Under the pieces are notes generated by a model, which was given only the letters and a program-made list of their open reading frames with translations, did not search any database and was not told the DNA's origin. Positions 1 through 64,000 of a stretch of DNA of 64,000 nucleotides are shown here, piece by piece. Numbering within the stretch: position 1 is the first letter of the stretch; every line of letters starts with the position of its first letter. This DNA is from Kutzneria buriramensis. GTDB lineage: Bacteria > Actinomycetota > Actinomycetes > Mycobacteriales > Pseudonocardiaceae. The stretch is taken from NCBI RefSeq assembly GCF_003387475.1, contig NZ_QUNO01000022.1:124001-188000 (forward strand), in the 5' to 3' direction. The translations under genes and the position numbers were made by a program.

Positions 1-5
1 CCCTC

Positions 6-1367
6 GTGCTGCAGCCGCAGCGATCCGTGCACTCCCTGCTCACAGAGCTGGCCGCCACGTCCAGCCACGCCCCTCAAGGACCCCACGTGCCCGCTTTGGA
101 CTTGGCCTACAACGCGCTCGACCGCACCCTGCAGCTGCTGTACCGGCTGCTGGGACACTGGCCGGGCGCCACTGTGGACGTCGGCGTCGTGTCCGCGGCC
201 CTGGTCTGTTCGAACGCGACCGCGGAACAACACCTTCATGCCCTGACCCAGGCGGAGCTGTTCGAGCCGGCCGGGCCTGGCCGATGGCGGCGACAAGCCA
301 CGGTGCTGGAACACGAACGGACCGTGGCCTGGCAGGTTCCGACCGAACAGGTGCACGACCTGCTGCACCGAATCGGCGACTACTACCTGGCCAGGACCAG
401 CGCCGTCGACCAACTCGCCACGCCGCACCGGACCCGCCCGAGCACCTACGTCCCCGACTACCAGCTCGACTCCGTACCCGAGCTCGACCGCGACGCGGCC
501 ATGGACTGGTTGAGCGACGAACTCGCCAACGTGCTCGCCGCCGCCCAAGCCGTCTACGACATCGGCCTGCACCTGCTGTGCTGGACGTTGTTGGACGCGA
601 CCTGGCCGGTGCTGCTCGAACGCAAGCACTACGAGCTACGGGAGCCCATCGACTGGCTGTTCCTGTCCGCGGCCCGTGCCCTGGGAGAGCCGTGGAAGGT
701 GGCCGAGGCGGCCAAACGGCGGGGCATGTTCCAGCACAGCGCCCGCCGCAACGCGCTGGCGAAGGCTGACCTCTCGATGGCCCGCACGATCTGGACCGGC
801 CTGGGTGCCTGGGCCGAAGCCGCGGGCGCCACCGAACAACTCGCCCTGGTCGAACGGTCCGACGGCGACCCGCATCACGCGATCAAGCTGCTGCGCGATT
901 GCCTGCATGTCCACCGCGAACTCGGATCCTCTGACCGCACGATCGCGCTGACCATGAACAACCTCGCGGCCACCTACCTGGCCGTCGGCGAAGCCGGCGA
1001 GGCACTGCCGTTGGCTTCCCGCGCCGAGCAGCTGCTTGCGAGCCCGCAGATGCAACCACCCGACCCGTACAACCTGGCCCGAGTCCGGATCACGCGTGGC
1101 CGGATCCACACGGCACTCGGGCAGTACGACCGCGCCGGCTCAACGTTGGCCACTGCGGTCACTGAGCTGCAGCGACTCGGCGCGCCGAAAGAAGAAGCTG
1201 AAGCACGCATGGCGCGGGCGGAGCTCGCCCGTCGTGTCGGCGACACCGACGTGGCCCGCGAACACCTCATGGCGGCCGAGGCCCTGTTCGAGGCGGTAGC
1301 CAGCCCCCGCGCTGCCGAGGCGCGGATCCTGCTCGCCGCCTGCCCTGACCCCGAATCGACCTCGTGA
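6..1367 (+). CDS. Winged-helix/TPR regulator, probably 5'-truncated by the window edge
   Basis: The frame is open to the left edge of the window, so the GTG at 6 may be internal to a longer gene. Residues about 30-100 (starting ALDLAYNALD) resemble the winged-helix segment that follows the NB-ARC ATPase in AfsR/SARP-type STAND regulators. Residues about 250-440 form helical TPR-like repeats, for example NNLAATYLAVGEAGEAL. No P-loop is visible in the part present; in this family it would lie upstream. The stop overlaps a GTG of the next gene (GTGA at 1364-1367), whose product has the same architecture, so the two are probably co-translated paralogues. A cytoplasmic regulatory or scaffold role is inference. 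Confidence 0.75.
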   Translation: MLQPQRSVHSLLTELAATSSHAPQGPHVPALDLAYNALDRTLQLLYRLLGHWPGATVDVGVVSAALVCSNATAEQHLHALTQAELFEPAGPGRWRRQATVLEHERTVAWQVPTEQVHDLLHRIGDYYLARTSAVDQLATPHRTRPSTYVPDYQLDSVPELDRDAAMDWLSDELANVLAAAQAVYDIGLHLLCWTLLDATWPVLLERKHYELREPIDWLFLSAARALGEPWKVAEAAKRRGMFQHSARRNALAKADLSMARTIWTGLGAWAEAAGATEQLALVERSDGDPHHAIKLLRDCLHVHRELGSSDRTIALTMNNLAATYLAVGEAGEALPLASRAEQLLASPQMQPPDPYNLARVRITRGRIHTALGQYDRAGSTLATAVTELQRLGAPKEEAEARMARAELARRVGDTDVAREHLMAAEALFEAVASPRAAEARILLAACPDPESTS

Positions 1368-2704
1368 CCGCCCCGAGCCGATGCGGTCGCGAACAGCGAC
1401 GCACGACGCACGGCCGGCCATCGCAACCCGACCTCGGAGTGAACGTGATTGCGGACAGGGCCTCGGAGATGTCCCAGCCCAGCCTGCGGCCCGCCACCGC
1501 CCGGCTATACCGCCTCCTAGCCGCCGCGCACCGTGGCCCGCACGCGACCGTCTCGATCGCCGCGGCGGTCGTCGACGTCGACGACGGCACCGCCGGCGAG
1601 TACCTGGACGAACTCGTCGCCGCTGACCTGCTCGAGCGCGAGCAGGACCGCTACACCTATCCCGAACCGGCGCGCGCCAGCGCCCGCCGCCACAGCGCCG
1701 AGCTAGACACCGACCAGGACCGCCGCAACGCCCAGATCGCCATCGCTACCGCCCTGCTGAAGGAGGCGGCGCCGCGGGAGTACAGCATCCTGCCGGCCCG
1801 GCCGCGTCCGGGCCTCGACTACGCCGCCCACAAGCCCGGGACGCGGACCCCGTTCACCAGTGACCAGGCCCTTGCCTGGTTCGACTGGCACCGCCCGAAC
1901 GTGATCGCCGCGCAGGCGGCGATGAAAAACCTCGGCCGGCACGACCTCGCGTGGCGGCTGGCTGTCGCCTTGTGGGGACATGGCCTCTACCGGCACGGCG
2001 ACCTCGACAGTTGGATCCGGGTCAACCAGATCGGTGTGGACGCCGCCCACCTGTGCGGCGATCTTCTGGCGGAGGGCCGGCTGCGCTGCATGCTCGTGCA
2101 CGCGATGCTCGCCGACCGGCGCGCGTCCGCCGCGCACCCGCACGCCCAGCGGGCGTTGACGATCGCCGACGAGCTGGACGACCCGGCGCTACGCGCCAGC
2201 GCCTACTCTGCCCTCAGCAAGATCGCCCTGGCCAGCGGGTTGCCGCACCGAGCCGAGCAGATGATCAAGGCGGCGATCTCCAACGACGTGCTCGCCACCG
2301 ACGCCGCCGTGCACACACGCCGGCTCGGCGACGTCCTGGTCGAGCTGGAGCGGCTCGACCAGGCAATCGTGCTCTACCGCGCCGCGGCCGCCCAACTGCT
2401 CGCCCTCGGCCACGGCGTCGAGGCGGGCCGCTGCAACACCTATTTGGGACGCGCGCTGGTCCTAAATGGACAGTGTGGTCGGGCGAAAGACGTTCTGCTA
2501 CAGGCGCTGTCCGCAGCGGAGAACAGCGGATCGCCTCGCTATGTCGCAGATGCCGCACTGGCGCTGGGGGAGTTGCATCTGCGCAACGGAGACCGCCGGA
2601 CAGCAGCGCAGCTTTTCCAGCAAGCGCAACAGGACTACACCGTCGCCGGCGACCGGCGGGGCGTGGCTCAGGCGCACGAACTGCTCACGCAAGTCCCGTG
2701 CTGA
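1364..2704 (+). CDS. Winged-helix/TPR regulator without an NB-ARC domain
   Basis: A 446-residue protein with the same layout as its upstream neighbour: a winged-helix-like segment (about residues 40-110, with YLDELVAADLLERE typical of the second helix) followed by TPR-like helices to the C-terminus. There is no Walker A motif, so it is not a complete STAND ATPase. The annotated GTG overlaps the previous stop. A GTG at 1445 with GGAG six bases upstream is an equally good start and would remove 27 low-complexity residues. The two proteins look like the sensor half of NB-ARC/TPR regulators and may act as partners of an ATPase encoded upstream; that is inference. Confidence 0.75.
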   Translation: MTAPSRCGREQRRTTHGRPSQPDLGVNVIADRASEMSQPSLRPATARLYRLLAAAHRGPHATVSIAAAVVDVDDGTAGEYLDELVAADLLEREQDRYTYPEPARASARRHSAELDTDQDRRNAQIAIATALLKEAAPREYSILPARPRPGLDYAAHKPGTRTPFTSDQALAWFDWHRPNVIAAQAAMKNLGRHDLAWRLAVALWGHGLYRHGDLDSWIRVNQIGVDAAHLCGDLLAEGRLRCMLVHAMLADRRASAAHPHAQRALTIADELDDPALRASAYSALSKIALASGLPHRAEQMIKAAISNDVLATDAAVHTRRLGDVLVELERLDQAIVLYRAAAAQLLALGHGVEAGRCNTYLGRALVLNGQCGRAKDVLLQALSAAENSGSPRYVADAALALGELHLRNGDRRTAAQLFQQAQQDYTVAGDRRGVAQAHELLTQVPC

Positions 2705-2787
2705 GCCAGCCGCCGACGCGGCCGCGGGCACCGCCACGCGGGCGCAGTCGATTCGAGCCTCGTTCCCAACACCGGAAGGACCCACCC

Positions 2788-3441
2788 GTGCTCACCGACA
2801 CCGTCGACCTGTTCGCCGGCACACCGGCCTACACCCATCGGCTGATCGCGGCCGAACACAAGGCCCGGACCGTGCGGCGGTACCACTCGATGCGCCTGCC
2901 CGGCGCGCTGCACTGTCCCGCGTTGGCCGGGGCCCAGCACGCCAAGGCGACGAAGAAGAAGCCGCTGCCCTTCGGCGCCGACGTCGCGCTGGCCCAACGC
3001 GACTACCGGCGCAGGGCGCTGCGGTCATCCGCCCTGCATAGCAACCAGATCCTCATCTACGAAGAGGCCCTGCACCGTATCCGGCGCGCCTACGGCATCG
3101 ACTTGATGTGGCGACAACTCGACTTCCTGACCGACGCGATCGAAGGCCACATGCAGTGGTGCGACGAGACGACCGAAATCCGGCTCGTGCCGCGTGAGGC
3201 CAGCGCCGACTCGATGCCCAGCGAGCTCACCATCCTGACGTTCGACGACACCGCCGGCGAACAGGACTTCGTCTACTTCGAGCTCGATTTCGGACCCCAC
3301 GGCGTGCACCACGCGCTGTACCTGACCAGCCAGGACGCGCTCGACGAAGCCGGCGCGAACCTCGACGAACTGGCCGCCCACGCTCTCGACTACGACGGCA
3401 CCCTGGCTCTGGTCGAGACGATCCGCGACTCCCTGCGCTAA
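2788..3441 (+). CDS. Solo DUF5753 (Scr1-type) protein lacking an HTH
   Basis: A 217-residue protein starting at GTG 2788 behind GGAAGGA (2774-2780). The sequence tracks the DUF5753 domain of Streptomyces Scr1-type regulators: AAEHKARTVRRYHSMRLPGA corresponds to the usual acidic/Arg segment plus PGLLQT, and YEEALHRI...MWRQLDFL to the conserved EEAALRR...QLEHL region, with RLVPRE and a final YFELDFG strand. In the family this domain normally sits behind an XRE helix-turn-helix; here nothing precedes it. It is followed by a second DUF5753-like gene and a DUF6879-type gene, the usual genetic partner of Scr1-type regulators. It may sense or bind a partner protein without binding DNA itself. Confidence 0.75.
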   Translation: MLTDTVDLFAGTPAYTHRLIAAEHKARTVRRYHSMRLPGALHCPALAGAQHAKATKKKPLPFGADVALAQRDYRRRALRSSALHSNQILIYEEALHRIRRAYGIDLMWRQLDFLTDAIEGHMQWCDETTEIRLVPREASADSMPSELTILTFDDTAGEQDFVYFELDFGPHGVHHALYLTSQDALDEAGANLDELAAHALDYDGTLALVETIRDSLR

Positions 3442-3479
3442 GCCCCGCCGATACCCACGACGTCAAGGACACGAACTCG

Positions 3480-4148
3480 ATGACCAGCACCACCGCGCCG
3501 ATCGCCCCTGCGGCCACCGCGCAGTTCCGTCACGTCCCCAAGTACGCCCGCGGTTTCATCCGCGACGAGTTGAACCACGCCGTGTCCGGCCAGCACTTCC
3601 ACCTGATCAGCTTTCCCGGCGGGTGGCAGGACGAGCTGTTCGTCGGCTTCCAGAAGGAACACGCGGGGCGGCCCAGCAGCGGACTGGACAGGAACACGGC
3701 GATCGCGCTGCGCACGCGCCGGCGCGATGCGTTCACCCGACCGGCCATGCGCAACCTCGACTACGTCCTGGGCGAACACGCCCTGGTGCAGCTGTTCTCC
3801 GCCTTCGACCGGCGCGTCGCCGAGGCGCAGCTCGACTGGATGCTGACGGTCGCCCGGCACGAGGACGGCGTGAGCGATGACCGCCTCACGCTGAGGCTGC
3901 TGCCGCGGGACAACAAGCTGGTCTACATCCCGAGCGACTTCTGCCAGGTGCAGTTCGACAGCTGGTGGCGGCGGGACTACGTCTACGTCGAGGACGCCAC
4001 CGGCGGCCGACGTGTCCGAGGCCGCCGCGGGCGGCAGCGGGCGCAGGACCACTGGACCGCCGTGCGGGATGCGTCGCTGGACCCGAAGCAGACGATCGAC
4101 CGGCTCCTGCAGTGGCGAAACAACCCCGACCTGCTGCTCAACGGGTGA
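3480..4148 (+). CDS. Second solo DUF5753-like protein
   Basis: A 222-residue protein beginning at ATG 3480, 38 bases after the previous stop, with AAGGA about 12 bases upstream. It resembles the preceding protein in length and order of motifs but is more divergent: a central LGEHALVQLFSAFD segment and AEAQLDWMLTVA resemble the LDEAALRR and QLEHL elements of DUF5753, followed by LTLRLLPRDN. There is no helix-turn-helix. Adjacent tandem HTH-less DUF5753 proteins suggest a heterodimer or duplicated antitoxin-like unit with the downstream DUF6879-type gene. The family call is by pattern and weaker than for its neighbour. Confidence 0.65.
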   Translation: MTSTTAPIAPAATAQFRHVPKYARGFIRDELNHAVSGQHFHLISFPGGWQDELFVGFQKEHAGRPSSGLDRNTAIALRTRRRDAFTRPAMRNLDYVLGEHALVQLFSAFDRRVAEAQLDWMLTVARHEDGVSDDRLTLRLLPRDNKLVYIPSDFCQVQFDSWWRRDYVYVEDATGGRRVRGRRGRQRAQDHWTAVRDASLDPKQTIDRLLQWRNNPDLLLNG

Positions 4149-4206
4149 CCGCGGGCACCAGCGCCCGTGGGCCGGGCTGACAGGCACGCCAGCCCTCATG
4201 GAGATG

Positions 4207-4238
4207 CGGGTGGCTGCGCTGGCGGCCGCAGCCACCCG
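4207..4238. terminator. 12-bp perfect hairpin between two genes
   Basis: CGGGTGGCTGCG (4207-4218) and its exact reverse complement (4227-4238) flank an 8-base loop in the 240-base gap after the gene ending at 4148. There is no U-tract. It could act as a rho-independent-like terminator or as a processing or attenuation hairpin upstream of the next gene at 4392. Confidence 0.5.
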
Positions 4239-4391
4239 GGCAGGCCCACTCCGCGCCGCCAGCGGGACGGCTTCTCGACCAGATGCAGACGCCGCCGGAG
4301 CTCCTGAGCGCACAACCACACCCACGCGCGGCCGGACTCGCGCACCCAAACCCGCAGCGACACCACCACCGCCTGCTGAGAACGGACTCCC

Positions 4392-4997
4392 ATGACGATC
4401 AACGTGTTCCCCGACGGCCTTGGCGAGACAATGAACCTCGCCGACTACCACGCCGCCTTCGACAAGGACTTCTTCCGCAGCGGGCCGGCAGGGTTCTGGA
4501 AGCTCGAAGCACGCCAGACCTTCTTGGAGCCGCGCAGCGCGAGCTGGCGGACGTTCAACGCGGGCGGACTGGGCGAAGCGATACGAATGCACGAGGATCG
4601 CCGCGCGGGACTGCAGCGCCGGCACGCACGGATGCTCCAACAGGGCTCGACGAACCAGCGGGTACGGCTGGTCGTCACCCCGCTGGCGCGGTACCTGCTG
4701 TGGGAGCTGCCGCTGCTGCGGATGCGAGACGACATCGGCATGCGCACCCACGTCATCAACCTCGTCGACCGACCCGATCTCGGAGGCCCCGCGGACTGGC
4801 CCGAGGTCGTGGTGTGCGGCGAGGTCGCCGTCTACGAGGTCCTCTACGACGCCAGCGGACTCCACATCGGCGGAACCCGGTACACCGACCGTGACGTGAT
4901 CGCGCACTGGCGCGACCGCATCGCCGATTTGATCCAGCTTGGCGAGCCGATCCACGGCTTCTACGAACGCGAAGTCGCCCCGCTGCTGCCCGCCTGA
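4392..4997 (+). CDS. DUF6879-type protein
   Basis: A 201-residue soluble protein. FDKDFFRSGPAGFWKLEARQ at residues 24-43 resembles the opening of DUF6879 proteins (F...F..S.FRLETR), and the middle (RVRLVVTPLARYLLWELPLL) resembles their RVRVVSEPLTDYLRFEL segment. It also has the tyrosine-rich strand AVYEVLYDASG near the end. DUF6879 genes commonly lie beside DUF5753 regulators in actinomycetes, where the pair has been described as toxin-antitoxin-like; the two genes upstream fit that context. No catalytic residues are known, so molecular function is not assigned. Only a weak Shine-Dalgarno (CGGAC) precedes the ATG. Confidence 0.7.
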   Translation: MTINVFPDGLGETMNLADYHAAFDKDFFRSGPAGFWKLEARQTFLEPRSASWRTFNAGGLGEAIRMHEDRRAGLQRRHARMLQQGSTNQRVRLVVTPLARYLLWELPLLRMRDDIGMRTHVINLVDRPDLGGPADWPEVVVCGEVAVYEVLYDASGLHIGGTRYTDRDVIAHWRDRIADLIQLGEPIHGFYEREVAPLLPA

Positions 4998-5124
4998 CCC
5001 GGCGCTGGTCCGCCAACGCTTGATCGACCTCGACCGGCGGCGGATCACGCCGAACAGCCGATGGACAACACCCGGCTTCACAACCCCACGACCCCGTCCC
5101 TGCGCACCCGAGCACGGAGGATGC

Positions 5125-5502
5125 GTGCACGTCCCGACAGCGCCGCCCGACCACGCCAGGTCCGTTCCGGACGTGGCCTTCCCCCCACCCGAGCAGCAGC
5201 CCGACCGACACCGTTTGGTGCGCTCGCAGCACGCGCTGCCCGACCAAGCCCCGGTCAGGGGCGTGGGCATCGCCCTGCTCGCCGTGGTCGTGACGATGAT
5301 CGTGGTGACCGGTCTGGCCCACGTGTTCGGCCTTGACCACCCCGAACCGCGACCCAGGCCGGCGCCGCCGGTCGCCACCTGGACCGGGGCCCCGCGGCAA
5401 GACGTTCAAGCCCGCGACCCCAGCACGGCTGAGAACGCCACCGGCCGAGCGTCGACGAGCCAGCCCAACTCCGAAGGAAGCACGCCGTGGGTACACCCCT
5501 GA
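5125..5502 (+). CDS. Small single-pass membrane protein
   Basis: Start GTG 5125 follows CGGAGG (5115-5120). The 125-residue product has a proline-rich N-terminus, one hydrophobic segment (about residues 49-71, GIALLAVVVTMIVVTGLAHV) and a Pro/Thr/Ser-rich tail. It overlaps the next small membrane ORF, which itself overlaps a LysR gene, so the three are probably translated together. No family was recognised. The overlap chain and ribosome site are the main evidence that it is a real gene. Confidence 0.5.
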   Translation: MHVPTAPPDHARSVPDVAFPPPEQQPDRHRLVRSQHALPDQAPVRGVGIALLAVVVTMIVVTGLAHVFGLDHPEPRPRPAPPVATWTGAPRQDVQARDPSTAENATGRASTSQPNSEGSTPWVHP

Positions 5503-5738
5503 CCGTAACGACATCGATCGCAGCGACGGTGCTGGCCGCGCTGCTGATCGCGCACCTCTGTTCGGCAACCGAACAGCGTGCCGCCGGCATCGCCGTGCTG
5601 CTCGCCGCGGTCACCCCGACGTTGACCATCACCTCGGCTGACCTATACCTGACGCCGTTTCCGCCGTCACCGTCCGCCGGCGTGCAGCGCCCTGCCGAGC
5701 CGGCCTGCACCAGACCAACGTCGGCGCCCCGATGCTGA
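5487..5738 (+). CDS. Small membrane protein coupled to a LysR gene
   Basis: An 83-residue ORF starting with GTG at 5487, inside the end of the preceding gene, with GAAGGAAG about 7 bases upstream. Two short hydrophobic stretches lie within the first 50 residues (TTSIAATVLAALLIAHLC and GIAVLLAAVTPTLTI). Its stop (5736-5738) overlaps the ATG of the LysR gene at 5732. The role is unknown; the layout resembles small conserved membrane peptides in actinomycete accessory operons. Confidence 0.5.
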   Translation: MGTPLTVTTSIAATVLAALLIAHLCSATEQRAAGIAVLLAAVTPTLTITSADLYLTPFPPSPSAGVQRPAEPACTRPTSAPRC

Positions 5739-6700
5739 ACCCCATCCACCTTCGCACCTTGACCGAGGCAGTCCGGGCCCGTTCGTTTGCCGAGACCGCA
5801 CGTCTGCTCGGCTACACCACTTCAGCGGTGTCGCAACAGATCGCCATGCTGGAACGAGCGGTGGGTGCCCAACTGTTCGAGCGCTCGGCCCGCAGCGTGC
5901 GGCCGACCGCCGTCGCTGAGCGGATGGCCCTGCTCAGTCGGGACGCACTCGCAGGCCTCTCCGAACTGGAGCGCGAGGTGCAGGCCCTGACCCGAGGCGA
6001 CACCGGCACCCTGCGGCTAGCCAGCTTCGCCACCGCGAACGCCCGGATCATGGCATCCGCCTTGACCGCGGTCGTCGAGCAGCGGCCTGGCGTGGATGTG
6101 CTGTTAGACGAAGGCGACCCGGACGAGGTGGTCGCCGGCGTGCTCGACGGCGGCCGCGACGCCGGCGTTGTGTTCGCCTACGACCTCGATCCCCGTGCCT
6201 GGCCCGAGGAACTCGTCGCGACGCCGTTGCTGGACGAACCGCTCGTGCTGGTCACCTCACCCGCACACCGGCTGGCTGCCCGCGGGGAGGTATCCCTTGT
6301 GGAGCTCGCCGACGAACGCTGGATCTGCACCCGCGGCGACACCGCCGGCTCCACGGCCATGGAACGCCTCTGCGTCACCGCGGGGTTCACCCCCCGAATC
6401 ACCATGCGCAGCAACGACTACGGCGTCGTCTGCTCGCTCGTGCATCGAGGGCTCGGCATCGCGCTGGCACCGCGGCTGGCCGTGGGCAGCGGCGCCGGAC
6501 TCGGTGTGCTGAACCTCATCGATGGCGACGTCTTCCGCCGCATCGTGGCCGTACACCGGCCCAGCAACCTCAACCCGTTGCTGCCGATCGTGCTAGACGC
6601 GCTGCAAGCCCGGTGCGCTGCGATCGCCCAACGCTGGAACGAAAACACCCTCGACGACCACCTTCTCGCGTCGTCTGCAGCCGTCACGGCCTCAAGCTGA
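5732..6700 (+). CDS. LysR-family transcriptional regulator
   Basis: A 322-residue protein with the classical LysR layout. Residues 1-60 form the winged helix-turn-helix (FAETARLLGYTTSAVSQQIA, then LERAVGAQLFERS), and residues about 90-300 form the periplasmic-binding-like effector domain (DTGTLRLASFATANARI at its start, GLGIALAPRLAV near the end). The ATG lies within the end of the upstream small ORF, so it is probably co-translated. LysR proteins bind DNA as tetramers and respond to small molecules; the ligand is unknown. The neighbouring Nudix, ROK and isonitrile-synthase-like genes are plausible targets, by inference from position only. Confidence 0.93.
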   Translation: MLNPIHLRTLTEAVRARSFAETARLLGYTTSAVSQQIAMLERAVGAQLFERSARSVRPTAVAERMALLSRDALAGLSELEREVQALTRGDTGTLRLASFATANARIMASALTAVVEQRPGVDVLLDEGDPDEVVAGVLDGGRDAGVVFAYDLDPRAWPEELVATPLLDEPLVLVTSPAHRLAARGEVSLVELADERWICTRGDTAGSTAMERLCVTAGFTPRITMRSNDYGVVCSLVHRGLGIALAPRLAVGSGAGLGVLNLIDGDVFRRIVAVHRPSNLNPLLPIVLDALQARCAAIAQRWNENTLDDHLLASSAAVTASS

Positions 6701-6758
6701 ACCGACGTCGCTACCACTACCCCGAGTTGTCAATTCCCTTATCCGACAAGGAGTTCGC

Positions 6759-7442
6759 GTGAGCCTACAGCAGGCGCCCGTTGTCGAGTCCTCCTCCAGT
6801 GCCCTGATGCGGGTCTCGGTCGCGGCGTTGCTGCGGGCACGCGTCGACAACGACCTCGTGCTGCTCGACACCGGCGACGGCGCGGTGATCGGGCCGCCCG
6901 GCGGCGCGCTGACCTACCACTGCGCCGCGACTGCGACGCTGGCCGGGATCGGTTGGTGCCCCGAGCGGGACACGATCGGCCCGGAGGTGGACCTGCGTGG
7001 CACCCTGCCGGTGCGGAGGTTCCCCGAGTTCGTCAGGTGGTTCGAGGCCGGCACCGACCGGGAAACCAGCCAGGACGGCCTGCTGCGGGAGATCCGCGAG
7101 GAACTCGGCGAGGTCGGCATGCCCGGCCTGGTCGACCTCGTCGACGCCGCCCGCCTGGAACACGTCCGCACGGTCGTCGAGGGGCCCGCGCCCACGCTGG
7201 TCGGGACCATGCTCCAGACCCGCCGGCTGGCGGTATACGACCTGCTGCCGGGCGCGCTGGCCGAGACGCTGGCCGCGCTCGCGCTCGACCCGGCGGTACC
7301 GACCGTCCACGCGGTGTCGGAAGCCGCGATCGCGGAGGGTTGGCACGGCACCACGCGCATCGAGACCCAGGCGGCCTACCTGGCCACTGACTGGGTCGAT
7401 CGGCCCGGCGCCACCACCCTGGCCAGCGCGCACGGATGGTGA
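6759..7442 (+). CDS. Nudix-like hydrolase-fold protein
   Basis: A 227-residue protein from GTG 6759 with AAGGAG at about 6748. Residues 110-118 (REIREELGE) match the core REUxEExG of the Nudix box, with a Glu eight residues before the Arg. The first Gly of the full consensus (Gx5Ex7REUxEExGU) is not in place, so the box is divergent. GPPGG at 45-49 resembles the PGG that precedes a Nudix box, but it lies unusually far upstream. Family members hydrolyse nucleoside diphosphates linked to another group. The substrate is not predictable. The gene ends 16 bases before the 3' end of a convergent ROK gene. Confidence 0.65.
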   Translation: MSLQQAPVVESSSSALMRVSVAALLRARVDNDLVLLDTGDGAVIGPPGGALTYHCAATATLAGIGWCPERDTIGPEVDLRGTLPVRRFPEFVRWFEAGTDRETSQDGLLREIREELGEVGMPGLVDLVDAARLEHVRTVVEGPAPTLVGTMLQTRRLAVYDLLPGALAETLAALALDPAVPTVHAVSEAAIAEGWHGTTRIETQAAYLATDWVDRPGATTLASAHGW

Positions 7443-7458
7443 GGGCGCAGGTGGTCAC

Positions 7459-8379
7459 TCACCCGGCCAGCGCGTCGAGCGCGAGCAGCGCGGCACCGAG
7501 GCAGCCCGCCCGGTCACCCAGCGCCGCAGCGACCAGCGTGGGCGACCGCTGGAACGTCAGCAGCCCCGCCAGTTCCTTCTCCACCGGCTCCAGCAGCTTC
7601 GGACCGGCCAGCGACAGCCCACCGCCGATCACGACCGTGTCGACCGCGAGCAGGCTCACGCTCCACGCCAACGCGACGGCGATCCCGTGCACGGCGTCGG
7701 CCCACACCGCCGCCGCGTCCGGATCGGTCTCGAGCAGCGCGGCGACCTCGGCCGCGCCGTCGACGGGCCGCCCGGTGCGCGCGGTGTACCGGCGGGCGAT
7801 CGCGGCCGCCGAACTGACGGCCTCAAAACAGCCGGACATGTCGCAGCGGCACGGCTCGGGGACGCCGACGTCGACGTGCCCCAGCTCGCCCGCGAACCCG
7901 CCACCCTCGAACAACCGGCCGTCCAGCACCAAGGCGGCCGCCAGCCCGGTGCCCAAGGCCAGGAACATCGCACTGCGCGACCCGGCCGCCGCGCCCAGCC
8001 GGTACTCCGCGAGGCCGGCTGTCCGCACGTCATGCCCGAACGCAGTGGGCAGCCCGGTGCGCTCAGCGACCAGGTCCCGCAGCGGTTCCTCCCGCCAGCC
8101 CATCGAGCCCGAGCGCACCACCACGCCACGTTCGGCGTCGACGATGCCCGGCACCACCAGGCCCACCGCGTCCACCCTGCGGCCCGTGGCGTCGGCGAGT
8201 TCGGCAACCAGCCGCGCGGCCGCGTCCGCGACCTCACGGGCCCGGTCTGGGCCGGCCACAGGAGTCGAGCACCGACGCTCGGCGGTCACCGTCAGGTCCT
8301 CGTCGACCAGCGCCGCCTTGATCTGGGTTCCCCCGACATCCACCGCAGCGACGTTCGCGCCGCCTGACCGTTGCGTCAT
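7459..8379 (-). CDS. ROK-family sugar kinase (glucokinase-like)
   Basis: A 306-residue protein with ROK hallmarks: the ATP phosphate-binding motif DVGGT at 14-18, an ALGTG phosphate-2 motif at 141-145, GHDVRTAG containing the catalytic-base Asp117, and the ROK signature GELGHV (164-169). Zinc ligands His168, Cys177, Cys179 and Cys184 are present. There is no N-terminal helix-turn-helix, so it is a kinase, not a ROK repressor. The family phosphorylates glucose, N-acetylglucosamine or N-acetylmannosamine in the cytoplasm. A -10-like TACGCT lies six bases upstream of the ATG, suggesting a leaderless transcript. It is convergent to the Nudix-like gene. Confidence 0.9.
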   Translation of the reverse strand: MTQRSGGANVAAVDVGGTQIKAALVDEDLTVTAERRCSTPVAGPDRAREVADAAARLVAELADATGRRVDAVGLVVPGIVDAERGVVVRSGSMGWREEPLRDLVAERTGLPTAFGHDVRTAGLAEYRLGAAAGSRSAMFLALGTGLAAALVLDGRLFEGGGFAGELGHVDVGVPEPCRCDMSGCFEAVSSAAAIARRYTARTGRPVDGAAEVAALLETDPDAAAVWADAVHGIAVALAWSVSLLAVDTVVIGGGLSLAGPKLLEPVEKELAGLLTFQRSPTLVAAALGDRAGCLGAALLALDALAG

Positions 8380-8475
8380 CCGCGCAGCGTACCGACCCGG
8401 CGCGGCGCCGCCGCGCCGGTGCGATCAGCCAGCGAACCAGTGATCTTTCCCAGCCACAGCAAGGGGATCGACTCA

Positions 8476-9789
8476 ATGCACACACTCAACAGCGCCCGCT
8501 CACTGGCGGCGCTCGACCTGGCCGCCGTGAAGACCGACACCCGCCTGGGCCACGCGGTCACGCTGACCGACCAGCAGCACACGAGGCTCCTGCTGGCGCT
8601 GCGGGACCGGTCAGCGGCAGCAGCCGACCAGGTCGCCCAGTTCGCGGTCACGCAGATGGGCACACCGACAGCGACAACGGTGGACGAGGTCGCCACCGGC
8701 TTCCACCCGGTCCTCACCCACAACCGCTACCGGCAGGGGCCCAGGCGGTACACCACCGTGGCGGAGGTCGCCGACAAGGTCCGCCCATTCGTTCAGGACG
8801 GCTCCCCAGTCCCCATCACCATCCAAGGTTTCCCGTTCAAGCAGCATGACAACCTGCTCAAAGCCAGTGGCCCGCTGCCGGACCTGGCGGAGTTCGGGGC
8901 GATGCTGCGGCTGTGGGAGCTGGTGCAGGCGCTGCGCCAGCTCTACCCGCCGGGCGTGTGGCTGACGGTCATGCGCGACGGCGGCTACTACCGCCCCCGC
9001 CCCAGCGAGGAATTGGCCGTCTACCGGGCGGCGGTGGACACGCTGTGGGCCCAGATCGGCGACCCAGACATGGGATGGGTGAGCAAGCTCGAGGCGGCGC
9101 GGAGCAGCCTCGGGCCGCAGCGGGCAGCGCGTTGGAGGCACGACGTCGAGCGATACCGCGCGGCGATCGTCGAGGCGACCAGCGCGGCCGCCGACACCTG
9201 CGACCCCCACGGCGCGGAGCTGCCCGTCCGGGCGCTCACCGGTGACCTCCCCGACGGCTCCGTCCCCTCGTTCCCCAGCCTGTTCGCATCGCTGCTGTAC
9301 TCCGTCGCGGTGCCCGGCCCCGGCGACGCCGAGTGGTCGCGCCTGGTGCTGGCCGACCCGTTCAGCCGCACGGACGAGCCATCAGCGGCGGTCCGGGCCG
9401 CCAGGCAGGAGCTGATCAGGCGGGCATGGCTGGCCACGGCCAGCTACCTCGGCACCTGCGCAGCCGACGCGCGACACAACGTGAACGAGGCCCTGTTCGG
9501 CGACGGTCTGCACCTGAGCACGAGCCTGCCGGGCCCCGGCAAGATCGGCTTCTCGTACCTGGGCGGGTCCTTGTTGTACCCGTGGCACGGCAGCGCGTGC
9601 GTGGACGCCTCGGGCCGGCTCGGCGTCGCGTTCTCGCTGCTGCTGGGTGCCTCCAACCTCGTTCCGGTCCACCGCGACGGCTCACCGCAGCCGTTCCTGT
9701 GGATCCCGCCCGAATGCACCGTCCGGCACGGCGGTGATCGACGCGTCGGAACCGACCTCATCGACCGGATCCGGCTCCGATCCCGCTGA
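8476..9789 (+). CDS. DIT1/PvcA-family isonitrile (isocyanide) synthase-like protein
   Basis: A 437-residue protein starting at ATG 8476 behind AAGGGGAT. It has the DIT1/PvcA pattern in order: FVQDGSPVPITIQGFPFK (105-122), SGPLPDLAE (131-139), LYPPGVWLTVMRDGGYY (156-172) and a C-terminal LHLSTSLPGPGKIGF...LYPWHG (345-372), matching the family's IRLSIHP...KIGI...TPWH block. Characterised members (PvcA, IsnA) convert the amino group of Tyr or Trp to an isonitrile using ribulose-5-phosphate. Here the SIHPQ-type segment is replaced by STSLP, so activity or substrate may differ. No adjacent PvcB-like oxygenase was found; neighbours are an EEP-fold protein and an unknown protein. Confidence 0.8.
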   Translation: MHTLNSARSLAALDLAAVKTDTRLGHAVTLTDQQHTRLLLALRDRSAAAADQVAQFAVTQMGTPTATTVDEVATGFHPVLTHNRYRQGPRRYTTVAEVADKVRPFVQDGSPVPITIQGFPFKQHDNLLKASGPLPDLAEFGAMLRLWELVQALRQLYPPGVWLTVMRDGGYYRPRPSEELAVYRAAVDTLWAQIGDPDMGWVSKLEAARSSLGPQRAARWRHDVERYRAAIVEATSAAADTCDPHGAELPVRALTGDLPDGSVPSFPSLFASLLYSVAVPGPGDAEWSRLVLADPFSRTDEPSAAVRAARQELIRRAWLATASYLGTCAADARHNVNEALFGDGLHLSTSLPGPGKIGFSYLGGSLLYPWHGSACVDASGRLGVAFSLLLGASNLVPVHRDGSPQPFLWIPPECTVRHGGDRRVGTDLIDRIRLRSR

Positions 9790-9848
9790 CGAAGCCGACA
9801 CCAGCCACCGCTACGACCAGCCACAACAGGACCGAAAGAGGGGACCGC

Positions 9849-10778
9849 GTGGACATCGACCTCGCGTACTTCAACTATGCCCACGGGGGCCTGACCAACC
9901 CCACCTCACGCGGGGAGAACCCGCCCGGCGGCTACGACTTCACCGGCCTGGTCCGGGTGATGCGGGAACGCTGGCCGCACGTGCTGGTCATGGGCGAAGG
10001 CGACCTGTACGAGTACTTCGGCGGCGCGGGCATGTGGGGCGCGGCCGAAGCGATGCGCGAGGCCGGCGGCCGCGCCTACATCCCGCTGCCCTGCCAGCTG
10101 CCGCGTGAGGGCGGCGCGTTCGCCCCATGCATCTTCTTCGACGCGCAAACCCTTATCGTGAAGAGGTTCTTCGACCACCGCGCACCCGACTTCGCCGCCC
10201 GCAACCGCAACCTGCTCAAGGTGCGGCCCGTGGACGGCGAGGAGATCCTGCACGTGGTCACCGGCCACGGTGACCTGAACGAGGACGTCTACCGCACCGC
10301 CGACGCGAAAGGGTGGCGGTGGCTGGCCTACGACGACCGGCTCAGCGCGGCGCTGCTGGACATGAACGAGCACCTGTCCGGCCCGAAGCGCGAGCCCACC
10401 GACCTGGAAGACCGCGCCCTCGTGGAGCAGCCCGCGCGCTTCCTGCACCGCATGCGCCACACCGCCGGCATCCCCGACCGGCCCTACCGGCGCACCACCA
10501 GCGCCCTGGACTTCCTGTGCGGGGCGTGGAACGACCAGGAGGGTCGCCGCACGGGCGGGATCGGGTTCGTGGACATGGCGGAGCAGGCCGGGATCTTCAC
10601 CAGCACCAATCTCCTCAAGCCGTCCGGTCGGCAGGGCACGCAGATCGACCACATCCTGCTCAGCCCCGCGCTGGCGAATCGAGTGGTGCCGGGCTCGGGC
10701 TGCATCCACGAGCCCGTCGACCCGGACAATCCCGACAGCGATCACAAGCGGCTGAGCGTGACGGTCAGGGTGGGCTGA
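9849..10778 (+). CDS. Endonuclease/exonuclease/phosphatase-fold protein
   Basis: A 309-residue protein from GTG 9849 with GAAAGAGGGG upstream. It has the EEP order: LVMGEGDLYEYFGG with a metal-binding Glu50, VVTGHGDLNED, LCGAWNDQEG, and the C-terminal QIDHILLSP (265-273) and SDHKRLS (297-303), the usual active-site Asp-His pair. In the GAWN motif the Asp of the canonical GDxN is Ala, so phosphodiesterase activity may be altered unless the nearby GHGDLNED supplies the residue. The family cleaves nucleic acids, inositol phosphates or lipids. It lies 59 bases after the isonitrile-synthase-like gene and 27 bases before the next gene, likely one operon. Confidence 0.75.
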   Translation: MDIDLAYFNYAHGGLTNPTSRGENPPGGYDFTGLVRVMRERWPHVLVMGEGDLYEYFGGAGMWGAAEAMREAGGRAYIPLPCQLPREGGAFAPCIFFDAQTLIVKRFFDHRAPDFAARNRNLLKVRPVDGEEILHVVTGHGDLNEDVYRTADAKGWRWLAYDDRLSAALLDMNEHLSGPKREPTDLEDRALVEQPARFLHRMRHTAGIPDRPYRRTTSALDFLCGAWNDQEGRRTGGIGFVDMAEQAGIFTSTNLLKPSGRQGTQIDHILLSPALANRVVPGSGCIHEPVDPDNPDSDHKRLSVTVRVG

Positions 10779-10805
10779 CTGTTGCGGCGCAACAACATCA
10801 CCACG

Positions 10806-11732
10806 ATGCAGGACGATCTGGTTCACGAGTTCATCGTCCTGCGCCGAGGCGAGGGCCTGCACCGGTCCTACGTGGACAAGCTGGTCGGGCGTGGGGTCGC
10901 CCGCTGGGCCGACATCCCGCCCGGCTGCGGCAGTGCGGAGGTCCAGCGACTGATCACAGCGGCCGTCGGCCAGATCCCGGACGCGGACCTGCCGGCGGCC
11001 GATCGCAGGATCGTCCTGGCCGCGCTCGGCCTGGAGCCGAACCTGGGCGCCGTGACGCTGCTCGGGCGCACCGCGCTGATCGCCGCTGACCAGAAGCTGG
11101 GCGAGCGCACCGCGCGCCGCCGCGTTGACGCAGCGTTCGTCACCCTGGCCCGCGCCGTCGCCAAGAACACTGGCTGGCACGACCCGGAGCGGGGCTGGGC
11201 CGTGCGCGAGCTGCGGGCGCTGGTCCGGCTCGACCGCCCCACACCGGAGGTGGTCGAGCAGTACACCATCGTCGCCAGCCGCGATGGCCTCGCGCACCTC
11301 GCCGTCTCGTTCGATGTGCCGCCCCGGCACGACAACGCCGACCGCCTGGTGGACGCCGACATCGACTACGGGGCACGCATCGTCGCCTCGAAACGCCTCG
11401 GCACAGCCGCGTTCTGGCACCTGCTCGCGCTGCCTAAACCGTTGACGCGTAACGAAACGCACACCTTCACCATCGTGCACCAGGCCCTCGACGGCCACCC
11501 GATCGCCGAGGATTACCAGGTCACCCCGGCAGCCAGTCTCGCGCTGGTGGAGACCAGGGTCCGGTTCGACCCCGGCCGCCGGCCGGCCGCCGTGTGGCGC
11601 ATGGACCCGACCACGCCGGCCGGGTCCATGCTGGCCCTGGACGGCGCGAACGAGGTCCGAGCGCGCTTTGACGACCCGGAACAGGGCTTCCGCTGCGGCG
11701 TGTGCTGGTGCCACGAGCCGGCACACACCTGA
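10806..11732 (+). CDS. Hypothetical protein next to the EEP-fold gene
   Basis: Not recognised. A 308-residue protein if it starts at ATG 10806; a TTG at 10782, three bases after the previous stop, would add eight residues. The N-terminal half is helical and contains KLGERTARRRVDAAFVTLA, which resembles a DNA- or RNA-binding helix pair. The C-terminal half is beta-rich (EQYTIVASRDGLAHLAVSFD, ETHTFTIVH), and it ends in a Cys/His cluster, CGVCWCHEPAH, that could bind a metal. Tight spacing suggests co-transcription with the EEP-fold and isonitrile-synthase-like genes. Confidence 0.65.
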   Translation: MQDDLVHEFIVLRRGEGLHRSYVDKLVGRGVARWADIPPGCGSAEVQRLITAAVGQIPDADLPAADRRIVLAALGLEPNLGAVTLLGRTALIAADQKLGERTARRRVDAAFVTLARAVAKNTGWHDPERGWAVRELRALVRLDRPTPEVVEQYTIVASRDGLAHLAVSFDVPPRHDNADRLVDADIDYGARIVASKRLGTAAFWHLLALPKPLTRNETHTFTIVHQALDGHPIAEDYQVTPAASLALVETRVRFDPGRRPAAVWRMDPTTPAGSMLALDGANEVRARFDDPEQGFRCGVCWCHEPAHT

Positions 11733-11919
11733 CCGAAAAGGACAGCGGCAGGCACCTCGACGAGGCGATTCGCCTTGGTGTGGCTGGACATGCGCGTCGA
11801 GGACCCGCAGACGGAGCTGCGGGACACGGTGATTAACCGCGCGGAGCTCGGCGAGCTACGCAGTCGACGGGACGGACGACAAGTACTTCGGTGCGTACAG
11901 CCTGGAGGGCTGACCTGTC

Positions 11920-12465
11920 ATGACAGTCTTCGGAAGCGGTATCCCGGCCCGGCACAAGGGACGTGAAGTGTCGATCCGGCATCCGGACTTCAACCCGACA
12001 GACCCGACACAACTGGAACTGGTCAAGGTCGCCGCCCAGCAGTACCGGGACTACGCGCCTACGGCGGAAAAGTTGGTTCGGTCCCGCGTGCGGTCGAACT
12101 GGCGTTTCCTGCGCATACACATGGCCAGTGTCGCCGGCATCGCGCTGTTTCTGAAGTTGGGCATCACACCGAGCCGCGGGGACGTCCTCAAGGTGGGCGC
12201 TCTCGGGCTGGTGGTCATGCTGCTGGTCAACATCAGCTGGGCGTGGAACATCCTGTCCATCACACGGCAGGCCGAGCGCAAGTACAGGGTGATCGAGTCC
12301 ATGGAATCCACCCTTCCGGTCCGGCCATACACCGCCGAGTGGGAACTCGCCGATAGGGGCAAGAAGCTGCTGAGCTACCTACCGCGATGGGTGGCCGAGC
12401 TGGGGATGCCGCTGCTGATGTCGTTGGTGTGGCTCGGCGCCTACGGGGCGGTGTGGCTGCTATGA
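11920..12465 (+). CDS. RipA-type small integral membrane protein
   Basis: A 181-residue protein starting at ATG 11920 with GGAGGG about 10 bases upstream. It has two hydrophobic segments in the middle (MASVAGIALFLKLG and ALGLVVMLLVNISWAW), then RKYRVIESMESTLPVRPYTAEWE, a pattern typical of the RipA family of octameric membrane proteins (YR..n..K..vI..lE..LP..Py..EW), and a final hydrophobic helix. Function in actinomycetes is unknown; relatives often lie in accessory regions. The family call is from pattern memory. A possible Shine-Dalgarno but no clear promoter lies in the 190-base upstream gap. Confidence 0.7.
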   Translation: MTVFGSGIPARHKGREVSIRHPDFNPTDPTQLELVKVAAQQYRDYAPTAEKLVRSRVRSNWRFLRIHMASVAGIALFLKLGITPSRGDVLKVGALGLVVMLLVNISWAWNILSITRQAERKYRVIESMESTLPVRPYTAEWELADRGKKLLSYLPRWVAELGMPLLMSLVWLGAYGAVWLL

Positions 12466-12607
12466 ACCCGCTGGTAGTGGCTGCCTGGCAGCCGGCGGCG
12501 GCAATGCTTTGTCGATCTTCGAACCGCGCCAGTTCGGCGGCCGCGACCACCTGCAACGCGCGGGAGGTGGTGCGCGGGCCTGGTCGGGGTGGTCGGCTCA
12601 CCTGAGG

Positions 12608-13348
12608 TCAGGCCAGTCGGAGCACCAACCAGATGTCGTCGTGGCGACACTCAACCACCGCGCCGTCGAGCAGATGGACCTCCACGCCGGGGAAGTACCG
12701 ATGGTTGGCCGGCAGCCCGCGCATCCGCACTATCCGGGTGGCAAGGCCGGCTGCCGAACCGCCGGCGGCCAACCGCACCCACTGCCCGCGCTGCAGATCA
12801 GTCGCCCATACCGCCTCCTCGCTCAGCACCGTCGCGCTGGGAAACCGCCAGGTGGCGATCAGCAAGCCCGCCAGCGGCGCCACCACCAGGATCAGCAGCC
12901 ACCAGCCGACGGGCTGTGTCTGCCAGTACACCGCAGCGCTGACCAGTGCACCCGCGATCACGCCCAGCAGCTGTGCGGACGTGGCGTGCACTGTCCTGTC
13001 TCCGCCGATCTCCACGACGTCGACCGGCACCCGCACGGTTCCGTCGCCGCGGTCTCCCGGCATCCGGTCCGGCATCACCACCTCGCCGCCCGCCGGTCGG
13101 TCGGCCAGTTCGGGCAGCTCCATCCACCCCAGCGCCATGGTCACCTGGTCCTCGGTGACGGGCTGGATGTCTTCGCACGTGACGCACATCCACCACAAGG
13201 CGCTGGTCTCCGGATCGTCTACGGCCTCCATCAGCCCGTGCGGGCCCGCCGGGCACAGCATCGCCTCTGCGTCATGCCGTTTGTTCCAGCGATTGAGCAC
13301 GTCCGCCAAGTGCGCCGGGTTGTCCGCATCCTCCCCGAACTCGGTCAT
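12608..13348 (-). CDS. Membrane protein with N-terminal Cys-rich segment
   Basis: A 246-residue protein from ATG at 13348, whose ATGA overlaps the stop of the 65-residue gene upstream; GGCAGGG precedes the start. The N-terminal cytoplasmic part holds MLCPAGPH and WWMCVTCED, possibly a zinc site. Two adjacent hydrophobic helices follow (LLGVIAGALVSAAVYW and WWLLILVVAPLAGLLIATW), then a beta-rich C-terminal region. No family was recognised. It is the last gene of a unit that also includes a 2H phosphoesterase and a TPR regulator. Confidence 0.75.
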   Translation of the reverse strand: MTEFGEDADNPAHLADVLNRWNKRHDAEAMLCPAGPHGLMEAVDDPETSALWWMCVTCEDIQPVTEDQVTMALGWMELPELADRPAGGEVVMPDRMPGDRGDGTVRVPVDVVEIGGDRTVHATSAQLLGVIAGALVSAAVYWQTQPVGWWLLILVVAPLAGLLIATWRFPSATVLSEEAVWATDLQRGQWVRLAAGGSAAGLATRIVRMRGLPANHRYFPGVEVHLLDGAVVECRHDDIWLVLRLA

Positions 13349-13542
13349 GCCCTGCCGCCATCGACCGCGAGGTGATGCTCGACAAGCACCCGGCGTGGCA
13401 CGGCTTGCCCGGCCTCCACATCGAGCGTCGACGCCTCGATCCGGGCAGCGGACGCGTTGCGTGACGATGTCCACGGGACCGCGCGGGAGCCGACGTCCAG
13501 CGCGACGGTGAGGTCTGCCGTGACCACGGTACCGACCGCCAT
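13345..13542 (-). CDS. 65-residue hypothetical protein
   Basis: A small ORF with an excellent ribosome site (AAGGAGG about 7 bases before ATG 13542) and a stop that overlaps the ATG of the next gene (ATGA). The product is mostly beta-prone (AVGTVVTADLTVALDVGS... LDVEAGQAVPRRVLVEHHLAV), with no Cys and no hydrophobic segment. It may be a small partner of the downstream membrane protein. The ribosome site and overlap are the evidence for coding; function is unknown. Confidence 0.7.
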   Translation of the reverse strand: MAVGTVVTADLTVALDVGSRAVPWTSSRNASAARIEASTLDVEAGQAVPRRVLVEHHLAVDGGRA

Positions 13543-13620
13543 AGGTGCCTCCTTGAAGCGCGATCTGGCTGCAGCAGGTACTGCCCGGAGCTGCCGATCC
13601 GTGCGGCTGTTGGCTCCCGG

Positions 13621-13636
13621 CGTTGCCTATAGGCGG
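13621..13636. promoter_or_regulatory. 16-bp motif with a 10-bp palindrome, repeated at 63884
   Basis: CGTTGCCTATAGGCGG contains the perfect palindrome GCCTATAGGC. The identical 16 bases recur at 63884-63899. Both copies lie upstream of minus-strand units that contain small proteins and membrane proteins close to a 2H phosphoesterase. This could be an operator; the match alone is only modestly improbable by chance. Confidence 0.4.
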
Positions 13637-13749
13637 CGCCGGCCGGCGTGCGGCGACAGCAGCGGCGAAACCCGCGCGAACACCGAGGATCGACGGCGCC
13701 TTTCTGTAGCCGTGAAGCGGTTCGGCTCGTGCGGGCGGAGGCGGCGGAT

Positions 13750-14463
13750 TCAGCCCTGCAGCTGCACCGTGTGCACTGGCTGCACGAGGTAGCCGCGGTC
13801 GGCCCGTTCGAGCCGCACCAGCTCGGCGGTCGACACCACCTGCAGAGCTCGGGGGAGGGGTCGCAGGGCCTCCACGGCCTGCACGAGAGGTCCTGCCGGC
13901 TGAGCGCGGCGACTGTAGGCGACACCCAGGTGCGGGCGGAACGCGCTGCGCGGCGGCGGGGTGGCGGTCTCGCCGAGCACGTCGATCGTGGCGGCTCGGA
14001 GCCGGTCGTGCAGCCGCAGCAAGTCGTCCCACGGGGCGACGGACAACCGAATAGCGCCACGTGATCCGGCCAAGGGGCCCACTTCGAGCGCGAGCGATTT
14101 CAGATCCGCGCAACGAGCGCGCGCGGCGGCCGCGAGGCGGGGGAGGTGATCGAGTGGAACGTCGCTTTCCCATCCGACGCGGCTGACCGTCAGGTGGAGG
14201 GCGTCCGGCGCGACCAGGTCGAGGCCGGAGTGGTCGGCGAGGCCGGCCTGCGCCTGGCACACGAGGTTGAGCACGGCCGAGTTCGGTCGGGTCAGCACCA
14301 TCCAGTGGTAGCTGGCGCGGCCGGTCCACCAGCCGGGTCGGTCCCAGTGCTCGACCATCGTCTCGACCTGCTGGAACGAGACCCAGTCGTGCTCGTGGAT
14401 CACGTCGGTGTCGGTCAGGGACGCGGGAGGAGTCGCAGGAAACGGGGCGCTGCGGCCACTCAT
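13750..14463 (-). CDS. 2H phosphoesterase (2'-5' RNA ligase-like)
   Basis: A 237-residue protein from ATG 14463, overlapping the stop of the upstream regulator (ATGA). It has the two H-x-(T/S)-like motifs of the 2H superfamily: HLTVSRV and HLGVAYS about 90 residues later (the second has Gly in place of Thr/Ser). It also has the hydrophobic strands expected between them (LALEVGPLAG, IRLSVAPW). 2H proteins hydrolyse 2',3'-cyclic phosphates or ligate or cleave 2'-5' linkages in RNA and signalling nucleotides. Co-expression with a TPR regulator is likely. A second member of the family lies at 62689-63333. Confidence 0.8.
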   Translation of the reverse strand: MSGRSAPFPATPPASLTDTDVIHEHDWVSFQQVETMVEHWDRPGWWTGRASYHWMVLTRPNSAVLNLVCQAQAGLADHSGLDLVAPDALHLTVSRVGWESDVPLDHLPRLAAAARARCADLKSLALEVGPLAGSRGAIRLSVAPWDDLLRLHDRLRAATIDVLGETATPPPRSAFRPHLGVAYSRRAQPAGPLVQAVEALRPLPRALQVVSTAELVRLERADRGYLVQPVHTVQLQG

Positions 14464-15722
14464 GCGGCCAGTCCGGCGGCGACCCGGTTCTCGCGGCGCG
14501 AGGCCCAACTGGTCAAGGTGGCGGCGAACGCCTCGACAGCGGGCACCGGCGCGACACCGGCGGCGTCCGTGTGCAGCGCGTGCGCCCGGTCGTAGACGCT
14601 GCGGATCGGGTGTCGGGCGGAAGCGGCCAGGGCCTCACTACCGAGTTTCATCGCTTCTTCGACCTCGCCGTCCAGCAGCAGCGCGGCGGCGTTGTCCAGA
14701 CCCACCAGCGACTGCGACCAGATGCTGGTCGAGGTGTCCACCAGGGCGGAGTAGGCCCGGACCTGCGCGGTGTCGCCGATGCCGAGCATCGCGGTTGCCG
14801 CGTTGGCCGCGGCCCGAGGCAGGCCGTAGGCGCCGAACGAGATGCAGGAGGTCAGCTGGGCCGGCGCGTCGCGGTGGGCATCCAGCGCCGCCAGAGCCTG
14901 GTCCACCGCTCGGTAGGTTTCGCTGGCGTTGCCGAGCTTGGCGTGCGCGCGGGCCTGCCCGTTGACGAGCAGCCGCACCAACTGGCCGTCCAGGCGGGCG
15001 TAGCGCTGCCCGTCGGTCGCGAGCTCCAGCGCCAGTTCGGCGTCGCCGACGCAGTAGGCCCCCTGAGCCTGGGTGGCGCGAACCCAGGCCCGGAGGTCCT
15101 GGTCTCCCGTCTCGCTGGCGTAGAACCACGCCTCCTCGCCGTACAGGTCCGCCAGCGCCGGCCGGCGGGCGTTGATCGCCATGTAGGCCAGCAACCCGGC
15201 GACGCGGGCGGCGCGGAGGTAGATCTGGGTCTGTACCTTCGGCGTGTGGCCGCCGGCCAGCATCCTCATGACCGACTTGTGGATCGCCCGGGCCTCGCCA
15301 ATCAGGCGGAACGGGCCCGCGGCTTCGTAGCGGTCCACGACGCCGTCGATCCTGTCGTCGAGCATGGTCAGCGCCGAGGTCGTGTCCGCAGTCAACTGGG
15401 TGAGCCGCGCCGCCGCGGCCTGCGGGTTCTCCCACCGCGCTGTCGGCTCCAAGGCCGGCACCGCGGCTGCTCCCCGCGGCCGCGCCGGTGGGAACAACTC
15501 CGTCTCCGCAGCGCCCAACACCGCGGCGACCGCGGCGGAGATCCGGGAATCCCGTGGGCGCCAGCCGAGGCGCTCCCACTTGCGGTACAGGGCGTCGTCG
15601 AGGACCACGCCGACTTCGGCCAACCGCTCGTTGACCGCCGCGACCAGTTCCGGGACGGTCAGGCCCATGACGCCCTCTCGGGCGTGGATCAGCGCCTCGT
15701 TGGGACCGTGGTCCGTGGCCAC
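14460..15722 (-). CDS. TPR-type transcriptional regulator (XRE-like N-terminus)
   Basis: A 420-residue protein starting at GTG 15722 behind AGGAGG. The N-terminal 80 residues resemble a degenerate helix-turn-helix (GLTVPELVAAVNERLAEVGV, then YRKWERLGWRPRDSRI). The rest is all-helical with TPR-like spacing, as in Streptomyces regulators that follow an XRE domain with a long tetratricopeptide sensor. Its stop overlaps the start of the 2H phosphoesterase gene, so it probably controls and is co-translated with it. DNA binding is inferred, not shown. Confidence 0.75.
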   Translation of the reverse strand: MATDHGPNEALIHAREGVMGLTVPELVAAVNERLAEVGVVLDDALYRKWERLGWRPRDSRISAAVAAVLGAAETELFPPARPRGAAAVPALEPTARWENPQAAAARLTQLTADTTSALTMLDDRIDGVVDRYEAAGPFRLIGEARAIHKSVMRMLAGGHTPKVQTQIYLRAARVAGLLAYMAINARRPALADLYGEEAWFYASETGDQDLRAWVRATQAQGAYCVGDAELALELATDGQRYARLDGQLVRLLVNGQARAHAKLGNASETYRAVDQALAALDAHRDAPAQLTSCISFGAYGLPRAAANAATAMLGIGDTAQVRAYSALVDTSTSIWSQSLVGLDNAAALLLDGEVEEAMKLGSEALAASARHPIRSVYDRAHALHTDAAGVAPVPAVEAFAATLTSWASRRENRVAAGLAA

Positions 15723-16139
15723 CTACGCCTCCTGATCGCCGCCGATCACCCATTCGAGCGGGAGCGTTGCTCGAAAGCCCATTTTCCCCCAACGCTCCTG
15801 GCGCCCGGACATCGCGGTCGCTAACGATCACCGCAGGTCGTGGAAGTTGACCATTGCCGTGCAGGATCTCGTTGACGGGAGCCCCAGGAATGTCCGAACA
15901 ACGCCCAGCGGCGTCGGCGGCCTGGATGTCCGAGACGGCTCGACTGCGCGCCGTCGCTGGCGCTCTGACCGTCGCCCTCATAGCCACGGGCCATTCACGT
16001 GATCGCCGGCGACCTACCGCATTGCCCCGCCCTCACGCCGGCCGCGGCTCAACCGGTGCCGCCTCGAGCTCAGGTCGACGCGCCGTGAAGACCACCCGGC
16101 CACACCGTTCGTTCAGCACCGGTGTGTCTGGAGGCCGAC
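15723..16139. other. 417-base divergent intergenic region
   Basis: No gene was found between the divergent regulator (start 15722) and methyltransferase (start 16140). It must carry promoters for both. No convincing -35/-10 pair, repeat or RNA gene could be picked out by eye. Confidence 0.5.
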
Positions 16140-16928
16140 GTGCGACCTCGTGACTTGCCCGTGGATTTCGCCACGCCCAACGCCGCGCGGCTCTACGACT
16201 ACTTTCTCGGCGGGGCCTCAAACAGCTCGATCGATCGCGAGCTGGCTCACCGGATCAGCGAAGCCGCGCCGGACACGCATGGCTACGTTCGCAGCAACCG
16301 AAACTTCCTGCGCCGGGCCGTCCGACACATGGTCGGCGAGGGGATCACGCAGTTCCTCGACATCGGCTCCGGCATCCCCACGCTGGGCAACGTCCATGAA
16401 GTCGCACGAATTGTGACTCCCTGGGTCCGCGTGCTGTACGTCGACAACAACGAGTCCGCGGTCAACCACTCCAACACCATCCTCAACGGCGATCCGAACG
16501 TGCTCGCGGTCCAAGCCGACTTGCGCCTCCCGGACCACGTCCTGAGCAAGGCCGCGGAATTTCTGGACTTCAGCCAACCCGTCGGGCTGCTCACGGTAGC
16601 CGTCCTCCACTTCATCCCCGATTCCGACGACCCCAGGGCGCTGCTGGCTAACTACCACTCCGCGCTTCCGTCGGGCAGCTGTCACGCACTCAGCCACGCC
16701 ACCGGGGATTTCGATGCCGAGCAGATGGCCGCCGCGATCGCCGCGTACGAGAAGGACAACGACCGCCTAGAGCGGGTCTTTGCCCGTACCCGGGAGGAGG
16801 TTGCGGCGCTGATGGGCGACGACCTTGAGCTGGTGGAGCCCGGTGTGGTGCCGACGGAGTTGTGGCGGCCGGACGGGCCGCGCGCGTCGAAGAGCGGGGC
16901 GTACGCCGCGCTGGCGCGCAAGCCGTAG
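16140..16928 (+). CDS. SAM-dependent methyltransferase (DUF574 type)
   Basis: A 262-residue protein; GTG 16140 is chosen because TGGAGG lies five bases upstream, while a GTG at 16122 would add six residues. It begins with FATPNAARLYDYFLGGASN, characteristic of the actinomycete S-adenosyl methyltransferase family DUF574 (NxARVYDYxLGGxxN). It then has FLDIGSGIPT (SAM-binding motif I) and VLYVDNNESAVNHS (motif II acidic residue). Substrates in this widespread family are not established. It is transcribed away from the 2H/regulator unit and shows no obvious operon partner. Confidence 0.9.
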   Translation: MRPRDLPVDFATPNAARLYDYFLGGASNSSIDRELAHRISEAAPDTHGYVRSNRNFLRRAVRHMVGEGITQFLDIGSGIPTLGNVHEVARIVTPWVRVLYVDNNESAVNHSNTILNGDPNVLAVQADLRLPDHVLSKAAEFLDFSQPVGLLTVAVLHFIPDSDDPRALLANYHSALPSGSCHALSHATGDFDAEQMAAAIAAYEKDNDRLERVFARTREEVAALMGDDLELVEPGVVPTELWRPDGPRASKSGAYAALARKP

Positions 16929-17002
16929 CCACGACGCCCGAATGGTATCCGGCGTGATCTCGAGATCCGCAGGTGAGCGGCTGGGCCGTCGATCACCTGC
17001 TG

Positions 17003-17572
17003 TCAACGGAAGATATTGCCGTAAGCGCCGGTGTTGACCGTGGTCGCGAGGTCGAGCATGGCGTCGATCCCCGATTCGTCGCAGCGGCCGACCAGTTCGA
17101 CGACTGGTGAGCCGGTCGGCTGGTCGATGACGAGTTTCCAGCCGCACGCGATGTCGATGGTGATGGCCAGTCGGCACCGCTCGAACGCACCCCACGCGGG
17201 GGTGCTGCTGGTGCGGGGCAGGGCCACGTACAGCACGTCCCGGCGCGTGGTGATGCCGCGTTCGGCCAGGCGGTCAACCACGGTGTCCAGCAGCGCGGTT
17301 GCCTCCTCCGGTGTGGACGGACAAGGCTGGCGGACCTGGCGGGTGGCCATCTCCAGGGCGACGACGGCGAGCCGTTCGGCCCACTCGCCGCCCGGGTAGC
17401 CCCCGGACATGTCGATGCCGCGGTCCGCCGCGGTGACGCACCAAGCGTCCAACAGAGCGCCGGCGTCGTTGAGCACGGGCGCGGTGCACAGCGACGACCG
17501 GTGGCGCCGGTCGACCCGTTCCACCACGTTGCGGGCGATGGGCAGGGCAGCAGCGCGGGACGATGTCGTCAC
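17003..17572 (-). CDS. Hypothetical protein
   Basis: Not recognised. A 189-residue soluble protein starting with GTG at 17572 (GTGA overlap with the end of the reading frame upstream). It has an alpha-helical first half and a beta-rich second half (RRDVLYVALPRTS, LAITIDIACGWKLVIDQ). The overlap shows that a coding frame ends at 17569, which bears on the possible frameshift in the preceding ORF. Confidence 0.65.
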   Translation of the reverse strand: MTTSSRAAALPIARNVVERVDRRHRSSLCTAPVLNDAGALLDAWCVTAADRGIDMSGGYPGGEWAERLAVVALEMATRQVRQPCPSTPEEATALLDTVVDRLAERGITTRRDVLYVALPRTSSTPAWGAFERCRLAITIDIACGWKLVIDQPTGSPVVELVGRCDESGIDAMLDLATTVNTGAYGNIFR

Positions 17573-17980
17573 TGCAGCGATTCTCCTCGGGGCAGTTGGT
17601 CAGCGCTTCTGTCGACGACCGCGGCCACCGCCGCGATGTCCGCGGGGGTGTGCTCGGCGCCGGCGCTGCCCGGTCGTGTCTTGCTCGCTCTCTCGGTTGT
17701 TGTGGTCGCCGGAGTGAGCGTTGTGGCCAGCCTGACCAGGGCGGAGGACGCGGAAGCGACCAGGTTCCTCAACCACTTCCACTGGCATACCAGGCGCGGT
17801 GGGGTGAAAGACGAAGATGCGGTCACCGGGACGTTGACAAACCACACCGGTCAGTCCGGTCGCGAGGTCTGTGAACACTACTTCCCCTGCCCCGGCCGGG
17901 CTTGGTGCGGCCTTGGCGGCCAGGTGCGGATCGCGGCGTGCGGGCATCACGGTGGGCGTCGGCGTGGCCATACCTGGCAC
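17569..17980 (-). pseudogene. Small gene with possible frameshift
   Basis: Two minus-strand frames each look coding over part of this interval. From 17980 (or ATG 17968) the first reads a plausible protein (GEVVFTDLATGLTGVVCQ, RIFVFHPTAPGMPVEVVEE) and then degenerates into an Arg/Gly/His-rich tail ending at 17600. The frame ending at 17569 gives a protein-like C-terminus (HTPADIAAVAAVVDRSADQL), and its stop overlaps the next gene's GTG. A single indel near 17710-17740 would join them. Alternatively it is a short gene plus a chance open frame. Confidence 0.35.
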
Positions 17981-18076
17981 GCTAGCGCCCTAGTCCCCTC
18001 TCGACCGGGTGACCCGCCATCGGTGCCACGGCTCGCGCTAGGCGACGCTGTCTGAAGCGCGCTGACCTGTGACGAT

Positions 18077-18415
18077 GTGGTCGTGCAGGTGTGGGAGCGG
18101 CTGGTGGTCATCGTTGACGGGGTGTTACTGCTGGACGACGGCGGTGCGGTGCAAGGCCGCTGGGCCCTGCCGGCCTCTGGTCAGACTGGGCCGCGGTTGT
18201 ACGACGCGCTCGTGCTCGCTGGCGCACCGCTGACTAGCGACCCGGCTCGGGCTTGGGTAATCGGCCGACCGGAATGGGTCGAGCTGCTGGTCGCCGCCAC
18301 CAACAATCAGGTCCTGACCGTCCGGGACGGCGGCGCTCCCATGCCTTTGCGCCGGCGGCTGACCGACATGGTGCTCGATGTCTACCGCCGCTACCTCGAC
18401 GACGACGCCACCTGA
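18077..18415 (+). CDS. Hypothetical protein, 112 residues
   Basis: Not recognised. Starts at GTG 18077. The amino-acid pattern is protein-like: ERLVVIVDGVLLLDDGGAVQ, a helix LYDALVLAGA, PEWVELLVAATN, and an acidic end YRRYLDDDAT. There is no hydrophobic segment and no strong ribosome site. It could be leaderless or start at a nearby GTG. Its stop is about 100 bases before an inverted-repeat promoter of the nucleotidyltransferase pair. Confidence 0.5.
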   Translation: MVVQVWERLVVIVDGVLLLDDGGAVQGRWALPASGQTGPRLYDALVLAGAPLTSDPARAWVIGRPEWVELLVAATNNQVLTVRDGGAPMPLRRRLTDMVLDVYRRYLDDDAT

Positions 18416-18512
18416 CCCTCATCGGCGCGGCAACGCCAGCCCGGGCGGGCCAAGAAGCCGCCTCTCGCGCGCATGCGGCCGCGTCAGTCCCGATCCCCGG
18501 CCGACCAGGCGC

Positions 18513-18551
18513 TATACACTTCCCTCGCGCATATGTAGGGGGCAGTGTATA
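18513..18551. promoter_or_regulatory. Inverted-repeat operator of the nucleotidyltransferase pair
   Basis: TATACACT (18513-18520) is mirrored exactly by AGTGTATA (18544-18551), with partly matching inner arms (TCCCT and AGGGGG). It lies 21 bases upstream of the ATG of the helix-turn-helix gene and is AT-rich against its surroundings. AbiEi-type antitoxins autorepress through inverted repeats in this position; that this one does is inference. Confidence 0.6.
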
Positions 18552-18572
18552 TTTGAGCTGGTCAGGGAGGTG

Positions 18573-19289
18573 ATGATGGACAAGCAGATGCGAGGCGTCA
18601 TGCCCGTCAGTCAGGCGGCCGCCGAGCTGGGCGTGAGCCGGCGTCGGGTGCGCGAGCTCGTCAACGCCGACCAGTTAGCCGCGCGTAAGCCCGGCCACGA
18701 GGTGCTCGTCGACGCCGTCGCGGTCCGTCATCGCGCCCGCTCGTTGGCGCAGGGCAGCCGGCGCCCTCTGTCGCCGAAGATGGCGTGGGCGGTGCTGTGG
18801 CTGCTGGGCGGTCACCGGCCGAGCTGGGTCTCACCCACGGAGCTGATGCGGGTGCGTGACTACGCGAAGCGCCCACTCGGTCAACTGCCGCAGTTGCTGG
18901 CGCGGCGCGCGGACCACATCCCGGCCAGGATGCTCTCGTCAGCCCGGCAACAGGCCCGCACGTTGTCACAGGTCGCCGTCGGGGGAGCGCATGCCGCCAT
19001 CGCCCGCGGGGCCGACCTCGTCGTGCCCGACGACGTGGCCACGATCTTCTACGCATCGCCACACGGATACGAGCGGCTACGCGGGCTGCGGGGCGTTCGC
19101 TGGGGCGATCGCGACGCCAACGTCAGCATCCGGCTGGTGGAGCCGCACAACCTGAGCGAGGCGGCCCTGACCGAACTGCTGAAGGGCGAGGTGGTCCCGG
19201 CCGCCGTCGCGGCGGCGGACCTGCTCGACGAGCACGACGAGCGCGCCGCTCAGGCGGCGATCCGACTACTGCCCGGTCGCGGCGCGTGA
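18573..19289 (+). CDS. Helix-turn-helix protein, AbiEi-like antitoxin candidate
   Basis: A 238-residue protein. ATG 18573 (or 18576) follows CAGGGAGG closely. Residues about 10-40 (VSQAAAELGVSRRRVRELVN) form an excisionase/MerR-type helix-turn-helix, followed by a helical and mixed C-terminal region. It overlaps the next gene, a nucleotidyltransferase, by four bases (18573-19289 and 19286 onward). The pair has the layout of AbiE-type toxin-antitoxin systems: a DNA-binding antitoxin then an NTase toxin. The sequence is not a close match to classical AbiEi, so the functional call rests on gene order and the operator upstream. Confidence 0.75.
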   Translation: MMDKQMRGVMPVSQAAAELGVSRRRVRELVNADQLAARKPGHEVLVDAVAVRHRARSLAQGSRRPLSPKMAWAVLWLLGGHRPSWVSPTELMRVRDYAKRPLGQLPQLLARRADHIPARMLSSARQQARTLSQVAVGGAHAAIARGADLVVPDDVATIFYASPHGYERLRGLRGVRWGDRDANVSIRLVEPHNLSEAALTELLKGEVVPAAVAAADLLDEHDERAAQAAIRLLPGRGA

Positions 19290-20086
19290 TCCCAGCGGCG
19301 TGGGCGGAGTTGCCCGTGCTCGGCCGGGTCGCTCTGCCTGCACTGGCCGGAGAGGCCGATCAGAAGCTGTGGCCGCCGCTGCTGGAGATGTCGCGACGGC
19401 TGCCGCCTGAACACGCGGTGATCGGCGGCGTCATGGTCTTGCTGCACGGTCTGGCCGCCGGCCGCCGTCCGCCGGCCCGGGTGACCCGAGATGTCGACGT
19501 CCTGTTCAACGTCGAAGTGATGCCCGGCTCCTTGCAGGCCGCTGTGGCGGTGCTTGAGCAGGAGCTCGGGTACCACCTTGCCATCGACAGTCCTGCGGGG
19601 TTGGCACACCGCTACGTCGGCCCGGCAGGCGAGGTGATCGACGTGCTCGCCCCCGCGGGGGTGAAGCCGCGACCCGATCTGGTCACGACACCGCCCGGCA
19701 CCACGATCGAGGTTTTCGGCGGCAGGAAGGCATTGCAGCACCGTGTGGTCATCCAGGCCAGCTACGACGGGCAGTCGGCGGCGGTGGTTGTGCCGGATCT
19801 CGGCCGCGCCATGCTGATCAAGGCGAGTGCCTACGGTGTGGATAGCAGGAAAGGGCCCGCCGCGTCGTTCAACTCACGGCATTTGCAGGACCTGGTGTAT
19901 CTGCTGACCACGGTCGACGACCTCGATGCGCTGCTGGACGCGCTCGGCCCACCGCCTGCCGAGGGTCACTTCGACCAGGCTGCTGTGCTGGACGACCCAA
20001 ACCACCACTGCTGGGAGACCGCCGGTCAAGCTCTCGCTGACGCACGGCTGGTGTGGGCGGAACTGCGCGGGATCGTGGAGGCGTGA
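19286..20086 (+). CDS. Nucleotidyltransferase, AbiEii-like toxin candidate
   Basis: A 266-residue protein, start overlapping the upstream gene. VIGGVMVLLHGLAAG then TRDVDVLFNV match the nucleotidyltransferase core (GG...H...R.T.D.D), giving two catalytic Asp residues in DVD; VIDVLAPAGV may supply the third acidic residue. AbiEii and MNT-type toxins transfer nucleotides to tRNA or partner proteins. In such pairs the upstream gene represses and neutralises. The product ends with a helical segment (ADARLVWAELRGIVEA). A stand-alone NTase of unrelated function cannot be excluded. Confidence 0.8.
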   Translation: MIPAAWAELPVLGRVALPALAGEADQKLWPPLLEMSRRLPPEHAVIGGVMVLLHGLAAGRRPPARVTRDVDVLFNVEVMPGSLQAAVAVLEQELGYHLAIDSPAGLAHRYVGPAGEVIDVLAPAGVKPRPDLVTTPPGTTIEVFGGRKALQHRVVIQASYDGQSAAVVVPDLGRAMLIKASAYGVDSRKGPAASFNSRHLQDLVYLLTTVDDLDALLDALGPPPAEGHFDQAAVLDDPNHHCWETAGQALADARLVWAELRGIVEA

Positions 20087-20317
20087 TCACAGAAGGCCGC
20101 GTTCGCCAGCACGCCTGGCGCACGCGGCTGCGGGACCAGCCGCGGCCGGGATGCCGAGGCGGCGCCGGTTGGTAGTCTTCGCGCCGCTCTCCGCACGCGG
20201 TCAAGTGGTGTCGTCGAGGTGCGCCTGACGGGGTTCGCTCCGGCACACAAACAGCGTCATGCGGCTCCGGCCAGGCCCTTCGACCCGGCAGGATCGGCCA
20301 GCTGATTCAGCTCGATA

Positions 20318-23300
20318 TCAGCGCTCAAGAGTGGTGAACGGTGCGCAAGCCGCATCAGCCTCGAGGTACATGGCCACACTGGCTTTCAGCGCTGCGACGA
20401 AGTTGGTCAATTCAGTGTTGGCGGCCCCGATCTCTCCGCATAGCCCCGACGGGCCGGCCGCTTCCTGCAGCCGACTGGCCAGGTGCACCGCAGGTGGCGC
20501 GGTGCCGAGTAGAAGCTGCTGCTGAGCCAGTCGGTGAGCCGAGTCCGCCAGGGTGCCGATCCGGTCTCGGACCGCTGCAAGCTTGGCGATCTGGGCGTTC
20601 ACTTCCTCGGCCCGAAACACGATCACTTCACCACGTGGGTCATCGCGCCCTCGCACCCGAGCAGTGACCGGGGACGCGTCATTGTGGTTGTCGACGAGGT
20701 CGTGGTCGACGTCAGACAGCCGGTTGATGCGCTCATCGTCTGCGACGCTCGCACCGAAGTCTGGCGGATTCGCATCGGCCAGTGAGGCTTCGTACTGCTG
20801 CATCACAGACACCGCCTGGGCCTTTCCTGCGGTCGCCGCGGCGCTGGCCCAGAACACGCTGTCACCGCCGCCGGTGATCGCGGCCCTTATCAGTGCTACC
20901 TGGTCGGGTTGGCGCACCGGCGGGGGCATGGTGTTGCGAGCCTGGCAATGCGCGTCCGCTATCCACTGGATGGTGTGCCCCGTGCTCGCCGCGCGGTCGC
21001 TGCAGTTAGACACGCGCTTGGCCAGCGCAACCAGCCGGTTCCCGGCCAGCTCTGCTGCTGGCCCAGACCAGTTCTGTAGCAACGCTGTCAGCAGGGCATC
21101 CAAGATAGACGCGATGTCGGCGAGTTCGGTGCTCTGCCAGAGCCAATCGTCCGCAATCGACGAGACCTGCGAAGCCCCCGGGGTCTGCAGCCATTCGTAC
21201 AGCTGCTCGTGTGTGTAAGCATTCCAGTTGATGGTGCCCGTCGTAGCGGGCCGGCTCGTATCGCGCGGCGTAGCCGCTTGGGCCGCGGAGCGTGCAAGGC
21301 CGTCGGCCGACCCGTCCGCCGGATTCACCACTGGCGGACGGGGACCGGCCTCGGGGATGGAGCGAGCGTTCTGACCGCATGTCGGGCAGTCAGGTCGGCA
21401 TGCGTCGAGGCTGCGGATGTTGTTTTCCAAAGTGGCGAGGTCGAATCCGTACTGCCGATTGGCCGGCATTTCGGGCATACCGGAGAGCAGGCTGCAAGCG
21501 GCATGCGCGGCCATGTGCCCAGCGACGCCAGCCACAGCCGCGGTCGCCGCTGGTGGGGCGGTGTAGGCCGGGGGACGAAGTGGCAGTTCGTCTCGCTGGT
21601 CGTGCTCTGCGAGGGAGGTGCAGTCGTAGCAGGGCCCCGTGCCCGGCAGATACAGGCCCACGGTGACATGGGTGCCGTGATGGCCGCTGTACACCCACGG
21701 CGTCTTCGTCTGGGCGCAGGCATGGTTCGTCCAGGACCGGATGCCTTGGGGATGGTCCACGGCCAGCACCAGCAGGTCGCACCTGGCTGCAAGTTCGGCC
21801 AACGTCGCCGGCCCGGTAACGGCCGCCGTTTCGCCAGTGACGGTGATCTCGCAGTTGCGTTCACGCACCCGCTCGATCATCACGTCGACCTTGGGCCGGC
21901 CCAGGTCCCACTCGTGGAATAGGGCATGCCGGTTGAGGTTGAACGCCGTCGCCGCATCCGGCTCAACCAAGTGCAACTCGCCGACGCCCGACTGGGCCAG
22001 AGCTAGAGCGGCAGAGGAACCGACCCCGCCGACACCGACCACGACCACCCGGGCCTGCCGCAGCAACAGCTGGGTGTCCCACCCCGAGCGTCGTGGCACT
22101 CGGTCCATCCATCGAAGGAGTTCCTGGCTGCGGCTGTACCGCTCTGACTCCCGCGCGGTCAACGCATCGACAGCGCCGGCGTCCTCGACGTAGCCGCCGC
22201 GGACCATCTCGTCGATAGCCGCACGGATCTCGTCAGTGGTTGTGTCGGGAAAGCTGCGGGTTAGCGTGGCAACGACTTCGTCGAGTGTCCGGGTGCCGTC
22301 GAGGGCTGTCAGCAGCTCCCACGCCCACCCATCCGGATCCGAGACGTTTCGTTGGATCCTTGACGACACCGCGCCGCACTGGACTCGATAGCCGTCGGAT
22401 CGTCCGGCCAGGAAAGGTTTCCGCGTGACCCGCAGGCGGGAACGCTCGGTGAACTCATGGCCGCACAGGCCGAGGTGAATCCGGTCAGCGTTCCGACTGC
22501 CGTCCGCGACGGGGCACGGGGCTCGATGGGCGTCCTCGTACACGTCCGCCGGACCTGGAGCGTGTTCGAGTTGCTTCGCGACTGATTCCGTGGAAAGGCA
22601 CGCGGTGGCGATGAGGAAGGCGGCTGCCTTGTCTTCGGGCAGCAGCCAGAAGAGGCTAGGGAGGCTGACTCCTCGGCGTTCCTCGGGCGGATGGTCGTGA
22701 CTGACGAGCTGAAGCAGCGGTGTCAGTTCGCGCGCCAACATCGCTTCAGGATCCCGGCCGGCGGCCCCACACGAGGTGCGCACCACGTCGTCGCCTCCGA
22801 TGGAGGCGGTGGCCAGAGCTCGGAACGCAGTGCCCACCGCAGGGGCGATGTCCGGGCCGACGCGCACCACCAAGTCCGCGATTCGCGCGGTGAGGTCGTG
22901 ACGTCGCACCATCGCCACAGCTGCGGCGACGCGGCTTCGGTATTGCGGCGTGTTCGTAGCCTCTTGAGTTTGCAACCACTCGAGGAACGTGGTCGGAGGC
23001 GTCTCCACGGCGGCGTCCCATGGCAGAGGGCGGCTCGCCCATGTCTCAGTGGGCGGCGCGGCATCATGCAGGGGCGGCATGTCCAGCTCGGGTTCCCCCA
23101 ACAGCCGGAGCTCCCAGCCATTCCGGACGCGCGCGATGACCTTGAGCGCCACCACGAGCCGTGTCTTTCCGGAAACGCCCAGCCCGGCCATCTTGACCCC
23201 GAGTCGCGGAGGTTGGAACCACCTGCGAAGGTCTTCCTCGGTGGGCTTTTCGTCGAAGCTCACGACCACCGGCGGAAATTCGCGATCTCGGGGCAGCACG

Positions 23301-23875
23301 TCCGCGGCCGGCACTTCCTGAGCCGCCAGCGTCTGGTCCCCGACGAAGGTTGCCAGCAGAGCGCGCCAGCTCCCGGCCTCCGCGTGGTCCAGCAGGAGAT
23401 CGCTGGCCGCGGTTGCCAACCGCGCCTGCGACCGCGCCTCACGCGCGAAGGCGGCGTGCGCTGCCATAGTCGCCTCCGCCAGAGCCCAGACCTCGTCGAC
23501 TCTGGCGGAAACGGAGACCAGGAACGCCGCGGCGGCACCAAGCAGCCGGCGGATCGCACGCTGCTCCGTCTCCGTCTCCGTCTCTGGCAGCTCGACCAGG
23601 CAGGGCGAGGGTGAACCAGCACCGTCCACAATGAGGATTTCCGTTGGGAACAGATTCCCCAGAAACTCCTGCCATCTACTCAGCGGCGAGCTCTTGTAGC
23701 CGGGCGGCAGGGCGTCCACGCGGGCGGCATGCAGGCACACGTCGTTGAGCGCGTTGACAGCGTCGCGAGACGCGAGAACGATTACCTGGAGCACGGCGAT
23801 GGACAAGTCCCTGCCGAGCACGCCATAGCGCGTTGCAACCTGGTCGCTCACGCCACACAGCGTGCCGCCATTCAC
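20318..23875 (-). CDS. Giant ThiF/E1-like adenylyltransferase with RRE and ESX-like C-terminus
   Basis: An 1185-residue protein. Residues 1-470 are mixed alpha/beta and unrecognised. Residues about 480-570 look like a PqqD-type RiPP recognition element (VQCGAVSSRIQ...WELLTALDGTRTLDEVVATL). Residues 608-835 form a ThiF/E1 domain: VVVGVGGVGSSAALALAQSG, Asp640, NLNRH, GRPKVD, and a zinc site from CYDC (749-752) and CPTC (830-833). After a Pro/Ala linker, residues about 880-985 contain WNAYTHEQLYEWL and NWSGPAAELAG, like WXG100/PPE helical domains, and a further helical segment ends the protein. E1 domains adenylate C-termini. GTG 23875 is used; GTG 23851 is possible. Confidence 0.8.
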   Translation of the reverse strand: MNGGTLCGVSDQVATRYGVLGRDLSIAVLQVIVLASRDAVNALNDVCLHAARVDALPPGYKSSPLSRWQEFLGNLFPTEILIVDGAGSPSPCLVELPETETETEQRAIRRLLGAAAAFLVSVSARVDEVWALAEATMAAHAAFAREARSQARLATAASDLLLDHAEAGSWRALLATFVGDQTLAAQEVPAADVLPRDREFPPVVVSFDEKPTEEDLRRWFQPPRLGVKMAGLGVSGKTRLVVALKVIARVRNGWELRLLGEPELDMPPLHDAAPPTETWASRPLPWDAAVETPPTTFLEWLQTQEATNTPQYRSRVAAAVAMVRRHDLTARIADLVVRVGPDIAPAVGTAFRALATASIGGDDVVRTSCGAAGRDPEAMLARELTPLLQLVSHDHPPEERRGVSLPSLFWLLPEDKAAAFLIATACLSTESVAKQLEHAPGPADVYEDAHRAPCPVADGSRNADRIHLGLCGHEFTERSRLRVTRKPFLAGRSDGYRVQCGAVSSRIQRNVSDPDGWAWELLTALDGTRTLDEVVATLTRSFPDTTTDEIRAAIDEMVRGGYVEDAGAVDALTARESERYSRSQELLRWMDRVPRRSGWDTQLLLRQARVVVVGVGGVGSSAALALAQSGVGELHLVEPDAATAFNLNRHALFHEWDLGRPKVDVMIERVRERNCEITVTGETAAVTGPATLAELAARCDLLVLAVDHPQGIRSWTNHACAQTKTPWVYSGHHGTHVTVGLYLPGTGPCYDCTSLAEHDQRDELPLRPPAYTAPPAATAAVAGVAGHMAAHAACSLLSGMPEMPANRQYGFDLATLENNIRSLDACRPDCPTCGQNARSIPEAGPRPPVVNPADGSADGLARSAAQAATPRDTSRPATTGTINWNAYTHEQLYEWLQTPGASQVSSIADDWLWQSTELADIASILDALLTALLQNWSGPAAELAGNRLVALAKRVSNCSDRAASTGHTIQWIADAHCQARNTMPPPVRQPDQVALIRAAITGGGDSVFWASAAATAGKAQAVSVMQQYEASLADANPPDFGASVADDERINRLSDVDHDLVDNHNDASPVTARVRGRDDPRGEVIVFRAEEVNAQIAKLAAVRDRIGTLADSAHRLAQQQLLLGTAPPAVHLASRLQEAAGPSGLCGEIGAANTELTNFVAALKASVAMYLEADAACAPFTTLER

Positions 23876-23916
23876 CCGGTCTCACAAGTGAAATAACGTT
23901 AACCGCCCGCGAAGTC

Positions 23917-23982
23917 CGTGAAACGTGAAGCGTGAACCCGACGACAGAAGCGTGAATCACGCATGGCCCGGACGGTTCACGC
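23917..23982. repeat. Left heptamer array (CGTGAAN) and palindrome
   Basis: Three contiguous 7-bp units CGTGAAA, CGTGAAG and CGTGAAC occupy 23917-23937. A further CGTGAAT at 23951 is part of the perfect palindrome GCGTGAATCACGC (23950-23962), and an inverted TTCACGC lies at 23976-23982. The array sits between the divergent E1-like gene and the gene starting at 24027, and is mirrored downstream of the latter. Confidence 0.8.
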
Positions 23983-24013
23983 AACCCTGGAAGTGCGCGT
24001 GCGGCGCCTCGGC

Positions 24014-24019
24014 CATAAT
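24014..24019 (+). promoter_or_regulatory. -10 element of a leaderless transcript
   Basis: CATAAT ends seven bases before the GTG at 24027, with no Shine-Dalgarno between, as is usual for leaderless actinomycete genes. No clear -35 was seen; the repeat array just upstream may take its place as activator sites. Confidence 0.45.
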
Positions 24020-24026
24020 CGCGAGC

Positions 24027-25028
24027 GTGACCGATGAGTCGGACCCCACCAGCTCAGGCAGCGACCCGTGCGACGGCAGCGATGACACGGGTTTCACCCA
24101 TCCCCCGCACGAATGCGGGTGGCTCAGCGCGGCTGGTGGGCCGGCCATGCCCTGGCTCGTGGTCTACGGCCCAGGGACGGCCTCGGAAGAGGTCGCGGTG
24201 ACCATTGAGCAGACGTGCGCCGTGCGCTGCGTCCGTGCCAGGCTGCACACCCTGGACGAGGCGTTGACGATCTCGATCAAGAGGTACACCGGATTGGTGC
24301 TGGTGCTGCCGTCCGCGCCGCCGCCCCGCGGCCAGGACCCCAGATGGAAGGACTACCGCACGCTCGCCGAGGACTTCCGCAACAGGAACTTGCCGGCCGC
24401 GGAGGGGTTCTTCCCGAGGTCGACCTGCTGGCATGAGGTCGGAGTCCTGCAGGTTGTGTATCCCGAAGACGCGCTGGCGGACCCTGCCGTGACGGACTTG
24501 ATCAAGGATGCCTGCGACCGCCACCCCTTCAGTGAGGGCGTCCCGTTCACCGGCGACGTCTTCAGGATCTTCCAGCCCGGCATGGCCCAGATCGTGAGGA
24601 ACGACGAGGTCGCGGCGGCCCTTTCGGACAACTGGCGGGTCCTCCGGGCCTGGGGGATCAGCGACATCCCGAAGGCCCGCGTCATCAAGACCGGCGTGGA
24701 CAACCGGCGCGACGAGCTCGACCACGATCCCAAGAAGCCGACACTGCACCGTCCCATCCTGGGCCTCGACATGAACCGCCTGGATCTGCTCTTGTTCCGC
24801 CCCGAGGAGACACCTCTCCCTGATCCGAACAGCACCGCCGAAGAGCAGAAGAAGGCGGCCGAAAACTTTCGCGCTAGCGGAGCAAGGGTCGTACGCAAAC
24901 TGGTCGAGGAGCTGGTCCGCGACAACCCTTGGTTTCACTGCCCGCAAGGCAAAGCAGGCAAGAATTATGCACAAGATCGTTTCGCTGACCTGTACCGAAT
25001 TCTCCGGACGGTGCTCAGCCTGTCGTGA
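24027..25028 (+). CDS. Hypothetical protein bounded by inverted heptamer arrays
   Basis: Not recognised. A 333-residue protein if it starts at GTG 24027, seven bases after a -10-like CATAAT. The N-terminus is acidic and Ser/Asp-rich with a CGW motif. The middle has alternating strands (AMPWLVVYGPGTA, TGLVLVLPSAPPP, VGVLQVVYPED) suggesting an alpha/beta domain. The C-terminal third is charged and helical (AEEQKKAAENFRASGARVVR). There is no transposase, integrase or nuclease motif. It is divergent from the E1-like gene and flanked on both sides by mirrored 7-bp repeat arrays, so it could be a regulated partner of that enzyme or cargo of a small element. Confidence 0.65.
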   Translation: MTDESDPTSSGSDPCDGSDDTGFTHPPHECGWLSAAGGPAMPWLVVYGPGTASEEVAVTIEQTCAVRCVRARLHTLDEALTISIKRYTGLVLVLPSAPPPRGQDPRWKDYRTLAEDFRNRNLPAAEGFFPRSTCWHEVGVLQVVYPEDALADPAVTDLIKDACDRHPFSEGVPFTGDVFRIFQPGMAQIVRNDEVAAALSDNWRVLRAWGISDIPKARVIKTGVDNRRDELDHDPKKPTLHRPILGLDMNRLDLLLFRPEETPLPDPNSTAEEQKKAAENFRASGARVVRKLVEELVRDNPWFHCPQGKAGKNYAQDRFADLYRILRTVLSLS

Positions 25029-25037
25029 CGTCTAGGC

Positions 25038-25114
25038 GGTTCACGCTTCACGCTTTACGTGCCGGATTGACGGTCAACGGTTCACGACCTGCGCCAGGGA
25101 ATCACGCTTTACGT
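25038..25114. repeat. Right heptamer array (TTCACGC/TTTACGT)
   Basis: TTCACGC, TTCACGC and TTTACGT are contiguous at 25040-25060. TTCACGA follows at 25081, then ATCACGC and TTTACGT at 25101-25114. Taken with the left array, bases 25038-25059 are the reverse complement of 23917-23938 at 20 of 22 positions. The arrays therefore form an inverted pair about 1.1 kb apart. Confidence 0.8.
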
Positions 25115-25177
25115 AACACTCTCCGAGGTCATGCTTAACGTTTCTGTCGCGCGATTTCACCGTGTATTCCATGTGTC

Positions 25178-25462
25178 ATGACCAAAGACTCGCGAAATGT
25201 CGTCATATCGGCCGTCGCCGCGTTGCTGCTTGTCGTGATCGTGTTCGTGTTCATCACCATCAGCCCCTGGATACTGGTCGGCGTGCCGGCCGTGTTGTGG
25301 GCGGTCGCCGGGATCGTCCGGGCGATCAACGGCTCGGCCGACCGCGAGCGCGACTCCGGCAACGAGAAGCCCGCCGACCACCCTCGCCGTGACCTGCCCG
25401 GCGCTCGCGCCAACGAGGCCGGGCTGCCGCCGGTCGAAGACCCATCGCAGGAGAACCCCTGA
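25178..25462 (+). CDS. Small two-helix membrane protein
   Basis: A 94-residue protein from ATG 25178 with two adjacent hydrophobic helices (VVISAVAALLLVVIVFVFIT and PWILVGVPAVLWAVAGIV) and a charged, proline-containing tail, probably cytoplasmic. Its stop overlaps an ATG at 25462 (TGATG) in the ligase frame, which suggests translational coupling if the longer ligase start is used. The family was not recognised. Confidence 0.7.
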   Translation: MTKDSRNVVISAVAALLLVVIVFVFITISPWILVGVPAVLWAVAGIVRAINGSADRERDSGNEKPADHPRRDLPGARANEAGLPPVEDPSQENP

Positions 25463-25566
25463 TGCCCGTCACGGCTGCCCGGGCCGTGCGGACGTGGCGG
25501 CGGCCCGCGGCAGCATGGTCACCGTGCCCCACCAGGTTGTCGGTGGGTGTCGGTAGCTTGACCACC

Positions 25567-27555
25567 GTGAACGCCGGGGAACGTATCCAGGAACTCGCCG
25601 ACCAGGTCGTGGCGCTGCGCGACGCCTACTACCGGGGCTCGCCGCTGGTGGCCGACGCCGAGTACGACGCGATCGAGGACGAGCTACGGGCCCTGATCGA
25701 GGCGAACCCGGGGCTGACGCCGGACCCGAACCCGCTGGAGCAGGTGGGCGCCCCGTCGGTGCTGCACGCGCCGGTCCGGCACTCGCGGCCGATGCTGTCG
25801 CTGGAGAAGGCGACCAAGCCCGAGCAGGTGGCGGCGTTCTTCGACCGGTTCCCCGGCCAGCCGGTGGCGGTGATGCCCAAGCTGGACGGGCTGTCGGTGG
25901 CCGTGGTCTACGAGGACGGCCGGCTGGTGCGGGCGGTCACCCGCGGCGACGGCACAACCGGCGACGACGTCACGGCACTGGTCCGGGCGCTGGTCGACGG
26001 CGTGCCGGAGCGCATCGACGCCCCGGGCCGGGTCGAGGTGCGCGGCGAGGCGGTGATGCTGCGCTCCATCTTCGCCGCCTACAACGCCGCCCACCCGGAC
26101 AAGCCGCTGATCAACCCGCGCAACGCCGCCGCCGGCACGCTGCGGGCCAAGGACCCGGCAACGGTGTCCGAGCGGCGGTTGCAGTTCTTCGGGTTCGACC
26201 TGGACACCTCGGCTGAGGCCGCCGCCGACCTGGGCCAGGCGCTGCGGGCGCTCGGCCTGGAAGCCGCCGACATGCAGGTCTGCGCGGACGCCGAGCAGGC
26301 GCAGGCGGCGATCACCGAGATCGAGCGCAGCCGCAACGAGCGCGACTACGACCTCGACGGCGCGGTGCTGCGGCTGGCCGACCGGGAGGCGTATGCCGCC
26401 GCCGGCACACGCTCGAACTCGCCACGAGGGGCGCTGGCGTTCAAGTTCGCCGCCGAGGAGAAGACCACGGTGCTGCTGGACGTGGTGTGGGACGTGGGCA
26501 AGACCGGCAAGATCGCCCCGGTGGCCCATCTGGAGCCGGTGTTCGTCGGCGGCACCACCGTCACCCGGGCGACCCTGGCCAACCAGGAGGTCATCCGCGC
26601 CCGCGGCATCCGCATCGGGGACACGGTGCTGGTCCGCCGGGCCGGCGACGTGATCCCGTTCGTGGCCGGCGTGCTGGACGAGTCCAAGCGCACCGGCGCG
26701 GAGCGGGAGATCGTGCCGCCCACCACCTGCCCGTCCTGCCAGCAGCCGCTGACCGAGCAGGGCAACAGCCGGGAACTGTTCTGCACCAACGCTTCCTGCC
26801 CGGCGCAGACCACCCGTCGGCTGATCCACTGGGCCTCCCGCGCGGCCGCCGACATCGAGGCCGTCGGTCCGGTGTGGATCGAGCGGCTGGCCGAGTCCGG
26901 CGACCTGGACAACCCGCCGGACTTCTACACCCTGACCAAGGAGCGGCTGCTGGAGTTCGACCGCATCGGCGAGACCTCGGCCGCCCGCATGATCGAGTCC
27001 ATCGCCGCCAGCCGGAACGTCGGCCTGCGCCGGGCCCTGATCGGCCTGGCCATCCCCATGGCCTCCGAGGGCACCGCCAGCCGGCTGTGCCGCGCCGGTT
27101 TCCGGACCCTGGAGGAGGTCGCCGACGCCGGCGAAGAGCGCCTGGTCGCCGTGGAGGACATCGGCCCCCGGGTGGCCGCCTCGCTCACCGAGCACCTGAC
27201 CCGGCTGCGTCCGGAGCTCAAGCGGCTGCGGGAGCGCGGCGTCTCCCTCGACGTCCGCGAAGAGGACCTGCCGCCGGTGGTGGCCGCCGGCGCGCCGCTG
27301 GCCGGCAAGACCGTCGTGGTCACCGGGGCGATCAACGACCCGCGCTCCGGCGAGAAGGTGCCGCGCCCGGCGTTCCAGCGGCTGTGCGAGAAGGCCGGCG
27401 CGACCATCGCCTCGTCGGTGTCGGCCAACACCGACCTGCTCATCACCGGCGCCGAGGTCGGCGCGAGCAAGCTGGCCAAGGCCGAAAAGCTCGGCGTCCA
27501 GGTCACCGACCAGGCCCAGATCTGGCCCCAGCTCATCGACGCCGGCATCGCGTGA
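25567..27555 (+). CDS. ligA: NAD+-dependent DNA ligase (LigA-type)
   Basis: A 662-residue protein with the full LigA domain order: the Ia NAD-binding helices (YYRGSPLVADAEYD), the adenylation domain with nucleophile Lys105 in MPKLDGLSV, an OB fold (GKTGKIAPVAHLEPV...RAGDVIPFV), a four-Cys zinc finger (CPSCQQPL...CTNASCPAQ), helix-hairpin-helix motifs and a C-terminal BRCT domain. It seals nicks using NAD+. GTG 25567 is preferred because it starts at the conserved Ia region; an ATG at 25462 overlapping the upstream stop would add 35 unconserved residues. Given the accessory surroundings this is probably a second ligase, not the housekeeping copy. Confidence 0.92.
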   Translation: MNAGERIQELADQVVALRDAYYRGSPLVADAEYDAIEDELRALIEANPGLTPDPNPLEQVGAPSVLHAPVRHSRPMLSLEKATKPEQVAAFFDRFPGQPVAVMPKLDGLSVAVVYEDGRLVRAVTRGDGTTGDDVTALVRALVDGVPERIDAPGRVEVRGEAVMLRSIFAAYNAAHPDKPLINPRNAAAGTLRAKDPATVSERRLQFFGFDLDTSAEAAADLGQALRALGLEAADMQVCADAEQAQAAITEIERSRNERDYDLDGAVLRLADREAYAAAGTRSNSPRGALAFKFAAEEKTTVLLDVVWDVGKTGKIAPVAHLEPVFVGGTTVTRATLANQEVIRARGIRIGDTVLVRRAGDVIPFVAGVLDESKRTGAEREIVPPTTCPSCQQPLTEQGNSRELFCTNASCPAQTTRRLIHWASRAAADIEAVGPVWIERLAESGDLDNPPDFYTLTKERLLEFDRIGETSAARMIESIAASRNVGLRRALIGLAIPMASEGTASRLCRAGFRTLEEVADAGEERLVAVEDIGPRVAASLTEHLTRLRPELKRLRERGVSLDVREEDLPPVVAAGAPLAGKTVVVTGAINDPRSGEKVPRPAFQRLCEKAGATIASSVSANTDLLITGAEVGASKLAKAEKLGVQVTDQAQIWPQLIDAGIA

Positions 27556-27703
27556 GCTCGAGCGCCCCGGTGCAGCCCCGTGGGTGGACACACTGCGCAG
27601 AGCAGCGGCCCTGCCGGGCCGCCTTCGCCGTGGTCGCGGTCACCGTCCCGGGCGTCTGCTTGGCCAGATGCTGCGCGCAAACCGGTGCGGTACAACCGTC
27701 GTC

Positions 27704-28555
27704 GTGACCACCAACTGGGTCCTGGACGAGGGCTTCTCGTGGAGCGCGGACAAGCTGCACCTCACCCGGCAGCTCGCGAAACGATTCCTGACCGAAGTCG
27801 CCGGTGAGCTGTTTCGCACCGAGATCGCCCTGGGCGCCAGGCCCTACTTCGTGCCGTCCGAGGCCATCTCCGCCGGCATCTGCAGCTCGGATGCCACTCC
27901 TGCGTTCGGGGACTGGCTGGCCAGCGCCGAGGCCGAACGCGTGGCCCGGGCGCGGCTGACCTATCTCGAGCCTCCAGTGGGAGAGTTGGCCATCCAGGTC
28001 GGCGCGAACCTGCGCACTCGGGGCATCGGCGACTCGTTTCGGGCGCCGACACCGTACGGGCTGGTGCTGTGCCCGTCGGGCCTGGGCTACACCTCCGACG
28101 GCATGCAGCTCGTCGCTGCGCACTGGGGGCCTGCCGTCGGCGGCGGTTGGTGGATCACCTGGTGGGCCGACATGCGCTCCTACGTCGCCTGGACTCGTGA
28201 GCAAGACCCGGAACCCGACCTGTGGACGACGTCGGTCGGGCACCTGGGCCTGCTGCACTACATCCACGCCACCGAAACGATCCGGGCCCGGCCGGCCCCT
28301 GGCGGCTGGGGCGGGGAATACCTGCACGACGCCAACCAAGCGGGCCCGGAGACGCGTGGTGCGCTCGCCGCCCTGACCGGGGTCTGGCACCTGCTCGCCG
28401 GGGACAGCGTGGCCCGGGAGCGGCTGGTCCCCACCGCCGCCGAAGCCGACTCGGACCGCCGCTTCGGGATCGTGCCGTCGCAGATCACCCGCGTGTGGCT
28501 GCCGGAGACCGACGACCCGGACCGCTTGTGGGACCGTGCAGCCGGGCCAGTGTGA
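27704..28555 (+). CDS. Hypothetical protein
   Basis: Not recognised. A 283-residue protein if it starts at GTG 27704 (TTNWVLDEGFSWSADKLHLT); a TACAAC resembling a -10 lies about 9 bases upstream, consistent with leaderless expression. A longer frame to 27584 adds Arg/Gly-rich residues unlikely to be coding. The protein is rich in Trp and aromatic residues (GGGWWITWWADMRSYVAW), with no membrane helix and no known catalytic motif. It ends in a short convergent gap with the next gene. Confidence 0.65.
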   Translation: MTTNWVLDEGFSWSADKLHLTRQLAKRFLTEVAGELFRTEIALGARPYFVPSEAISAGICSSDATPAFGDWLASAEAERVARARLTYLEPPVGELAIQVGANLRTRGIGDSFRAPTPYGLVLCPSGLGYTSDGMQLVAAHWGPAVGGGWWITWWADMRSYVAWTREQDPEPDLWTTSVGHLGLLHYIHATETIRARPAPGGWGGEYLHDANQAGPETRGALAALTGVWHLLAGDSVARERLVPTAAEADSDRRFGIVPSQITRVWLPETDDPDRLWDRAAGPV

Positions 28556-28606
28556 CCGCACGTGCGGCTGGGCGAGGGCCCGGGCGTAGGCCGACGTTGA
28601 TCGCGG

Positions 28607-29308
28607 CTAGCCCCGCCGGCGCAGCGGAATCACGTCGGCCAGTCCCGTCTTGTCCAGCGCGGCGCGCAGCTGGAGCAGCAGTTCGTCGAGCTGCTCGAGG
28701 GAGGCGACGCCAGCGCCAGCGCCGGCGCGGGCCGCCCGCGCGCGAGCGAGAAAGGCTCGCAGGCCCGGTTCTCGGCGTCGCCGCTGGCCACGGTCGACGA
28801 CCACCCGATCGCCCGTGACCAGCACCGGCGCGAACCGGTGGCGCACGACCTGACGGTAGGAGTGCAGCACGAACAACTCGCCGGCCTGAGCCCCGGCGGG
28901 AAGCCGCGTTACCAACTCCAGCTCGTCGGGCAGGTGAGCCGGCACGCGCACGAGGACGTCGCAGTCGCCGCCGTCGTCGCTGCTGTAGTCGTGGTGGATC
29001 AGCAGCGTCACGCCCGCAGCGTCCAGGTGGGACTGGTCGCCGGCCTCATCGACCAGCTCGCGCAGTTGCCGGTAGCGGGCGGCCATCGCCCGGGTCGCGC
29101 TGTGGCCCCAGCACCAGCTCAGCCAGGTCCAGATGCCGCCGGCGACGGTCGCGAGCGTCGCCTCGACCACGAAGACCGTGAGCAGCACGGATTCGTGGCG
29201 TCCGTAGGCGAGGAAGATCGATCCCAGCGCCGCGACGAAGAGGATGGTCACGATCACCGGGATCGCCACGTACAGCACGCGGGGCGCGAGAGTGGGTGTG
29301 CGGGCCAT
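28607..29308 (-). CDS. Two-helix membrane protein
   Basis: A 233-residue protein; ATG 29308 is chosen for the strong GGAGGGGGAGG just upstream. Two hydrophobic helices lie near the N-terminus (VLYVAIPVIVTILFVAALG and LLTVFVVEATLATVAGGIW), followed by a long cytoplasmic region with beta strands (GVTLLIHHDY, CDVLVRVPAHL, GELFVLHSY) and a charged helical C-terminus. No family was recognised. Confidence 0.75.
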   Translation of the reverse strand: MARTPTLAPRVLYVAIPVIVTILFVAALGSIFLAYGRHESVLLTVFVVEATLATVAGGIWTWLSWCWGHSATRAMAARYRQLRELVDEAGDQSHLDAAGVTLLIHHDYSSDDGGDCDVLVRVPAHLPDELELVTRLPAGAQAGELFVLHSYRQVVRHRFAPVLVTGDRVVVDRGQRRRREPGLRAFLARARAARAGAGAGVASLEQLDELLLQLRAALDKTGLADVIPLRRRG

Positions 29309-29671
29309 GGCCTCCCCCTCCATTGTGGACACCGCTGTCCCTGGTACTTCGGCTCCTGCGTGAACGGTGTTACCTCGCTGGCCGATCCCGACCGCCGCCG
29401 AAGCCGCCTCCGACCGTGAGTTCGTACCGTGCCGTCGGCGGCCCGTGGTCGAGCGTCACGTACGAGCCGGGCGGGCTGGTTGCCCTCCATCGCGGACTAC
29501 AGCTCGAGATGATGCCGGGAGAGGATGGGCCCCGGCCGGCTGCTCTGCGCCGGGACTCTTCGGCTACACTGCCCAACGACGGGCAGGTCGCTACGCCGTC
29601 CATTCATCGGCCCTATCAGGGCTCCCGCATCACCCACGCGCCGCAACGCGTCCACTCCAGGGAGCCCATAC
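29309..29671. other. 363-base divergent intergenic region
   Basis: No gene was identified. TACACT at 29565-29570 is a candidate -10 for the plus-strand gene starting at 29672, giving a leader of about 95 bases. Nothing else was recognised. Confidence 0.35.
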
Positions 29672-30358
29672 GTGCCCATGACCTACACGTGGAACGAGCT
29701 GACCACGCGGCAGCAGCAGGCCGCGCGACGAATCCACAGCATGCTGACCGACGCCGGCGTGACCGTCTCGGTGTCCCAGGTCGCCAAGCACTTCGACGAC
29801 GTGATCGCGTGGCGCGACCACGCCATCACCCTGGCTGACCTGTGCGAGAAGACCGGATGGCACCCACCCCAGCAGGACACCAGCGACACCGAACCGACCA
29901 CGGCGTCTGGGGACCAGGACCCGCTGGCAGCAGTCCGCGCCGCGAAAGCCGCCATGCTCGCGGCACGGCGCACCTTCAAGAACGCAGTGCTGGCAGCCAA
30001 AGACCGCGGTGTCGACCCGATTACGCTGGTGGCTGAGGTTCGGGATGTGATGTCCGAGCCGGCAGCCCGCCGCCTGCTCGGCCTGGAATCGTTGCAGGAC
30101 AAGGCCCGCCGACTCCTCTACGACATCGAGATCGAGGACGGCACCGCACTGGTGCTGGTCGAACGTGGCGTGACGACACTGGATTTCGCGGGCAGCGAGA
30201 TCATGGACAGCGGCTACCCCCTGCGTTACAACACAGCCGCCGCGATGCTGGGGCATCTGCGCGAGCACGGCATCACGGCGGCCAAGGACGGCTGGGCGGA
30301 TCCCACGGAGGCTTTGGCCGAGGGACACAGCGTCGAACTGTCCGAGATGCCGGAGTGA
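29672..30358 (+). CDS. Hypothetical protein
   Basis: Not recognised. A 228-residue protein starting at GTG 29672, seven bases after GGAG; ATG 29678 is an alternative. The N-terminal 60 residues are helical with a helix-turn-helix-like pattern (TRQQQAARRIHSML, VSQVAKHFDDVIAWRDHAI). A Thr/Asp linker leads to a second helical region (AVRAAKAAMLAARRTFKNAV). The end is beta-rich (GTALVLVERGVTTLDF). It is convergent with the next gene across a hairpin. Confidence 0.6.
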   Translation: MPMTYTWNELTTRQQQAARRIHSMLTDAGVTVSVSQVAKHFDDVIAWRDHAITLADLCEKTGWHPPQQDTSDTEPTTASGDQDPLAAVRAAKAAMLAARRTFKNAVLAAKDRGVDPITLVAEVRDVMSEPAARRLLGLESLQDKARRLLYDIEIEDGTALVLVERGVTTLDFAGSEIMDSGYPLRYNTAAAMLGHLREHGITAAKDGWADPTEALAEGHSVELSEMPE

Positions 30359-30405
30359 GCCCACCGGTAAGGGGCGGTTCCGGGGTACGGGAGAACGGGG
30401 CAATG

Positions 30406-30432
30406 AGCTCCTGAAACCCCTGGTCAGGAGCT
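30406..30432. terminator. Bidirectional hairpin between convergent genes
   Basis: AGCTCCTGA (30406-30414) and TCAGGAGCT (30424-30432) are exact reverse complements around a 9-base loop. It lies between the stops of two convergent genes and overlaps the minus-strand stop codon. There is no T-tract, as is common in actinomycete terminators. Confidence 0.6.
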
Positions 30433-31216
30433 ATGAGGGAATCAGTGGGCGGCCGTGGGTGGTCGTGCCGCCCACCAGGTCGCCCACGGCCCGCTGCGCA
30501 AGGGTGACCGAGACCTCCTCGGGGTCCCCACCATGCTCGTTGTGGCGGTCGAGCAGGTCGTGCAGGGTGTCGTCGGCGTCCTCAGCGGTGGCGTGGATCG
30601 ACACGTGCCGGTATGCCTTGGGCCCGTCAGGAGCGTCCAGCCCCTTGGCACGTGAGGTGGTGCGTGCGCCGTCGACGACCAGCACCCACACCGCGGCGGC
30701 CGCCCGGTCCTCGGCCATGAGGACCCGGACCGCGAGCGTGCCATCGGGTGCACAACCCAACCGCTGCGCCACGGTGATCACGGTCGGGGCCAGGCCCAGG
30801 TGCAGGCACCGGCGGGCCACTTCGAGTTCGGAGGCTCCGGTAGCGGCGACCAACTCGGCCAACGGCTGCTGGGTGTCCCAGCCGTGGCGGACCAGAGCGT
30901 CAAGCGAGGGATCCCAGTAGAAGCCACCCTCACGCTCGGCCGCGGCCCGCAGGCCGGCACGCCAGTCGAAGTCGGGGTCCTCGGCGAGGAACTGACGCAG
31001 CAGCAGGTCGGCCTCGCTGCGCCGACACTGCACGTCCGGAGGAAGCAGCCGGTGGCAGCGACTTTCGACCGCGCTGATGCCCCGGCCCAGCCGGTCGGCG
31101 ATCTCGTCCAACGCCACACCGTCGCGCAGCCACTCGACGAGTTGCTCGTGTTCGCCGTCGGTCCAGATCTCACCGGCCCGGCGCGGCGGAAGCTCGCTGT
31201 CCACATCACCTGCCAC
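30431..31216 (-). CDS. SANT/Myb-like DNA-binding protein (putative)
   Basis: A protein of about 261 residues. The N-terminal segment (WTDGEHEQLVEWLRDGVALD then EIADRLGRGISAVESR) has the Trp-spaced three-helix pattern of SANT/Myb-like or helix-turn-helix regions. The middle is helical with a second HTH-like stretch (LAELVAATGASELEVARRC). The C-terminal third is beta-rich (AVWVLVVDGART, YRHVSIHATAED). GTG 31216 is preferred: TACGCT lies about nine bases upstream and could be the -10 of a leaderless transcript. GTG 31204 or the longer frame to 31255 are alternatives. Confidence 0.65.
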   Translation of the reverse strand: MAGDVDSELPPRRAGEIWTDGEHEQLVEWLRDGVALDEIADRLGRGISAVESRCHRLLPPDVQCRRSEADLLLRQFLAEDPDFDWRAGLRAAAEREGGFYWDPSLDALVRHGWDTQQPLAELVAATGASELEVARRCLHLGLAPTVITVAQRLGCAPDGTLAVRVLMAEDRAAAAVWVLVVDGARTTSRAKGLDAPDGPKAYRHVSIHATAEDADDTLHDLLDRHNEHGGDPEEVSVTLAQRAVGDLVGGTTTHGRPLIPS

Positions 31217-31387
31217 AGTGACCCAGCGTAGCGACCATCGCCGCGTCGTAGTCATTGATCGCCCAGGGACAGTTGGACGCAGCGGACGTCGCGTCGGGTC
31301 GGCGAGTACTACGGGGATCCTGACCAGCTCCCCGTCTGCGACTCGACGCTCTGATTCCCTGACCGCGCTGCTGGCCGCCGCCAGGCG

Positions 31388-32026
31388 TCACAGCAACACC
31401 GGGCCGGCGGTCGAACAGTCGGTGTACCGCTGCGTGCCGGGATCGACGCCGCGCAGCGTCGGCACCCACGGCACGTCGGCGCCGGGAACGAGGGTCCCGT
31501 GCGATTCCAGGGTGAGCCCCACAACGCGGAACTCCGGGCGGCCGGTGCAAGCTGTATTGAGGCGCGCCAACGTGGCCAGGTGATCGCCGCAGAACACCGG
31601 ATCGGAGTCGGCGACGACCCACACCGCGAGCGCGGCGTCGGCGGTGACCGCGTACGTGATCAGCTGGCCGACGTGCTTGTGGTCGGCCGGCCCGAATTGG
31701 ACTTCGACGATGACGAGTCGGCCGTGCTCGTCGCGGGCGGCGAGATCCAGGCGCAGGCCGCCGACCGTCTGCTCGATGCCATACCGGCCCGGCGTCGACC
31801 AGCGTTCACCGATCACCACTTCCCGGCCGATGACCTCCAGGTGTCGCACGCCCAGGTGCGGAGCGAGGCAGTCGAGGTGGTCGGCCAGCCAGCGGGTCAC
31901 GTCGGACTCCCGCGGCCGCCGCAGCCTCGGATCTCCGACGATCCAGCTCCGGAGGTTGCTCGCGGGCGCGGCCAGGGGATCAGGGCGCCAGCCGCCGTCG
32001 CGTTGTTCGCCCGGCTGCTCGGTCAT
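31388..32026 (-). CDS. PD-(D/E)XK nuclease-fold protein
   Basis: A 212-residue protein from ATG 32026. The core LRLDLAARDEHGRLVIVEVQ followed by FGPADHKHVGQLITYAVTAD matches the PD-(D/E)XK arrangement of DUF4268-associated restriction-like proteins (typically VIENQ...TDHDHLGQLLTYA), with Asp in RLDLAA and Glu in VEVQ as catalytic candidates. The usual ENQ is EVQ here. No methyltransferase or HTH partner is adjacent. The family includes defence nucleases and Holliday-junction-type nucleases; which applies cannot be told from sequence alone. Confidence 0.7.
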   Translation of the reverse strand: MTEQPGEQRDGGWRPDPLAAPASNLRSWIVGDPRLRRPRESDVTRWLADHLDCLAPHLGVRHLEVIGREVVIGERWSTPGRYGIEQTVGGLRLDLAARDEHGRLVIVEVQFGPADHKHVGQLITYAVTADAALAVWVVADSDPVFCGDHLATLARLNTACTGRPEFRVVGLTLESHGTLVPGADVPWVPTLRGVDPGTQRYTDCSTAGPVLL

Positions 32027-32103
32027 GCGCTCACGGTAGCGGCGACCCCTGACACTCCTATGTGGACGTGGTGGGGGAGTTGCGCCCCAGCCGGCTCGCC
32101 GGG

Positions 32104-32691
32104 CTACTGCTCGGTGAAAGCCGAGTCCGGCAGGACCTTCGTCAGAGTCTCGCCGAGCTGGGTCAGTGCCGTGGTCACGGCGAGCTGCGTGGATCCGTCG
32201 ACCGCGTCGAGGTCCATCGTGGGGGCTTCCCATGCGACCCGCCCATCGGCCGCCACCGCCACGGTGATCGTGGCGGTGGCACCGCCGGGCAGCCCGACGT
32301 CCAACTGGGCGCGATCGATGATCGCCGTGGTGTCCAGGCCGATGACGCGGCGGTGCAGTTCGTCGGCGGCCAGCTCGGCCATGCTCTGCAACTCAGCCAG
32401 CCGCTGCTGGGCAGCGCGGGTGACGTAGTCGGCCCGGTTGCCGACCTCGGTGAGCCGCTCGATCCGCGCGGCGCGGTCGGGCGCGTCCACGGCGTCGGCC
32501 ATCCACTTGATCGCGGCGATCGCTTGGCAGATGGCCTGTGCCTCGGGCGCTTCGCACTCGGCCACGACCGCGGGCTTGATCGCGGCGTCCAGTTGCTTGA
32601 TCAGCTGGCGGATGGTGGGCACGGCGGCGATGAGTTCGGACCGGGAGCGGGCGTCGCCGCCGGCCGGCAATACCGACTGATCGCTCATCAT
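32104..32691 (-). CDS. Hypothetical helical protein
   Basis: Not recognised. A 195-residue protein starting at ATG 32691, six bases after GGAGA. Residues 20-110 are helical with coiled-coil character (IRQLIKQLDAAIKPAVVAE, RAARIERLTEVGNRAD). The C-terminal part is beta-rich (LDVGLPGGATATITVAVAAD). It lies downstream of a 422-residue gene on the same strand, with a 150-base gap. Confidence 0.65.
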   Translation of the reverse strand: MMSDQSVLPAGGDARSRSELIAAVPTIRQLIKQLDAAIKPAVVAECEAPEAQAICQAIAAIKWMADAVDAPDRAARIERLTEVGNRADYVTRAAQQRLAELQSMAELAADELHRRVIGLDTTAIIDRAQLDVGLPGGATATITVAVAADGRVAWEAPTMDLDAVDGSTQLAVTTALTQLGETLTKVLPDSAFTEQ

Positions 32692-32840
32692 GGTTCTCCA
32701 TTCAGGTGCACGGGGTTCTAGCCAGTTCGTCCTGGTCCGCGTGAGCGGGTCGGTCAGCTCCCGCTGTTTCTCCTCGGTAAGCGCACGGCGCGATCGCGAT
32801 CCCCGCGTGCCGCTAGTCCTCGGTGGACGCATCCGCTTCG

Positions 32841-34109
32841 TCACCGTGACGTTTCTGGCCGAGGGGGCCGGGCAGGCCAGCCGGCGCTGGTCGGAGGCTC
32901 CGTGTCGACGGTCACGATGTCGCCGAACTTCTCCCGCAGCATCCGCGCCAGCTGTCCGAGGTCGTTCGTCCTGGAGGCCGGCACGCCGGAGCCGGCGACC
33001 TCGCCCGAGGCGTCGACGAACCGCGACGTGGCTTGGGGCTGGCGATCCGCCGTGAACGGCAGCACCGTGCCGGGCACGTCGGCGGGCGGGGGGTCGATCA
33101 GCACGGTGTCGAAGGTGGCAGCGTGCTTGCGGAGCACGGCGGCGAGGTCGGTGCCCGGGGTCGCGTCGAACATCTCGTCCGGCCGCTCCAGGACGTGGGC
33201 CAGGTCGCCGAGCATCACCGCGGCGCTGGTCTTGCCCTCGGCGGCGCGGGTGCGGCTGACGCCCAGGGGGTTGTTGAGCCAGCGTCCGATCTCGGTGTGG
33301 GAGACGCCGGCGGCCTCGGCCAGCTTGCGGTTGCTGTCGGTCTTGTCGTCGCCGAAGTCGTGGATCTCGTGCACGAGCGGGGGCAGGATCTGCTCGGTGA
33401 GCCAGGCCATGCGGTCCTGCAGCGCGCGCAGTTCGTCGCCGTAGCGGCGCAGCTCGGCGCGCTTGGCGTCGCGGAGGTGCTCGCGGATGGCTTGCATGTG
33501 GGCCAGCAGCCCGACCGGGAACAGCGGCGGGTCGGGACGGCGGTCGGCCAGCCCGGCCAGGATCATGCGGGCCTGCCGGACGAGGTCGTCGTCGGTGTCG
33601 GCGGCGTCGATGCGCCACCAAGCCGGGTGCAGCGCGTCGTCGCTGTCGATCTCGGTCTCGATCCACTGCTGGACGGGCATCGTCTGGCAGGCGGGCAGTT
33701 CCTGGCTGCGGAGGGCGATGTGCTGCTCGATCAGGGGCGCGTGCGTGCGGCCGAGGTCGCCGACGGCGCACGTGAGGCGGTGGGGCTCCTCGGCCTCGAC
33801 GGTGGTGTCGTCGAGGATGGCCTGGGCGTGCTCGACCAGCTCGGGGAGCAGGGCGGCGGCCGCGGTGGTGGTCAGCGGGCGGGGGAGCGGCCAGCGGATC
33901 TCGTCGGCGTCGACGATCGGCGCCGCGGAGCGCCAGCTGGCCGGCGCGGGCTCGGCGGTCAGCTCCCCGTCGCCCAGCGACAGCACGACGCAGGGCCGCC
34001 AGCCGGCCCAGCGCGGTTTGCCGCCGTCGGCCCGGACGGGGCCGGGGAGGTAGTCGAGCGGGATCAGGGCGGTCGGGTCGCCCTCCGGCGGACACAGCTG
34101 CACTCGCAT
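32841..34109 (-). CDS. Hypothetical protein with HTH-like segment
   Basis: A 422-residue protein from ATG 34109. The N-terminal half is mixed (CVVLSLGDGELTAEP, ELVEHAQAILDDTTVEAEE). A long helical stretch follows (AELRRYGDELRALQDRMAWL), then DSNRKLAEAAGVSHTEIGRW, which fits a helix-turn-helix. The C-terminal tail is Pro/Arg-rich. Its promoter region (34110-34300) carries several palindromes and is shared with a divergent operon, so the protein may be their regulator. The family was not recognised. Confidence 0.65.
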   Translation of the reverse strand: MRVQLCPPEGDPTALIPLDYLPGPVRADGGKPRWAGWRPCVVLSLGDGELTAEPAPASWRSAAPIVDADEIRWPLPRPLTTTAAAALLPELVEHAQAILDDTTVEAEEPHRLTCAVGDLGRTHAPLIEQHIALRSQELPACQTMPVQQWIETEIDSDDALHPAWWRIDAADTDDDLVRQARMILAGLADRRPDPPLFPVGLLAHMQAIREHLRDAKRAELRRYGDELRALQDRMAWLTEQILPPLVHEIHDFGDDKTDSNRKLAEAAGVSHTEIGRWLNNPLGVSRTRAAEGKTSAAVMLGDLAHVLERPDEMFDATPGTDLAAVLRKHAATFDTVLIDPPPADVPGTVLPFTADRQPQATSRFVDASGEVAGSGVPASRTNDLGQLARMLREKFGDIVTVDTEPPTSAGWPARPPRPETSR

Positions 34110-34150
34110 GGAACAACGGTGCCACCAACGCATGCACCTGTCCAGCGTGT

Positions 34151-34258
34151 AACACGTGTTCCACTCCAAGGTGTCACGCGTGACGAAACGTCGACGGTGA
34201 CGAAACCTGCCAGGTTTCTGCCACCCGCGACGTCGAGCGGTAGTTACTCGCGAGTAAC
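34151..34258. promoter_or_regulatory. Cluster of palindromes and a direct repeat in a divergent promoter
   Basis: Four perfect palindromes occur within 108 bases: AACACGTGTT (34151-34160), GTCACGCGTGAC (34173-34184), GAAACCTG-C-CAGGTTTC (34202-34218) and GTTACTCGCGAGTAAC (34243-34258). GTGACGAAAC is directly repeated at 34180 and 34197, 17 bases apart. A degenerate TACTCGC half-site follows near 34286. These lie between the gene starting at 34109 (minus) and the operon starting at 34515 (plus). Stacked operators are the likely role. Confidence 0.65.
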
Positions 34259-34514
34259 GAGCGAGAAGATTCTCTTGCCGTTCCCTACTCGCAGTAAGAT
34301 ACGGGTGTCCCACAGTGACATTGACGTCACGCTCCGCGTCCCCCGTAAATCAGATCTGCGCCGGAGTTCATTGTGCCCCGTAGTGGTGCTTCCCGACGGC
34401 CCGTGTAGATAGCCGTGGTGATGTGCTTCGGCGGAGAGATTGCTTCCGACGCAAGTGGGTGGAACGGCGTGAGCTGCCTTGCGTCGTCTTGCTGCTGACG
34501 GGGAGACTGCTCAG

Positions 34515-37500
34515 GTGACCGCGGATTCTCTCTACGACGCGTCGTCGTCCACGCCGGCAGACTCGACTGCGGCCTCGGTGGCGGTGGCGACGCACTGCGA
34601 CGCCCGAGGCAAGCTCAACCTGCCCAGCGCCGCCCGCCGACGGCTCGGCATCGCCGACGCCGGCGGGACGGTCATCACCCGCCTGCACCCCGACGGCACG
34701 ATCACCCTCGAGTCCCTGGCCACCACCGTCCTGGCGCTGCGCGCGACGATAGCCCGCGCCGTGCGCCGGCCCCTGACCGCGGTCCTGGACACCATGACCG
34801 GCGAGCCGAGCATCCCCGGACGCGCCCTCGCCCGCGACAGGCTCCTCCTGCACCCCCCGACCAGCACCGCGGCGCTGGTCGTCGACGGCGTGGTGGTGCT
34901 GCACCTGCTCGACGACCGCACCCTGACCGACACCGACGCCGTCGCGCTCGTGGCCGCGCTCACCAGCGGCCGAGGCGGCTTCTGGTCGGTGTCGGAGGCC
35001 GCGGTCGGACTGATCGAGGCCGCCGTGACAACCGCGGTCGCACCCGACGCCCGGGACGCCGACACCCACGCGCTGCTCGCCCACCTGCACGACGAGCTGG
35101 ACCTGCTGGGCATGCGGCGCAAGCCGCCGCTGGCCGCCCAGTTCTCCTCCCCGGTGCACGCCGCGACCCAGCACGCGCCCCGGCTGCGCATGGACGAGCA
35201 GCTCACCCTCGCCCTGGCCCAGACCACCGGCGCCGCCGTGCTGCTGGCCCGCGACCTGCCGGCCGACCACCCCGTGCACGCCCTGATGCCGCACCCGATC
35301 CTGGGCTACGCCGACCTCGGCCTGACCGCCCTCACGCCGCTGGAGCCCGCCGACCGGATCGCGATGGCCACCGCCGCGCTCGCCGCCGCCGGCGCTCCCG
35401 CAAGCCAGCCCCATCTGCCCTGGCGCACCATCCGCGACAGCCTCACCGGAGCCGGCGTCACCCGCCGCATGACGAACCGGGACGCCCAGGAGGTGCTGGG
35501 CCAGATCCTCGACGAGCGCGGCCCGCGCGGCGCGACCGAGGTGGACGGGGTCCTCGGCTACAACCGGCTCACCGTGCTGGCCGGCGCGCTGCGGGTGCTC
35601 GCCGACGCCGACGCGTTGCGCGGCGAGCCACCCACACCCGGCATCCGCGAGCTGTTCACGGCCCTGCGCGAGGGACTGTCCGCTGTGGACGACATCGGCG
35701 CCGTGTCGGACCCGCAGCGGCTGGCCGAGATCCTCGACCACGCCGGCCACACCGTCACGCCCGCTGTCATCCTGGACGCCTGCTGGTTGCTGCACGAGAA
35801 CCTCGACGACGTCCACCGCTGGCTCACCGCCGCCGGCCTCGTGGCGGCCGAGCCCGACAGCCCCAGGCAGGACACAGCCGCGCTCGCGCAGCCGGAGGCC
35901 GTGGCGGTGGCCTCGACGCTGTTGGCCGTGGCCGCCAAGCCGTCCCCGATGCCGGAACGCCTGCACTGGAGCGAGGTTCGCGACGCGCTGCGCGAGGCCG
36001 GCCTCCCCGGCGGGATATCAGACCGCCAGGCGCGGCAACTACTGGCCAACGCCGTGGGCGCGCAGGACCTGGCCGCGTTCACCGCGGACATCGACGCCCG
36101 CGGCTACGACCGTGTCGACGCGGTGATCACGGCCCTGTGCGTCCTCGACCACGCCGGCGCGCTGCCCCCCGCGCCGCTGTCGCCCGACCTGGTCTCGCTG
36201 ATCACCGCGCTGCGCGCCGCGGTGTCCATCGTGGACGAGCCCGGGGCCATGTACGGGCCGGGCGAAGTGGCCGAGCTGATCGACGAACGCGTGCCCGGCC
36301 TGGCCGCGCAGGTCCGCGTGGCGGCGGCCTGGCTGGTCAACGACCACGTGGACCTGGCCCGCCGCTGGCTGGCCGGCCACCCAGGCACGGCTCCGGCCGC
36401 ACCCGCGCCCACATCGGAGGTCCCGGCCCCGGTCGTCTACACCCCGGCCCCGCACCGCGGGCTCGATCACGCTCCCGCTGCCTCCCCGGCTCTCACCGCG
36501 CCGATGGCGGCGCCTCCGCCGGCCGGGGCCGATGCGCCCGAGCTGACGCTGTCCACGGCGGTCGCCTACGCGGCTCTGGCCGCCGTGGACGAAGTCGAGG
36601 CTGCGCACGTGCCCGCGGCCGCGCTGCTGGCCGCCCTGGAGTACGACGGGTTCGACGTGCCCGACGCTGATGAACTGGACCGGGTCCTGTCCGCCACGCT
36701 CGACGGGTTCGCCGCGCCCGCCCTGGTCCACGTCGACGGTGTCCCCGGTTACCCGCGCCGGGAGTTGATGGCCGCGGCGTTGGACTGGCACGACCAGGTC
36801 GGCGACCTGCGCGCGATCCTGCCCGGGGCCGCCGAAATCGTGCAGCACGTTCACTTCGAGACCGCCGTCGAGCTGGCCGCGCAGCTCGACACAGCCGAGG
36901 AGCTCGACCAGCGGCTGGCCAGCCACCCGAGCATCTCCGACGCGACCCGCGCCGACCTGGTGTGGCTGCTCACCCATCGCCTCACCTGCGCCCGCAGCTG
37001 GCTGAGCGCGCGGTTCAACCGGCCCGGCGACGCCCTGCGGGTCAGCCTGGCCGGCACCGCCGCCGGAAGGCACCTGGCAGCTGAGGCAGTCCGCCGGCGG
37101 CGGTTCGTCCGGGACCGTCTCCTGGCACTGGCTGAGCCCGGCTCCGAGCCCGAAACCGGTTCGGCAGCGCAGGACACGGTCCCGCCGACCGAACTGGTCG
37201 TGGCCGGCGCCGTGCTGGCCGCCACGCTGCCTCCGGAGTCGAACCACCACGTGCCCTGGCGGAAGATCCAGGACTGCCTGGCCCGCGCCGACATCACCGT
37301 CCCCACCCGCGAAGCCGCGCACGCCGCTCTGGCGGCCGCGTTCGGCGCGGACGCTGTGCCCGCGCAGACCCAGCACAGCCGCAAGTGGGGCTACGTCCGG
37401 CTGGAGCTGATGGCCGCCGCCATCGACGCCTGCGACCGGGCCGGGCAGTTGCCCACCATGCTGGCCCTCGCCGCTCTGCGCGACCTGGTCCACGCGCTGC

Positions 37501-38330
37501 CGGTCGGCCTGGCCGCCGTCGACGCCCAGGGCGGCGAGGTGCCGACGAAGAGGCGCCTGGAGTCGTTGCTCAACCAGCCCGACCAACAGGTTCCCGGAGC
37601 GATCCGTCAGGACGTCGCCTGGTTGCTGCGTAACAGGCTCGACGCCGTGCGCCGCTGGATCGACGGCCTGGCCGCCGGCGCCGCCTCGCCGAGCGCCACG
37701 GGACAGCACGTCCAGGACAAGGACTCGGCGCAACCGGACCGCGTGACCGCCGTGGCCAAGCAGCCCAGGCCGGATGGCGAAGTGCCGCGTGATCTTCTCG
37801 TGGCCACCGCCGTGCTCGCCGCCGCGATGCAGTCGCCGCGCGAGCGACACCTGGCCTGGACGCTGGTGCAGGCCCAGCTGGCCAAGGTCGACATTTCTGT
37901 CCGGACCCGCGAGGCTCTGCACACCACGCTGGCCGAGGTGTTCGGCGTGTTCGGCGTGCCCGCGGCGGTGCAGCACCAGCGGAAGTGGGGCTATGTCCGG
38001 CTCGAGCTGCTGGCCGCCGCGATCACCGAGTTCCACCGGGCCGGGCAACTGGCGGCCGTCCTGGCGATGCCCGACATCCGGGACCTGGTCACCGGGGCGC
38101 GCGCGGGCCTCGAGGTCCTCGGCGACACCGACGAGGTCCCGTCGCTGCCAGAGTTCGCGACGCTGCTGCGCGACGGCGGCCACACGGTGCCGGTAGCGCT
38201 GCAGCCCGACGTGCAATGGTTGCTGCTCAACCGAATCGACGACGTGCGCTGCTGGGTCCAGACCTTCAACGACACCGGCAGCGACCAACCCCTGCCTGCC
38301 GGTCCGGAAGACAGCGAGGATCGCTCATGA
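34515..38330 (+). CDS. Multidomain protein: AbrB-like, PIN-like and five tandem repeats
   Basis: A 1271-residue protein; GTG 34515 follows GGGGAGA. Residues about 22-70 resemble a SpoVT/AbrB antitoxin domain (CDARGKLNLPSAARRRLGI). Residues about 118-265 resemble a PIN domain: LVVD (Asp124), SEAAVGLIE (Glu161), MDEQLTLALAQTTGAAVLLA (Asp227) and a following Asp247 match the four acidic positions of VapC toxins. From about 275 to the end lie five tandem copies of a 165-190-residue helical unit with recurring VPWRKIQ-, GYVRLELMAAAI- and DVAWLLxNRLDxxRRW-type motifs; copies 4 and 5 are most alike. It overlaps the next gene by ATGA. Both fold assignments are inferences. Confidence 0.75.
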   Translation: MTADSLYDASSSTPADSTAASVAVATHCDARGKLNLPSAARRRLGIADAGGTVITRLHPDGTITLESLATTVLALRATIARAVRRPLTAVLDTMTGEPSIPGRALARDRLLLHPPTSTAALVVDGVVVLHLLDDRTLTDTDAVALVAALTSGRGGFWSVSEAAVGLIEAAVTTAVAPDARDADTHALLAHLHDELDLLGMRRKPPLAAQFSSPVHAATQHAPRLRMDEQLTLALAQTTGAAVLLARDLPADHPVHALMPHPILGYADLGLTALTPLEPADRIAMATAALAAAGAPASQPHLPWRTIRDSLTGAGVTRRMTNRDAQEVLGQILDERGPRGATEVDGVLGYNRLTVLAGALRVLADADALRGEPPTPGIRELFTALREGLSAVDDIGAVSDPQRLAEILDHAGHTVTPAVILDACWLLHENLDDVHRWLTAAGLVAAEPDSPRQDTAALAQPEAVAVASTLLAVAAKPSPMPERLHWSEVRDALREAGLPGGISDRQARQLLANAVGAQDLAAFTADIDARGYDRVDAVITALCVLDHAGALPPAPLSPDLVSLITALRAAVSIVDEPGAMYGPGEVAELIDERVPGLAAQVRVAAAWLVNDHVDLARRWLAGHPGTAPAAPAPTSEVPAPVVYTPAPHRGLDHAPAASPALTAPMAAPPPAGADAPELTLSTAVAYAALAAVDEVEAAHVPAAALLAALEYDGFDVPDADELDRVLSATLDGFAAPALVHVDGVPGYPRRELMAAALDWHDQVGDLRAILPGAAEIVQHVHFETAVELAAQLDTAEELDQRLASHPSISDATRADLVWLLTHRLTCARSWLSARFNRPGDALRVSLAGTAAGRHLAAEAVRRRRFVRDRLLALAEPGSEPETGSAAQDTVPPTELVVAGAVLAATLPPESNHHVPWRKIQDCLARADITVPTREAAHAALAAAFGADAVPAQTQHSRKWGYVRLELMAAAIDACDRAGQLPTMLALAALRDLVHALPVGLAAVDAQGGEVPTKRRLESLLNQPDQQVPGAIRQDVAWLLRNRLDAVRRWIDGLAAGAASPSATGQHVQDKDSAQPDRVTAVAKQPRPDGEVPRDLLVATAVLAAAMQSPRERHLAWTLVQAQLAKVDISVRTREALHTTLAEVFGVFGVPAAVQHQRKWGYVRLELLAAAITEFHRAGQLAAVLAMPDIRDLVTGARAGLEVLGDTDEVPSLPEFATLLRDGGHTVPVALQPDVQWLLLNRIDDVRCWVQTFNDTGSDQPLPAGPEDSEDRS

Positions 38331-39016
38331 CGTCCCGACGCGCAGCCCGTCCGGACGCCGACGAGGCACCGAAGGCCAGCGCCCGAGGAGAACGAGATCA
38401 CTGGGTCGCGATGGTGCTCGCACACGCGAGCCTCGACCCGGCCGGCGACGACTACGACCGCGGGCGCGCGTTGCAGGCGCAGGCGCTGCTGGCCCAGTTG
38501 AAGGCCGAGCGAGCGACCACGGCGCGGGACACCGGCGTTGAGGAGGTGGACCGGTGGATCGACTGGCTCGGCGACCAGATCGCCTGGCTGAATACCCAAC
38601 CGCGCACCGTGGAGCTGTGGGGGCGCGCCGACGAAGCGCGGCACTGGCACGAGCTCATGGTCCGGCGCGCCGCCGCGGCGGACGTTGACCGGCTCGCGGC
38701 GACAGTGTCCATGCCGGTCGCGGCCGCGACCGGCATCGCCCGGCACGCCAAGGCGGCGCTGCTGCACCTCAGCGAAGCCGAGACGACCGCCGAGGCCCAC
38801 GGCGTGGACCTCTACGGCGGCACCCCGCTCGCTCGGGTCTGGCGGGACGCCCGCGACGCGGCGGAGGCCCTGGACGGATGGGCGATCAACAACGCCGGCG
38901 CCAACGGCGTCCCCGGCCGGGGGAAGCCCGGGTACCCCTATGCCGGCACCGAACGGTGGTGCCACCGACCGGGCGGTGTGCTGCCGGTCAGCCCGCCGCC
39001 GGAGGAACAGGCATGA
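38327..39016 (+). CDS. Hypothetical protein, second gene of the repeat-protein operon
   Basis: A 229-residue protein whose ATG overlaps the stop of the 1271-residue gene (ATGA). It is predominantly helical and Ala/Arg-rich (LQAQALLAQLKAERATT, VDRWIDWLGDQIAWLN, VARHAK-like segments), with Trp-rich spots and no membrane helix or enzyme motif. Four-base overlaps on both sides show that it is translated as part of a three-gene unit. The family was not recognised. Confidence 0.75.
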   Translation: MTSRRAARPDADEAPKASARGERDHWVAMVLAHASLDPAGDDYDRGRALQAQALLAQLKAERATTARDTGVEEVDRWIDWLGDQIAWLNTQPRTVELWGRADEARHWHELMVRRAAAADVDRLAATVSMPVAAATGIARHAKAALLHLSEAETTAEAHGVDLYGGTPLARVWRDARDAAEALDGWAINNAGANGVPGRGKPGYPYAGTERWCHRPGGVLPVSPPPEEQA

Positions 39017-39717
39017 CGCCCGACGCGCCCAGCGGGGCGACTTGTCGGGAGCACCAGTTCCTGCTGGAGGAGATCGCGCGCTGCCATCGCGATCTCGCGC
39101 AGTTCCCCGGCGAGGACCCTGATCATCAGCGGGCGCGGGAGATCCTGGCCGAGCTGGCCGAGCACTGCCGAGCTGCCGCGACCGTGTTTGTGGTGGACCC
39201 GACCCTGGCCGACGAGCCCCACGGCACCCATCGGTTCCGGACCATCGACTTGCTCGCTGAACTGACTCGCCAGTCCCGAGGGCTGCTTCGCGGCGCGTGC
39301 AGCACCGTCGCCCTGGACCGCTGGCCCCGGCAGGCCCGCTGGGATGAGCTGGAGGCGCTGCTCGCCCGCACCGCCGAGATCGCCGCAGTTGTTCCGCAGG
39401 CCATACCCCGGCTGGACTACGCCACCGAGGCGGGCTCGCGAAGGATCTCCCGGGATCGACTCGCCGCGCACGCTCGCCAACTGGCCACCGCGGCGGACGA
39501 GATCCGAGACGCGGTCGCGGCCGCGCTGCGCCTGTCTCACCCTGATCCTCAGGCCCTTGAGTTGGCCGGCCTCGCCGACCAACTCAAGCGGTACGGCGAC
39601 GATCTAGCGGTCCACCACACCGAACGCACCGACGCCCTGGCCGCCGCATGCCGTCCGTCTCGTCTCGACGACGGCGGGACGCCCCAGGGCCTAGCGGCCG
39701 TCGCCAAGGACGGCTAG
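39013..39717 (+). CDS. Hypothetical helical protein, third gene of the operon
   Basis: A 234-residue protein starting at ATG 39013 in an ATGA overlap. It is almost entirely helical (HQFLLEEIARCHRDLAQF, REILAELAEHCRAAATVF, DRLAAHARQLATAADEIRD), with coiled-coil potential. It is probably a structural or binding partner of the two proteins encoded upstream. It ends eight bases from the stop of a convergent gene. Confidence 0.75.
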   Translation: MTPDAPSGATCREHQFLLEEIARCHRDLAQFPGEDPDHQRAREILAELAEHCRAAATVFVVDPTLADEPHGTHRFRTIDLLAELTRQSRGLLRGACSTVALDRWPRQARWDELEALLARTAEIAAVVPQAIPRLDYATEAGSRRISRDRLAAHARQLATAADEIRDAVAAALRLSHPDPQALELAGLADQLKRYGDDLAVHHTERTDALAAACRPSRLDDGGTPQGLAAVAKDG

Positions 39718-39724
39718 GCCGGGG

Positions 39725-40075
39725 TCAGGCGGCCGCACGCCAGCGGATCACGCCGTCCACGAGGTCGGCGTCCCAGCCGGACGCGTCGTGGTCGAGTTCC
39801 CAGTCGTCGTCGTTCTCGCCGCTGTAGTAGCCGCGCTGGACTTGCCCGAACAAGAACGCGCCGGCCGTACCGTGTTGACGCCGGGCCACCCACTCGGGGA
39901 ACGACGCGTCCGGCAGGTGCTCCTCGACCCATGCCCGCGCAGCCTGCTCGCTGTCGTGCTCTGACTCGGCCACCGCTTCGACCGTGTCGTCGTCACCGAT
40001 GCCCAGCAGAATCGCCGACCTCCAGGTCACTGCGCCGATCTCGTGGCGCGGGCCAAGTTGTTGCGCTGTGTCCAT
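39725..40075 (-). CDS. Hypothetical acidic protein, 116 residues
   Basis: Not recognised. ATG 40075 follows a run of G that can serve as ribosome site. The product is acidic and Trp-containing (AVAESEHDSEQAARAWVEEH, ENDDDWELDHDASGWDAD). There is no membrane helix. It is separated by 95 bases from the AlbA_2 gene on the same strand. Confidence 0.6.
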   Translation of the reverse strand: MDTAQQLGPRHEIGAVTWRSAILLGIGDDDTVEAVAESEHDSEQAARAWVEEHLPDASFPEWVARRQHGTAGAFLFGQVQRGYYSGENDDDWELDHDASGWDADLVDGVIRWRAAA

Positions 40076-40169
40076 CCCCCCAGGATCTCCGGGACAGGTC
40101 CGCCCTGCCAGCCGGCGACGGCGACGGATCCACGAGCCGGATGCCAGCGCTGATATCGGCACGTCCGGT

Positions 40170-41507
40170 CTACTGGCCGCCGATCTGCTTCCGCTGGCGC
40201 AGGTGAAGGTCGTCGAGTAGGGCCTCCATGCCGGTCACGCCTGCGTCCAGAGCCATCTCGACCAGCCAGTCGTCAACCTGGCGGTGTCGGTCGGCGCCGT
40301 CGCGCAGATCCAGGACCGGCTGGGCCCGCAGGTTGGCCCCGAACGAGCGGCCGCTGCCGTCGATCGGGTTCAGGCCGGCCATGTTGACGACTTCGTTGAT
40401 TGGCCGCCCGCTGTGGAGGTCCAAGCTCGCCGGCTGCGGTATCAGCACAGGATCGATGCCGGTCAGGCCGGCCAGGGCGTTGATGATCGGCGCTGTGGTC
40501 AGCGTCGCGAGCAGCGCGTCCAGAAGGTGGTGGAGCCCGTCAACCTGCAGCAGGGCGTCGGGCATGCTGCCGCCGGCGGGCAGCAGCGCCGCAGCTCGGC
40601 TGGCGACGTAGCTCTGCACGCGGGGGATAACGTCGAGGGTGAACTGCAAGTGGTCGTTCGGCACGCCCGAGGCCCCAGGCAGCTTGGCCTCCGCTACGAC
40701 CTCGATGGGCACCTGGTCCTCGCTCACGGCCTGCCAAACCAGGCGGGCATACCGGGCGCGGTTGAAGCCGCGGCGTCGGAAGGAGCTGAAGTCCGAGATG
40801 CCCAGCTCGGCGCACCACGCGAGCAACGCCCGCTGCAACGGCGAGTCGTCCAGGGCCGCGGCGAGGGCGTCGACGCCCCGTTCGGACAGATGCCGCCAGG
40901 CCTCCGCGGCGTCGACCGGGATATGCATGCCGCTACGCAGCACATAGTCCGGGCGCGCCATCCCGTCGCCTTCCGGCAGTTGCGGGCGCGGCAGCGCCAA
41001 CCACGCGCTCCCGATCGGCGCCGTCGTTTCCGTGCACAGCTGGATGAGCCGGTCTCGGCCGGCGGTGGCGTTAGCGCCGTGCAGCCGGAACGGGACCTTC
41101 CCCTCATGCAGAAGCGGCCGTGGGGCACGTGCCGGGTCCACGCGCACGACCAGGACGTAGGTGTCGCGCCGGCCCGGCACGGCAACCTCGACGATCTCGG
41201 GCTGCCACGGCGGTTCCAGGCCGTGGCGGCAGCCTTCGGCGATCTTCGTGGTGGTCTCGCCCGGCACACCGACGACGCGGTCCGCGCTCGGGTCTTTGGC
41301 GACCTGCTTGGCGTCGGCGACACCGACCAGGACGAGCCCGCCGTACGCGTTGGCCATCGCGGCCACGGTCTTCACCAGGCTCGGCGAGTAGGCGCTCTTG
41401 TACTCCAGCGTGATGCTCTCCGGCAGTCCGAGATCGACCAGGGCGCGAACGCGTTCCCAGGTCACGTCGCCGGCGGCGCAGGCGGCCAGCGTCTGGACCG
41501 ATGTCAC
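40170..41507 (-). CDS. AlbA_2/Schlafen-domain protein
   Basis: A 445-residue protein starting with GTG at 41507, overlapping the upstream stop (GTGA). Residues about 30-65 (ESITLEYKSAYSPSLVKTVA then AMANAYGGLVLVGVAD) are the AlbA_2 (divergent AAA-4, Schlafen-type) signature. ETTTKIAEGCRHGLEPPW and VRVDPARAPRPLL continue the fold to about residue 160. The C-terminal 280 residues are helical and unrecognised. AlbA_2 domains occur in regulators and in defence proteins with nuclease or ATP-binding activity. It is the last gene of a three-gene minus-strand operon. Confidence 0.8.
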   Translation of the reverse strand: MTSVQTLAACAAGDVTWERVRALVDLGLPESITLEYKSAYSPSLVKTVAAMANAYGGLVLVGVADAKQVAKDPSADRVVGVPGETTTKIAEGCRHGLEPPWQPEIVEVAVPGRRDTYVLVVRVDPARAPRPLLHEGKVPFRLHGANATAGRDRLIQLCTETTAPIGSAWLALPRPQLPEGDGMARPDYVLRSGMHIPVDAAEAWRHLSERGVDALAAALDDSPLQRALLAWCAELGISDFSSFRRRGFNRARYARLVWQAVSEDQVPIEVVAEAKLPGASGVPNDHLQFTLDVIPRVQSYVASRAAALLPAGGSMPDALLQVDGLHHLLDALLATLTTAPIINALAGLTGIDPVLIPQPASLDLHSGRPINEVVNMAGLNPIDGSGRSFGANLRAQPVLDLRDGADRHRQVDDWLVEMALDAGVTGMEALLDDLHLRQRKQIGGQ

Positions 41508-41938
41508 TGCTGCTCCGCCGGAGTTGCTGACTCCGCTCCCGCCATGGCGGCCTCCATGCTGCTCTCGAGTGCTGCCAACACGACCGGCGCGTTGATGGCG
41601 AACACCTCTTCGCCGGCGGGACTCACGCCGGTTAGGTGGAGCACGGTAGGCGTCTCCGGGGCCAGACCGCCGCTGATTTCGATCGTGACCGTCACGACCT
41701 GGCCGGACACCTCCGTGGTGGCTGGCAGGGACAGCCTCATCCCGACGGCCTCGAAGGCGGCCGCGACGGACACGCCCTCCGTGCTCGAGGTCGGCGTCAT
41801 CTCGATCGTCACCTCCGGCGCGGTGCCCCGGCCGAGCAACAATCGGCCGTCGCGGACAGCAAGCGGCTCCGCGGTCACCGACGTCACCGCCGGCGTCGTC
41901 GTCCAGGACACTGCGGTAGGTGTTGTTCCGTCGCTCAC
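41504..41938 (-). CDS. Hypothetical beta-rich protein
   Basis: A 144-residue protein starting at GTG 41938, 11 bases after the stop of the gene upstream and overlapping the AlbA_2 gene downstream. Strands alternate throughout (VTIEMTPTSSTEGVSVAAAF, VVTVTIEISGGLAP, TVLHLTGVSPAGEEVFAINA) and the last 25 residues are helical. A family was not recognised. Its position suggests a partner of the AlbA_2 protein. TAGAGT eight bases upstream of the GTG might be an internal -10. Confidence 0.7.
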   Translation of the reverse strand: MSDGTTPTAVSWTTTPAVTSVTAEPLAVRDGRLLLGRGTAPEVTIEMTPTSSTEGVSVAAAFEAVGMRLSLPATTEVSGQVVTVTIEISGGLAPETPTVLHLTGVSPAGEEVFAINAPVVLAALESSMEAAMAGAESATPAEQQ

Positions 41939-41949
41939 ATGTGCGAACT

Positions 41950-42939
41950 CTACCGTTGGCCTGCAGTGCAGTTGGCGATACCGGGCCCGATCCGAGTCAC
42001 GGCAGCGAGCAGCGATCGACGGTGGCGAGGGTCGACCAGGCCGACGCGATCGCCGAGGTCGGCCAGCGAACGCACGCACGCGCCGGCGCCGTCCCGGGGC
42101 TGAAGCGCGACCCCGCGAGGCAGCAGGATCAACACGGTGAACTCCACCGTCCAGGCGTTGGCTGTCGTCTGCAACCAAGTCACTGGTCGGGCTGCCGCAG
42201 TGATGGCCATGGCGGCGTCGGCAGGCACCACCTGCCCTGTTGCGGCTGCCACATGCCGGCTGGCGGCGCGCAGGATCCCGGCACGAGTCACCGGCCGCTG
42301 GCCGGCCCACCAGCGCGCCGGCGCGACACCCTCGTCAACGGGGAGGGCGTAGCCGCCGGGCAACGCCAGTCGCGTCGCGGAGTCCGGCGGACTGCTGTGG
42401 CGGATCAGCAGCACCTGATCCCGGCGGTCGACCACGACCGCGTTGGCGACCACGGCCTCGCCCCAGCTTCGGTTGCTTCCCAGCCCAGTATGCAGGCCGA
42501 TGCGCGCGTCCTGGATCAGCTGCTCCCAGAACGGGTGCAGGCAACGACCGTGCTGGTCACGGGCCCATCCTCTGTGGGCGAACAGCTGTTGGAGGCGCTG
42601 CGGGACCTGTCGGGGGCGACGGGCTGTGCTGGTGGGGATGGAGATGTCGTGGTGGCCCATCGGGGGGATGACGGTCTCGGCGTCGCACCCGCCCGGTACA
42701 ACCCACCGCCCCAGGGAGATCCGCTCCAGGCCTCGGGTCCAGGCGTGCAACCGCGGGCCGCTGCCGGTCTGCCAGTCCGGGACCGCGTTCTGGCCGAACT
42801 CGTCGAGCGCGTTCTCGGTGTAGCCGGTGGTGGTGGCGAATCCCGCCGCCCATGCGGCCTCATCGGGCACCAGAGCGACGTCCTGGGCGCGCACCGACGC
42901 CGAGTCGAACGACATGCGACCGAACACCGTGGTCCGCAT
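41950..42939 (-). CDS. Nudix-fold protein with degenerate active site
   Basis: A 329-residue protein. The C-terminal half (from about residue 165) looks like a Nudix fold: ANAVVVDRRDQVLLIRHSSP, LALPGGYALPVDEG, and a helix ILRAASRHVAAATGQVV where the REUxEExG catalytic box should be. The key Glu residues are replaced by Ala, so hydrolysis is unlikely. It may bind a nucleotide instead. The N-terminal half is unrecognised, with Trp and His pairs. It is the first gene of the AlbA_2 operon, so it may act as its sensor or cofactor; that is inference. ATG 42939 follows GGAAAGG very closely. Confidence 0.65.
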   Translation of the reverse strand: MRTTVFGRMSFDSASVRAQDVALVPDEAAWAAGFATTTGYTENALDEFGQNAVPDWQTGSGPRLHAWTRGLERISLGRWVVPGGCDAETVIPPMGHHDISIPTSTARRPRQVPQRLQQLFAHRGWARDQHGRCLHPFWEQLIQDARIGLHTGLGSNRSWGEAVVANAVVVDRRDQVLLIRHSSPPDSATRLALPGGYALPVDEGVAPARWWAGQRPVTRAGILRAASRHVAAATGQVVPADAAMAITAAARPVTWLQTTANAWTVEFTVLILLPRGVALQPRDGAGACVRSLADLGDRVGLVDPRHRRSLLAAVTRIGPGIANCTAGQR

Positions 42940-43211
42940 CCTTTCCGCAATCCAGTGTTGGGATACGCACCATGCGGGTGCGTGACGTGCGCAATGGTGA
43001 CCGACGTCAATGCCGGCAATCTAGGAAGGACACGGGGCTTTCCAAATATTGTCCAGTTTCGGTCTCAGACGCCCAGTTCTTGACCAGTCCGAACCCGCAC
43101 TCACGGCGGCGATCGCGATGGAGAGCGGCCGCCGCCGTGGCGCCGTGAGTGGTGCCCTGCGGCCCCGACCGCCGAACACAACTCACGGCTGCTGCGCAAC
43201 CGAACCGAAGG

Positions 43212-43418
43212 TCAGTTCGTGGCGCCGGTCGGGCAGCGGTCCTTCACCGGGACGCACGCGGGCACGACCGCGGGCGCCGGGTGGGTGTTGTCCAGCGGCA
43301 GGATGATGACCGCGTCGGGCCGGTTCGCCACCGTCGCGGCCTCGGCCGCCCCGGCGCATGCCACGGTCAGCGCCCCCATCACGACCGCGGCACCCACGGC
43401 TCGCAAAACAATCCTCAT
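43212..43418 (-). CDS. Small secreted peptide
   Basis: A 68-residue ORF from ATG 43418 with CGGAG about 9 bases upstream. It has a clear Sec signal peptide (MRIVLRAVGAAVVMGALTVA) with a likely AEA-type cleavage around residue 30. The mature peptide is about 38 residues with two cysteines (VVPACVPVKDRCPTG) that could form one disulfide. It is preceded on its own strand by two strong hairpins and by a secreted protease gene. Function is unknown; a structural, antimicrobial or inhibitor role cannot be separated. Confidence 0.65.
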   Translation of the reverse strand: MRIVLRAVGAAVVMGALTVACAGAAEAATVANRPDAVIILPLDNTHPAPAVVPACVPVKDRCPTGATN

Positions 43419-43491
43419 GCTTATAGCTCCGGTTCCATTCTCGATGTCCCGCCGAGGGCGGTTGTACAAATGGCGGCAGATGTCATCGCCA

Positions 43492-43531
43492 CCGTGGGTG
43501 TTGGCTTTCCTACGAGAGCCAACACCCACGG
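43492..43531. terminator. 15-bp perfect hairpin
   Basis: CCGTGGGTGTTGGCT (43492-43506) pairs exactly with 43517-43531 around a 10-base loop. It lies between the protease stop (43745) and the secreted-peptide start (43418) on the minus strand, so it can terminate the protease transcript or regulate read-through into the peptide gene. Confidence 0.65.
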
Positions 43532-43544
43532 CATCCGAGGTACA

Positions 43545-43566
43545 CCCTGGCCGTTTCCGGCCAGGG
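43545..43566. terminator. Second hairpin, 8-bp stem
   Basis: CCCTGGCC (43545-43552) and GGCCAGGG (43559-43566) flank a six-base loop, 13 bases from the 15-bp hairpin. The tandem arrangement downstream of the protease gene suggests a double terminator. Confidence 0.5.
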
Positions 43567-43744
43567 CGTACCCGCACCACCAGTCGCTCCGTGAAATGCC
43601 GTTCGGGCCACAGACCAGAACGGTCCGGCTCGGACCTTCGCCGGTCACCCGCCGAAGGTCAGCGACTCCTCCCGGCCACACTCACCCCTCAGGAGTGCGC
43701 GCGGGTGGGCTCGGGAAGCTGACGGTTGCGGTCCTGGCCCTATG

Positions 43745-44764
43745 TCAGCCGGCCAGGGCGTAGTTCTTCTTCCACTGCTCGATGGCTGCGGTGCGCTGCT
43801 GCGCGACCGCCGGCGTCAGGGTCTGCGGGCCGGGCCCGTGGTGTGCGACCGGTCGCGGCAGGTATCGCTCCGCTGACACCGGATTCTCACCGCGTTCGAC
43901 CGCCTTGATCCACCCCAGGTAGTAAACGGTCGAGGCGTAGATGTCGTCCTCGCCGCCGCAGCCGGGCAGCAGCTCCGGCGAACGCGAGACGACGCCGTAG
44001 CCCTGCCATTCGCCCTCGACCTCGTGGATCAGCGGGCCGCCGGAATCCCCGCCGCAGTCGCCCCGGAACCCATCAGCGTTGTGCACGCACACTTCGTCGA
44101 CGCCCATCGGAAACGCCGAGTTGGTATTGCACGGGCCTGCCGGGTCGATGGTGGTGTCGACGTAGTGCGCGATGTGGGGCACGTCGCCGCGGTTGCTCGG
44201 GTCGGTGCGGCCCCAGCCGATCTGGCGCACCGAGGCGCCCACGGGCAGGTTGTGCACGCCGTTGGCCAGCGGCTCGTACGGCAGTTGGTCGGCGGTCTGG
44301 AGCACGGCGAGATCGCCGATCTCGTAGAAGGCGTCCGGAGTGAGCCACCCGAAGCCGCCGTTCGGGGCCGATGGGAACACCGTGATCTTGGTGACCTTGG
44401 TGTCGACACCGCCCCGGGTGTAGTCGTTACTGCCGATCCGGACGTGCATCCCGAACCGGGCCGGGTCGGCGGGCGTGCCGTCGTCGTAGGTGACGCAGTG
44501 CGCGGCCGTGATCACGTTGTAGGGCGAGTCCTCGAACGCCGTGCAGTCGAGGAAATTCGGGTTGCTCTGGTAGAGAAGCTGGAAGTTGCCCAACCACGGA
44601 TAGGACTCGGGGTTGGCCACTGGACGGCCGCCGACGATGTTCGGCGTTGCCTGCGTGGTTGCCGCTGGCCGGTCGGCGGGCGTGGGAGTGGCGTTCGCGG
44701 GGGCGCCGCCCAGGCCCACGAGGGCCGTGGCCGCGAGCACGACTGCCGCGATAATTCTTCGCAC
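43745..44764 (-). CDS. Secreted trypsin-like serine protease (S1 family)
   Basis: A 339-residue protein from GTG 44764. Residues 1-25 are a signal peptide (IIAAVVLAATALVGLGGAPA). A short propeptide ends before IVGG at residue 43, the usual mature start. The catalytic triad is visible: His89 in ITAAHC, Asp151 in EIGDLAVL, and Ser241 in GDCGGDSGGPL. Paired cysteines surround the His and Ser motifs. The protein is exported through Sec and activated by cleavage before IVGG. The C-terminal 50 residues past the protease domain are helical. An 11-codon leader ORF lies upstream and two hairpins downstream. Confidence 0.92.
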   Translation of the reverse strand: MRRIIAAVVLAATALVGLGGAPANATPTPADRPAATTQATPNIVGGRPVANPESYPWLGNFQLLYQSNPNFLDCTAFEDSPYNVITAAHCVTYDDGTPADPARFGMHVRIGSNDYTRGGVDTKVTKITVFPSAPNGGFGWLTPDAFYEIGDLAVLQTADQLPYEPLANGVHNLPVGASVRQIGWGRTDPSNRGDVPHIAHYVDTTIDPAGPCNTNSAFPMGVDEVCVHNADGFRGDCGGDSGGPLIHEVEGEWQGYGVVSRSPELLPGCGGEDDIYASTVYYLGWIKAVERGENPVSAERYLPRPVAHHGPGPQTLTPAVAQQRTAAIEQWKKNYALAG

Positions 44765-44834
44765 GATCTCGTCTCTCGTATCGCGAATTGTTGGTGTGTA
44801 ACGGAATCGCCTTCGTTGTGGCGTCGAGCAGCGG

Positions 44835-44870
44835 TCAGCGCTGGCTGGCCGCCCGGACGGTGATGTCCAT
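44835..44870 (-). CDS. Leader ORF upstream of the protease (11 codons)
   Basis: MDITVRAASQR followed by a stop. The ATG at 44870 has the best ribosome site in the neighbourhood, AAAGGAGG about eight bases upstream, yet encodes only 11 residues. It ends 70 bases before the protease GTG. It could be a regulatory leader peptide or a translation-enhancing mini-ORF. Detection rests only on the ribosome site. Confidence 0.4.
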   Translation of the reverse strand: MDITVRAASQR

Positions 44871-44938
44871 GAATGCGCCTCCTTTCCTTGTGTGCGCATG
44901 AGTTCCCGACGAGGACGGGTCGGTTCCATCGCGAGGGC

Positions 44939-45328
44939 TCAGAGTGTTGGCGGTCCGGTGGTCGTCGCCGAGTGCCGGCTCTGGCACGACGTCCATCGCG
45001 AGACCGCTGAGTCGACGCGGTCGAATCGAGCGGAGCATTCGGTCTGGTCGAGCAGACGTAGGGGCCCACCCCCATCGGATCCCAGGACCCAGGTTCCCGG
45101 CTTCACCGAGATGAGGCCCTCGGGTTGCCAGACAACCAGTCCGGTGACCTCGGGCCGATTTACGGCGCAAAGGCCGAGGAAGTCGTAGACCTGGGAGCGA
45201 TTAGTCCCGTTGTAGCGGATCCCTCGAACGACTTTGCCGTCGGCATTTCCGGCGGGCCGGAAACGCCCGCATTCCGAGGACGTTGTTGCGGTCGCGCTCT
45301 CGCCGATGTCGACGGCGGTCGAGCTCAT
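44939..45328 (-). CDS. Phage-like small protein
   Basis: A 129-residue protein from ATG 45328 with GGAGG five bases upstream. The centre (GIRYNGTNRSQVYDFLG then VVWQPEGLISVKPGTWVLGS) resembles short phage and prophage proteins of the pattern RYxGxN...VxxFLG...EGxxxVxPGDWVI. These are common in actinophages but of unknown role. There are no other prophage genes nearby, so it may be a relic. It ends about 70 bases upstream of the leader ORF, on the same strand as the protease. Confidence 0.6.
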   Translation of the reverse strand: MSSTAVDIGESATATTSSECGRFRPAGNADGKVVRGIRYNGTNRSQVYDFLGLCAVNRPEVTGLVVWQPEGLISVKPGTWVLGSDGGGPLRLLDQTECSARFDRVDSAVSRWTSCQSRHSATTTGPPTL

Positions 45329-45537
45329 CAGGGCCTCCAAGACCACTGGTCGAGCCAGGAATTCATGCGGTCACCAACCGTGGCGGGCCGCGTCTCTCGC
45401 GCAAATCCCGAGTCGGGTACCCGACTTGGGTAGTTGCCGAAAAGTGGATCACTACCTGCACGTATGGGCGTCCAGTGACCTGCGGCACAGCGCCTTTTCG
45501 CACGGGGCTACGCTCTGACCCCGCACTGGAACACCCG

Positions 45538-47022
45538 GTGACGGAGGAAACCTTGGCCGCCGCCAGACAATGCAGCCGCTGTGGCTGTTCGCTGAGATCC
45601 ACCAACTGCGAACAAATGTGCGATCCTTGCCGCCGCGCAGTGGCTGTTAGCCACCCGGCGCTGCCGCGCGGGTTCTTCGATATCCCTCAAATCCGGGAGA
45701 TGCTGGCCAGCCACGAGTTCGGTCAGCTGTTCCTCGCTGTGCGGGCAACGACGGGGGAGACGCAGCAGCAACTGGGCATCCGGTGCGGTCTGAGCGCAGG
45801 CCGAGTCAGCGACGTCGAACGCGGCCAACACCATCTCCGCTTCGGTGAGGTGATCGCTCGGGTGGCGGCGGGCTTGGACGTCCCGCCCGGGCTGATTAGC
45901 TTGGGCCGCAGCCAGCCGTCGTCGGAGTCCGCCTCGGTGGACTCCGACGAGGATTGGGCCGAACGAAGCGACTACATCGCCATCGTCACCGCGGCGGCGA
46001 CAGGGTCACGCTTGTACCCGGAGCTGGAGAGGCTGGACGCGATGCTGCCCGTCCGCGCAGAACCGGTTCGGCGCCTGCACATCGGCAACGCCGATGTTGC
46101 CGCGATCGAGGCGATCACCGACGGGTTCCGACGGTCCGATTTCGCGTCCGGTGGCGGCGTGTGCCGGGCGGCCGCCATCGCACAGCTGCACCAGGTCCGA
46201 CAGCTGGAGAAGGCCAGATGCGCCGATCCGGTGCGCACGCGGCTGCTGATGGCGACAGCGGACTTGGCGATGATGGTCGGCTGGATGTCCTACGACGTCG
46301 ACGAGCACGCTGCGGCTCGACGCGCGTGGGCGTTCGCCCTGAAAACCGCGTGGCAGGCTCGCAGCCATGAACGCAGCACCGATCTCGCCGTGGACGTGCT
46401 GCTGGATGCAGCCCACCAGGCCCTGCACCGGCAGCGGCCGAAGGAGGCGCTGCGCCTAGTCCAGCTCGCCGAGAACACCGCGGCGGACCGAGAGCAGCCC
46501 ATCAGCGCGATCACCCGGAGCTACATCTTGGTCAGCCTGGGCTGGTGCCGGGCAGCACTTGGGCAGGCCCAGCCCTGCCGGCGAGCGATGGGGGAGGCCC
46601 TGGATGCCCTCGCTGCCGCCGATCCCGCCACCACACCGTCGTGGGCCTGGCACGTAAACGACGCCGAGATCGCCGCCCAGCAGGGGCACGCGTTGTTTCT
46701 ACTCGCGCAGATCCACCCCCGCTTCGCGGCCGGCGCCGTCGATCAACTACATCACGCTGTGAACGGCTACGGAGAACCGTTCGCGCGCAGCCGTGCGGTC
46801 AACCAGGCATCCCTCGCTGCCGCCCACTTCTACGCCGGCGACATCGACGCGGCCGTCGCCACGGGCGAAGCGGCCGTCAGCGCGATCAGCAGGCTGAACT
46901 CGCCGCGTGCGTTCGCCCGTTTGCAGCCGATCGCCGATGCCGCGGGACCGTTCCTTCGCCGTTCCGAGGTGGCCGGCTTGTGCGAGAGCATCCGGGCGGC
47001 ACGTTCCGGTGCCGCCTCGTGA
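45538..47022 (+). CDS. Zinc-ribbon/XRE/TPR transcriptional regulator
   Basis: A 494-residue protein. Residues 12-31 hold six Cys (CSRCGC...CEQMCDPC) that can form a zinc ribbon. Residues about 62-118 are an XRE helix-turn-helix (TQQQLGIRCGLSAGRVSDVE). The rest is a TPR-like helical sensor (HEALRLVQLAENTA-type repeats; AVATGEAAVSAIS). Such regulators are frequent in actinomycete natural-product and accessory loci. GTG 45538 is used; TTG 45553 has the better ribosome site (GGAGG). It lies upstream of and on the same strand as the MurG-like gene. Confidence 0.85.
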   Translation: MTEETLAAARQCSRCGCSLRSTNCEQMCDPCRRAVAVSHPALPRGFFDIPQIREMLASHEFGQLFLAVRATTGETQQQLGIRCGLSAGRVSDVERGQHHLRFGEVIARVAAGLDVPPGLISLGRSQPSSESASVDSDEDWAERSDYIAIVTAAATGSRLYPELERLDAMLPVRAEPVRRLHIGNADVAAIEAITDGFRRSDFASGGGVCRAAAIAQLHQVRQLEKARCADPVRTRLLMATADLAMMVGWMSYDVDEHAAARRAWAFALKTAWQARSHERSTDLAVDVLLDAAHQALHRQRPKEALRLVQLAENTAADREQPISAITRSYILVSLGWCRAALGQAQPCRRAMGEALDALAAADPATTPSWAWHVNDAEIAAQQGHALFLLAQIHPRFAAGAVDQLHHAVNGYGEPFARSRAVNQASLAAAHFYAGDIDAAVATGEAAVSAISRLNSPRAFARLQPIADAAGPFLRRSEVAGLCESIRAARSGAAS

Positions 47023-47170
47023 GGCCATACGACATCTCCAGGCTCACAGGCAACCCGTTCATCGCGTCAACGCCCGCTTCCCCTAACGGGTGTGCAGGCA
47101 GCGATGCGACATTCTGGTCGTTGCAGCGCAACGGCTCCGACCCCCACAACGCACAGTGGAGAACGTCTCT

Positions 47171-48358
47171 GTGAACAGCGAACAGCGGTCGGGAAGGCCC
47201 GACCGGGCCTTCAAACTGCTCGTCACCGGCGGCGGGACGGGCGGCCACACCTACCCCGCCCTGACCGCGGTCCGCACGCTGCAGGCGCGTCTCGCGGGCG
47301 CCGGCAGGACAACGGACGTGCTGTGGATCGGCAAGGCCGGCGGGCTGGAGCAACAGGTCGCTGAAGCCGAAGGGATCCGGTTCGCCCCGGTCGCGACCGG
47401 CAAGATCCGGCGCGCCAAGAATCCACTGAAGATGATATCCAAGGCTAACGTCACGGACATGGGGCGCGTGCCGTTGGGCGTGCTGCAGGCGCGATCGTTG
47501 GTCGCAGACTTCCACCCGGACGCCGTGCTCGCCACTGGCGGCTACGTGGCGGTGCCGGTTGGTCTGGCTGCCAAGGTGTGCCGCCGGCCCTTGGTGATCC
47601 ACGAGCAGACCGTGCGGCTGGGCCTGACCAACAGTCTCTTGGCCCGTGTTGCCACGCGTGTCGCGCTCTCTTCCGAGTCGTCGTTGCCGTTGCTGCCGGC
47701 AGGGATCGCAGAAGACGCAGTGGTCACGGGCAACCCGGTGCGCCCCGAACTGCTGCACGGCCAGCCGGACAAGGCGGTGCAGGCGCTAGGGCTGCATGGG
47801 TTTTCGGCGGGCCTGCCGACGGTGTACGTGACGGGCGGCGCCCAGGGCGCCAAGCAGATCAACGACATGATCCGCGACGGCTTGCCGTGGCTGCTGGCGA
47901 AGGCGAACGTGATCCACCAGTGCGGTCGGGGCCGAGCCACCGAGTTGCAGGCGGCCGCCGCGTCCCTGCCTCGCGAGCTCGCGGGGCGGTACCTGGTGAC
48001 CGAGTACGTCGGCCCGGAGCTGCCCGACGTGTACGCCTTGGCCGACGTGGTGATCTCCCGCAGCGGCGCGGGCACGATCGCCGAGTTGACGGCGTTGGGC
48101 AAGGCTTCCGTGCTGGTGCCGTTGGCGTCGTCGGCAGCCAACGAGCAGGTCCACAACGCCCAGAACCTCGCCGCGGCCGGCGCTGCGATCTCGTTGGTGG
48201 ACGAGGTGTCGATGGAGACGTTGACCGCCGCCCTGACGCCTTTGCTCGCTGACGCCGGCCGGCGTGAGGAGATCGCGCGGCGGGCTCGGTTGCGTGGCCG
48301 GACGGACGCGGCCGAACGGCTGGTCGACGCCGTCCTGGCCGCGGCCGACACGCGCTAG
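47171..48358 (+). CDS. MurG-like glycosyltransferase (GT28 type)
   Basis: A 395-residue protein from GTG 47171 behind GGAGA. It has the MurG layout: the N-terminal glycine loop GGGTGGHTYPAL (residues 20-31), ATGGYVAVP, PLVIHEQ, a VTGNPVR segment, the second glycine loop VTGGAQGAKQIND, and SRSGAGTIAEL plus LVPLASSAANEQVHNA for nucleotide-sugar binding. MurG transfers N-acetylglucosamine to lipid I. The accessory setting and direct pairing with a TPR regulator suggest a second copy acting on cell wall or a natural product. It is slightly longer than typical MurG at the N-terminus. Confidence 0.85.
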   Translation: MNSEQRSGRPDRAFKLLVTGGGTGGHTYPALTAVRTLQARLAGAGRTTDVLWIGKAGGLEQQVAEAEGIRFAPVATGKIRRAKNPLKMISKANVTDMGRVPLGVLQARSLVADFHPDAVLATGGYVAVPVGLAAKVCRRPLVIHEQTVRLGLTNSLLARVATRVALSSESSLPLLPAGIAEDAVVTGNPVRPELLHGQPDKAVQALGLHGFSAGLPTVYVTGGAQGAKQINDMIRDGLPWLLAKANVIHQCGRGRATELQAAAASLPRELAGRYLVTEYVGPELPDVYALADVVISRSGAGTIAELTALGKASVLVPLASSAANEQVHNAQNLAAAGAAISLVDEVSMETLTAALTPLLADAGRREEIARRARLRGRTDAAERLVDAVLAAADTR

Positions 48359-48568
48359 ACACCCGGCCGGCACCCTCCAGCACGACAGCGACGCAAGTTG
48401 GTGGACGCGTCGTAGCGGCGTCCTGAACGGATCCGACACGTCTGTGTCCTCCAGGTAGAGGGCAGCGCCGGGTAACCCCGCCAGGCGCAGCGGGATCACC
48501 TCAACCGTGCCGGTCTCACCCAGCGCCATAAGCATCCGGGCCGCTATGACTGGGCTTTTTGTGGGCAT
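48359..48568 (-). pseudogene. Possible truncated gene, divergent from the ASCH operon
   Basis: From ATG 48568 the minus strand reads MPTKSPVIAARMLMALGETG and a further 45 or so protein-like residues (VIPLRLAGLPGAALYLEDTD, FRTPLRRVHQL), then runs open into the antisense of the MurG-like gene without a natural end. The quality drops once it overlaps that gene. This fits a 3'-truncated remnant. The first 12 bases of its coding sequence are identical to those of the plus-strand gene starting at 48586. Confidence 0.35.
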
Positions 48569-48597
48569 CGTGGTTCACTCAACGCATGCCCACAAAA
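48557..48597. promoter_or_regulatory. 12-bp inverted repeat covering two divergent start codons
   Basis: TTTTGTGGGCAT (48557-48568) and ATGCCCACAAAA (48586-48597) are exact inverses around a 17-base spacer. The right arm begins with the start codon of the ASCH operon; the left arm is the start of the minus-strand remnant. In RNA from further upstream this stem would sequester the ATG. Confidence 0.6.
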
Positions 48598-49503
48598 CGC
48601 CCAGCCGAGGACGAGGTGGTCGACGCGGTCGCTCGCCTTACGCGGCTCGGCCTGCCAGTCACCCCGGCCGCTGCTGACCCTGCTCTGCTGGAGTTGCGCG
48701 GGATCGTGGCCCGGGCGGTCGACCCCGCCGACCCGGCCAGCCGCACCGCGGCGCTGGACGGCACGCTGCGCGGCCTGCTCGCCCGGTTCCCCGACGCCCG
48801 CTACGCGACGGCGGCCCGTGCGCTGTTCGGCCTGCCGCCGGCCGAGCCCGGGCAGAACCTCACCGCCCGTCGAGAGCTGGCGGCTAAACAGGCCGGACAC
48901 GAGGTGCACCACTTTCGCAAGCGGGTCGAGCCCAAACTTGTCGAGAAGCTGGCCTGGGAACTGCTCGCCGACGCCGACCGGTTCACCCGGCTGCCGATGA
49001 TCGCCCCCCGCCTGGCGCCAACAACCAGCCGGCAGCCGGTACAGGCCGACCCGTTCGCGTGGGAGGTCGCCGAGCATGAGGAGCACCTGTGCCGGCTGTG
49101 GTCGGCGATCTACGCCGCCCGCGCCGAACTGCTCACGGTCGAGCGGCTGGTCAGCCTGGACGCTGACCGGGTCGACGTCGTGCACGCCGCGGTGACCGCC
49201 GCGTGGCGGTGGGCGGCGGCCCGCGCCGAGGCCATCGGCTACACCACGGCGTTCGGCACCGACCTGGAGGCGGTGCCGAACGCCGACCTGGTCGCGCTGG
49301 CCGGCTGGGCCCCCACGCTCACGCAGGCACAGGCATCCCGGCTGACCGAGGCCGCCGCCGGCGGCGCCAGCCGCGAGCAGTTCGTGCACGCCCTGCACGA
49401 CGAGACCGGGCTGGGCAACACCTGGATCGACGGCTTTCTCACCCCGCCGGCGGCCGCCGAACCCACCGATTCCATCGAGCAGGAGAACGGACCGACCACG
49501 TGA
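48586..49503 (+). CDS. Helical protein, first gene of the synthetase-ASCH operon
   Basis: A 305-residue, almost wholly helical protein from ATG 48586. Residues about 85-125 (PGQNLTARRELAAKQAGHEV followed by HHFRKRVEPKLVEKLAWEL) match a short module seen in many actinomycete regulatory and effector proteins, of the form RR..AA...GvS..TFR+..E..L...la..L. The rest is unrecognised. No Shine-Dalgarno is evident and the ATG is inside an inverted repeat. Its stop overlaps the GTG of the P-loop gene, so the three genes are translated together. Confidence 0.75.
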   Translation: MPTKRPAEDEVVDAVARLTRLGLPVTPAAADPALLELRGIVARAVDPADPASRTAALDGTLRGLLARFPDARYATAARALFGLPPAEPGQNLTARRELAAKQAGHEVHHFRKRVEPKLVEKLAWELLADADRFTRLPMIAPRLAPTTSRQPVQADPFAWEVAEHEEHLCRLWSAIYAARAELLTVERLVSLDADRVDVVHAAVTAAWRWAAARAEAIGYTTAFGTDLEAVPNADLVALAGWAPTLTQAQASRLTEAAAGGASREQFVHALHDETGLGNTWIDGFLTPPAAAEPTDSIEQENGPTT

Positions 49504-50108
49504 GCACCCCCACCACCCGCACCCTGGCCGCCGCCCTGGAAGCGGCTGCCGACGGCGACCCGCGCCGCTATGTCATCACCGGCGGCCCCTCCTCCGGCAA
49601 GGACGACCTGATCGCCGCCGTGCACGCCGCCGGCATCCCGTGCATGAGCGAGGAGCCCGGCCGGGAGATCTACCGCAAGCACCGCGAACGGCTGGGCCGG
49701 CACCTGCTCAAGGAGGACCGGCGCGAGTACTCCCTCGAAGTGCTGGAGGCGTTCATCGCCGAGTACACCGCCCACACCCACGGGATCCGCTTCTACAACC
49801 GGGGCATCCCTGACGGCTACGGCTGGGAGGGCTTCTTCGGCCTCAAGCCGACCGCCGAGCTGGAAGACGCCACGAAGCGCTACCGCTACGACGCGATCTT
49901 CGTGCTGGACCCGTTGGACACCTTCGAGGACCCCGACGACATCGTGTGGGCCAAGGAACGGGAGATCCGCCGCGTCCACGAGCTGATCGTGCAGGGCTAC
50001 TACGACGCCGGCTACGAGCCGGTGTTCGTCCCCGCCGACGCGGCCGCCGCCCGGCTGGACTTCATCTGCGCCAACCTGCGCCTGCCCAAACCGAGCCGAG
50101 GAGCGTGA
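49500..50108 (+). CDS. P-loop NTPase/kinase (AAA_28-like)
   Basis: A 202-residue protein starting with GTG at 49500 (GTGA overlap). The Walker A region is GGPSSGKDD at 28-36; Asp replaces the usual Ser/Thr after Lys, so nucleotide chemistry may differ. CMSEEPGREIYRKH and YNRGIPDGYGW follow the pattern of AAA_28-type ATPases/kinases (EP.R.i, RG.pD). IFVLDPLDTFEDPDD is a later strand. It overlaps the next gene by one base (TGATG). Likely a small-molecule or nucleotide kinase acting with the synthetase-like protein; the substrate is unknown. Confidence 0.75.
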   Translation: MSTPTTRTLAAALEAAADGDPRRYVITGGPSSGKDDLIAAVHAAGIPCMSEEPGREIYRKHRERLGRHLLKEDRREYSLEVLEAFIAEYTAHTHGIRFYNRGIPDGYGWEGFFGLKPTAELEDATKRYRYDAIFVLDPLDTFEDPDDIVWAKEREIRRVHELIVQGYYDAGYEPVFVPADAAAARLDFICANLRLPKPSRGA

Positions 50109-51589
50109 TGGCGGTGTCCCGCACCACCAAGCCCGGCACACCCGGGCTGCTGGTCTCGCCGAACAGCGTGCTGGCCAACGCGTTGCTGCGGTCAATCGAC
50201 CTGCTACGCCCCCGGGTGCTGGCCTCGCGGCCGTCCCGAATCGAGTTCGTGGTCGGCACCCAGATCAACGGAGCTCCGCACCTGGGCACCAATCTGGTGC
50301 AGACCGCGGCGTTCCTGCTGGCCAAGATCGCCCGCCGGGAGTTCTCCATCGACACCACGGTCCGGTTCGGCGCCTTGGACAACGCCCCGCACGAGGTCAT
50401 CCTGGACCCGGAGACCCACCACGCCTACCAGCAGACTTACTTCCACGCGCTGGGCAAGGACCGCATCGGCGAGCTGATCGACGGCTACTACCGGGCCTTC
50501 TTCAACTCGCTGTCCGAGGCGACCGGCACGCCGTACGTGATCGAGACCTACACCGACCAGCAGGCCAGCCCCGGCTTCCGCGCGGAGTTCCTGCGCACGC
50601 TGGAACGCATCGAGGACATCCGCTGGTGGATGGCCCCGTCCCACGGTGTCGTGCACATCCGGGTGCCCTGCCCGGAGTGTGGGTGGGCGGAGAAGCGCGG
50701 CGACCGCACCAAACTCGTCAGCTTGGACGAGGACGGCGCCACGTTCACGGCGGTGTGTCTGGACCACGGTGACTACGAGGTCCACATCGACCCGGAAGAC
50801 GATCAGCCATACCTCGACCTGGCCACCTTGTACCGGAACCTGGTCAAGGAACGCGCGCTGGGACGCGACGGCGACGTGCTGCACGTGATGATGAAAGGCG
50901 GCGACTGGACCTTCGGCTGCCAGCTCGTCGACGGCGCCCTGGGCGCGCTGAGCACCCCGCCGGCGGCGATGCCCTCGCGGATCTTCACCCCGCAGGTGCT
51001 CGCGCCGACCGGGGCGAAGCTGTCGAAGTCGCTGCTGCGCGAGCAGGGCAAAGGCGTGCTGCCGGCCGACGTGGAGCCGTGGATGCTGGACACCACCGCC
51101 TGGCCCGGCGACGTCGACAACTACGTCGACTCCCTGGTGTGGCTGGTCTCCGAGCTGCTGACCGACCCCAAGCACTTCTTCCGCTCGTTCACTGTCAAGG
51201 AACTGGGACGCCTGATGACCGCCCGACCCGTCTCGCTGCCCGTGCGCGCCCACGAGATGGGCATCTACAAGCGCTACTTCGACCTGATCGCGACCGGCCG
51301 CAAGACCACGGAGATCCGGGTCAACGACTCCAGTCGCCGCAACATCAAGGTGGGCAACCTGATCCGGTTCCGCTGCCAGGGCGACGAGGTCCTCACCAGG
51401 GTCACCAAGGTCGCCCGCTACGACTCCTTCGAGGAGATGTTCGACCACGAGCCGGTCGCGTCGGTCAATCCGCTGGCCACGCGGGAGGACCAGCTGGCCA
51501 ACATTCGGCAGATCTACCCGCCCGAGCGTGAAGCGCTGGGCGTGGTGGCGATCGGGATCGAGTTGGTCGATCCGCCACGGCCGGCCTGA
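50108..51589 (+). CDS. Class I aminoacyl-tRNA-synthetase-like protein fused to ASCH
   Basis: A 493-residue protein. The HIGH-type motif is GTQINGAPHLGTN (50-62) and the KMSKS-type motif is GAKLSKS (302-308), as in class I synthetases, closest in style to class I LysRS. CPECG (188-192) and Cys217 suggest a zinc knuckle. No anticodon-binding domain is visible. Residues about 380-487 are an ASCH domain (KRYFDLIATGRKTTEIRVND, VGNLIRFRC, FEEMFDH), an RNA-binding or nuclease fold. It is last in a three-gene coupled operon with a strong terminator after it. Activation of an amino acid for modification rather than for translation is a reasonable inference. Confidence 0.85.
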   Translation: MAVSRTTKPGTPGLLVSPNSVLANALLRSIDLLRPRVLASRPSRIEFVVGTQINGAPHLGTNLVQTAAFLLAKIARREFSIDTTVRFGALDNAPHEVILDPETHHAYQQTYFHALGKDRIGELIDGYYRAFFNSLSEATGTPYVIETYTDQQASPGFRAEFLRTLERIEDIRWWMAPSHGVVHIRVPCPECGWAEKRGDRTKLVSLDEDGATFTAVCLDHGDYEVHIDPEDDQPYLDLATLYRNLVKERALGRDGDVLHVMMKGGDWTFGCQLVDGALGALSTPPAAMPSRIFTPQVLAPTGAKLSKSLLREQGKGVLPADVEPWMLDTTAWPGDVDNYVDSLVWLVSELLTDPKHFFRSFTVKELGRLMTARPVSLPVRAHEMGIYKRYFDLIATGRKTTEIRVNDSSRRNIKVGNLIRFRCQGDEVLTRVTKVARYDSFEEMFDHEPVASVNPLATREDQLANIRQIYPPEREALGVVAIGIELVDPPRPA

Positions 51590-51608
51590 CCAGCGCCTGG
51601 TGCTCTGC

Positions 51609-51644
51609 GGTCCCCGCCGAACGGGTTGGTGTTCGGCGGGGACC
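51609..51644. terminator. 14-bp perfect hairpin terminator
   Basis: GGTCCCCGCCGAAC (51609-51622) pairs exactly with 51631-51644 around an 8-base loop, 20 bases after the synthetase-ASCH stop and before a convergent gene. It is probably a bidirectional terminator. Confidence 0.85.
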
Positions 51645-51755
51645 GTTCGCGTCGCTGGCCAGCGCGGTTGTGGTCACGGCGGCGCCGTCACCGGTATGGC
51701 TGGACGCCGACCAGCTATACGGCGACGCCGTGTAGCGCCGGGCCGCCGTAGTCGG

Positions 51756-51947
51756 TCAGGAACGCCTGCGGGCAGCCTCCAACTCGGCCCGACTGAACAC
51801 CGTGCCGTTGGGCACGTCCTTCTTGGTCAACTTCGTCAGCCCGTTGCCCTGCGGCGCCTCGGGCAAGTCGATGGGTTCGGTGTTGACGTTGTCGAGCAGC
51901 CGTTCGATCAGCGGAGCAATGTAGGAGCCGGAGTAGCCCCAGGCCAC
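51756..51947 (-). pseudogene. Displaced C-terminus of the upstream gene (frameshift)
   Basis: This frame reads AWGYSGSYIAPLIERLLDNV and ends GTVFSRAELEAARRRS. Upstream in the same frame it continues as GKYDV across 51948-51965. It matches the expected C-terminus of the 408-residue protein, whose own frame ends in a low-quality 20-residue tail. The fragment therefore most likely belongs to that gene and is not an independent 63-residue protein. Confidence 0.6.
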
Positions 51948-53134
51948 GTCGTACTTACCGCCCGGGCGGGGTACAGGGTTCCGTCACCGGTGCGGACCCA
52001 CAGGCTGTGGCCGCCGTTGTCGATGATCAGCTCGGCCAGCGGGGTGGTGGCGGGGAGCCGGCGGGGCAGCGCGGTGACGTATTCCTCCACCTCGCCGTGG
52101 AAGTCGACCAGCTCCACGACGGGTGCGCCGGTTGCCCGGTCGACCAGACGTCGCTGGACTTGCGGGTAGTACTTCGGCGCGAAGTGCCCGAACCGGGGGT
52201 CCGGGACGTGTATCGGCACCTCGTCCAACTGCTTGAGCCACTCGTCGAGCATCGCGGTCTCGCCCACGCGGTAGCGGTCGATCGCCGCGAATGGCAGGTG
52301 GTGCTCCGCACCGAACATGTGGATGCACTCGATGACGCGCACCGCCAGGGTGTCATGCCTGCTGCTGATCTCGGCGAAGACGGCGCGGATCGCGGTCTCG
52401 CCGAGGTCGTCGAGTGCCTTCGGCTGTGGCACGTCGATCGCGGCGGCACCGAGGACGAGTCGGTCGGTAAAGGCCGCGGGGTGGTCCTCGTCGAAGGCTT
52501 GGAAGTGCTCGTCGGTCGCCGCCTCGGCCGCCCACCGGCTGAGCGTGCCAGCGTCGTGCAGCACGCGCAGGTAGTAGTACATCAGCACGCGATGGGTCGG
52601 AGAGTCCGGCGGGTACAGCGCCGACATCTGCAGCAGCGGCGACACGTCCGGGCTCAGCACGGGCGTCGTGGTGACCGGGGGATGGCCGGGCCGCCAGGCC
52701 GTCATCAAGTCCTCGAAGGCGACGTCCTTGGGCCAGTACGGGGCCGGCTGGCCGATGGCACGGGCGTAGTACCGCCACAGCCGACCGCGGTCGTGCGCGT
52801 CCTCAATGGACAAGTCGATCACGTCCGGGCCGTCGGGCGCGTGGAATCCCTCGCGGGCGACCTGGATCAGGCATTTCGTTTCAGGTTTGAGGTCGCGCAC
52901 CCAGTCCGACCGGCTCCAGCCGTTGTTGTCGGTGGTCGCGTAGGCGGCCGTCAGCACCCCGGCCGCGGTGCCCCAGTTGAGGAAGAGGTACCCGGGAATC
53001 AGGTCGAACGTCTCCGCGCCGAGGTAGGGGACGGGCGCAGTCGCCTTCGGCATGTCCTGGAGGGCGATCAACGGCGTCCGGGGCGGGTTCGGCCCGTCGT
53101 CGCGTTGTGGGTTGTCCCGTTTGAAAAACGGCAC
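51908..53134 (-). CDS. Hypothetical protein with C-terminal frameshift
   Basis: A 408-codon frame from ATG 53134. Residues 1-385 are protein-like (LGAETFDLIPGYLFLNWGTA, DLSIEDAHDRGRLWRYYARA, PLAELIIDNGGHSLWVRTGD). After GTLYPAR near 51965 the frame turns into AVSTTWPGATPAPTLLR and stops, while the neighbouring frame carries GKYDVAWGYSGSYIAP. A one-base indel in the CCCGCCCGGGCGG tract would restore a protein of about 450 residues. The family was not recognised. It lies 98 bases after an ABC exporter gene on the same strand. Confidence 0.7.
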   Translation of the reverse strand: MPFFKRDNPQRDDGPNPPRTPLIALQDMPKATAPVPYLGAETFDLIPGYLFLNWGTAAGVLTAAYATTDNNGWSRSDWVRDLKPETKCLIQVAREGFHAPDGPDVIDLSIEDAHDRGRLWRYYARAIGQPAPYWPKDVAFEDLMTAWRPGHPPVTTTPVLSPDVSPLLQMSALYPPDSPTHRVLMYYYLRVLHDAGTLSRWAAEAATDEHFQAFDEDHPAAFTDRLVLGAAAIDVPQPKALDDLGETAIRAVFAEISSRHDTLAVRVIECIHMFGAEHHLPFAAIDRYRVGETAMLDEWLKQLDEVPIHVPDPRFGHFAPKYYPQVQRRLVDRATGAPVVELVDFHGEVEEYVTALPRRLPATTPLAELIIDNGGHSLWVRTGDGTLYPARAVSTTWPGATPAPTLLR

Positions 53135-53232
53135 TGGTCATTCTCCGTTCGTGGCTGGGGCTGCGGGTCGAAGGAAGCCCGACCAGGGGCCAAGCGGCGC
53201 CGAGGTTGGCCGGAGCGTGGCCGCGACGATGG

Positions 53233-55170
53233 TCAGGACGCTGTCGACAGGGCGTCGGGCGACTGGTAAGCGGCGGCCTGGACTTGGTAGAGATCGTGGT
53301 AGCGGGTGCCAGGCCCCAGCGACATCAGTTCGTCGTGGGTGCCTTCGGCGACGACTCGTCCTTCGTCGAACACGTAGATCTTGGTGCACGTGCGCACCGA
53401 GGCCATTCGGTGGGTGATCAGCACGCAGGTGGTGTCCTCGTCCAACTCCGCCAGCGAGCGGTAGATCCGGGCTTCGGCGAGGGCGTCCAGGCTGGCGGTG
53501 GGCTCGTCGGCGATCAGTAGGCTGCCCTGCCGAAAGAGGGCGCGGGCGATAGCCACGCGCTGTTCTTGGCCGCCGGACAGGTGGGTGCCCAGCACGAACT
53601 GCTTGGACAGCATGGTGCGCCAGCCGTGGGGTGCGCTGGCCGCCACGTCGTCGGCGCCGGCCGCGGCCGCGGCGGCGAGCAGAGCGGTGTCGTCCAGGTC
53701 GTGGCGGTCGGGGCGCCCGTAGCGGATGTTGTCGGCAAGGCTGACCGGCCAGTGGATGGCGTCCTGCATGACGATGGCGACGCCGTCGAACAGGGAGTCC
53801 GGGTCAACCTGAGCTACGTCGACACCGTCGCGGAGGATGCGTCCACTGGTAGGGAGGTAGAGGCCGGCGAGCAGCTTCGCGGTCGTGGTCTTGCCCGAGC
53901 CGTTCAGGCCGGCGAAGGCGACCTTCTCCCCGCGGCGGATGCGCAGGGTGACGTCGTGCAGCACGAGTTTCTCCGAGCCGGGGTAGGCGAAGGACACGTG
54001 GGCGAACTCGTAGGTCTCCGGCGCGGTCGGGGCTCGTCCGGCCACGGCGGGTCGGACGCGGTCGGCGCAGTCGCGCAGGAACTCGCGGAAGGCGTTGACG
54101 TACAGGGATTCTTCGTAGAGCCGGTTGACAGCGAGCACGACGTCGGCGAGGCGCGCGCGGGAGGTCTGGATGGCGATAAGGGCGCTGCCGGCCACCGGCA
54201 GGGGAACTCGTCCGATGAGCACGAAGAGCCCGAGCAGGGCGTAGGCCAGGCCGAGGCCTACGCCTCCGGCCGCGCGGCCGAGCAGTCGGGTGCGGGCCTG
54301 CCGGCTGGCCAGGGCGAGTTCTTCGTCCTGCAGAATGTCGCCGAACTTGGCCAGTTCGGCCAGCAGTGCCGGTTGGGCCTGGTAGGCGCGGATCTCCGGG
54401 GCGGCTTCCTCGTTGTCGGCCAGGCGCTCGATCAGCCAACGTCGGCGGCGGAAGGGGGAGAGGCGGCGCATCATGTCGTAGAGGGCGCGGGAGTTGGACA
54501 GCGCGGCCCAGGAGTCGGGCACAACCGAGATGAGCAACGCCGGCAGCAGCATCGGGTCGAGCAAGGCCAGTGTGGTCGCGGTGGCGGCGAGGCCGGTGAG
54601 CGATCCGACGGCGGTGACCATCCGCGTCCAGGCGCCGTCGACGTGCATGCTGCCCGACTGGGAGGCCAGCTCGCGGGCGTCGTACCAGGTCGCGTCGTCG
54701 TAGGCGGAGACCGGCACGGTGATGGAGGCGGTGAACACCTCCTCCCCGCAGGCTCGGCGCATCAGCACGCTGGTGACCTCGGTGCCGTACTGGCTGATCG
54801 CGTCGGCCAACCGCTGGACGGCCAGCGCGCTCATCACCACCAGCACGGCGGGCACCGCGGCCAGCAGGCGCTGCGGGGTCGGCGCCGTGGTGAACAGTTG
54901 GCGCAGCACCGAGGCGGTGGAGTAGAGGCCGACACCGGACGCAACGCCGCTGACGGCAGTGGTGATCAGGACCAGGACCACGATGGTCGGCCGCTGCGCC
55001 CATGCTCGGGCGGCGAGGTAGCGAGCGGTGTCGGGCAAGCGCAGCACCATGCGCCACAGGGAGGTATTACGGGCCTGCGTCTCGAAGGCGGCCGACCTCC
55101 ACTTTGGAGTGACCAGCTCGTTTTCGGTGCCAGCGAAGGGGTTTTCCACTGGTCGGCGGCGTCGGGCCAC
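53233..55170 (-). CDS. ABC exporter, fused membrane and ATPase domains
   Basis: A 645-residue half-transporter from GTG 55170 behind GGGAGG. The N-terminal membrane domain (about residues 45-360) has several hydrophobic helices (PTIVVLVLITTAVSGVASGV, LLAAVPAVLVVMSALAV, LGLAYALLGLFVLIG). The ATPase domain has Walker A GLNGSGKTT (422-429), the signature LSGGQEQR (531-538), Walker B LLIADEPTASLD (551-562) and the switch His in LITHRMAS. There is no peptidase C39 domain. It works as a dimer exporting lipids, peptides or drugs. The adjacent frameshifted gene may be its partner. Substrate unknown. Confidence 0.92.
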   Translation of the reverse strand: MARRRRPVENPFAGTENELVTPKWRSAAFETQARNTSLWRMVLRLPDTARYLAARAWAQRPTIVVLVLITTAVSGVASGVGLYSTASVLRQLFTTAPTPQRLLAAVPAVLVVMSALAVQRLADAISQYGTEVTSVLMRRACGEEVFTASITVPVSAYDDATWYDARELASQSGSMHVDGAWTRMVTAVGSLTGLAATATTLALLDPMLLPALLISVVPDSWAALSNSRALYDMMRRLSPFRRRRWLIERLADNEEAAPEIRAYQAQPALLAELAKFGDILQDEELALASRQARTRLLGRAAGGVGLGLAYALLGLFVLIGRVPLPVAGSALIAIQTSRARLADVVLAVNRLYEESLYVNAFREFLRDCADRVRPAVAGRAPTAPETYEFAHVSFAYPGSEKLVLHDVTLRIRRGEKVAFAGLNGSGKTTTAKLLAGLYLPTSGRILRDGVDVAQVDPDSLFDGVAIVMQDAIHWPVSLADNIRYGRPDRHDLDDTALLAAAAAAGADDVAASAPHGWRTMLSKQFVLGTHLSGGQEQRVAIARALFRQGSLLIADEPTASLDALAEARIYRSLAELDEDTTCVLITHRMASVRTCTKIYVFDEGRVVAEGTHDELMSLGPGTRYHDLYQVQAAAYQSPDALSTAS

Positions 55171-55359
55171 AGCACCTCCCTGCCTTGGCCGGCCGGGCGA
55201 CCGGGCACGATCTTCTATAGCGAACCGACGCATGGTCGAACAGGCGTTCGGGTAGAAGCCGTTGGAGAAGTCACCGGATCAGGGCATTCGACACGCTGCG
55301 GAGTACCGGATATTCGGGATTGACCACAGCTGCGCCGGCTCTCGTGGTCAGATGGCGAG

Positions 55360-56142
55360 GTGGACCCGGCGCAGTTGTCCGACGAGCAGGTGCAGCACCA
55401 GTGGCAGAGGATCGCTACGCGGGCGCACTCCTTGATCGAGCGCTCCGGCTCGCCGACGGGGTTCGCGGTCGCCTCGGGCAGCCCGCTGGCCGGCGATGAC
55501 GCCGCGGCGACTCCGTATCGAGTCTCCGATGCGGCTCAGGTGTGCCTGCTGAGCGCGATCGATCATCTGCACGCCTTGTGCGCGCTGGTCCTGCATTCCG
55601 GCTACTTGCACGCCACGGCACCGTTCACCCTCGCTCGGGGTGCGCTGGAGACCGCCTCGGCCGCGGTCTGGATGCTGTGCCCGGCCGGCAGGGATGACCG
55701 TGTTCGGCGCGCCCTGCAGTGGAACGCCAAGGACATCACCGACGGCGACCGGGCGGCACGCTCCGCCGGCGTCCCGGTGCCGGTGTCGTTGCAGGAGCGG
55801 ATGGACAAGCTCGAGGTCGTGGCCGCGCGCCGGGGGTTGGACTTCACGGGCATCCGCCGCGGGTACACCAGCAGCGAGGCGGTCAAGGCCGCCGAGGAGC
55901 AGCTCGACACCGCGATGGGGGTGCTCTTCCCGTGGCAGTTCGCGTCAGGTCACGCGCACGGCCGACGGTGGAACATACTGGGTGTCGTTCAGGGGGAGCA
56001 CGTGACGCCTGCGACGGAGGCTGGCGTTTCCACCCTTCGGATCGAAGGCGACTACCGTCTCTCCTTGTACCCGACCTGGGCGGCCGAGGAGGCCGTTTCC
56101 GGCGCGGTACAGCTGTTCGATCGGCGGGCGGCGGCATCGTGA
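55360..56142 (+). CDS. Hypothetical protein
   Basis: Not recognised. A 260-residue protein from GTG 55360. It is helical, with a mildly hydrophobic middle (LLSAIDHLHALCALVLHSGY, FTLARGALETASAAVWML) resembling the helical bundle of HEPN-like or AbiV-like proteins. The RX4-6H motif of HEPN nucleases is not evident. It is monocistronic, between a divergent ABC exporter and lsr2. Confidence 0.6.
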   Translation: MDPAQLSDEQVQHQWQRIATRAHSLIERSGSPTGFAVASGSPLAGDDAAATPYRVSDAAQVCLLSAIDHLHALCALVLHSGYLHATAPFTLARGALETASAAVWMLCPAGRDDRVRRALQWNAKDITDGDRAARSAGVPVPVSLQERMDKLEVVAARRGLDFTGIRRGYTSSEAVKAAEEQLDTAMGVLFPWQFASGHAHGRRWNILGVVQGEHVTPATEAGVSTLRIEGDYRLSLYPTWAAEEAVSGAVQLFDRRAAAS

Positions 56143-56262
56143 TGGTCCATGACGGATAGCACACACCAGCCCCGGATTTCACTCGTCCGCGCCCGCTCTC
56201 TGACACATCATCAGCGTGCAAGAACATGCCAAGAACAGATTTGGCGAATTCGCAGCCAGTGA

Positions 56263-56312
56263 GTTAGCATGAACCGCGCATCGCTAACTACGCGCTTAGC
56301 CACCCGGTTAGC
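56263..56312. repeat. GTTAGC inverted and direct repeats upstream of lsr2
   Basis: GTTAGC occurs at 56263-56268 and 56307-56312, with its inverse GCTAAC at 56283-56288. The region is AT-rich compared with its surroundings and lies 64-113 bases upstream of the Lsr2 start. It could be a regulatory site or an Lsr2 autoregulation region. TTGACG at 56319-56324 is a candidate -35. Confidence 0.4.
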
Positions 56313-56375
56313 TCCCGCTTGACGTTACAACGTAGCCGAGTGGCCACATGCGCTTGATCAACAGATGGGAAACCC

Positions 56376-56717
56376 GTGGCTCAGAAAACGATTGTTCAGC
56401 TGGTTGACGACCTGGACGGAAGCGAGGCCCACGAGAGCGTCACGTTCAGTCTCGATGGCGTCGACTACACCATCGACCTCTCCGAAGCGAATGCCAAGCG
56501 TCTTAGGGGCAGCGTGGAGGTCTACACGGAGAAGGCTCGTCGAGTTGGCGGCCGGAAGCAGCGCGGCGCGGGTGTGAAGGCGACAGTTCGCGCCGGAGGC
56601 GACCGTGCGCAGAACCAGGCAATCCGGGAGTGGGCGCGCGGACAGGGAGAGAAGATCTCCGACCGTGGGCGGATCCCCGCCGAACTGGTCGCCAAGTTCC
56701 AGGCCGCGCACAACTGA
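56376..56717 (+). CDS. lsr2: Lsr2 nucleoid-associated protein
   Basis: A 113-residue protein from GTG 56376 behind GGGAAA. The N-terminal oligomerisation domain begins AQKTIVQLVDDLDGSEAHES and contains VTFSLDGVDYTIDLSEANA. The C-terminal domain has REWARGQGEKISDRGRIPAE, including the RGR-type DNA minor-groove motif of Lsr2 (RGRI). Lsr2 bridges AT-rich DNA and silences acquired genes. Residues and length match the family. In an island rich in toxins and biosynthetic-looking genes a local Lsr2 paralogue could silence its neighbours; that is inference. Confidence 0.95.
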   Translation: MAQKTIVQLVDDLDGSEAHESVTFSLDGVDYTIDLSEANAKRLRGSVEVYTEKARRVGGRKQRGAGVKATVRAGGDRAQNQAIREWARGQGEKISDRGRIPAELVAKFQAAHN

Positions 56718-56768
56718 CACCGGTTCGCACATTGACGGGGGCACCTGAAGGGCAGGTGCCCGCCACCT

Positions 56769-57380
56769 TCATTGCCCTGGCGCGCGTCCCGGCTCACTCC
56801 GACGGCGGAGTGCATCCACGATTTCGTCGCCGGAAATGACGACCGACGGCGGAGACCCGGGGTTGATTTTCACGGCGGCCCCGCCGAGAGCAGTCGTGAG
56901 CCCGGCGAACGGCACGGTCTGGTAGCTGCGGACGTGGTTGGTCAGACGCCGCCGGGATGTGTAAATGACGATCACGGGGCGGTCGTCCGCGTCGCTCACG
57001 ATCGACAGGGACCCCGGGTCGCCGGGCACGGTCGGGACGATCACCTCCGCGTCGAGAAGTGCGGCCAGCAGGTCCCATTCCGGACCATACCCGCACGCCG
57101 CTAGTTCCAGGGCTGTTTCAAGCGCGTTCGTCGGCTCGGGCCATCCTTGGGTGCGCGGGCCGGGACGATAGTTGGGGTTGTAGGTCCAGGTGCTGGTGTC
57201 GATCTCACCGTGCGGACCCACTTGATACCCGCCCCGAATAGCCCAGGGCGGGCATCCGTCATTCGGACCGAACTGGGGATCGACGCTGTAGATCCATTGC
57301 CCGGGCGTAGCACTCTTGGCCTGCCGGAGCATTTCCGGTGTGACGGGGATAGGTTGTGACCAGTCGACGGCCGCGGTCAT
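56769..57380 (-). CDS. Type VII secretion-associated SseB-like protein
   Basis: A 203-residue protein from ATG 57380, overlapping the upstream stop (ATGA). It starts ITPEMLRQAK-like (VDWSQPIPVTPEMLRQAKSA) and has a C-terminal SseB-type half (NALETALELAACGYGPEWDL, PVIVIYTSRRRLTNHV, AVKINPGSPPSVVISGDE). In actinomycetes such proteins are annotated as type VII secretion system-associated. It is the last gene in the toxin operon; a chaperone or immunity-like role is inference. Confidence 0.75.
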   Translation of the reverse strand: MTAAVDWSQPIPVTPEMLRQAKSATPGQWIYSVDPQFGPNDGCPPWAIRGGYQVGPHGEIDTSTWTYNPNYRPGPRTQGWPEPTNALETALELAACGYGPEWDLLAALLDAEVIVPTVPGDPGSLSIVSDADDRPVIVIYTSRRRLTNHVRSYQTVPFAGLTTALGGAAVKINPGSPPSVVISGDEIVDALRRRSEPGRAPGQ

Positions 57381-57832
57381 GAGCGAACCACCTGACCGCT
57401 TTCACGCCACTCCTGGTAGCGCTTTTCCTGAACATCGACCGTGGCCGCGTCCGCAGGGTCGATCTTCTCGAAGATTCCGAGTGTGGGAGCGACTTGTCGG
57501 CGGTAGTCGGCGAGCATGTCCGCCTCGGGGTTCCGCGGCCAGTGCGTGGGGTAGTAGTCGGGATGGGCTGCGATGATCCCGAGAAGCCAGCCTTGCTTCT
57601 CCAGCTGTGTCCGAGCGTCGTTGAGGGCGTGCCACAGAACACCGCTGCGCGCCGTGATCACGCCGAAGGGCTCCGCGTCGACCACGACCTCGTACAAATC
57701 GACCGGCGTGGGGTGCCGCGCTCGGGGTGGCTTGTCCGCGTTGCGGGTGAGCACGAGGTGGGCCGCGCAGGTCCGCCCGTCTCGGTGCCGGGCGTCGACG
57801 GTGGTCTCGGCAAGCCGTGCCATGCTGGTCAT
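57377..57832 (-). CDS. Candidate immunity protein for the ADP-ribosyltransferase toxin
   Basis: A 151-residue protein from ATG 57832, whose ATGA overlaps the stop of the toxin gene. It has no signal peptide or membrane helix, and a mixed fold (AHLVLTRNADKPPR, VDLYEVVVDAEPFGVITARS, helix YRRQVAPTLGIFEKI). Genes directly downstream of polymorphic toxins usually encode immunity proteins. This one is in the right place and coupled, but no known immunity family was recognised. The next gene downstream, SseB-like, is an alternative. Confidence 0.7.
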   Translation of the reverse strand: MTSMARLAETTVDARHRDGRTCAAHLVLTRNADKPPRARHPTPVDLYEVVVDAEPFGVITARSGVLWHALNDARTQLEKQGWLLGIIAAHPDYYPTHWPRNPEADMLADYRRQVAPTLGIFEKIDPADAATVDVQEKRYQEWRESGQVVRS

Positions 57833-60312
57833 CCTATCGGCCGGAAGTTCGGATTGGGGAGCCACTCGCCGAGTGTTCGCGTGCGGGTCGCTTCGTCGTA
57901 CAGTATTGGCCAGGCTCCACGGATTCGCTCCGGGCGAATCCCTCCCAGCATGGCGATTTCCTCTTCTTCCTCATAGGAATGAGATCCGATGGTCTTGTTG
58001 ACGTCGATTCCGCCGCTGGCGTCGACCTCGTAGTACCAGCCGCCGTTCCGTTCGGTCAGCCAGTAGTCCGGTTTCCGGGTGGTGGAGACGAACGCCGACT
58101 CGTGGTTCCATCCGACGTAGGTTCTGAGGTCGGTGTTGTTCGGGTTCAACGGGGCGAACCCCGCGGGTTCCTGTCCTTGGAAGATCTCTGCCGGGCTGCG
58201 GTCGTCGACCCGGTACAGCGGCTCCCGCGAGTCGCGCCACACCGTGTCGACGGACAGCTTCGCCGGGTCGGCGTCGGGATGCACGGCGGTGTGCGCGATG
58301 TCGTCGCGCACCTTCGGGTCTTCTTCGATGTAGAGGTTGGGGTCCCGGCGGGACTGGGGTGTGCCGGCCGGGCTGTCGCCGGGCCGGTGGCCAGGCCCTG
58401 GGACGTCCGGGGAACGCAGGTCGGGTGGGGCGTGGTGGGGACCGCCAGGCGGCGCCTCGACCGGATGTGGGGTGTAGCTCTCGACGTGCGTCCCGACGCC
58501 GTGCAGGGCGTCGAGTTTCTGTTCGACGCCGTCGAGTCCGTGGCCGGCCTGCTCGAGCACGGCCGCTTGGTGCTGGTCGATGCCGGCGGTGGTCGTGTCG
58601 GGGACGTGCTGGGCGGGAATCTCCGGGGACGCGGCCGCGTCGGGCGGGGTGTGTCCGGTCGGCCCGAAGCTGGGGTCGCCGGTCGAGTAGTACTTGGCGT
58701 ACGAGTCGTAGTCGGTTACGGGGCCGTGGGGCTGCGGTGGCGGCGCGTGGTCCGGGAACTGGTGCCACGGCGCGGTTCCGGTCGCGGCCTCCCGGGTGGC
58801 GGCTTGGGTTGCCGCCTCGGCCACCTCGCGGCCGCCGGCCTGCGCGGCGGTCTCGCCGGCGTCGCGACCGAAGGCGGACAGCACCTTGGGCACGGATGCC
58901 CGCGCCATGCCGACTATGCCGGCGGTGACCCCGTCGGCGGCGGCGAACCCTGCCTCCGCGGCGCCGCCGGTGAAAGCAGCGGCGGCCACGTTGGGCAACA
59001 GGTGTCCGATGGCTCGGCCGGGATCTTTCGACCAGGTGTCCCAGTCCACCGCGGCCTTGAGGAAGTCGACGGGGTGGGTCACCGCGTGCAGCAGGCCTTG
59101 CCCGAGCCCTTGCACGTTGTGCATGTAGTCCATCGGGTGGGTGATGTTGTAGGAGTCCACCGGGTTGACGGAGCGCAGCAGCTTCGCGATGCCTTCGATC
59201 GATTCGAACGCGCCCTGGATGATCGAGCCGGTCTCGGTGACCATGAGCCGGCTCTGGTCGGCGAAGTCGTCGGCCATCCGCTCGAGCCAGCCGGGTTCCT
59301 CCGGCAGGCTGTCGCGGCATTGCCCGATCGTGCCCAGGGCGGTCTGCGCGGCGGACTTGAGCTTGGCGTAGGCCGCGTCCAGGCGGTGCTGGGCTGCATC
59401 GCGGTCGGCCTGGCCGGGGTCGGTCCACTGCGGCACCGGGCCGGGCGGCGGGCCTCCGTTGTGGGCCGCGTCGACGCGGCTGTTGTAGTTGTCAACGGCG
59501 GTGGCGAACTGCGTCTTGGCCTGCTCGGTGGCCTGCTGGCCGTGGTTGTACTGCGCGATGCAGGCCGCGGCCTCGTTCTGCGCCCACACGAGGACCTCGG
59601 CCCACGGCTGGAGCGCGGCCCCGGCCGTGGACAAGGCGGCCCCTTTGGCCCACTGGGCGGGGTGGTCGTGGAAGTAGCTGCGGAACGCGTCGGCGGCCTC
59701 GCCGTTCCAGTGGCTGCTGGTGTCGATGCGGGCCATCCCGTCGGCGGCCTGGACCATGGCGTCGCCGAGGATGGTTAGGCCCTGGGCGCTTTTGAGGATC
59801 GCTTGGGAGTCTCCGGGCACCAGCAGCATCGGGTCGTCGGTTTTGCCCAACTCGGGGCGCTCTGCCAGCCGGCCGATGCCGATGGTGGGTGGCCGCGGTG
59901 GCGGGGTCGGCCCGGCCGGGGCAGGTGGGGCCGGGGGGTCGTCGTCCACGGCGGTGGAGGACTTCGTTGGATCCCCGAAGGTGTCTTCCTTGAGCCGGTT
60001 GAGGAAGTCGGTGATGCCGCCTTCGACTTTCTCGTAGATCGACCGTGTGTCGCGCAGCTTGTCGACGGTGTCCCGGGCTTGGTCCACCAGCCCGCGCACG
60101 AGGTAGTGCGCCCGCCCGCACAGGTCGATCTCGGCGGCGGAGAGGGCGTCGTCGCCCATCTGGTCGGCGCTGAGGCCGAGGGTTTCGACGGCCCCTCCGG
60201 ACATGGCGTCGGCGGCGAAGCCAAGCGTGCCCAGTTCGTCGAGCACGCCTTGGATTCCGTCGCCGGCTTGCTTGAGGCCGTCCAGGTCGACGCCGAACGC
60301 TCCTGCGCTCAC
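57829..60312 (-). CDS. ESX-type polymorphic toxin with ADP-ribosyltransferase domain
   Basis: An 827-residue protein from GTG 60312 (GTGA overlap). The N-terminal region is helical and WXG100/PPE-like (GAFGVDLDGLKQAGDGIQ; SSHWNGEAADAFRSYF, with the typical W-x-G), fitting secretion by a type VII system. A Pro/His-rich linker spans about residues 560-690. The C-terminal 129 residues (699-827) look like a pertussis/scabin-type ADP-ribosyltransferase: Arg701 in LYRVDD, FVSTT (742-746) and an EEEEE run (781-785) matching the R-S-E signature. It likely modifies a host or competitor target after export. The immunity gene is probably immediately downstream. Confidence 0.85.
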   Translation of the reverse strand: MSAGAFGVDLDGLKQAGDGIQGVLDELGTLGFAADAMSGGAVETLGLSADQMGDDALSAAEIDLCGRAHYLVRGLVDQARDTVDKLRDTRSIYEKVEGGITDFLNRLKEDTFGDPTKSSTAVDDDPPAPPAPAGPTPPPRPPTIGIGRLAERPELGKTDDPMLLVPGDSQAILKSAQGLTILGDAMVQAADGMARIDTSSHWNGEAADAFRSYFHDHPAQWAKGAALSTAGAALQPWAEVLVWAQNEAAACIAQYNHGQQATEQAKTQFATAVDNYNSRVDAAHNGGPPPGPVPQWTDPGQADRDAAQHRLDAAYAKLKSAAQTALGTIGQCRDSLPEEPGWLERMADDFADQSRLMVTETGSIIQGAFESIEGIAKLLRSVNPVDSYNITHPMDYMHNVQGLGQGLLHAVTHPVDFLKAAVDWDTWSKDPGRAIGHLLPNVAAAAFTGGAAEAGFAAADGVTAGIVGMARASVPKVLSAFGRDAGETAAQAGGREVAEAATQAATREAATGTAPWHQFPDHAPPPQPHGPVTDYDSYAKYYSTGDPSFGPTGHTPPDAAASPEIPAQHVPDTTTAGIDQHQAAVLEQAGHGLDGVEQKLDALHGVGTHVESYTPHPVEAPPGGPHHAPPDLRSPDVPGPGHRPGDSPAGTPQSRRDPNLYIEEDPKVRDDIAHTAVHPDADPAKLSVDTVWRDSREPLYRVDDRSPAEIFQGQEPAGFAPLNPNNTDLRTYVGWNHESAFVSTTRKPDYWLTERNGGWYYEVDASGGIDVNKTIGSHSYEEEEEIAMLGGIRPERIRGAWPILYDEATRTRTLGEWLPNPNFRPIG

Positions 60313-60785
60313 CGAGCGGCTCCGTCCGACGTGGCGGGTGCCGGCTGGCCGGACAGGACGTGCGCCAGGCTCTCGCCGGCGGCGTTCAGCCCGTCGAGTT
60401 GGGCCTGGAGCTTGTCCAGCAGCATGGCAAGGCCTGGGGAGATGGTCTCGGGCACCCGGCTGAGCAGCACGGCGACCTGCTGGCTGACGCCGGCGAGCGC
60501 CGCGTCGACCAGGACAGGGGCTGCGCCCTGTCCGCCAGCTGCGCTCTCCAGGGGCGCAGCCGACAGCAAGGCGCTGACCGCGGTGGTCTGGCGGTGGAGG
60601 TCGCGGGCGTCGCGAAGCAGTTCCGGCAGGCGCGCGGTGACGGCGTCGGCGAACGCTCCGTGGCCGCTGTCGGCCAGGCGCCGCAGCCGGGCGCAGGCCA
60701 GGTAGGCGCTGATCTGCGCCCGCCAGAGCGGCAGGGTCGCCGCCGTCGCGACCGGGCTTGGGCGTCGTTGGCCGGGGATGGTCAT
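60309..60785 (-). CDS. Hypothetical helical protein of the toxin operon
   Basis: A 158-residue protein from ATG 60785; both ends overlap neighbours by four bases. It is all-helical (LWRAQISAYLACARLRRLAD, DAVTARLPELLRDARDLHRQ, LAMLLDKLQAQLDGLNAA), suited to helical pairing with ESX substrates. It is probably an accessory or chaperone for the toxin; no named family was recognised. Confidence 0.75.
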   Translation of the reverse strand: MTIPGQRRPSPVATAATLPLWRAQISAYLACARLRRLADSGHGAFADAVTARLPELLRDARDLHRQTTAVSALLSAAPLESAAGGQGAAPVLVDAALAGVSQQVAVLLSRVPETISPGLAMLLDKLQAQLDGLNAAGESLAHVLSGQPAPATSDGAAR

Positions 60786-61051
60786 GGCAGTTCTCCACCG
60801 GGCTGGTGCGGATAGGTCTTCTCGATGTCGTCGGCCAGTGCCGAGACCCTCGCGGCTTGACCGGTGACGGCGCGGGCCCATGCCTGCACGAAGGCGCCCA
60901 CCGTCGCCGACAGCTGGCTGTTGCCGAACAGGTCGGACCCGTCGGCCGGGCGTAGATCGCGGATCTGGTCGGCGATGGTCTCGGTTCTCAGGGCGGCCGC
61001 GCGGAGGCTGACCACCACGTCTGCTCGCGCGTCGTCGTGGGGCGGGTTCAT
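60782..61051 (-). CDS. WXG100/EspC-like ESX substrate partner
   Basis: An 89-residue helical protein from ATG 61051 in an ATGA overlap. The length and two-helix hairpin pattern (ADVVVSLRAAALRTETIADQ then LSATVGAFVQAWARAVTGQA) match small ESX secretion-associated proteins (EspC/DUF2580 or WXG100 types). The W..A-containing turn lacks a strict WxG. Such proteins often heterodimerise with the N-terminal domain of a co-encoded toxin for export. Confidence 0.75.
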   Translation of the reverse strand: MNPPHDDARADVVVSLRAAALRTETIADQIRDLRPADGSDLFGNSQLSATVGAFVQAWARAVTGQAARVSALADDIEKTYPHQPGGELP

Positions 61052-61506
61052 AGCGGTTGCCTGTCTTGCTGCTGCTGCCGCGGGATGCCCGCCAACGCCG
61101 GCGGCGGAGCCTGCGCTGCAGGTGGGGGCTCGCCTCGCCAGCGGCGCAGGGTTTCGATTGGCAGCGGGAGCATGTGCTCGGCGCCGAGGTCGACCATCAC
61201 ACCGGCGAGCTGGTCGCCGCTCGCGGCGGACAGGATGGGGATGACGTTGTCGAGCATGTCAGCGCCCAGAAGCGAGAAGTAGTCGCTTTCTGGGACGACG
61301 TTGGCCATGGACTCCAGGCTGGTGAACACGCACAGCCAGCCGCCGACACCGGGGGAGACGCGGATCTGCACCGCTCCGCCGTCACGGGTGGCGTAGAGCT
61401 GCGCGGCCCGGAACTGCGCGCGCATCCGCTGTTCGAACGTGGCCGGGTCGGCCCCCTCGTGCAGGGCCCGCTGGTAGGTGTCCAGGAACGCCGGCGCGGT
61501 GGTCAT
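61048..61506 (-). CDS. SseB-like protein of the toxin operon
   Basis: A 152-residue protein from ATG 61506 (ATGA overlap). LYATRDGGAVQIRVSPGVGG, LCVFTSLESMANVVPESDYF and PIETLRRWRG fit the SseB N-terminal fold seen in type VII-associated actinomycete proteins. The tail is Pro/Gln-rich. No membrane helix. Probably a cytoplasmic accessory protein. Confidence 0.7.
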   Translation of the reverse strand: MTTAPAFLDTYQRALHEGADPATFEQRMRAQFRAAQLYATRDGGAVQIRVSPGVGGWLCVFTSLESMANVVPESDYFSLLGADMLDNVIPILSAASGDQLAGVMVDLGAEHMLPLPIETLRRWRGEPPPAAQAPPPALAGIPRQQQQDRQPL

Positions 61507-61925
61507 TCGGTCTCGCCCGGTGCCTGCTCGGGAACCTTCGGCGTGGCGCGCGGGTAGCGGATAACGCGCTGGTGCGGCTTGCCCGGGTCGAGCACGACGC
61601 CGACGTCAAACGGCAGCTCGTCGAGAAGTCGCGCGCCCTTGCGCCAGGTGTGCGAGATTTCGCCTTCTTTGAAGCCGGGGATCAGATTCGCGTCCGAATA
61701 GACCCTCATCCACCGCCCGTCGGAGTCGGTGTTCATCATCATGCGGCCGGTTTCGAGGTCTGTTGCGATGAACACGTCGCTCTCGTCGAACGCGTTGGCG
61801 GTCGCTCCGCGGCTTGCGCGCTCCCGTGCCGTATCGGCCTCAGCCGCGCGGACCAGCGCACTGCTGGCCTGCTGCCGTCGAGTCGGTTCGAAAATGCTGT
61901 ACTGATCGCCGTCGTCAATGCTCAC
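61503..61925 (-). CDS. SseB-like protein, first gene of the toxin operon
   Basis: A 140-residue protein; GTG 61925 is preferred because GGGGG lies about seven bases upstream. A frame to 61961 exists. The segment GRWMRVYSDANLIPGF and WRKGARLLDELPFDVGVVLD matches the SseB pattern (YSD..L..., G..LL..LP..VG..LDPG). With the following gene it forms a tandem SseB-like pair heading the seven-gene unit. The 306-base gap upstream should hold the operon promoter. Confidence 0.7.
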   Translation of the reverse strand: MSIDDGDQYSIFEPTRRQQASSALVRAAEADTARERASRGATANAFDESDVFIATDLETGRMMMNTDSDGRWMRVYSDANLIPGFKEGEISHTWRKGARLLDELPFDVGVVLDPGKPHQRVIRYPRATPKVPEQAPGETE

Positions 61926-62230
61926 TTCATACCCCCTACACGTACCTGTACGGCCCTTCACAGCAGCTGCCCGCTGGTGCCGACTGGGATGGCCGTGCTT
62001 GCTTCACCGTTCCCGATCTGCGGTGATCCAGCGACAGAGATGAGTAATCCTCACTCCATGGAGGGACAGATGACCCATGATCGCCACGTGCCGTCACATT
62101 CACTGCTCACTCTTCCGAGCGAGACGCGGTCCCGGAGTCACAATCCGCAACCACCGCCCGAGACGATCTCGCACCAGTTCCCAACACCATCGGTCCACCC
62201 TCCCGCGTGCAAACTTGAGGAGCAGTTGTC
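61926..62230. other. 305-base region upstream of the toxin operon
   Basis: No gene was found. It should hold the minus-strand promoter of the operon. An imperfect palindrome (CGTACCTGTACG) lies around 61939-61950. No convincing promoter or terminator was otherwise visible. Confidence 0.35.
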
Positions 62231-62692
62231 CTAGCTGACGTCGCCCCGAAATAGAGGAGCGTTGAATACCACGGAATAGCCGTTGACGACTGCCGCCGTC
62301 ACCCACAATGGCATCGCGATCACCGAGGCCGTGAGTAGCGTCCCCACGGCAAGTTGCGCAATGGGATGCAACCGATCGAAGGCGACAGCGGCCAGAATTC
62401 CCGCCAATCCTTGCGCCGTGACAAGGCCCAGCAGGACGCATACTTGCGCTCGCGAGGGGTGGTCGGCGAGCACCACCCGGTAGGGATAGGCACCTCCGGC
62501 CAGCACGCCCCAGATGGCGAGCATGATCGCCGCGGCCGACAGGTAGGTCCACACCGGCGAGGCGTAGCTCAAGTCGCTCAGCGCCGCGCCGGAGCCGCTG
62601 ATGCCGTCGCGGCCGATGGCCACGGAGGCGACCGCGAACACCGCCACCGCAAAGGGGCCGAGGGCGTCTGCGCGCGAGCGTGGGCCGGTCAC
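62231..62692 (-). CDS. Four-helix membrane protein
   Basis: A 153-residue protein from GTG 62692 (GTGA overlap with the 2H gene upstream). It has about four hydrophobic segments: AVAVFAVASVAIG, WTYLSAAAIMLAIWGVLAGG, VCVLLGLVTAQGLAGILAAV and LAVGTLLTASVIAMPLWVTA. No family was recognised. Coupling to a 2H phosphoesterase recalls the 12.6-15.7 kb unit, which also ends in a membrane protein. Confidence 0.75.
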   Translation of the reverse strand: MTGPRSRADALGPFAVAVFAVASVAIGRDGISGSGAALSDLSYASPVWTYLSAAAIMLAIWGVLAGGAYPYRVVLADHPSRAQVCVLLGLVTAQGLAGILAAVAFDRLHPIAQLAVGTLLTASVIAMPLWVTAAVVNGYSVVFNAPLFRGDVS

Positions 62693-63333
62693 GCCGTCAT
62701 CCCGGCAGGTGTTCGCAGCGGGAAGGCCGCGACCTCGGTCCATCGCCACTGGTGACGTCGGGCGTCCTGCTCGACATCGACGAGGTGGATCTGTTCGACG
62801 GTGAGGGTGGCTCGGTTGGGCCGGATCCGGCGCAGCCGGTGAGCCAGGTCGGCCAGCTCGTCCACGCTTGGAGTCGCGGCCGCGTAGCCGATCGCGAGGT
62901 GTCCGGGTCGGGCGTCGTAGTCGACGGCGTCCTCGCCGAGCACCGCGGTGATCGCCCCGCGGACGCGGGCGACGATCGCGTCGAACTCGTTGTCCGGGAT
63001 CAGGTCCAGCACCACGCCGGCGCTGGTGATCAGCGGCGGCCCGGCGAGCAGGCTCAACGGAGGAAGGTCGGCGAGCCGGTGTCGAAGAGCCGTGATCAGG
63101 CGAGCGCGGTGCTCGCCGTCGATGGTTCGCGCGCTGCGGCCGGTCACCGGCTGCACCGTGGCGTGCAGCCACGCGTCGCGAACCGGCACGATCGGGTAGT
63201 CGGCCAGCACAGCGCGGGTGGCGTTGACGAGGTCGCCGAGGTCCGGGTCGCGTTCGAGGTCGGGGATGAGGTAGGCGTGCAGGCGTGTCTCGCCCGCCGG
63301 CCACACCGAGTCTCCCGTGGGAAACGGTCGCAT
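62689..63333 (-). CDS. Second 2H phosphoesterase (2'-5' RNA ligase-like)
   Basis: A 214-residue protein from ATG 63333 behind AAAGGAGG. The paired motifs are HATVQPV and HLAIGYA, about 95 residues apart, the H-x-T and H-x-hydrophobic positions of the 2H superfamily; the second again lacks Thr/Ser, as in the paralogue at 13750-14463. It is also preceded by a conserved LHAYLIPD start. Its stop overlaps the start of the membrane-protein gene. Likely acts on cyclic phosphate or 2'-5'-linked substrates; which is not known. Confidence 0.8.
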   Translation of the reverse strand: MRPFPTGDSVWPAGETRLHAYLIPDLERDPDLGDLVNATRAVLADYPIVPVRDAWLHATVQPVTGRSARTIDGEHRARLITALRHRLADLPPLSLLAGPPLITSAGVVLDLIPDNEFDAIVARVRGAITAVLGEDAVDYDARPGHLAIGYAAATPSVDELADLAHRLRRIRPNRATLTVEQIHLVDVEQDARRHQWRWTEVAAFPLRTPAGMTA

Positions 63334-63362
63334 CGTCGCCTCCTTTCCGTGTGCGACCGGGG

Positions 63363-63635
63363 TCAGGAGAAGAGCCGTAGCGCGGCGGCGATGGCCAGTT
63401 CGATGCCTTCTGCTTTGCCTGTCAGCGCCTCGGTCGCGCCGTCCTCGGCGATGCGTCGGTTGACCGCGGTCAGTTCGCCCTGGAGGTAGGTGATGAGCTG
63501 TGACGGGTCCCCCGACTCCGGCGAGTGGCCGGTGATGTGAACGCCGGCGCCGGACGCGTCAAGGTCGACCTGCTCGATGCGGGACGAGGTCTGCAGGAGA
63601 AATCCCGTGTTGGTCCCGCTGAAGTGGTTGCTCAT
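63363..63635 (-). CDS. Hypothetical protein, 90 residues
   Basis: ATG 63635 follows GGGGAGC. The product has a beta-prone first half (FLLQTSSRIEQVDLDASG, GVHITGHSPE) and a helical second half (LTAVNRRIAEDGATEALTGK). No hydrophobic segment. It sits 29 bases upstream of the 2H gene, so the three are probably one operon. Function unknown. Confidence 0.65.
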   Translation of the reverse strand: MSNHFSGTNTGFLLQTSSRIEQVDLDASGAGVHITGHSPESGDPSQLITYLQGELTAVNRRIAEDGATEALTGKAEGIELAIAAALRLFS

Positions 63636-64000
63636 CGGTGCTCCCCGTTTGTGGACGTGCTGGTCGCGGTGCGGTGCTCGTGCGGCGCACGGTGGCCGAG
63701 CCGTGTGCCGTTGCTGCGTTGGAGCACCACGAGGGGCGGGCGGTCAGGCTAGGGCTGATGCCGCGCCGGGTGGTGGCATTACGTGGTTGGTCGGGGCCGG
63801 CGCGGTCGGGCCGGACGCCGAAGCTGCGCCGCCAGTGCGTGGTTGGTGCACGGCATCTCCGGTTCCTTCCGCTCGGGACCTTCCGTTGCCTATAGGCGGG
63901 GCCGGACCCGTTCGGGCGACACGCGGCCGTGAAGTTCTGCGCTTGCCCGGGAGAGCCAGCGCCGAGACCCGCGGGATGGGGCCGTCGCATGGCGGTCAGC
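63636..64000. other. 365-base terminal region without a recognised gene
   Basis: No convincing coding frame was found; the open frames are Arg/Gly-rich shadows. It contains the 16-bp motif shared with 13621 and presumably the promoter of the minus-strand unit starting at 63635. Confidence 0.4.
63884..63899. promoter_or_regulatory. Second copy of the 16-bp palindromic motif
   Basis: CGTTGCCTATAGGCGG, identical to 13621-13636, lies about 250 bases upstream of the 90-residue gene. The central GCCTATAGGC is a perfect palindrome. Confidence 0.4.

Follow-up and report, generated by a model that had tools for sequence, protein, structure and literature searches.

The stretch of the Kutzneria buriramensis genome analysed here (64,000 nt, hereafter the window) holds a gene of no named family, Y, which is bracketed by two arrays of contiguous heptanucleotides in opposite orientation. 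The question that arises is what these arrays are for, and which protein, if any, would read them. The features concerned are the following:

20318..23875, minus strand: gene X (1185 aa), with family and PDB sequence matches and an N-domain common to other modules; its start is probably the GTG at 23851, by comparison with relatives
23852..24026, no strand: intergenic region A, between the divergent X and Y, with TTNACG sites
23917..23937, minus strand: left heptad array CGTGAAA-CGTGAAG-CGTGAAC (sequence, TRF and shuffle test)
23950..23962, no strand: 13-bp palindrome GCGTGAATCACGC (sequence)
24027..25028, plus strand: gene Y (333 aa), the bracketed gene and proposed regulator
25029..25177, sites on the plus strand: intergenic region B, between Y and Z, with a 27-bp period
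25040..25060, plus strand: right heptad array TTCACGC-TTCACGC-TTTACGT (sequence, TRF and shuffle test)
25067..25087, plus strand: second heptad triplet TTGACGG-TCAACGG-TTCACGA, 27 bp after the first triplet
25101..25141, plus strand: heptad pairs ATCACGC-TTTACGT (25101-25114) and GTCATGC-TTAACGT (25128-25141), 27 bp apart
25178..25462, plus strand: gene Z (94 aa), a small hydrophobic protein and third member of the module, also in relatives

The sequence was re-read and analysed with TRF, and the mirrored arrays are real, with the coordinates and sequences given by the first-pass annotation. Its inverted repeat between 23917-23938 and 25038-25059 was borne out at 20 of 22 positions (91% complementary over 22 nt), and the palindrome that it had placed near the left array is present, as are the extra copies of the motif (CGTGAA at 23951 and TTCACG at 25081). 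Both arrays are, however, larger than it described, since TTAACG at 23897 (minus strand) and the heptads at 25067-25087, 25101-25114 and 25128-25141 had not been listed. In region A, minus-strand TTNACG sites lie at 23897 (TTAACG), 23917, 23924, 23931 and 23951 (CGTGAA), together with a single plus-strand site at 23976, and region B has seven full TTNACG among about ten heptads (degenerate ones counted), all on the plus strand. When region B was cut into 27-mers from 25040, heptad columns 2 and 3 aligned, and the last six bases did not.

At strict stringency, these two were the only lag-7 arrays in the 64 kb, compared with a mean of 0.17 in shuffled windows (the count excludes repeat units with fewer than three letters), and a matched pair within 1.5 kb appeared in none of the 100 shuffles. 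Moreover, 8 of the 28 occurrences of TTCACG in the window fell within the 324 bp of regions A and B, where 0.14 were expected. A 14-mer search allowing three mismatches found 9 matches against 8.7 expected, which by itself is not significant. The genome-wide search for tandem heptads, proposed with the first description of the arrays, returned six matches to TTYACGNTTYACG in the 12-Mb genome, four of them here, the other two being, by eye, at the start of one apparent gene and close to the end of another. Among 394 genomes of the class, TTCACGNTTCACGNTTYACG was present in two, this one and G218, and Rfam gave one match, far below its gathering score.

Functionless simple tandem repeats or old duplications might produce such a pattern, an explanation that appears quite improbable. 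Region B does resemble four degenerate 27-bp units, and exact TTCACGN repeats occur between ORFs in G218 and in 73 stretches of viral contigs. However, the units in the window are degenerate outside the heptad core and their spacing is not a pure 7 bp, the rest of the genome has almost no tandem pairs, and modules that have diverged carry related words in each of their two intergenic regions (see below). The drift of simple repeats is disfavoured by the placement on both sides of Y and by units that are degenerate and phased. The G218 locus (L013, 8077-8146) is a pure heptanucleotide repeat, with nine exact copies of CGTGAAG (equivalent to TTCACGC) between two ORFs. The arrays of the viral contigs (e.g. 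L139, L125, L090, L089 and L087) are short and exact, often with four units (some contigs have several arrays), and are spaced 7, 14, 21 bp and so on, with 27 bp appearing twice and 20 bp falling outside the 15 commonest spacings; five of the 73 loci were viewed in context. They were judged to be unrelated to the arrays of the window.

Five further X-Y-Z modules were found: one is on plasmid pAS20800 and the others are spread over three genomes. The identity of Y is 23-38% (39% for the plasmid in a tblastn search); the plasmid module, the sixth, has the same layout as the window. Of 390 genomes of the family, 13 gave a match to Y: four carry a total of five X-Y modules, three an orphan full-length Y, two the C-domain of Y only, fused to a sigma-70-like protein, and four are weak matches that were not looked into. 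The N-domain of X turned up in 4 of 386 genomes, at five loci in total and each time beside Y, with a query built from those same modules. A class-wide profile search (five candidates scored per genome) recovered 1 of 394 genomes, its own, and a search of genome contigs with A1 gave one relative, in Actinosynnema pretiosum, A4 being too diverse as a query for genome contigs. Y was not found in phage records or viral contigs. In L077, a sigma-70-like protein ending in the Y C-domain (14182-15279) lies beside a 740-aa ORF (11932-14154).

The composition of these modules bears on an option raised by the first-pass annotation, namely that Y is the cargo of a small mobile unit with the arrays as its inverted ends. 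The inverted orientation of the arrays, the 20/22 match and the patchy distribution of Y speak for it. However, Y matches no recombinase family, the layout on the plasmid is identical, and Z, which lies outside the right array, belongs to the module in relatives, which argues that the arrays are not the ends of such a unit; the option is extremely improbable. Z lies upstream of ligA (25462-27555, NAD-dependent DNA ligase), a gene that was used to find the flanks of comparable loci. A close copy of ligA (87-89%) is present in four of six congeners, and within the genome that holds the window two partial copies occupy contig ends, on C16 (90% identity at the protein level) and on C45 (86%), with short 3′ pieces on contigs C9 and C6. 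At six other ligA loci, the homology to the window reached its limit at 25522-25538 (25537/25538 in the congeners, with other sequence upstream). The upstream 2 kb of the seven ligA loci had nothing in common at the same position, and one 233-bp upstream match between L165 and L168 lay at different distances. Since none of the six other loci shares the upstream flank of the window, no empty site was comparable. Judging from these copies, ligA is apparently a multi-copy, moving ligase gene.

Copies of the core TTNAYG were found in regions A and B of all six modules, i.e. on both sides of Y. In the five genome modules, A and B shared 7-mers beyond all 500 dinucleotide shuffles, and this sharing was weaker in the plasmid (5, 15 and 123 of 1000 shuffles at k = 6, 7 and 8, respectively). 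The plasmid regions shared more 6-, 7- and 8-mers with those of the window than did any of their 500 shuffled versions, and were enriched in TTCACG (4 seen, 0.16 expected). Under a harsher control, in which region pairs were slid along the locus, the window, L065 copy 1 and L066 were unmatched and L065 copy 2 gave 16/654, and the control did not set apart L063 (59/589) or the plasmid (113/391). The commonest word shared by A and B was TTCACG in the window, TTGACG/TTAACG in L063, and TTCATG in L065 (both copies) and L066. Furthermore, all four genomic copies of ATTCATGAAT in G729 lie inside its two modules, and two of the three copies in G831 lie inside the module, the third overlapping or bordering a small ORF in L076. 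The sites were oriented away from Y in 12 of 13 cases in the window, 5 of 6 in the plasmid and 11 of 15 in L063. Right after the Y stop in L065 (6105-6150), the operator word itself makes up a pair of 22-nt arms, which are 91% complementary and separated by 2 nt. A promoter search located none, though both intergenic regions carry repeats.

The spacing of the sites is quantised in the window and the plasmid. The window and the plasmid together have 28 same-strand TTNACG pairs within 60 bp, every one of which falls in regions A and B, and these were spaced by 7, 13, 14, 20, 27, 34, 41, 47 or 54 bp, all within 0.5 bp of n × 6.75 bp (leaving out TTGACG gives 23 pairs rather than 28). The 12 adjacent gaps fit a pitch of 6.75 bp, and 0 of 5000 random gap sets were as good with the pitch scanned from 6 to 12. 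The more distant modules did not show this lattice.

The arrays are probably, if with limited confidence, operators of the X-Y-Z module, on which a regulator encoded therein, most likely Y, would oligomerise. The half-site bound by this regulator would be the asymmetric TTNA(C/T)G, with copies occupied head to tail. In the lineage of the window and the plasmid, the oligomer would advance by about 6.75 bp of DNA per subunit, or 27 bp per four subunits. The sites of region A point at X and those of region B at Z and, since transcription of both X and Z runs away from Y, the arrays look like an inverted pair bracketing Y. The occupancy of A would set the expression of X and Y, and that of B the expression of Z, presumably by repression that may be relieved via the receiver/TIR-like N-domain of Y. 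An earlier suggestion had combined operators with an oligomeric regulator looping around the gene; the operators are favoured by the same two intergenic positions in six of six modules and by the quantised spacing in the window and the plasmid, and looping is not needed.

Short half-sites such as GTTCACC, directly repeated in promoters, also serve as operators of actinobacterial OmpR/SARP-type activators. However, these are spaced 11 or 22 bp apart, compared with 7, 13/14, 20 and 27 bp in the window. The nearest known heptad arrays are those of omega (ParB) of pSM19035, a protein described as binding asymmetric contiguous heptads (WATCACW) in direct and inverted order, which overlap promoters of that system's own genes, two or more being needed for high-affinity binding (PMC9499535). 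At least this one precedent thus speaks against the view of the first-pass annotation that contiguous 7-bp spacing is unlike usual operators. The likeness lies in the contiguous 7-bp repeats, in both orders, within the module's own intergenic regions. However, pSM19035 has 7-10 consecutive heptads, in the account of the same source, and the window at most three contiguous ones with a 27-bp period; that system has a ribbon-helix-helix protein with a ParA partner, and neither family was matched in the module proteins scanned. Being shorter and 27-bp phased, and with no ribbon-helix-helix or ParA protein found, the arrays were therefore not filed with omega/parS. The literature retrieved on heptads and ribbon-helix-helix operators was mainly pSM19035 work and reviews, and a broader query gave nothing on point among the papers listed.

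The same precedent could be taken to indicate a partition or maintenance site (parS- or iteron-like) in a plasmid-derived module, with a ParB-like or Rep-like binder, the contiguous heptads of pSM19035 forming its parS (PMC9499535). One module is indeed plasmid-borne, and the Walker-A pattern is found in the X of the window (GLGVSGKT at 231) and of L063 (at 242), with a near match in the plasmid X. However, this pattern is absent from the X of L065 (both copies) and L066, an annotated ParA/ParB pair of pAS20800 lies elsewhere (13649-15207), and the X, Y and Z proteins that were scanned matched neither a ribbon-helix-helix nor a ParA family of Pfam. Such a site is judged very unlikely.

Operators could also be bound by the N-domain of X, by Z or by a regulator encoded elsewhere, Y being a mere neighbour, which seems rather unlikely. 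Y has no known DNA-binding fold, with zero matches in Pfam, NCBIfam and PADLOC and hence no family name, and the scanned orphan Y loci are without arrays. The N-domain of X (about residues 1-190) is module-specific, and an excisionase-type HTH protein is encoded nearby (18378-19289). However, the X N-domain is acidic in the five modules tested, Z differs in kind between modules (its charge varies), and the 12.9-kb plasmid stretch has no HTH-annotated gene. Moreover, the motif changes from locus to locus as the module does, and ATTCATGAAT hardly occurs outside the module, which favours a module-encoded regulator. The C-domain of Y (187-332) is basic in six of six modules (pI 9.2-9.6) and all-helical in a low-confidence model, and its N-domain (40-183) is acidic in all six and predicted to be flavodoxin/TIR/receiver-like (the VIA list covers the Y N-domain only). 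The HTH protein is itself encoded beside a weakly AbiEii-like protein (E 0.0023, below the Pfam cut-off), and the pair (18378-20086) is possibly toxin-antitoxin-like.

The proposed regulation by Y would extend to a large protein of composite build. In the window X, a PqqD-like segment (517-558) precedes a ThiF/E1-like domain (598-831), as in ThiF enzymes of the MccB/PaaA type, with PDB sequence matches to 3h5a MccB (2.6e-25) and 5ff5 PaaA (1.4e-15). However, ThiF was unmatched in the three other X scanned (L063, L065 copy 1 and L066). The ThiF part, and no other part of X, also matches the PADLOC models of E1-E2-type ubiquitin-like defence proteins (best 4.5e-18), but neither an E2 nor a peptidase partner was identified in the module. 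The C-terminus is PPE-like and helical, and a hydrophobic segment near the C-terminus of the five other X proteins is absent from it; its two helical parts match separate neighbouring frames in relatives (e.g. G036 and G035). The TRADD-N/EAD conflict systems of multicellular bacteria, as presented in PMC8195603, likewise comprise several genes, with effectors that are swapped and parts that resemble TIR, but none of their named domains was recognised here, the closest being a sub-threshold CyanoTRADDas_TM in the X of L066 (E 0.33). We infer that the module may be a conflict or signalling system.

A broader proposal, put forward tentatively, is that Y may found a family of autoregulators, in which a receiver/TIR-like sensor is joined to a new basic helical DNA-binding domain, found also behind sigma-70 regions. 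Such a protein would polymerise on DNA at 6.75 bp per subunit and thereby control a three-gene system that moves horizontally and in which X exchanges its effector part, the window having an MccB-like adenylating enzyme in that place. The ThiF (MccB/PaaA-like) enzyme occupies a slot that holds other sequence in relatives. On the operator reading, the repeat pair amounts to an operator code that is open to test, in a module with a Y of no named family; if the lattice reflects a protein polymer, the heptad operator geometry would be unlike the single precedent found. Finally, the shift of the motif between loci (TTCACG, TTAACG, TTCATG) would offer a natural series for the co-evolution of regulator and operator.
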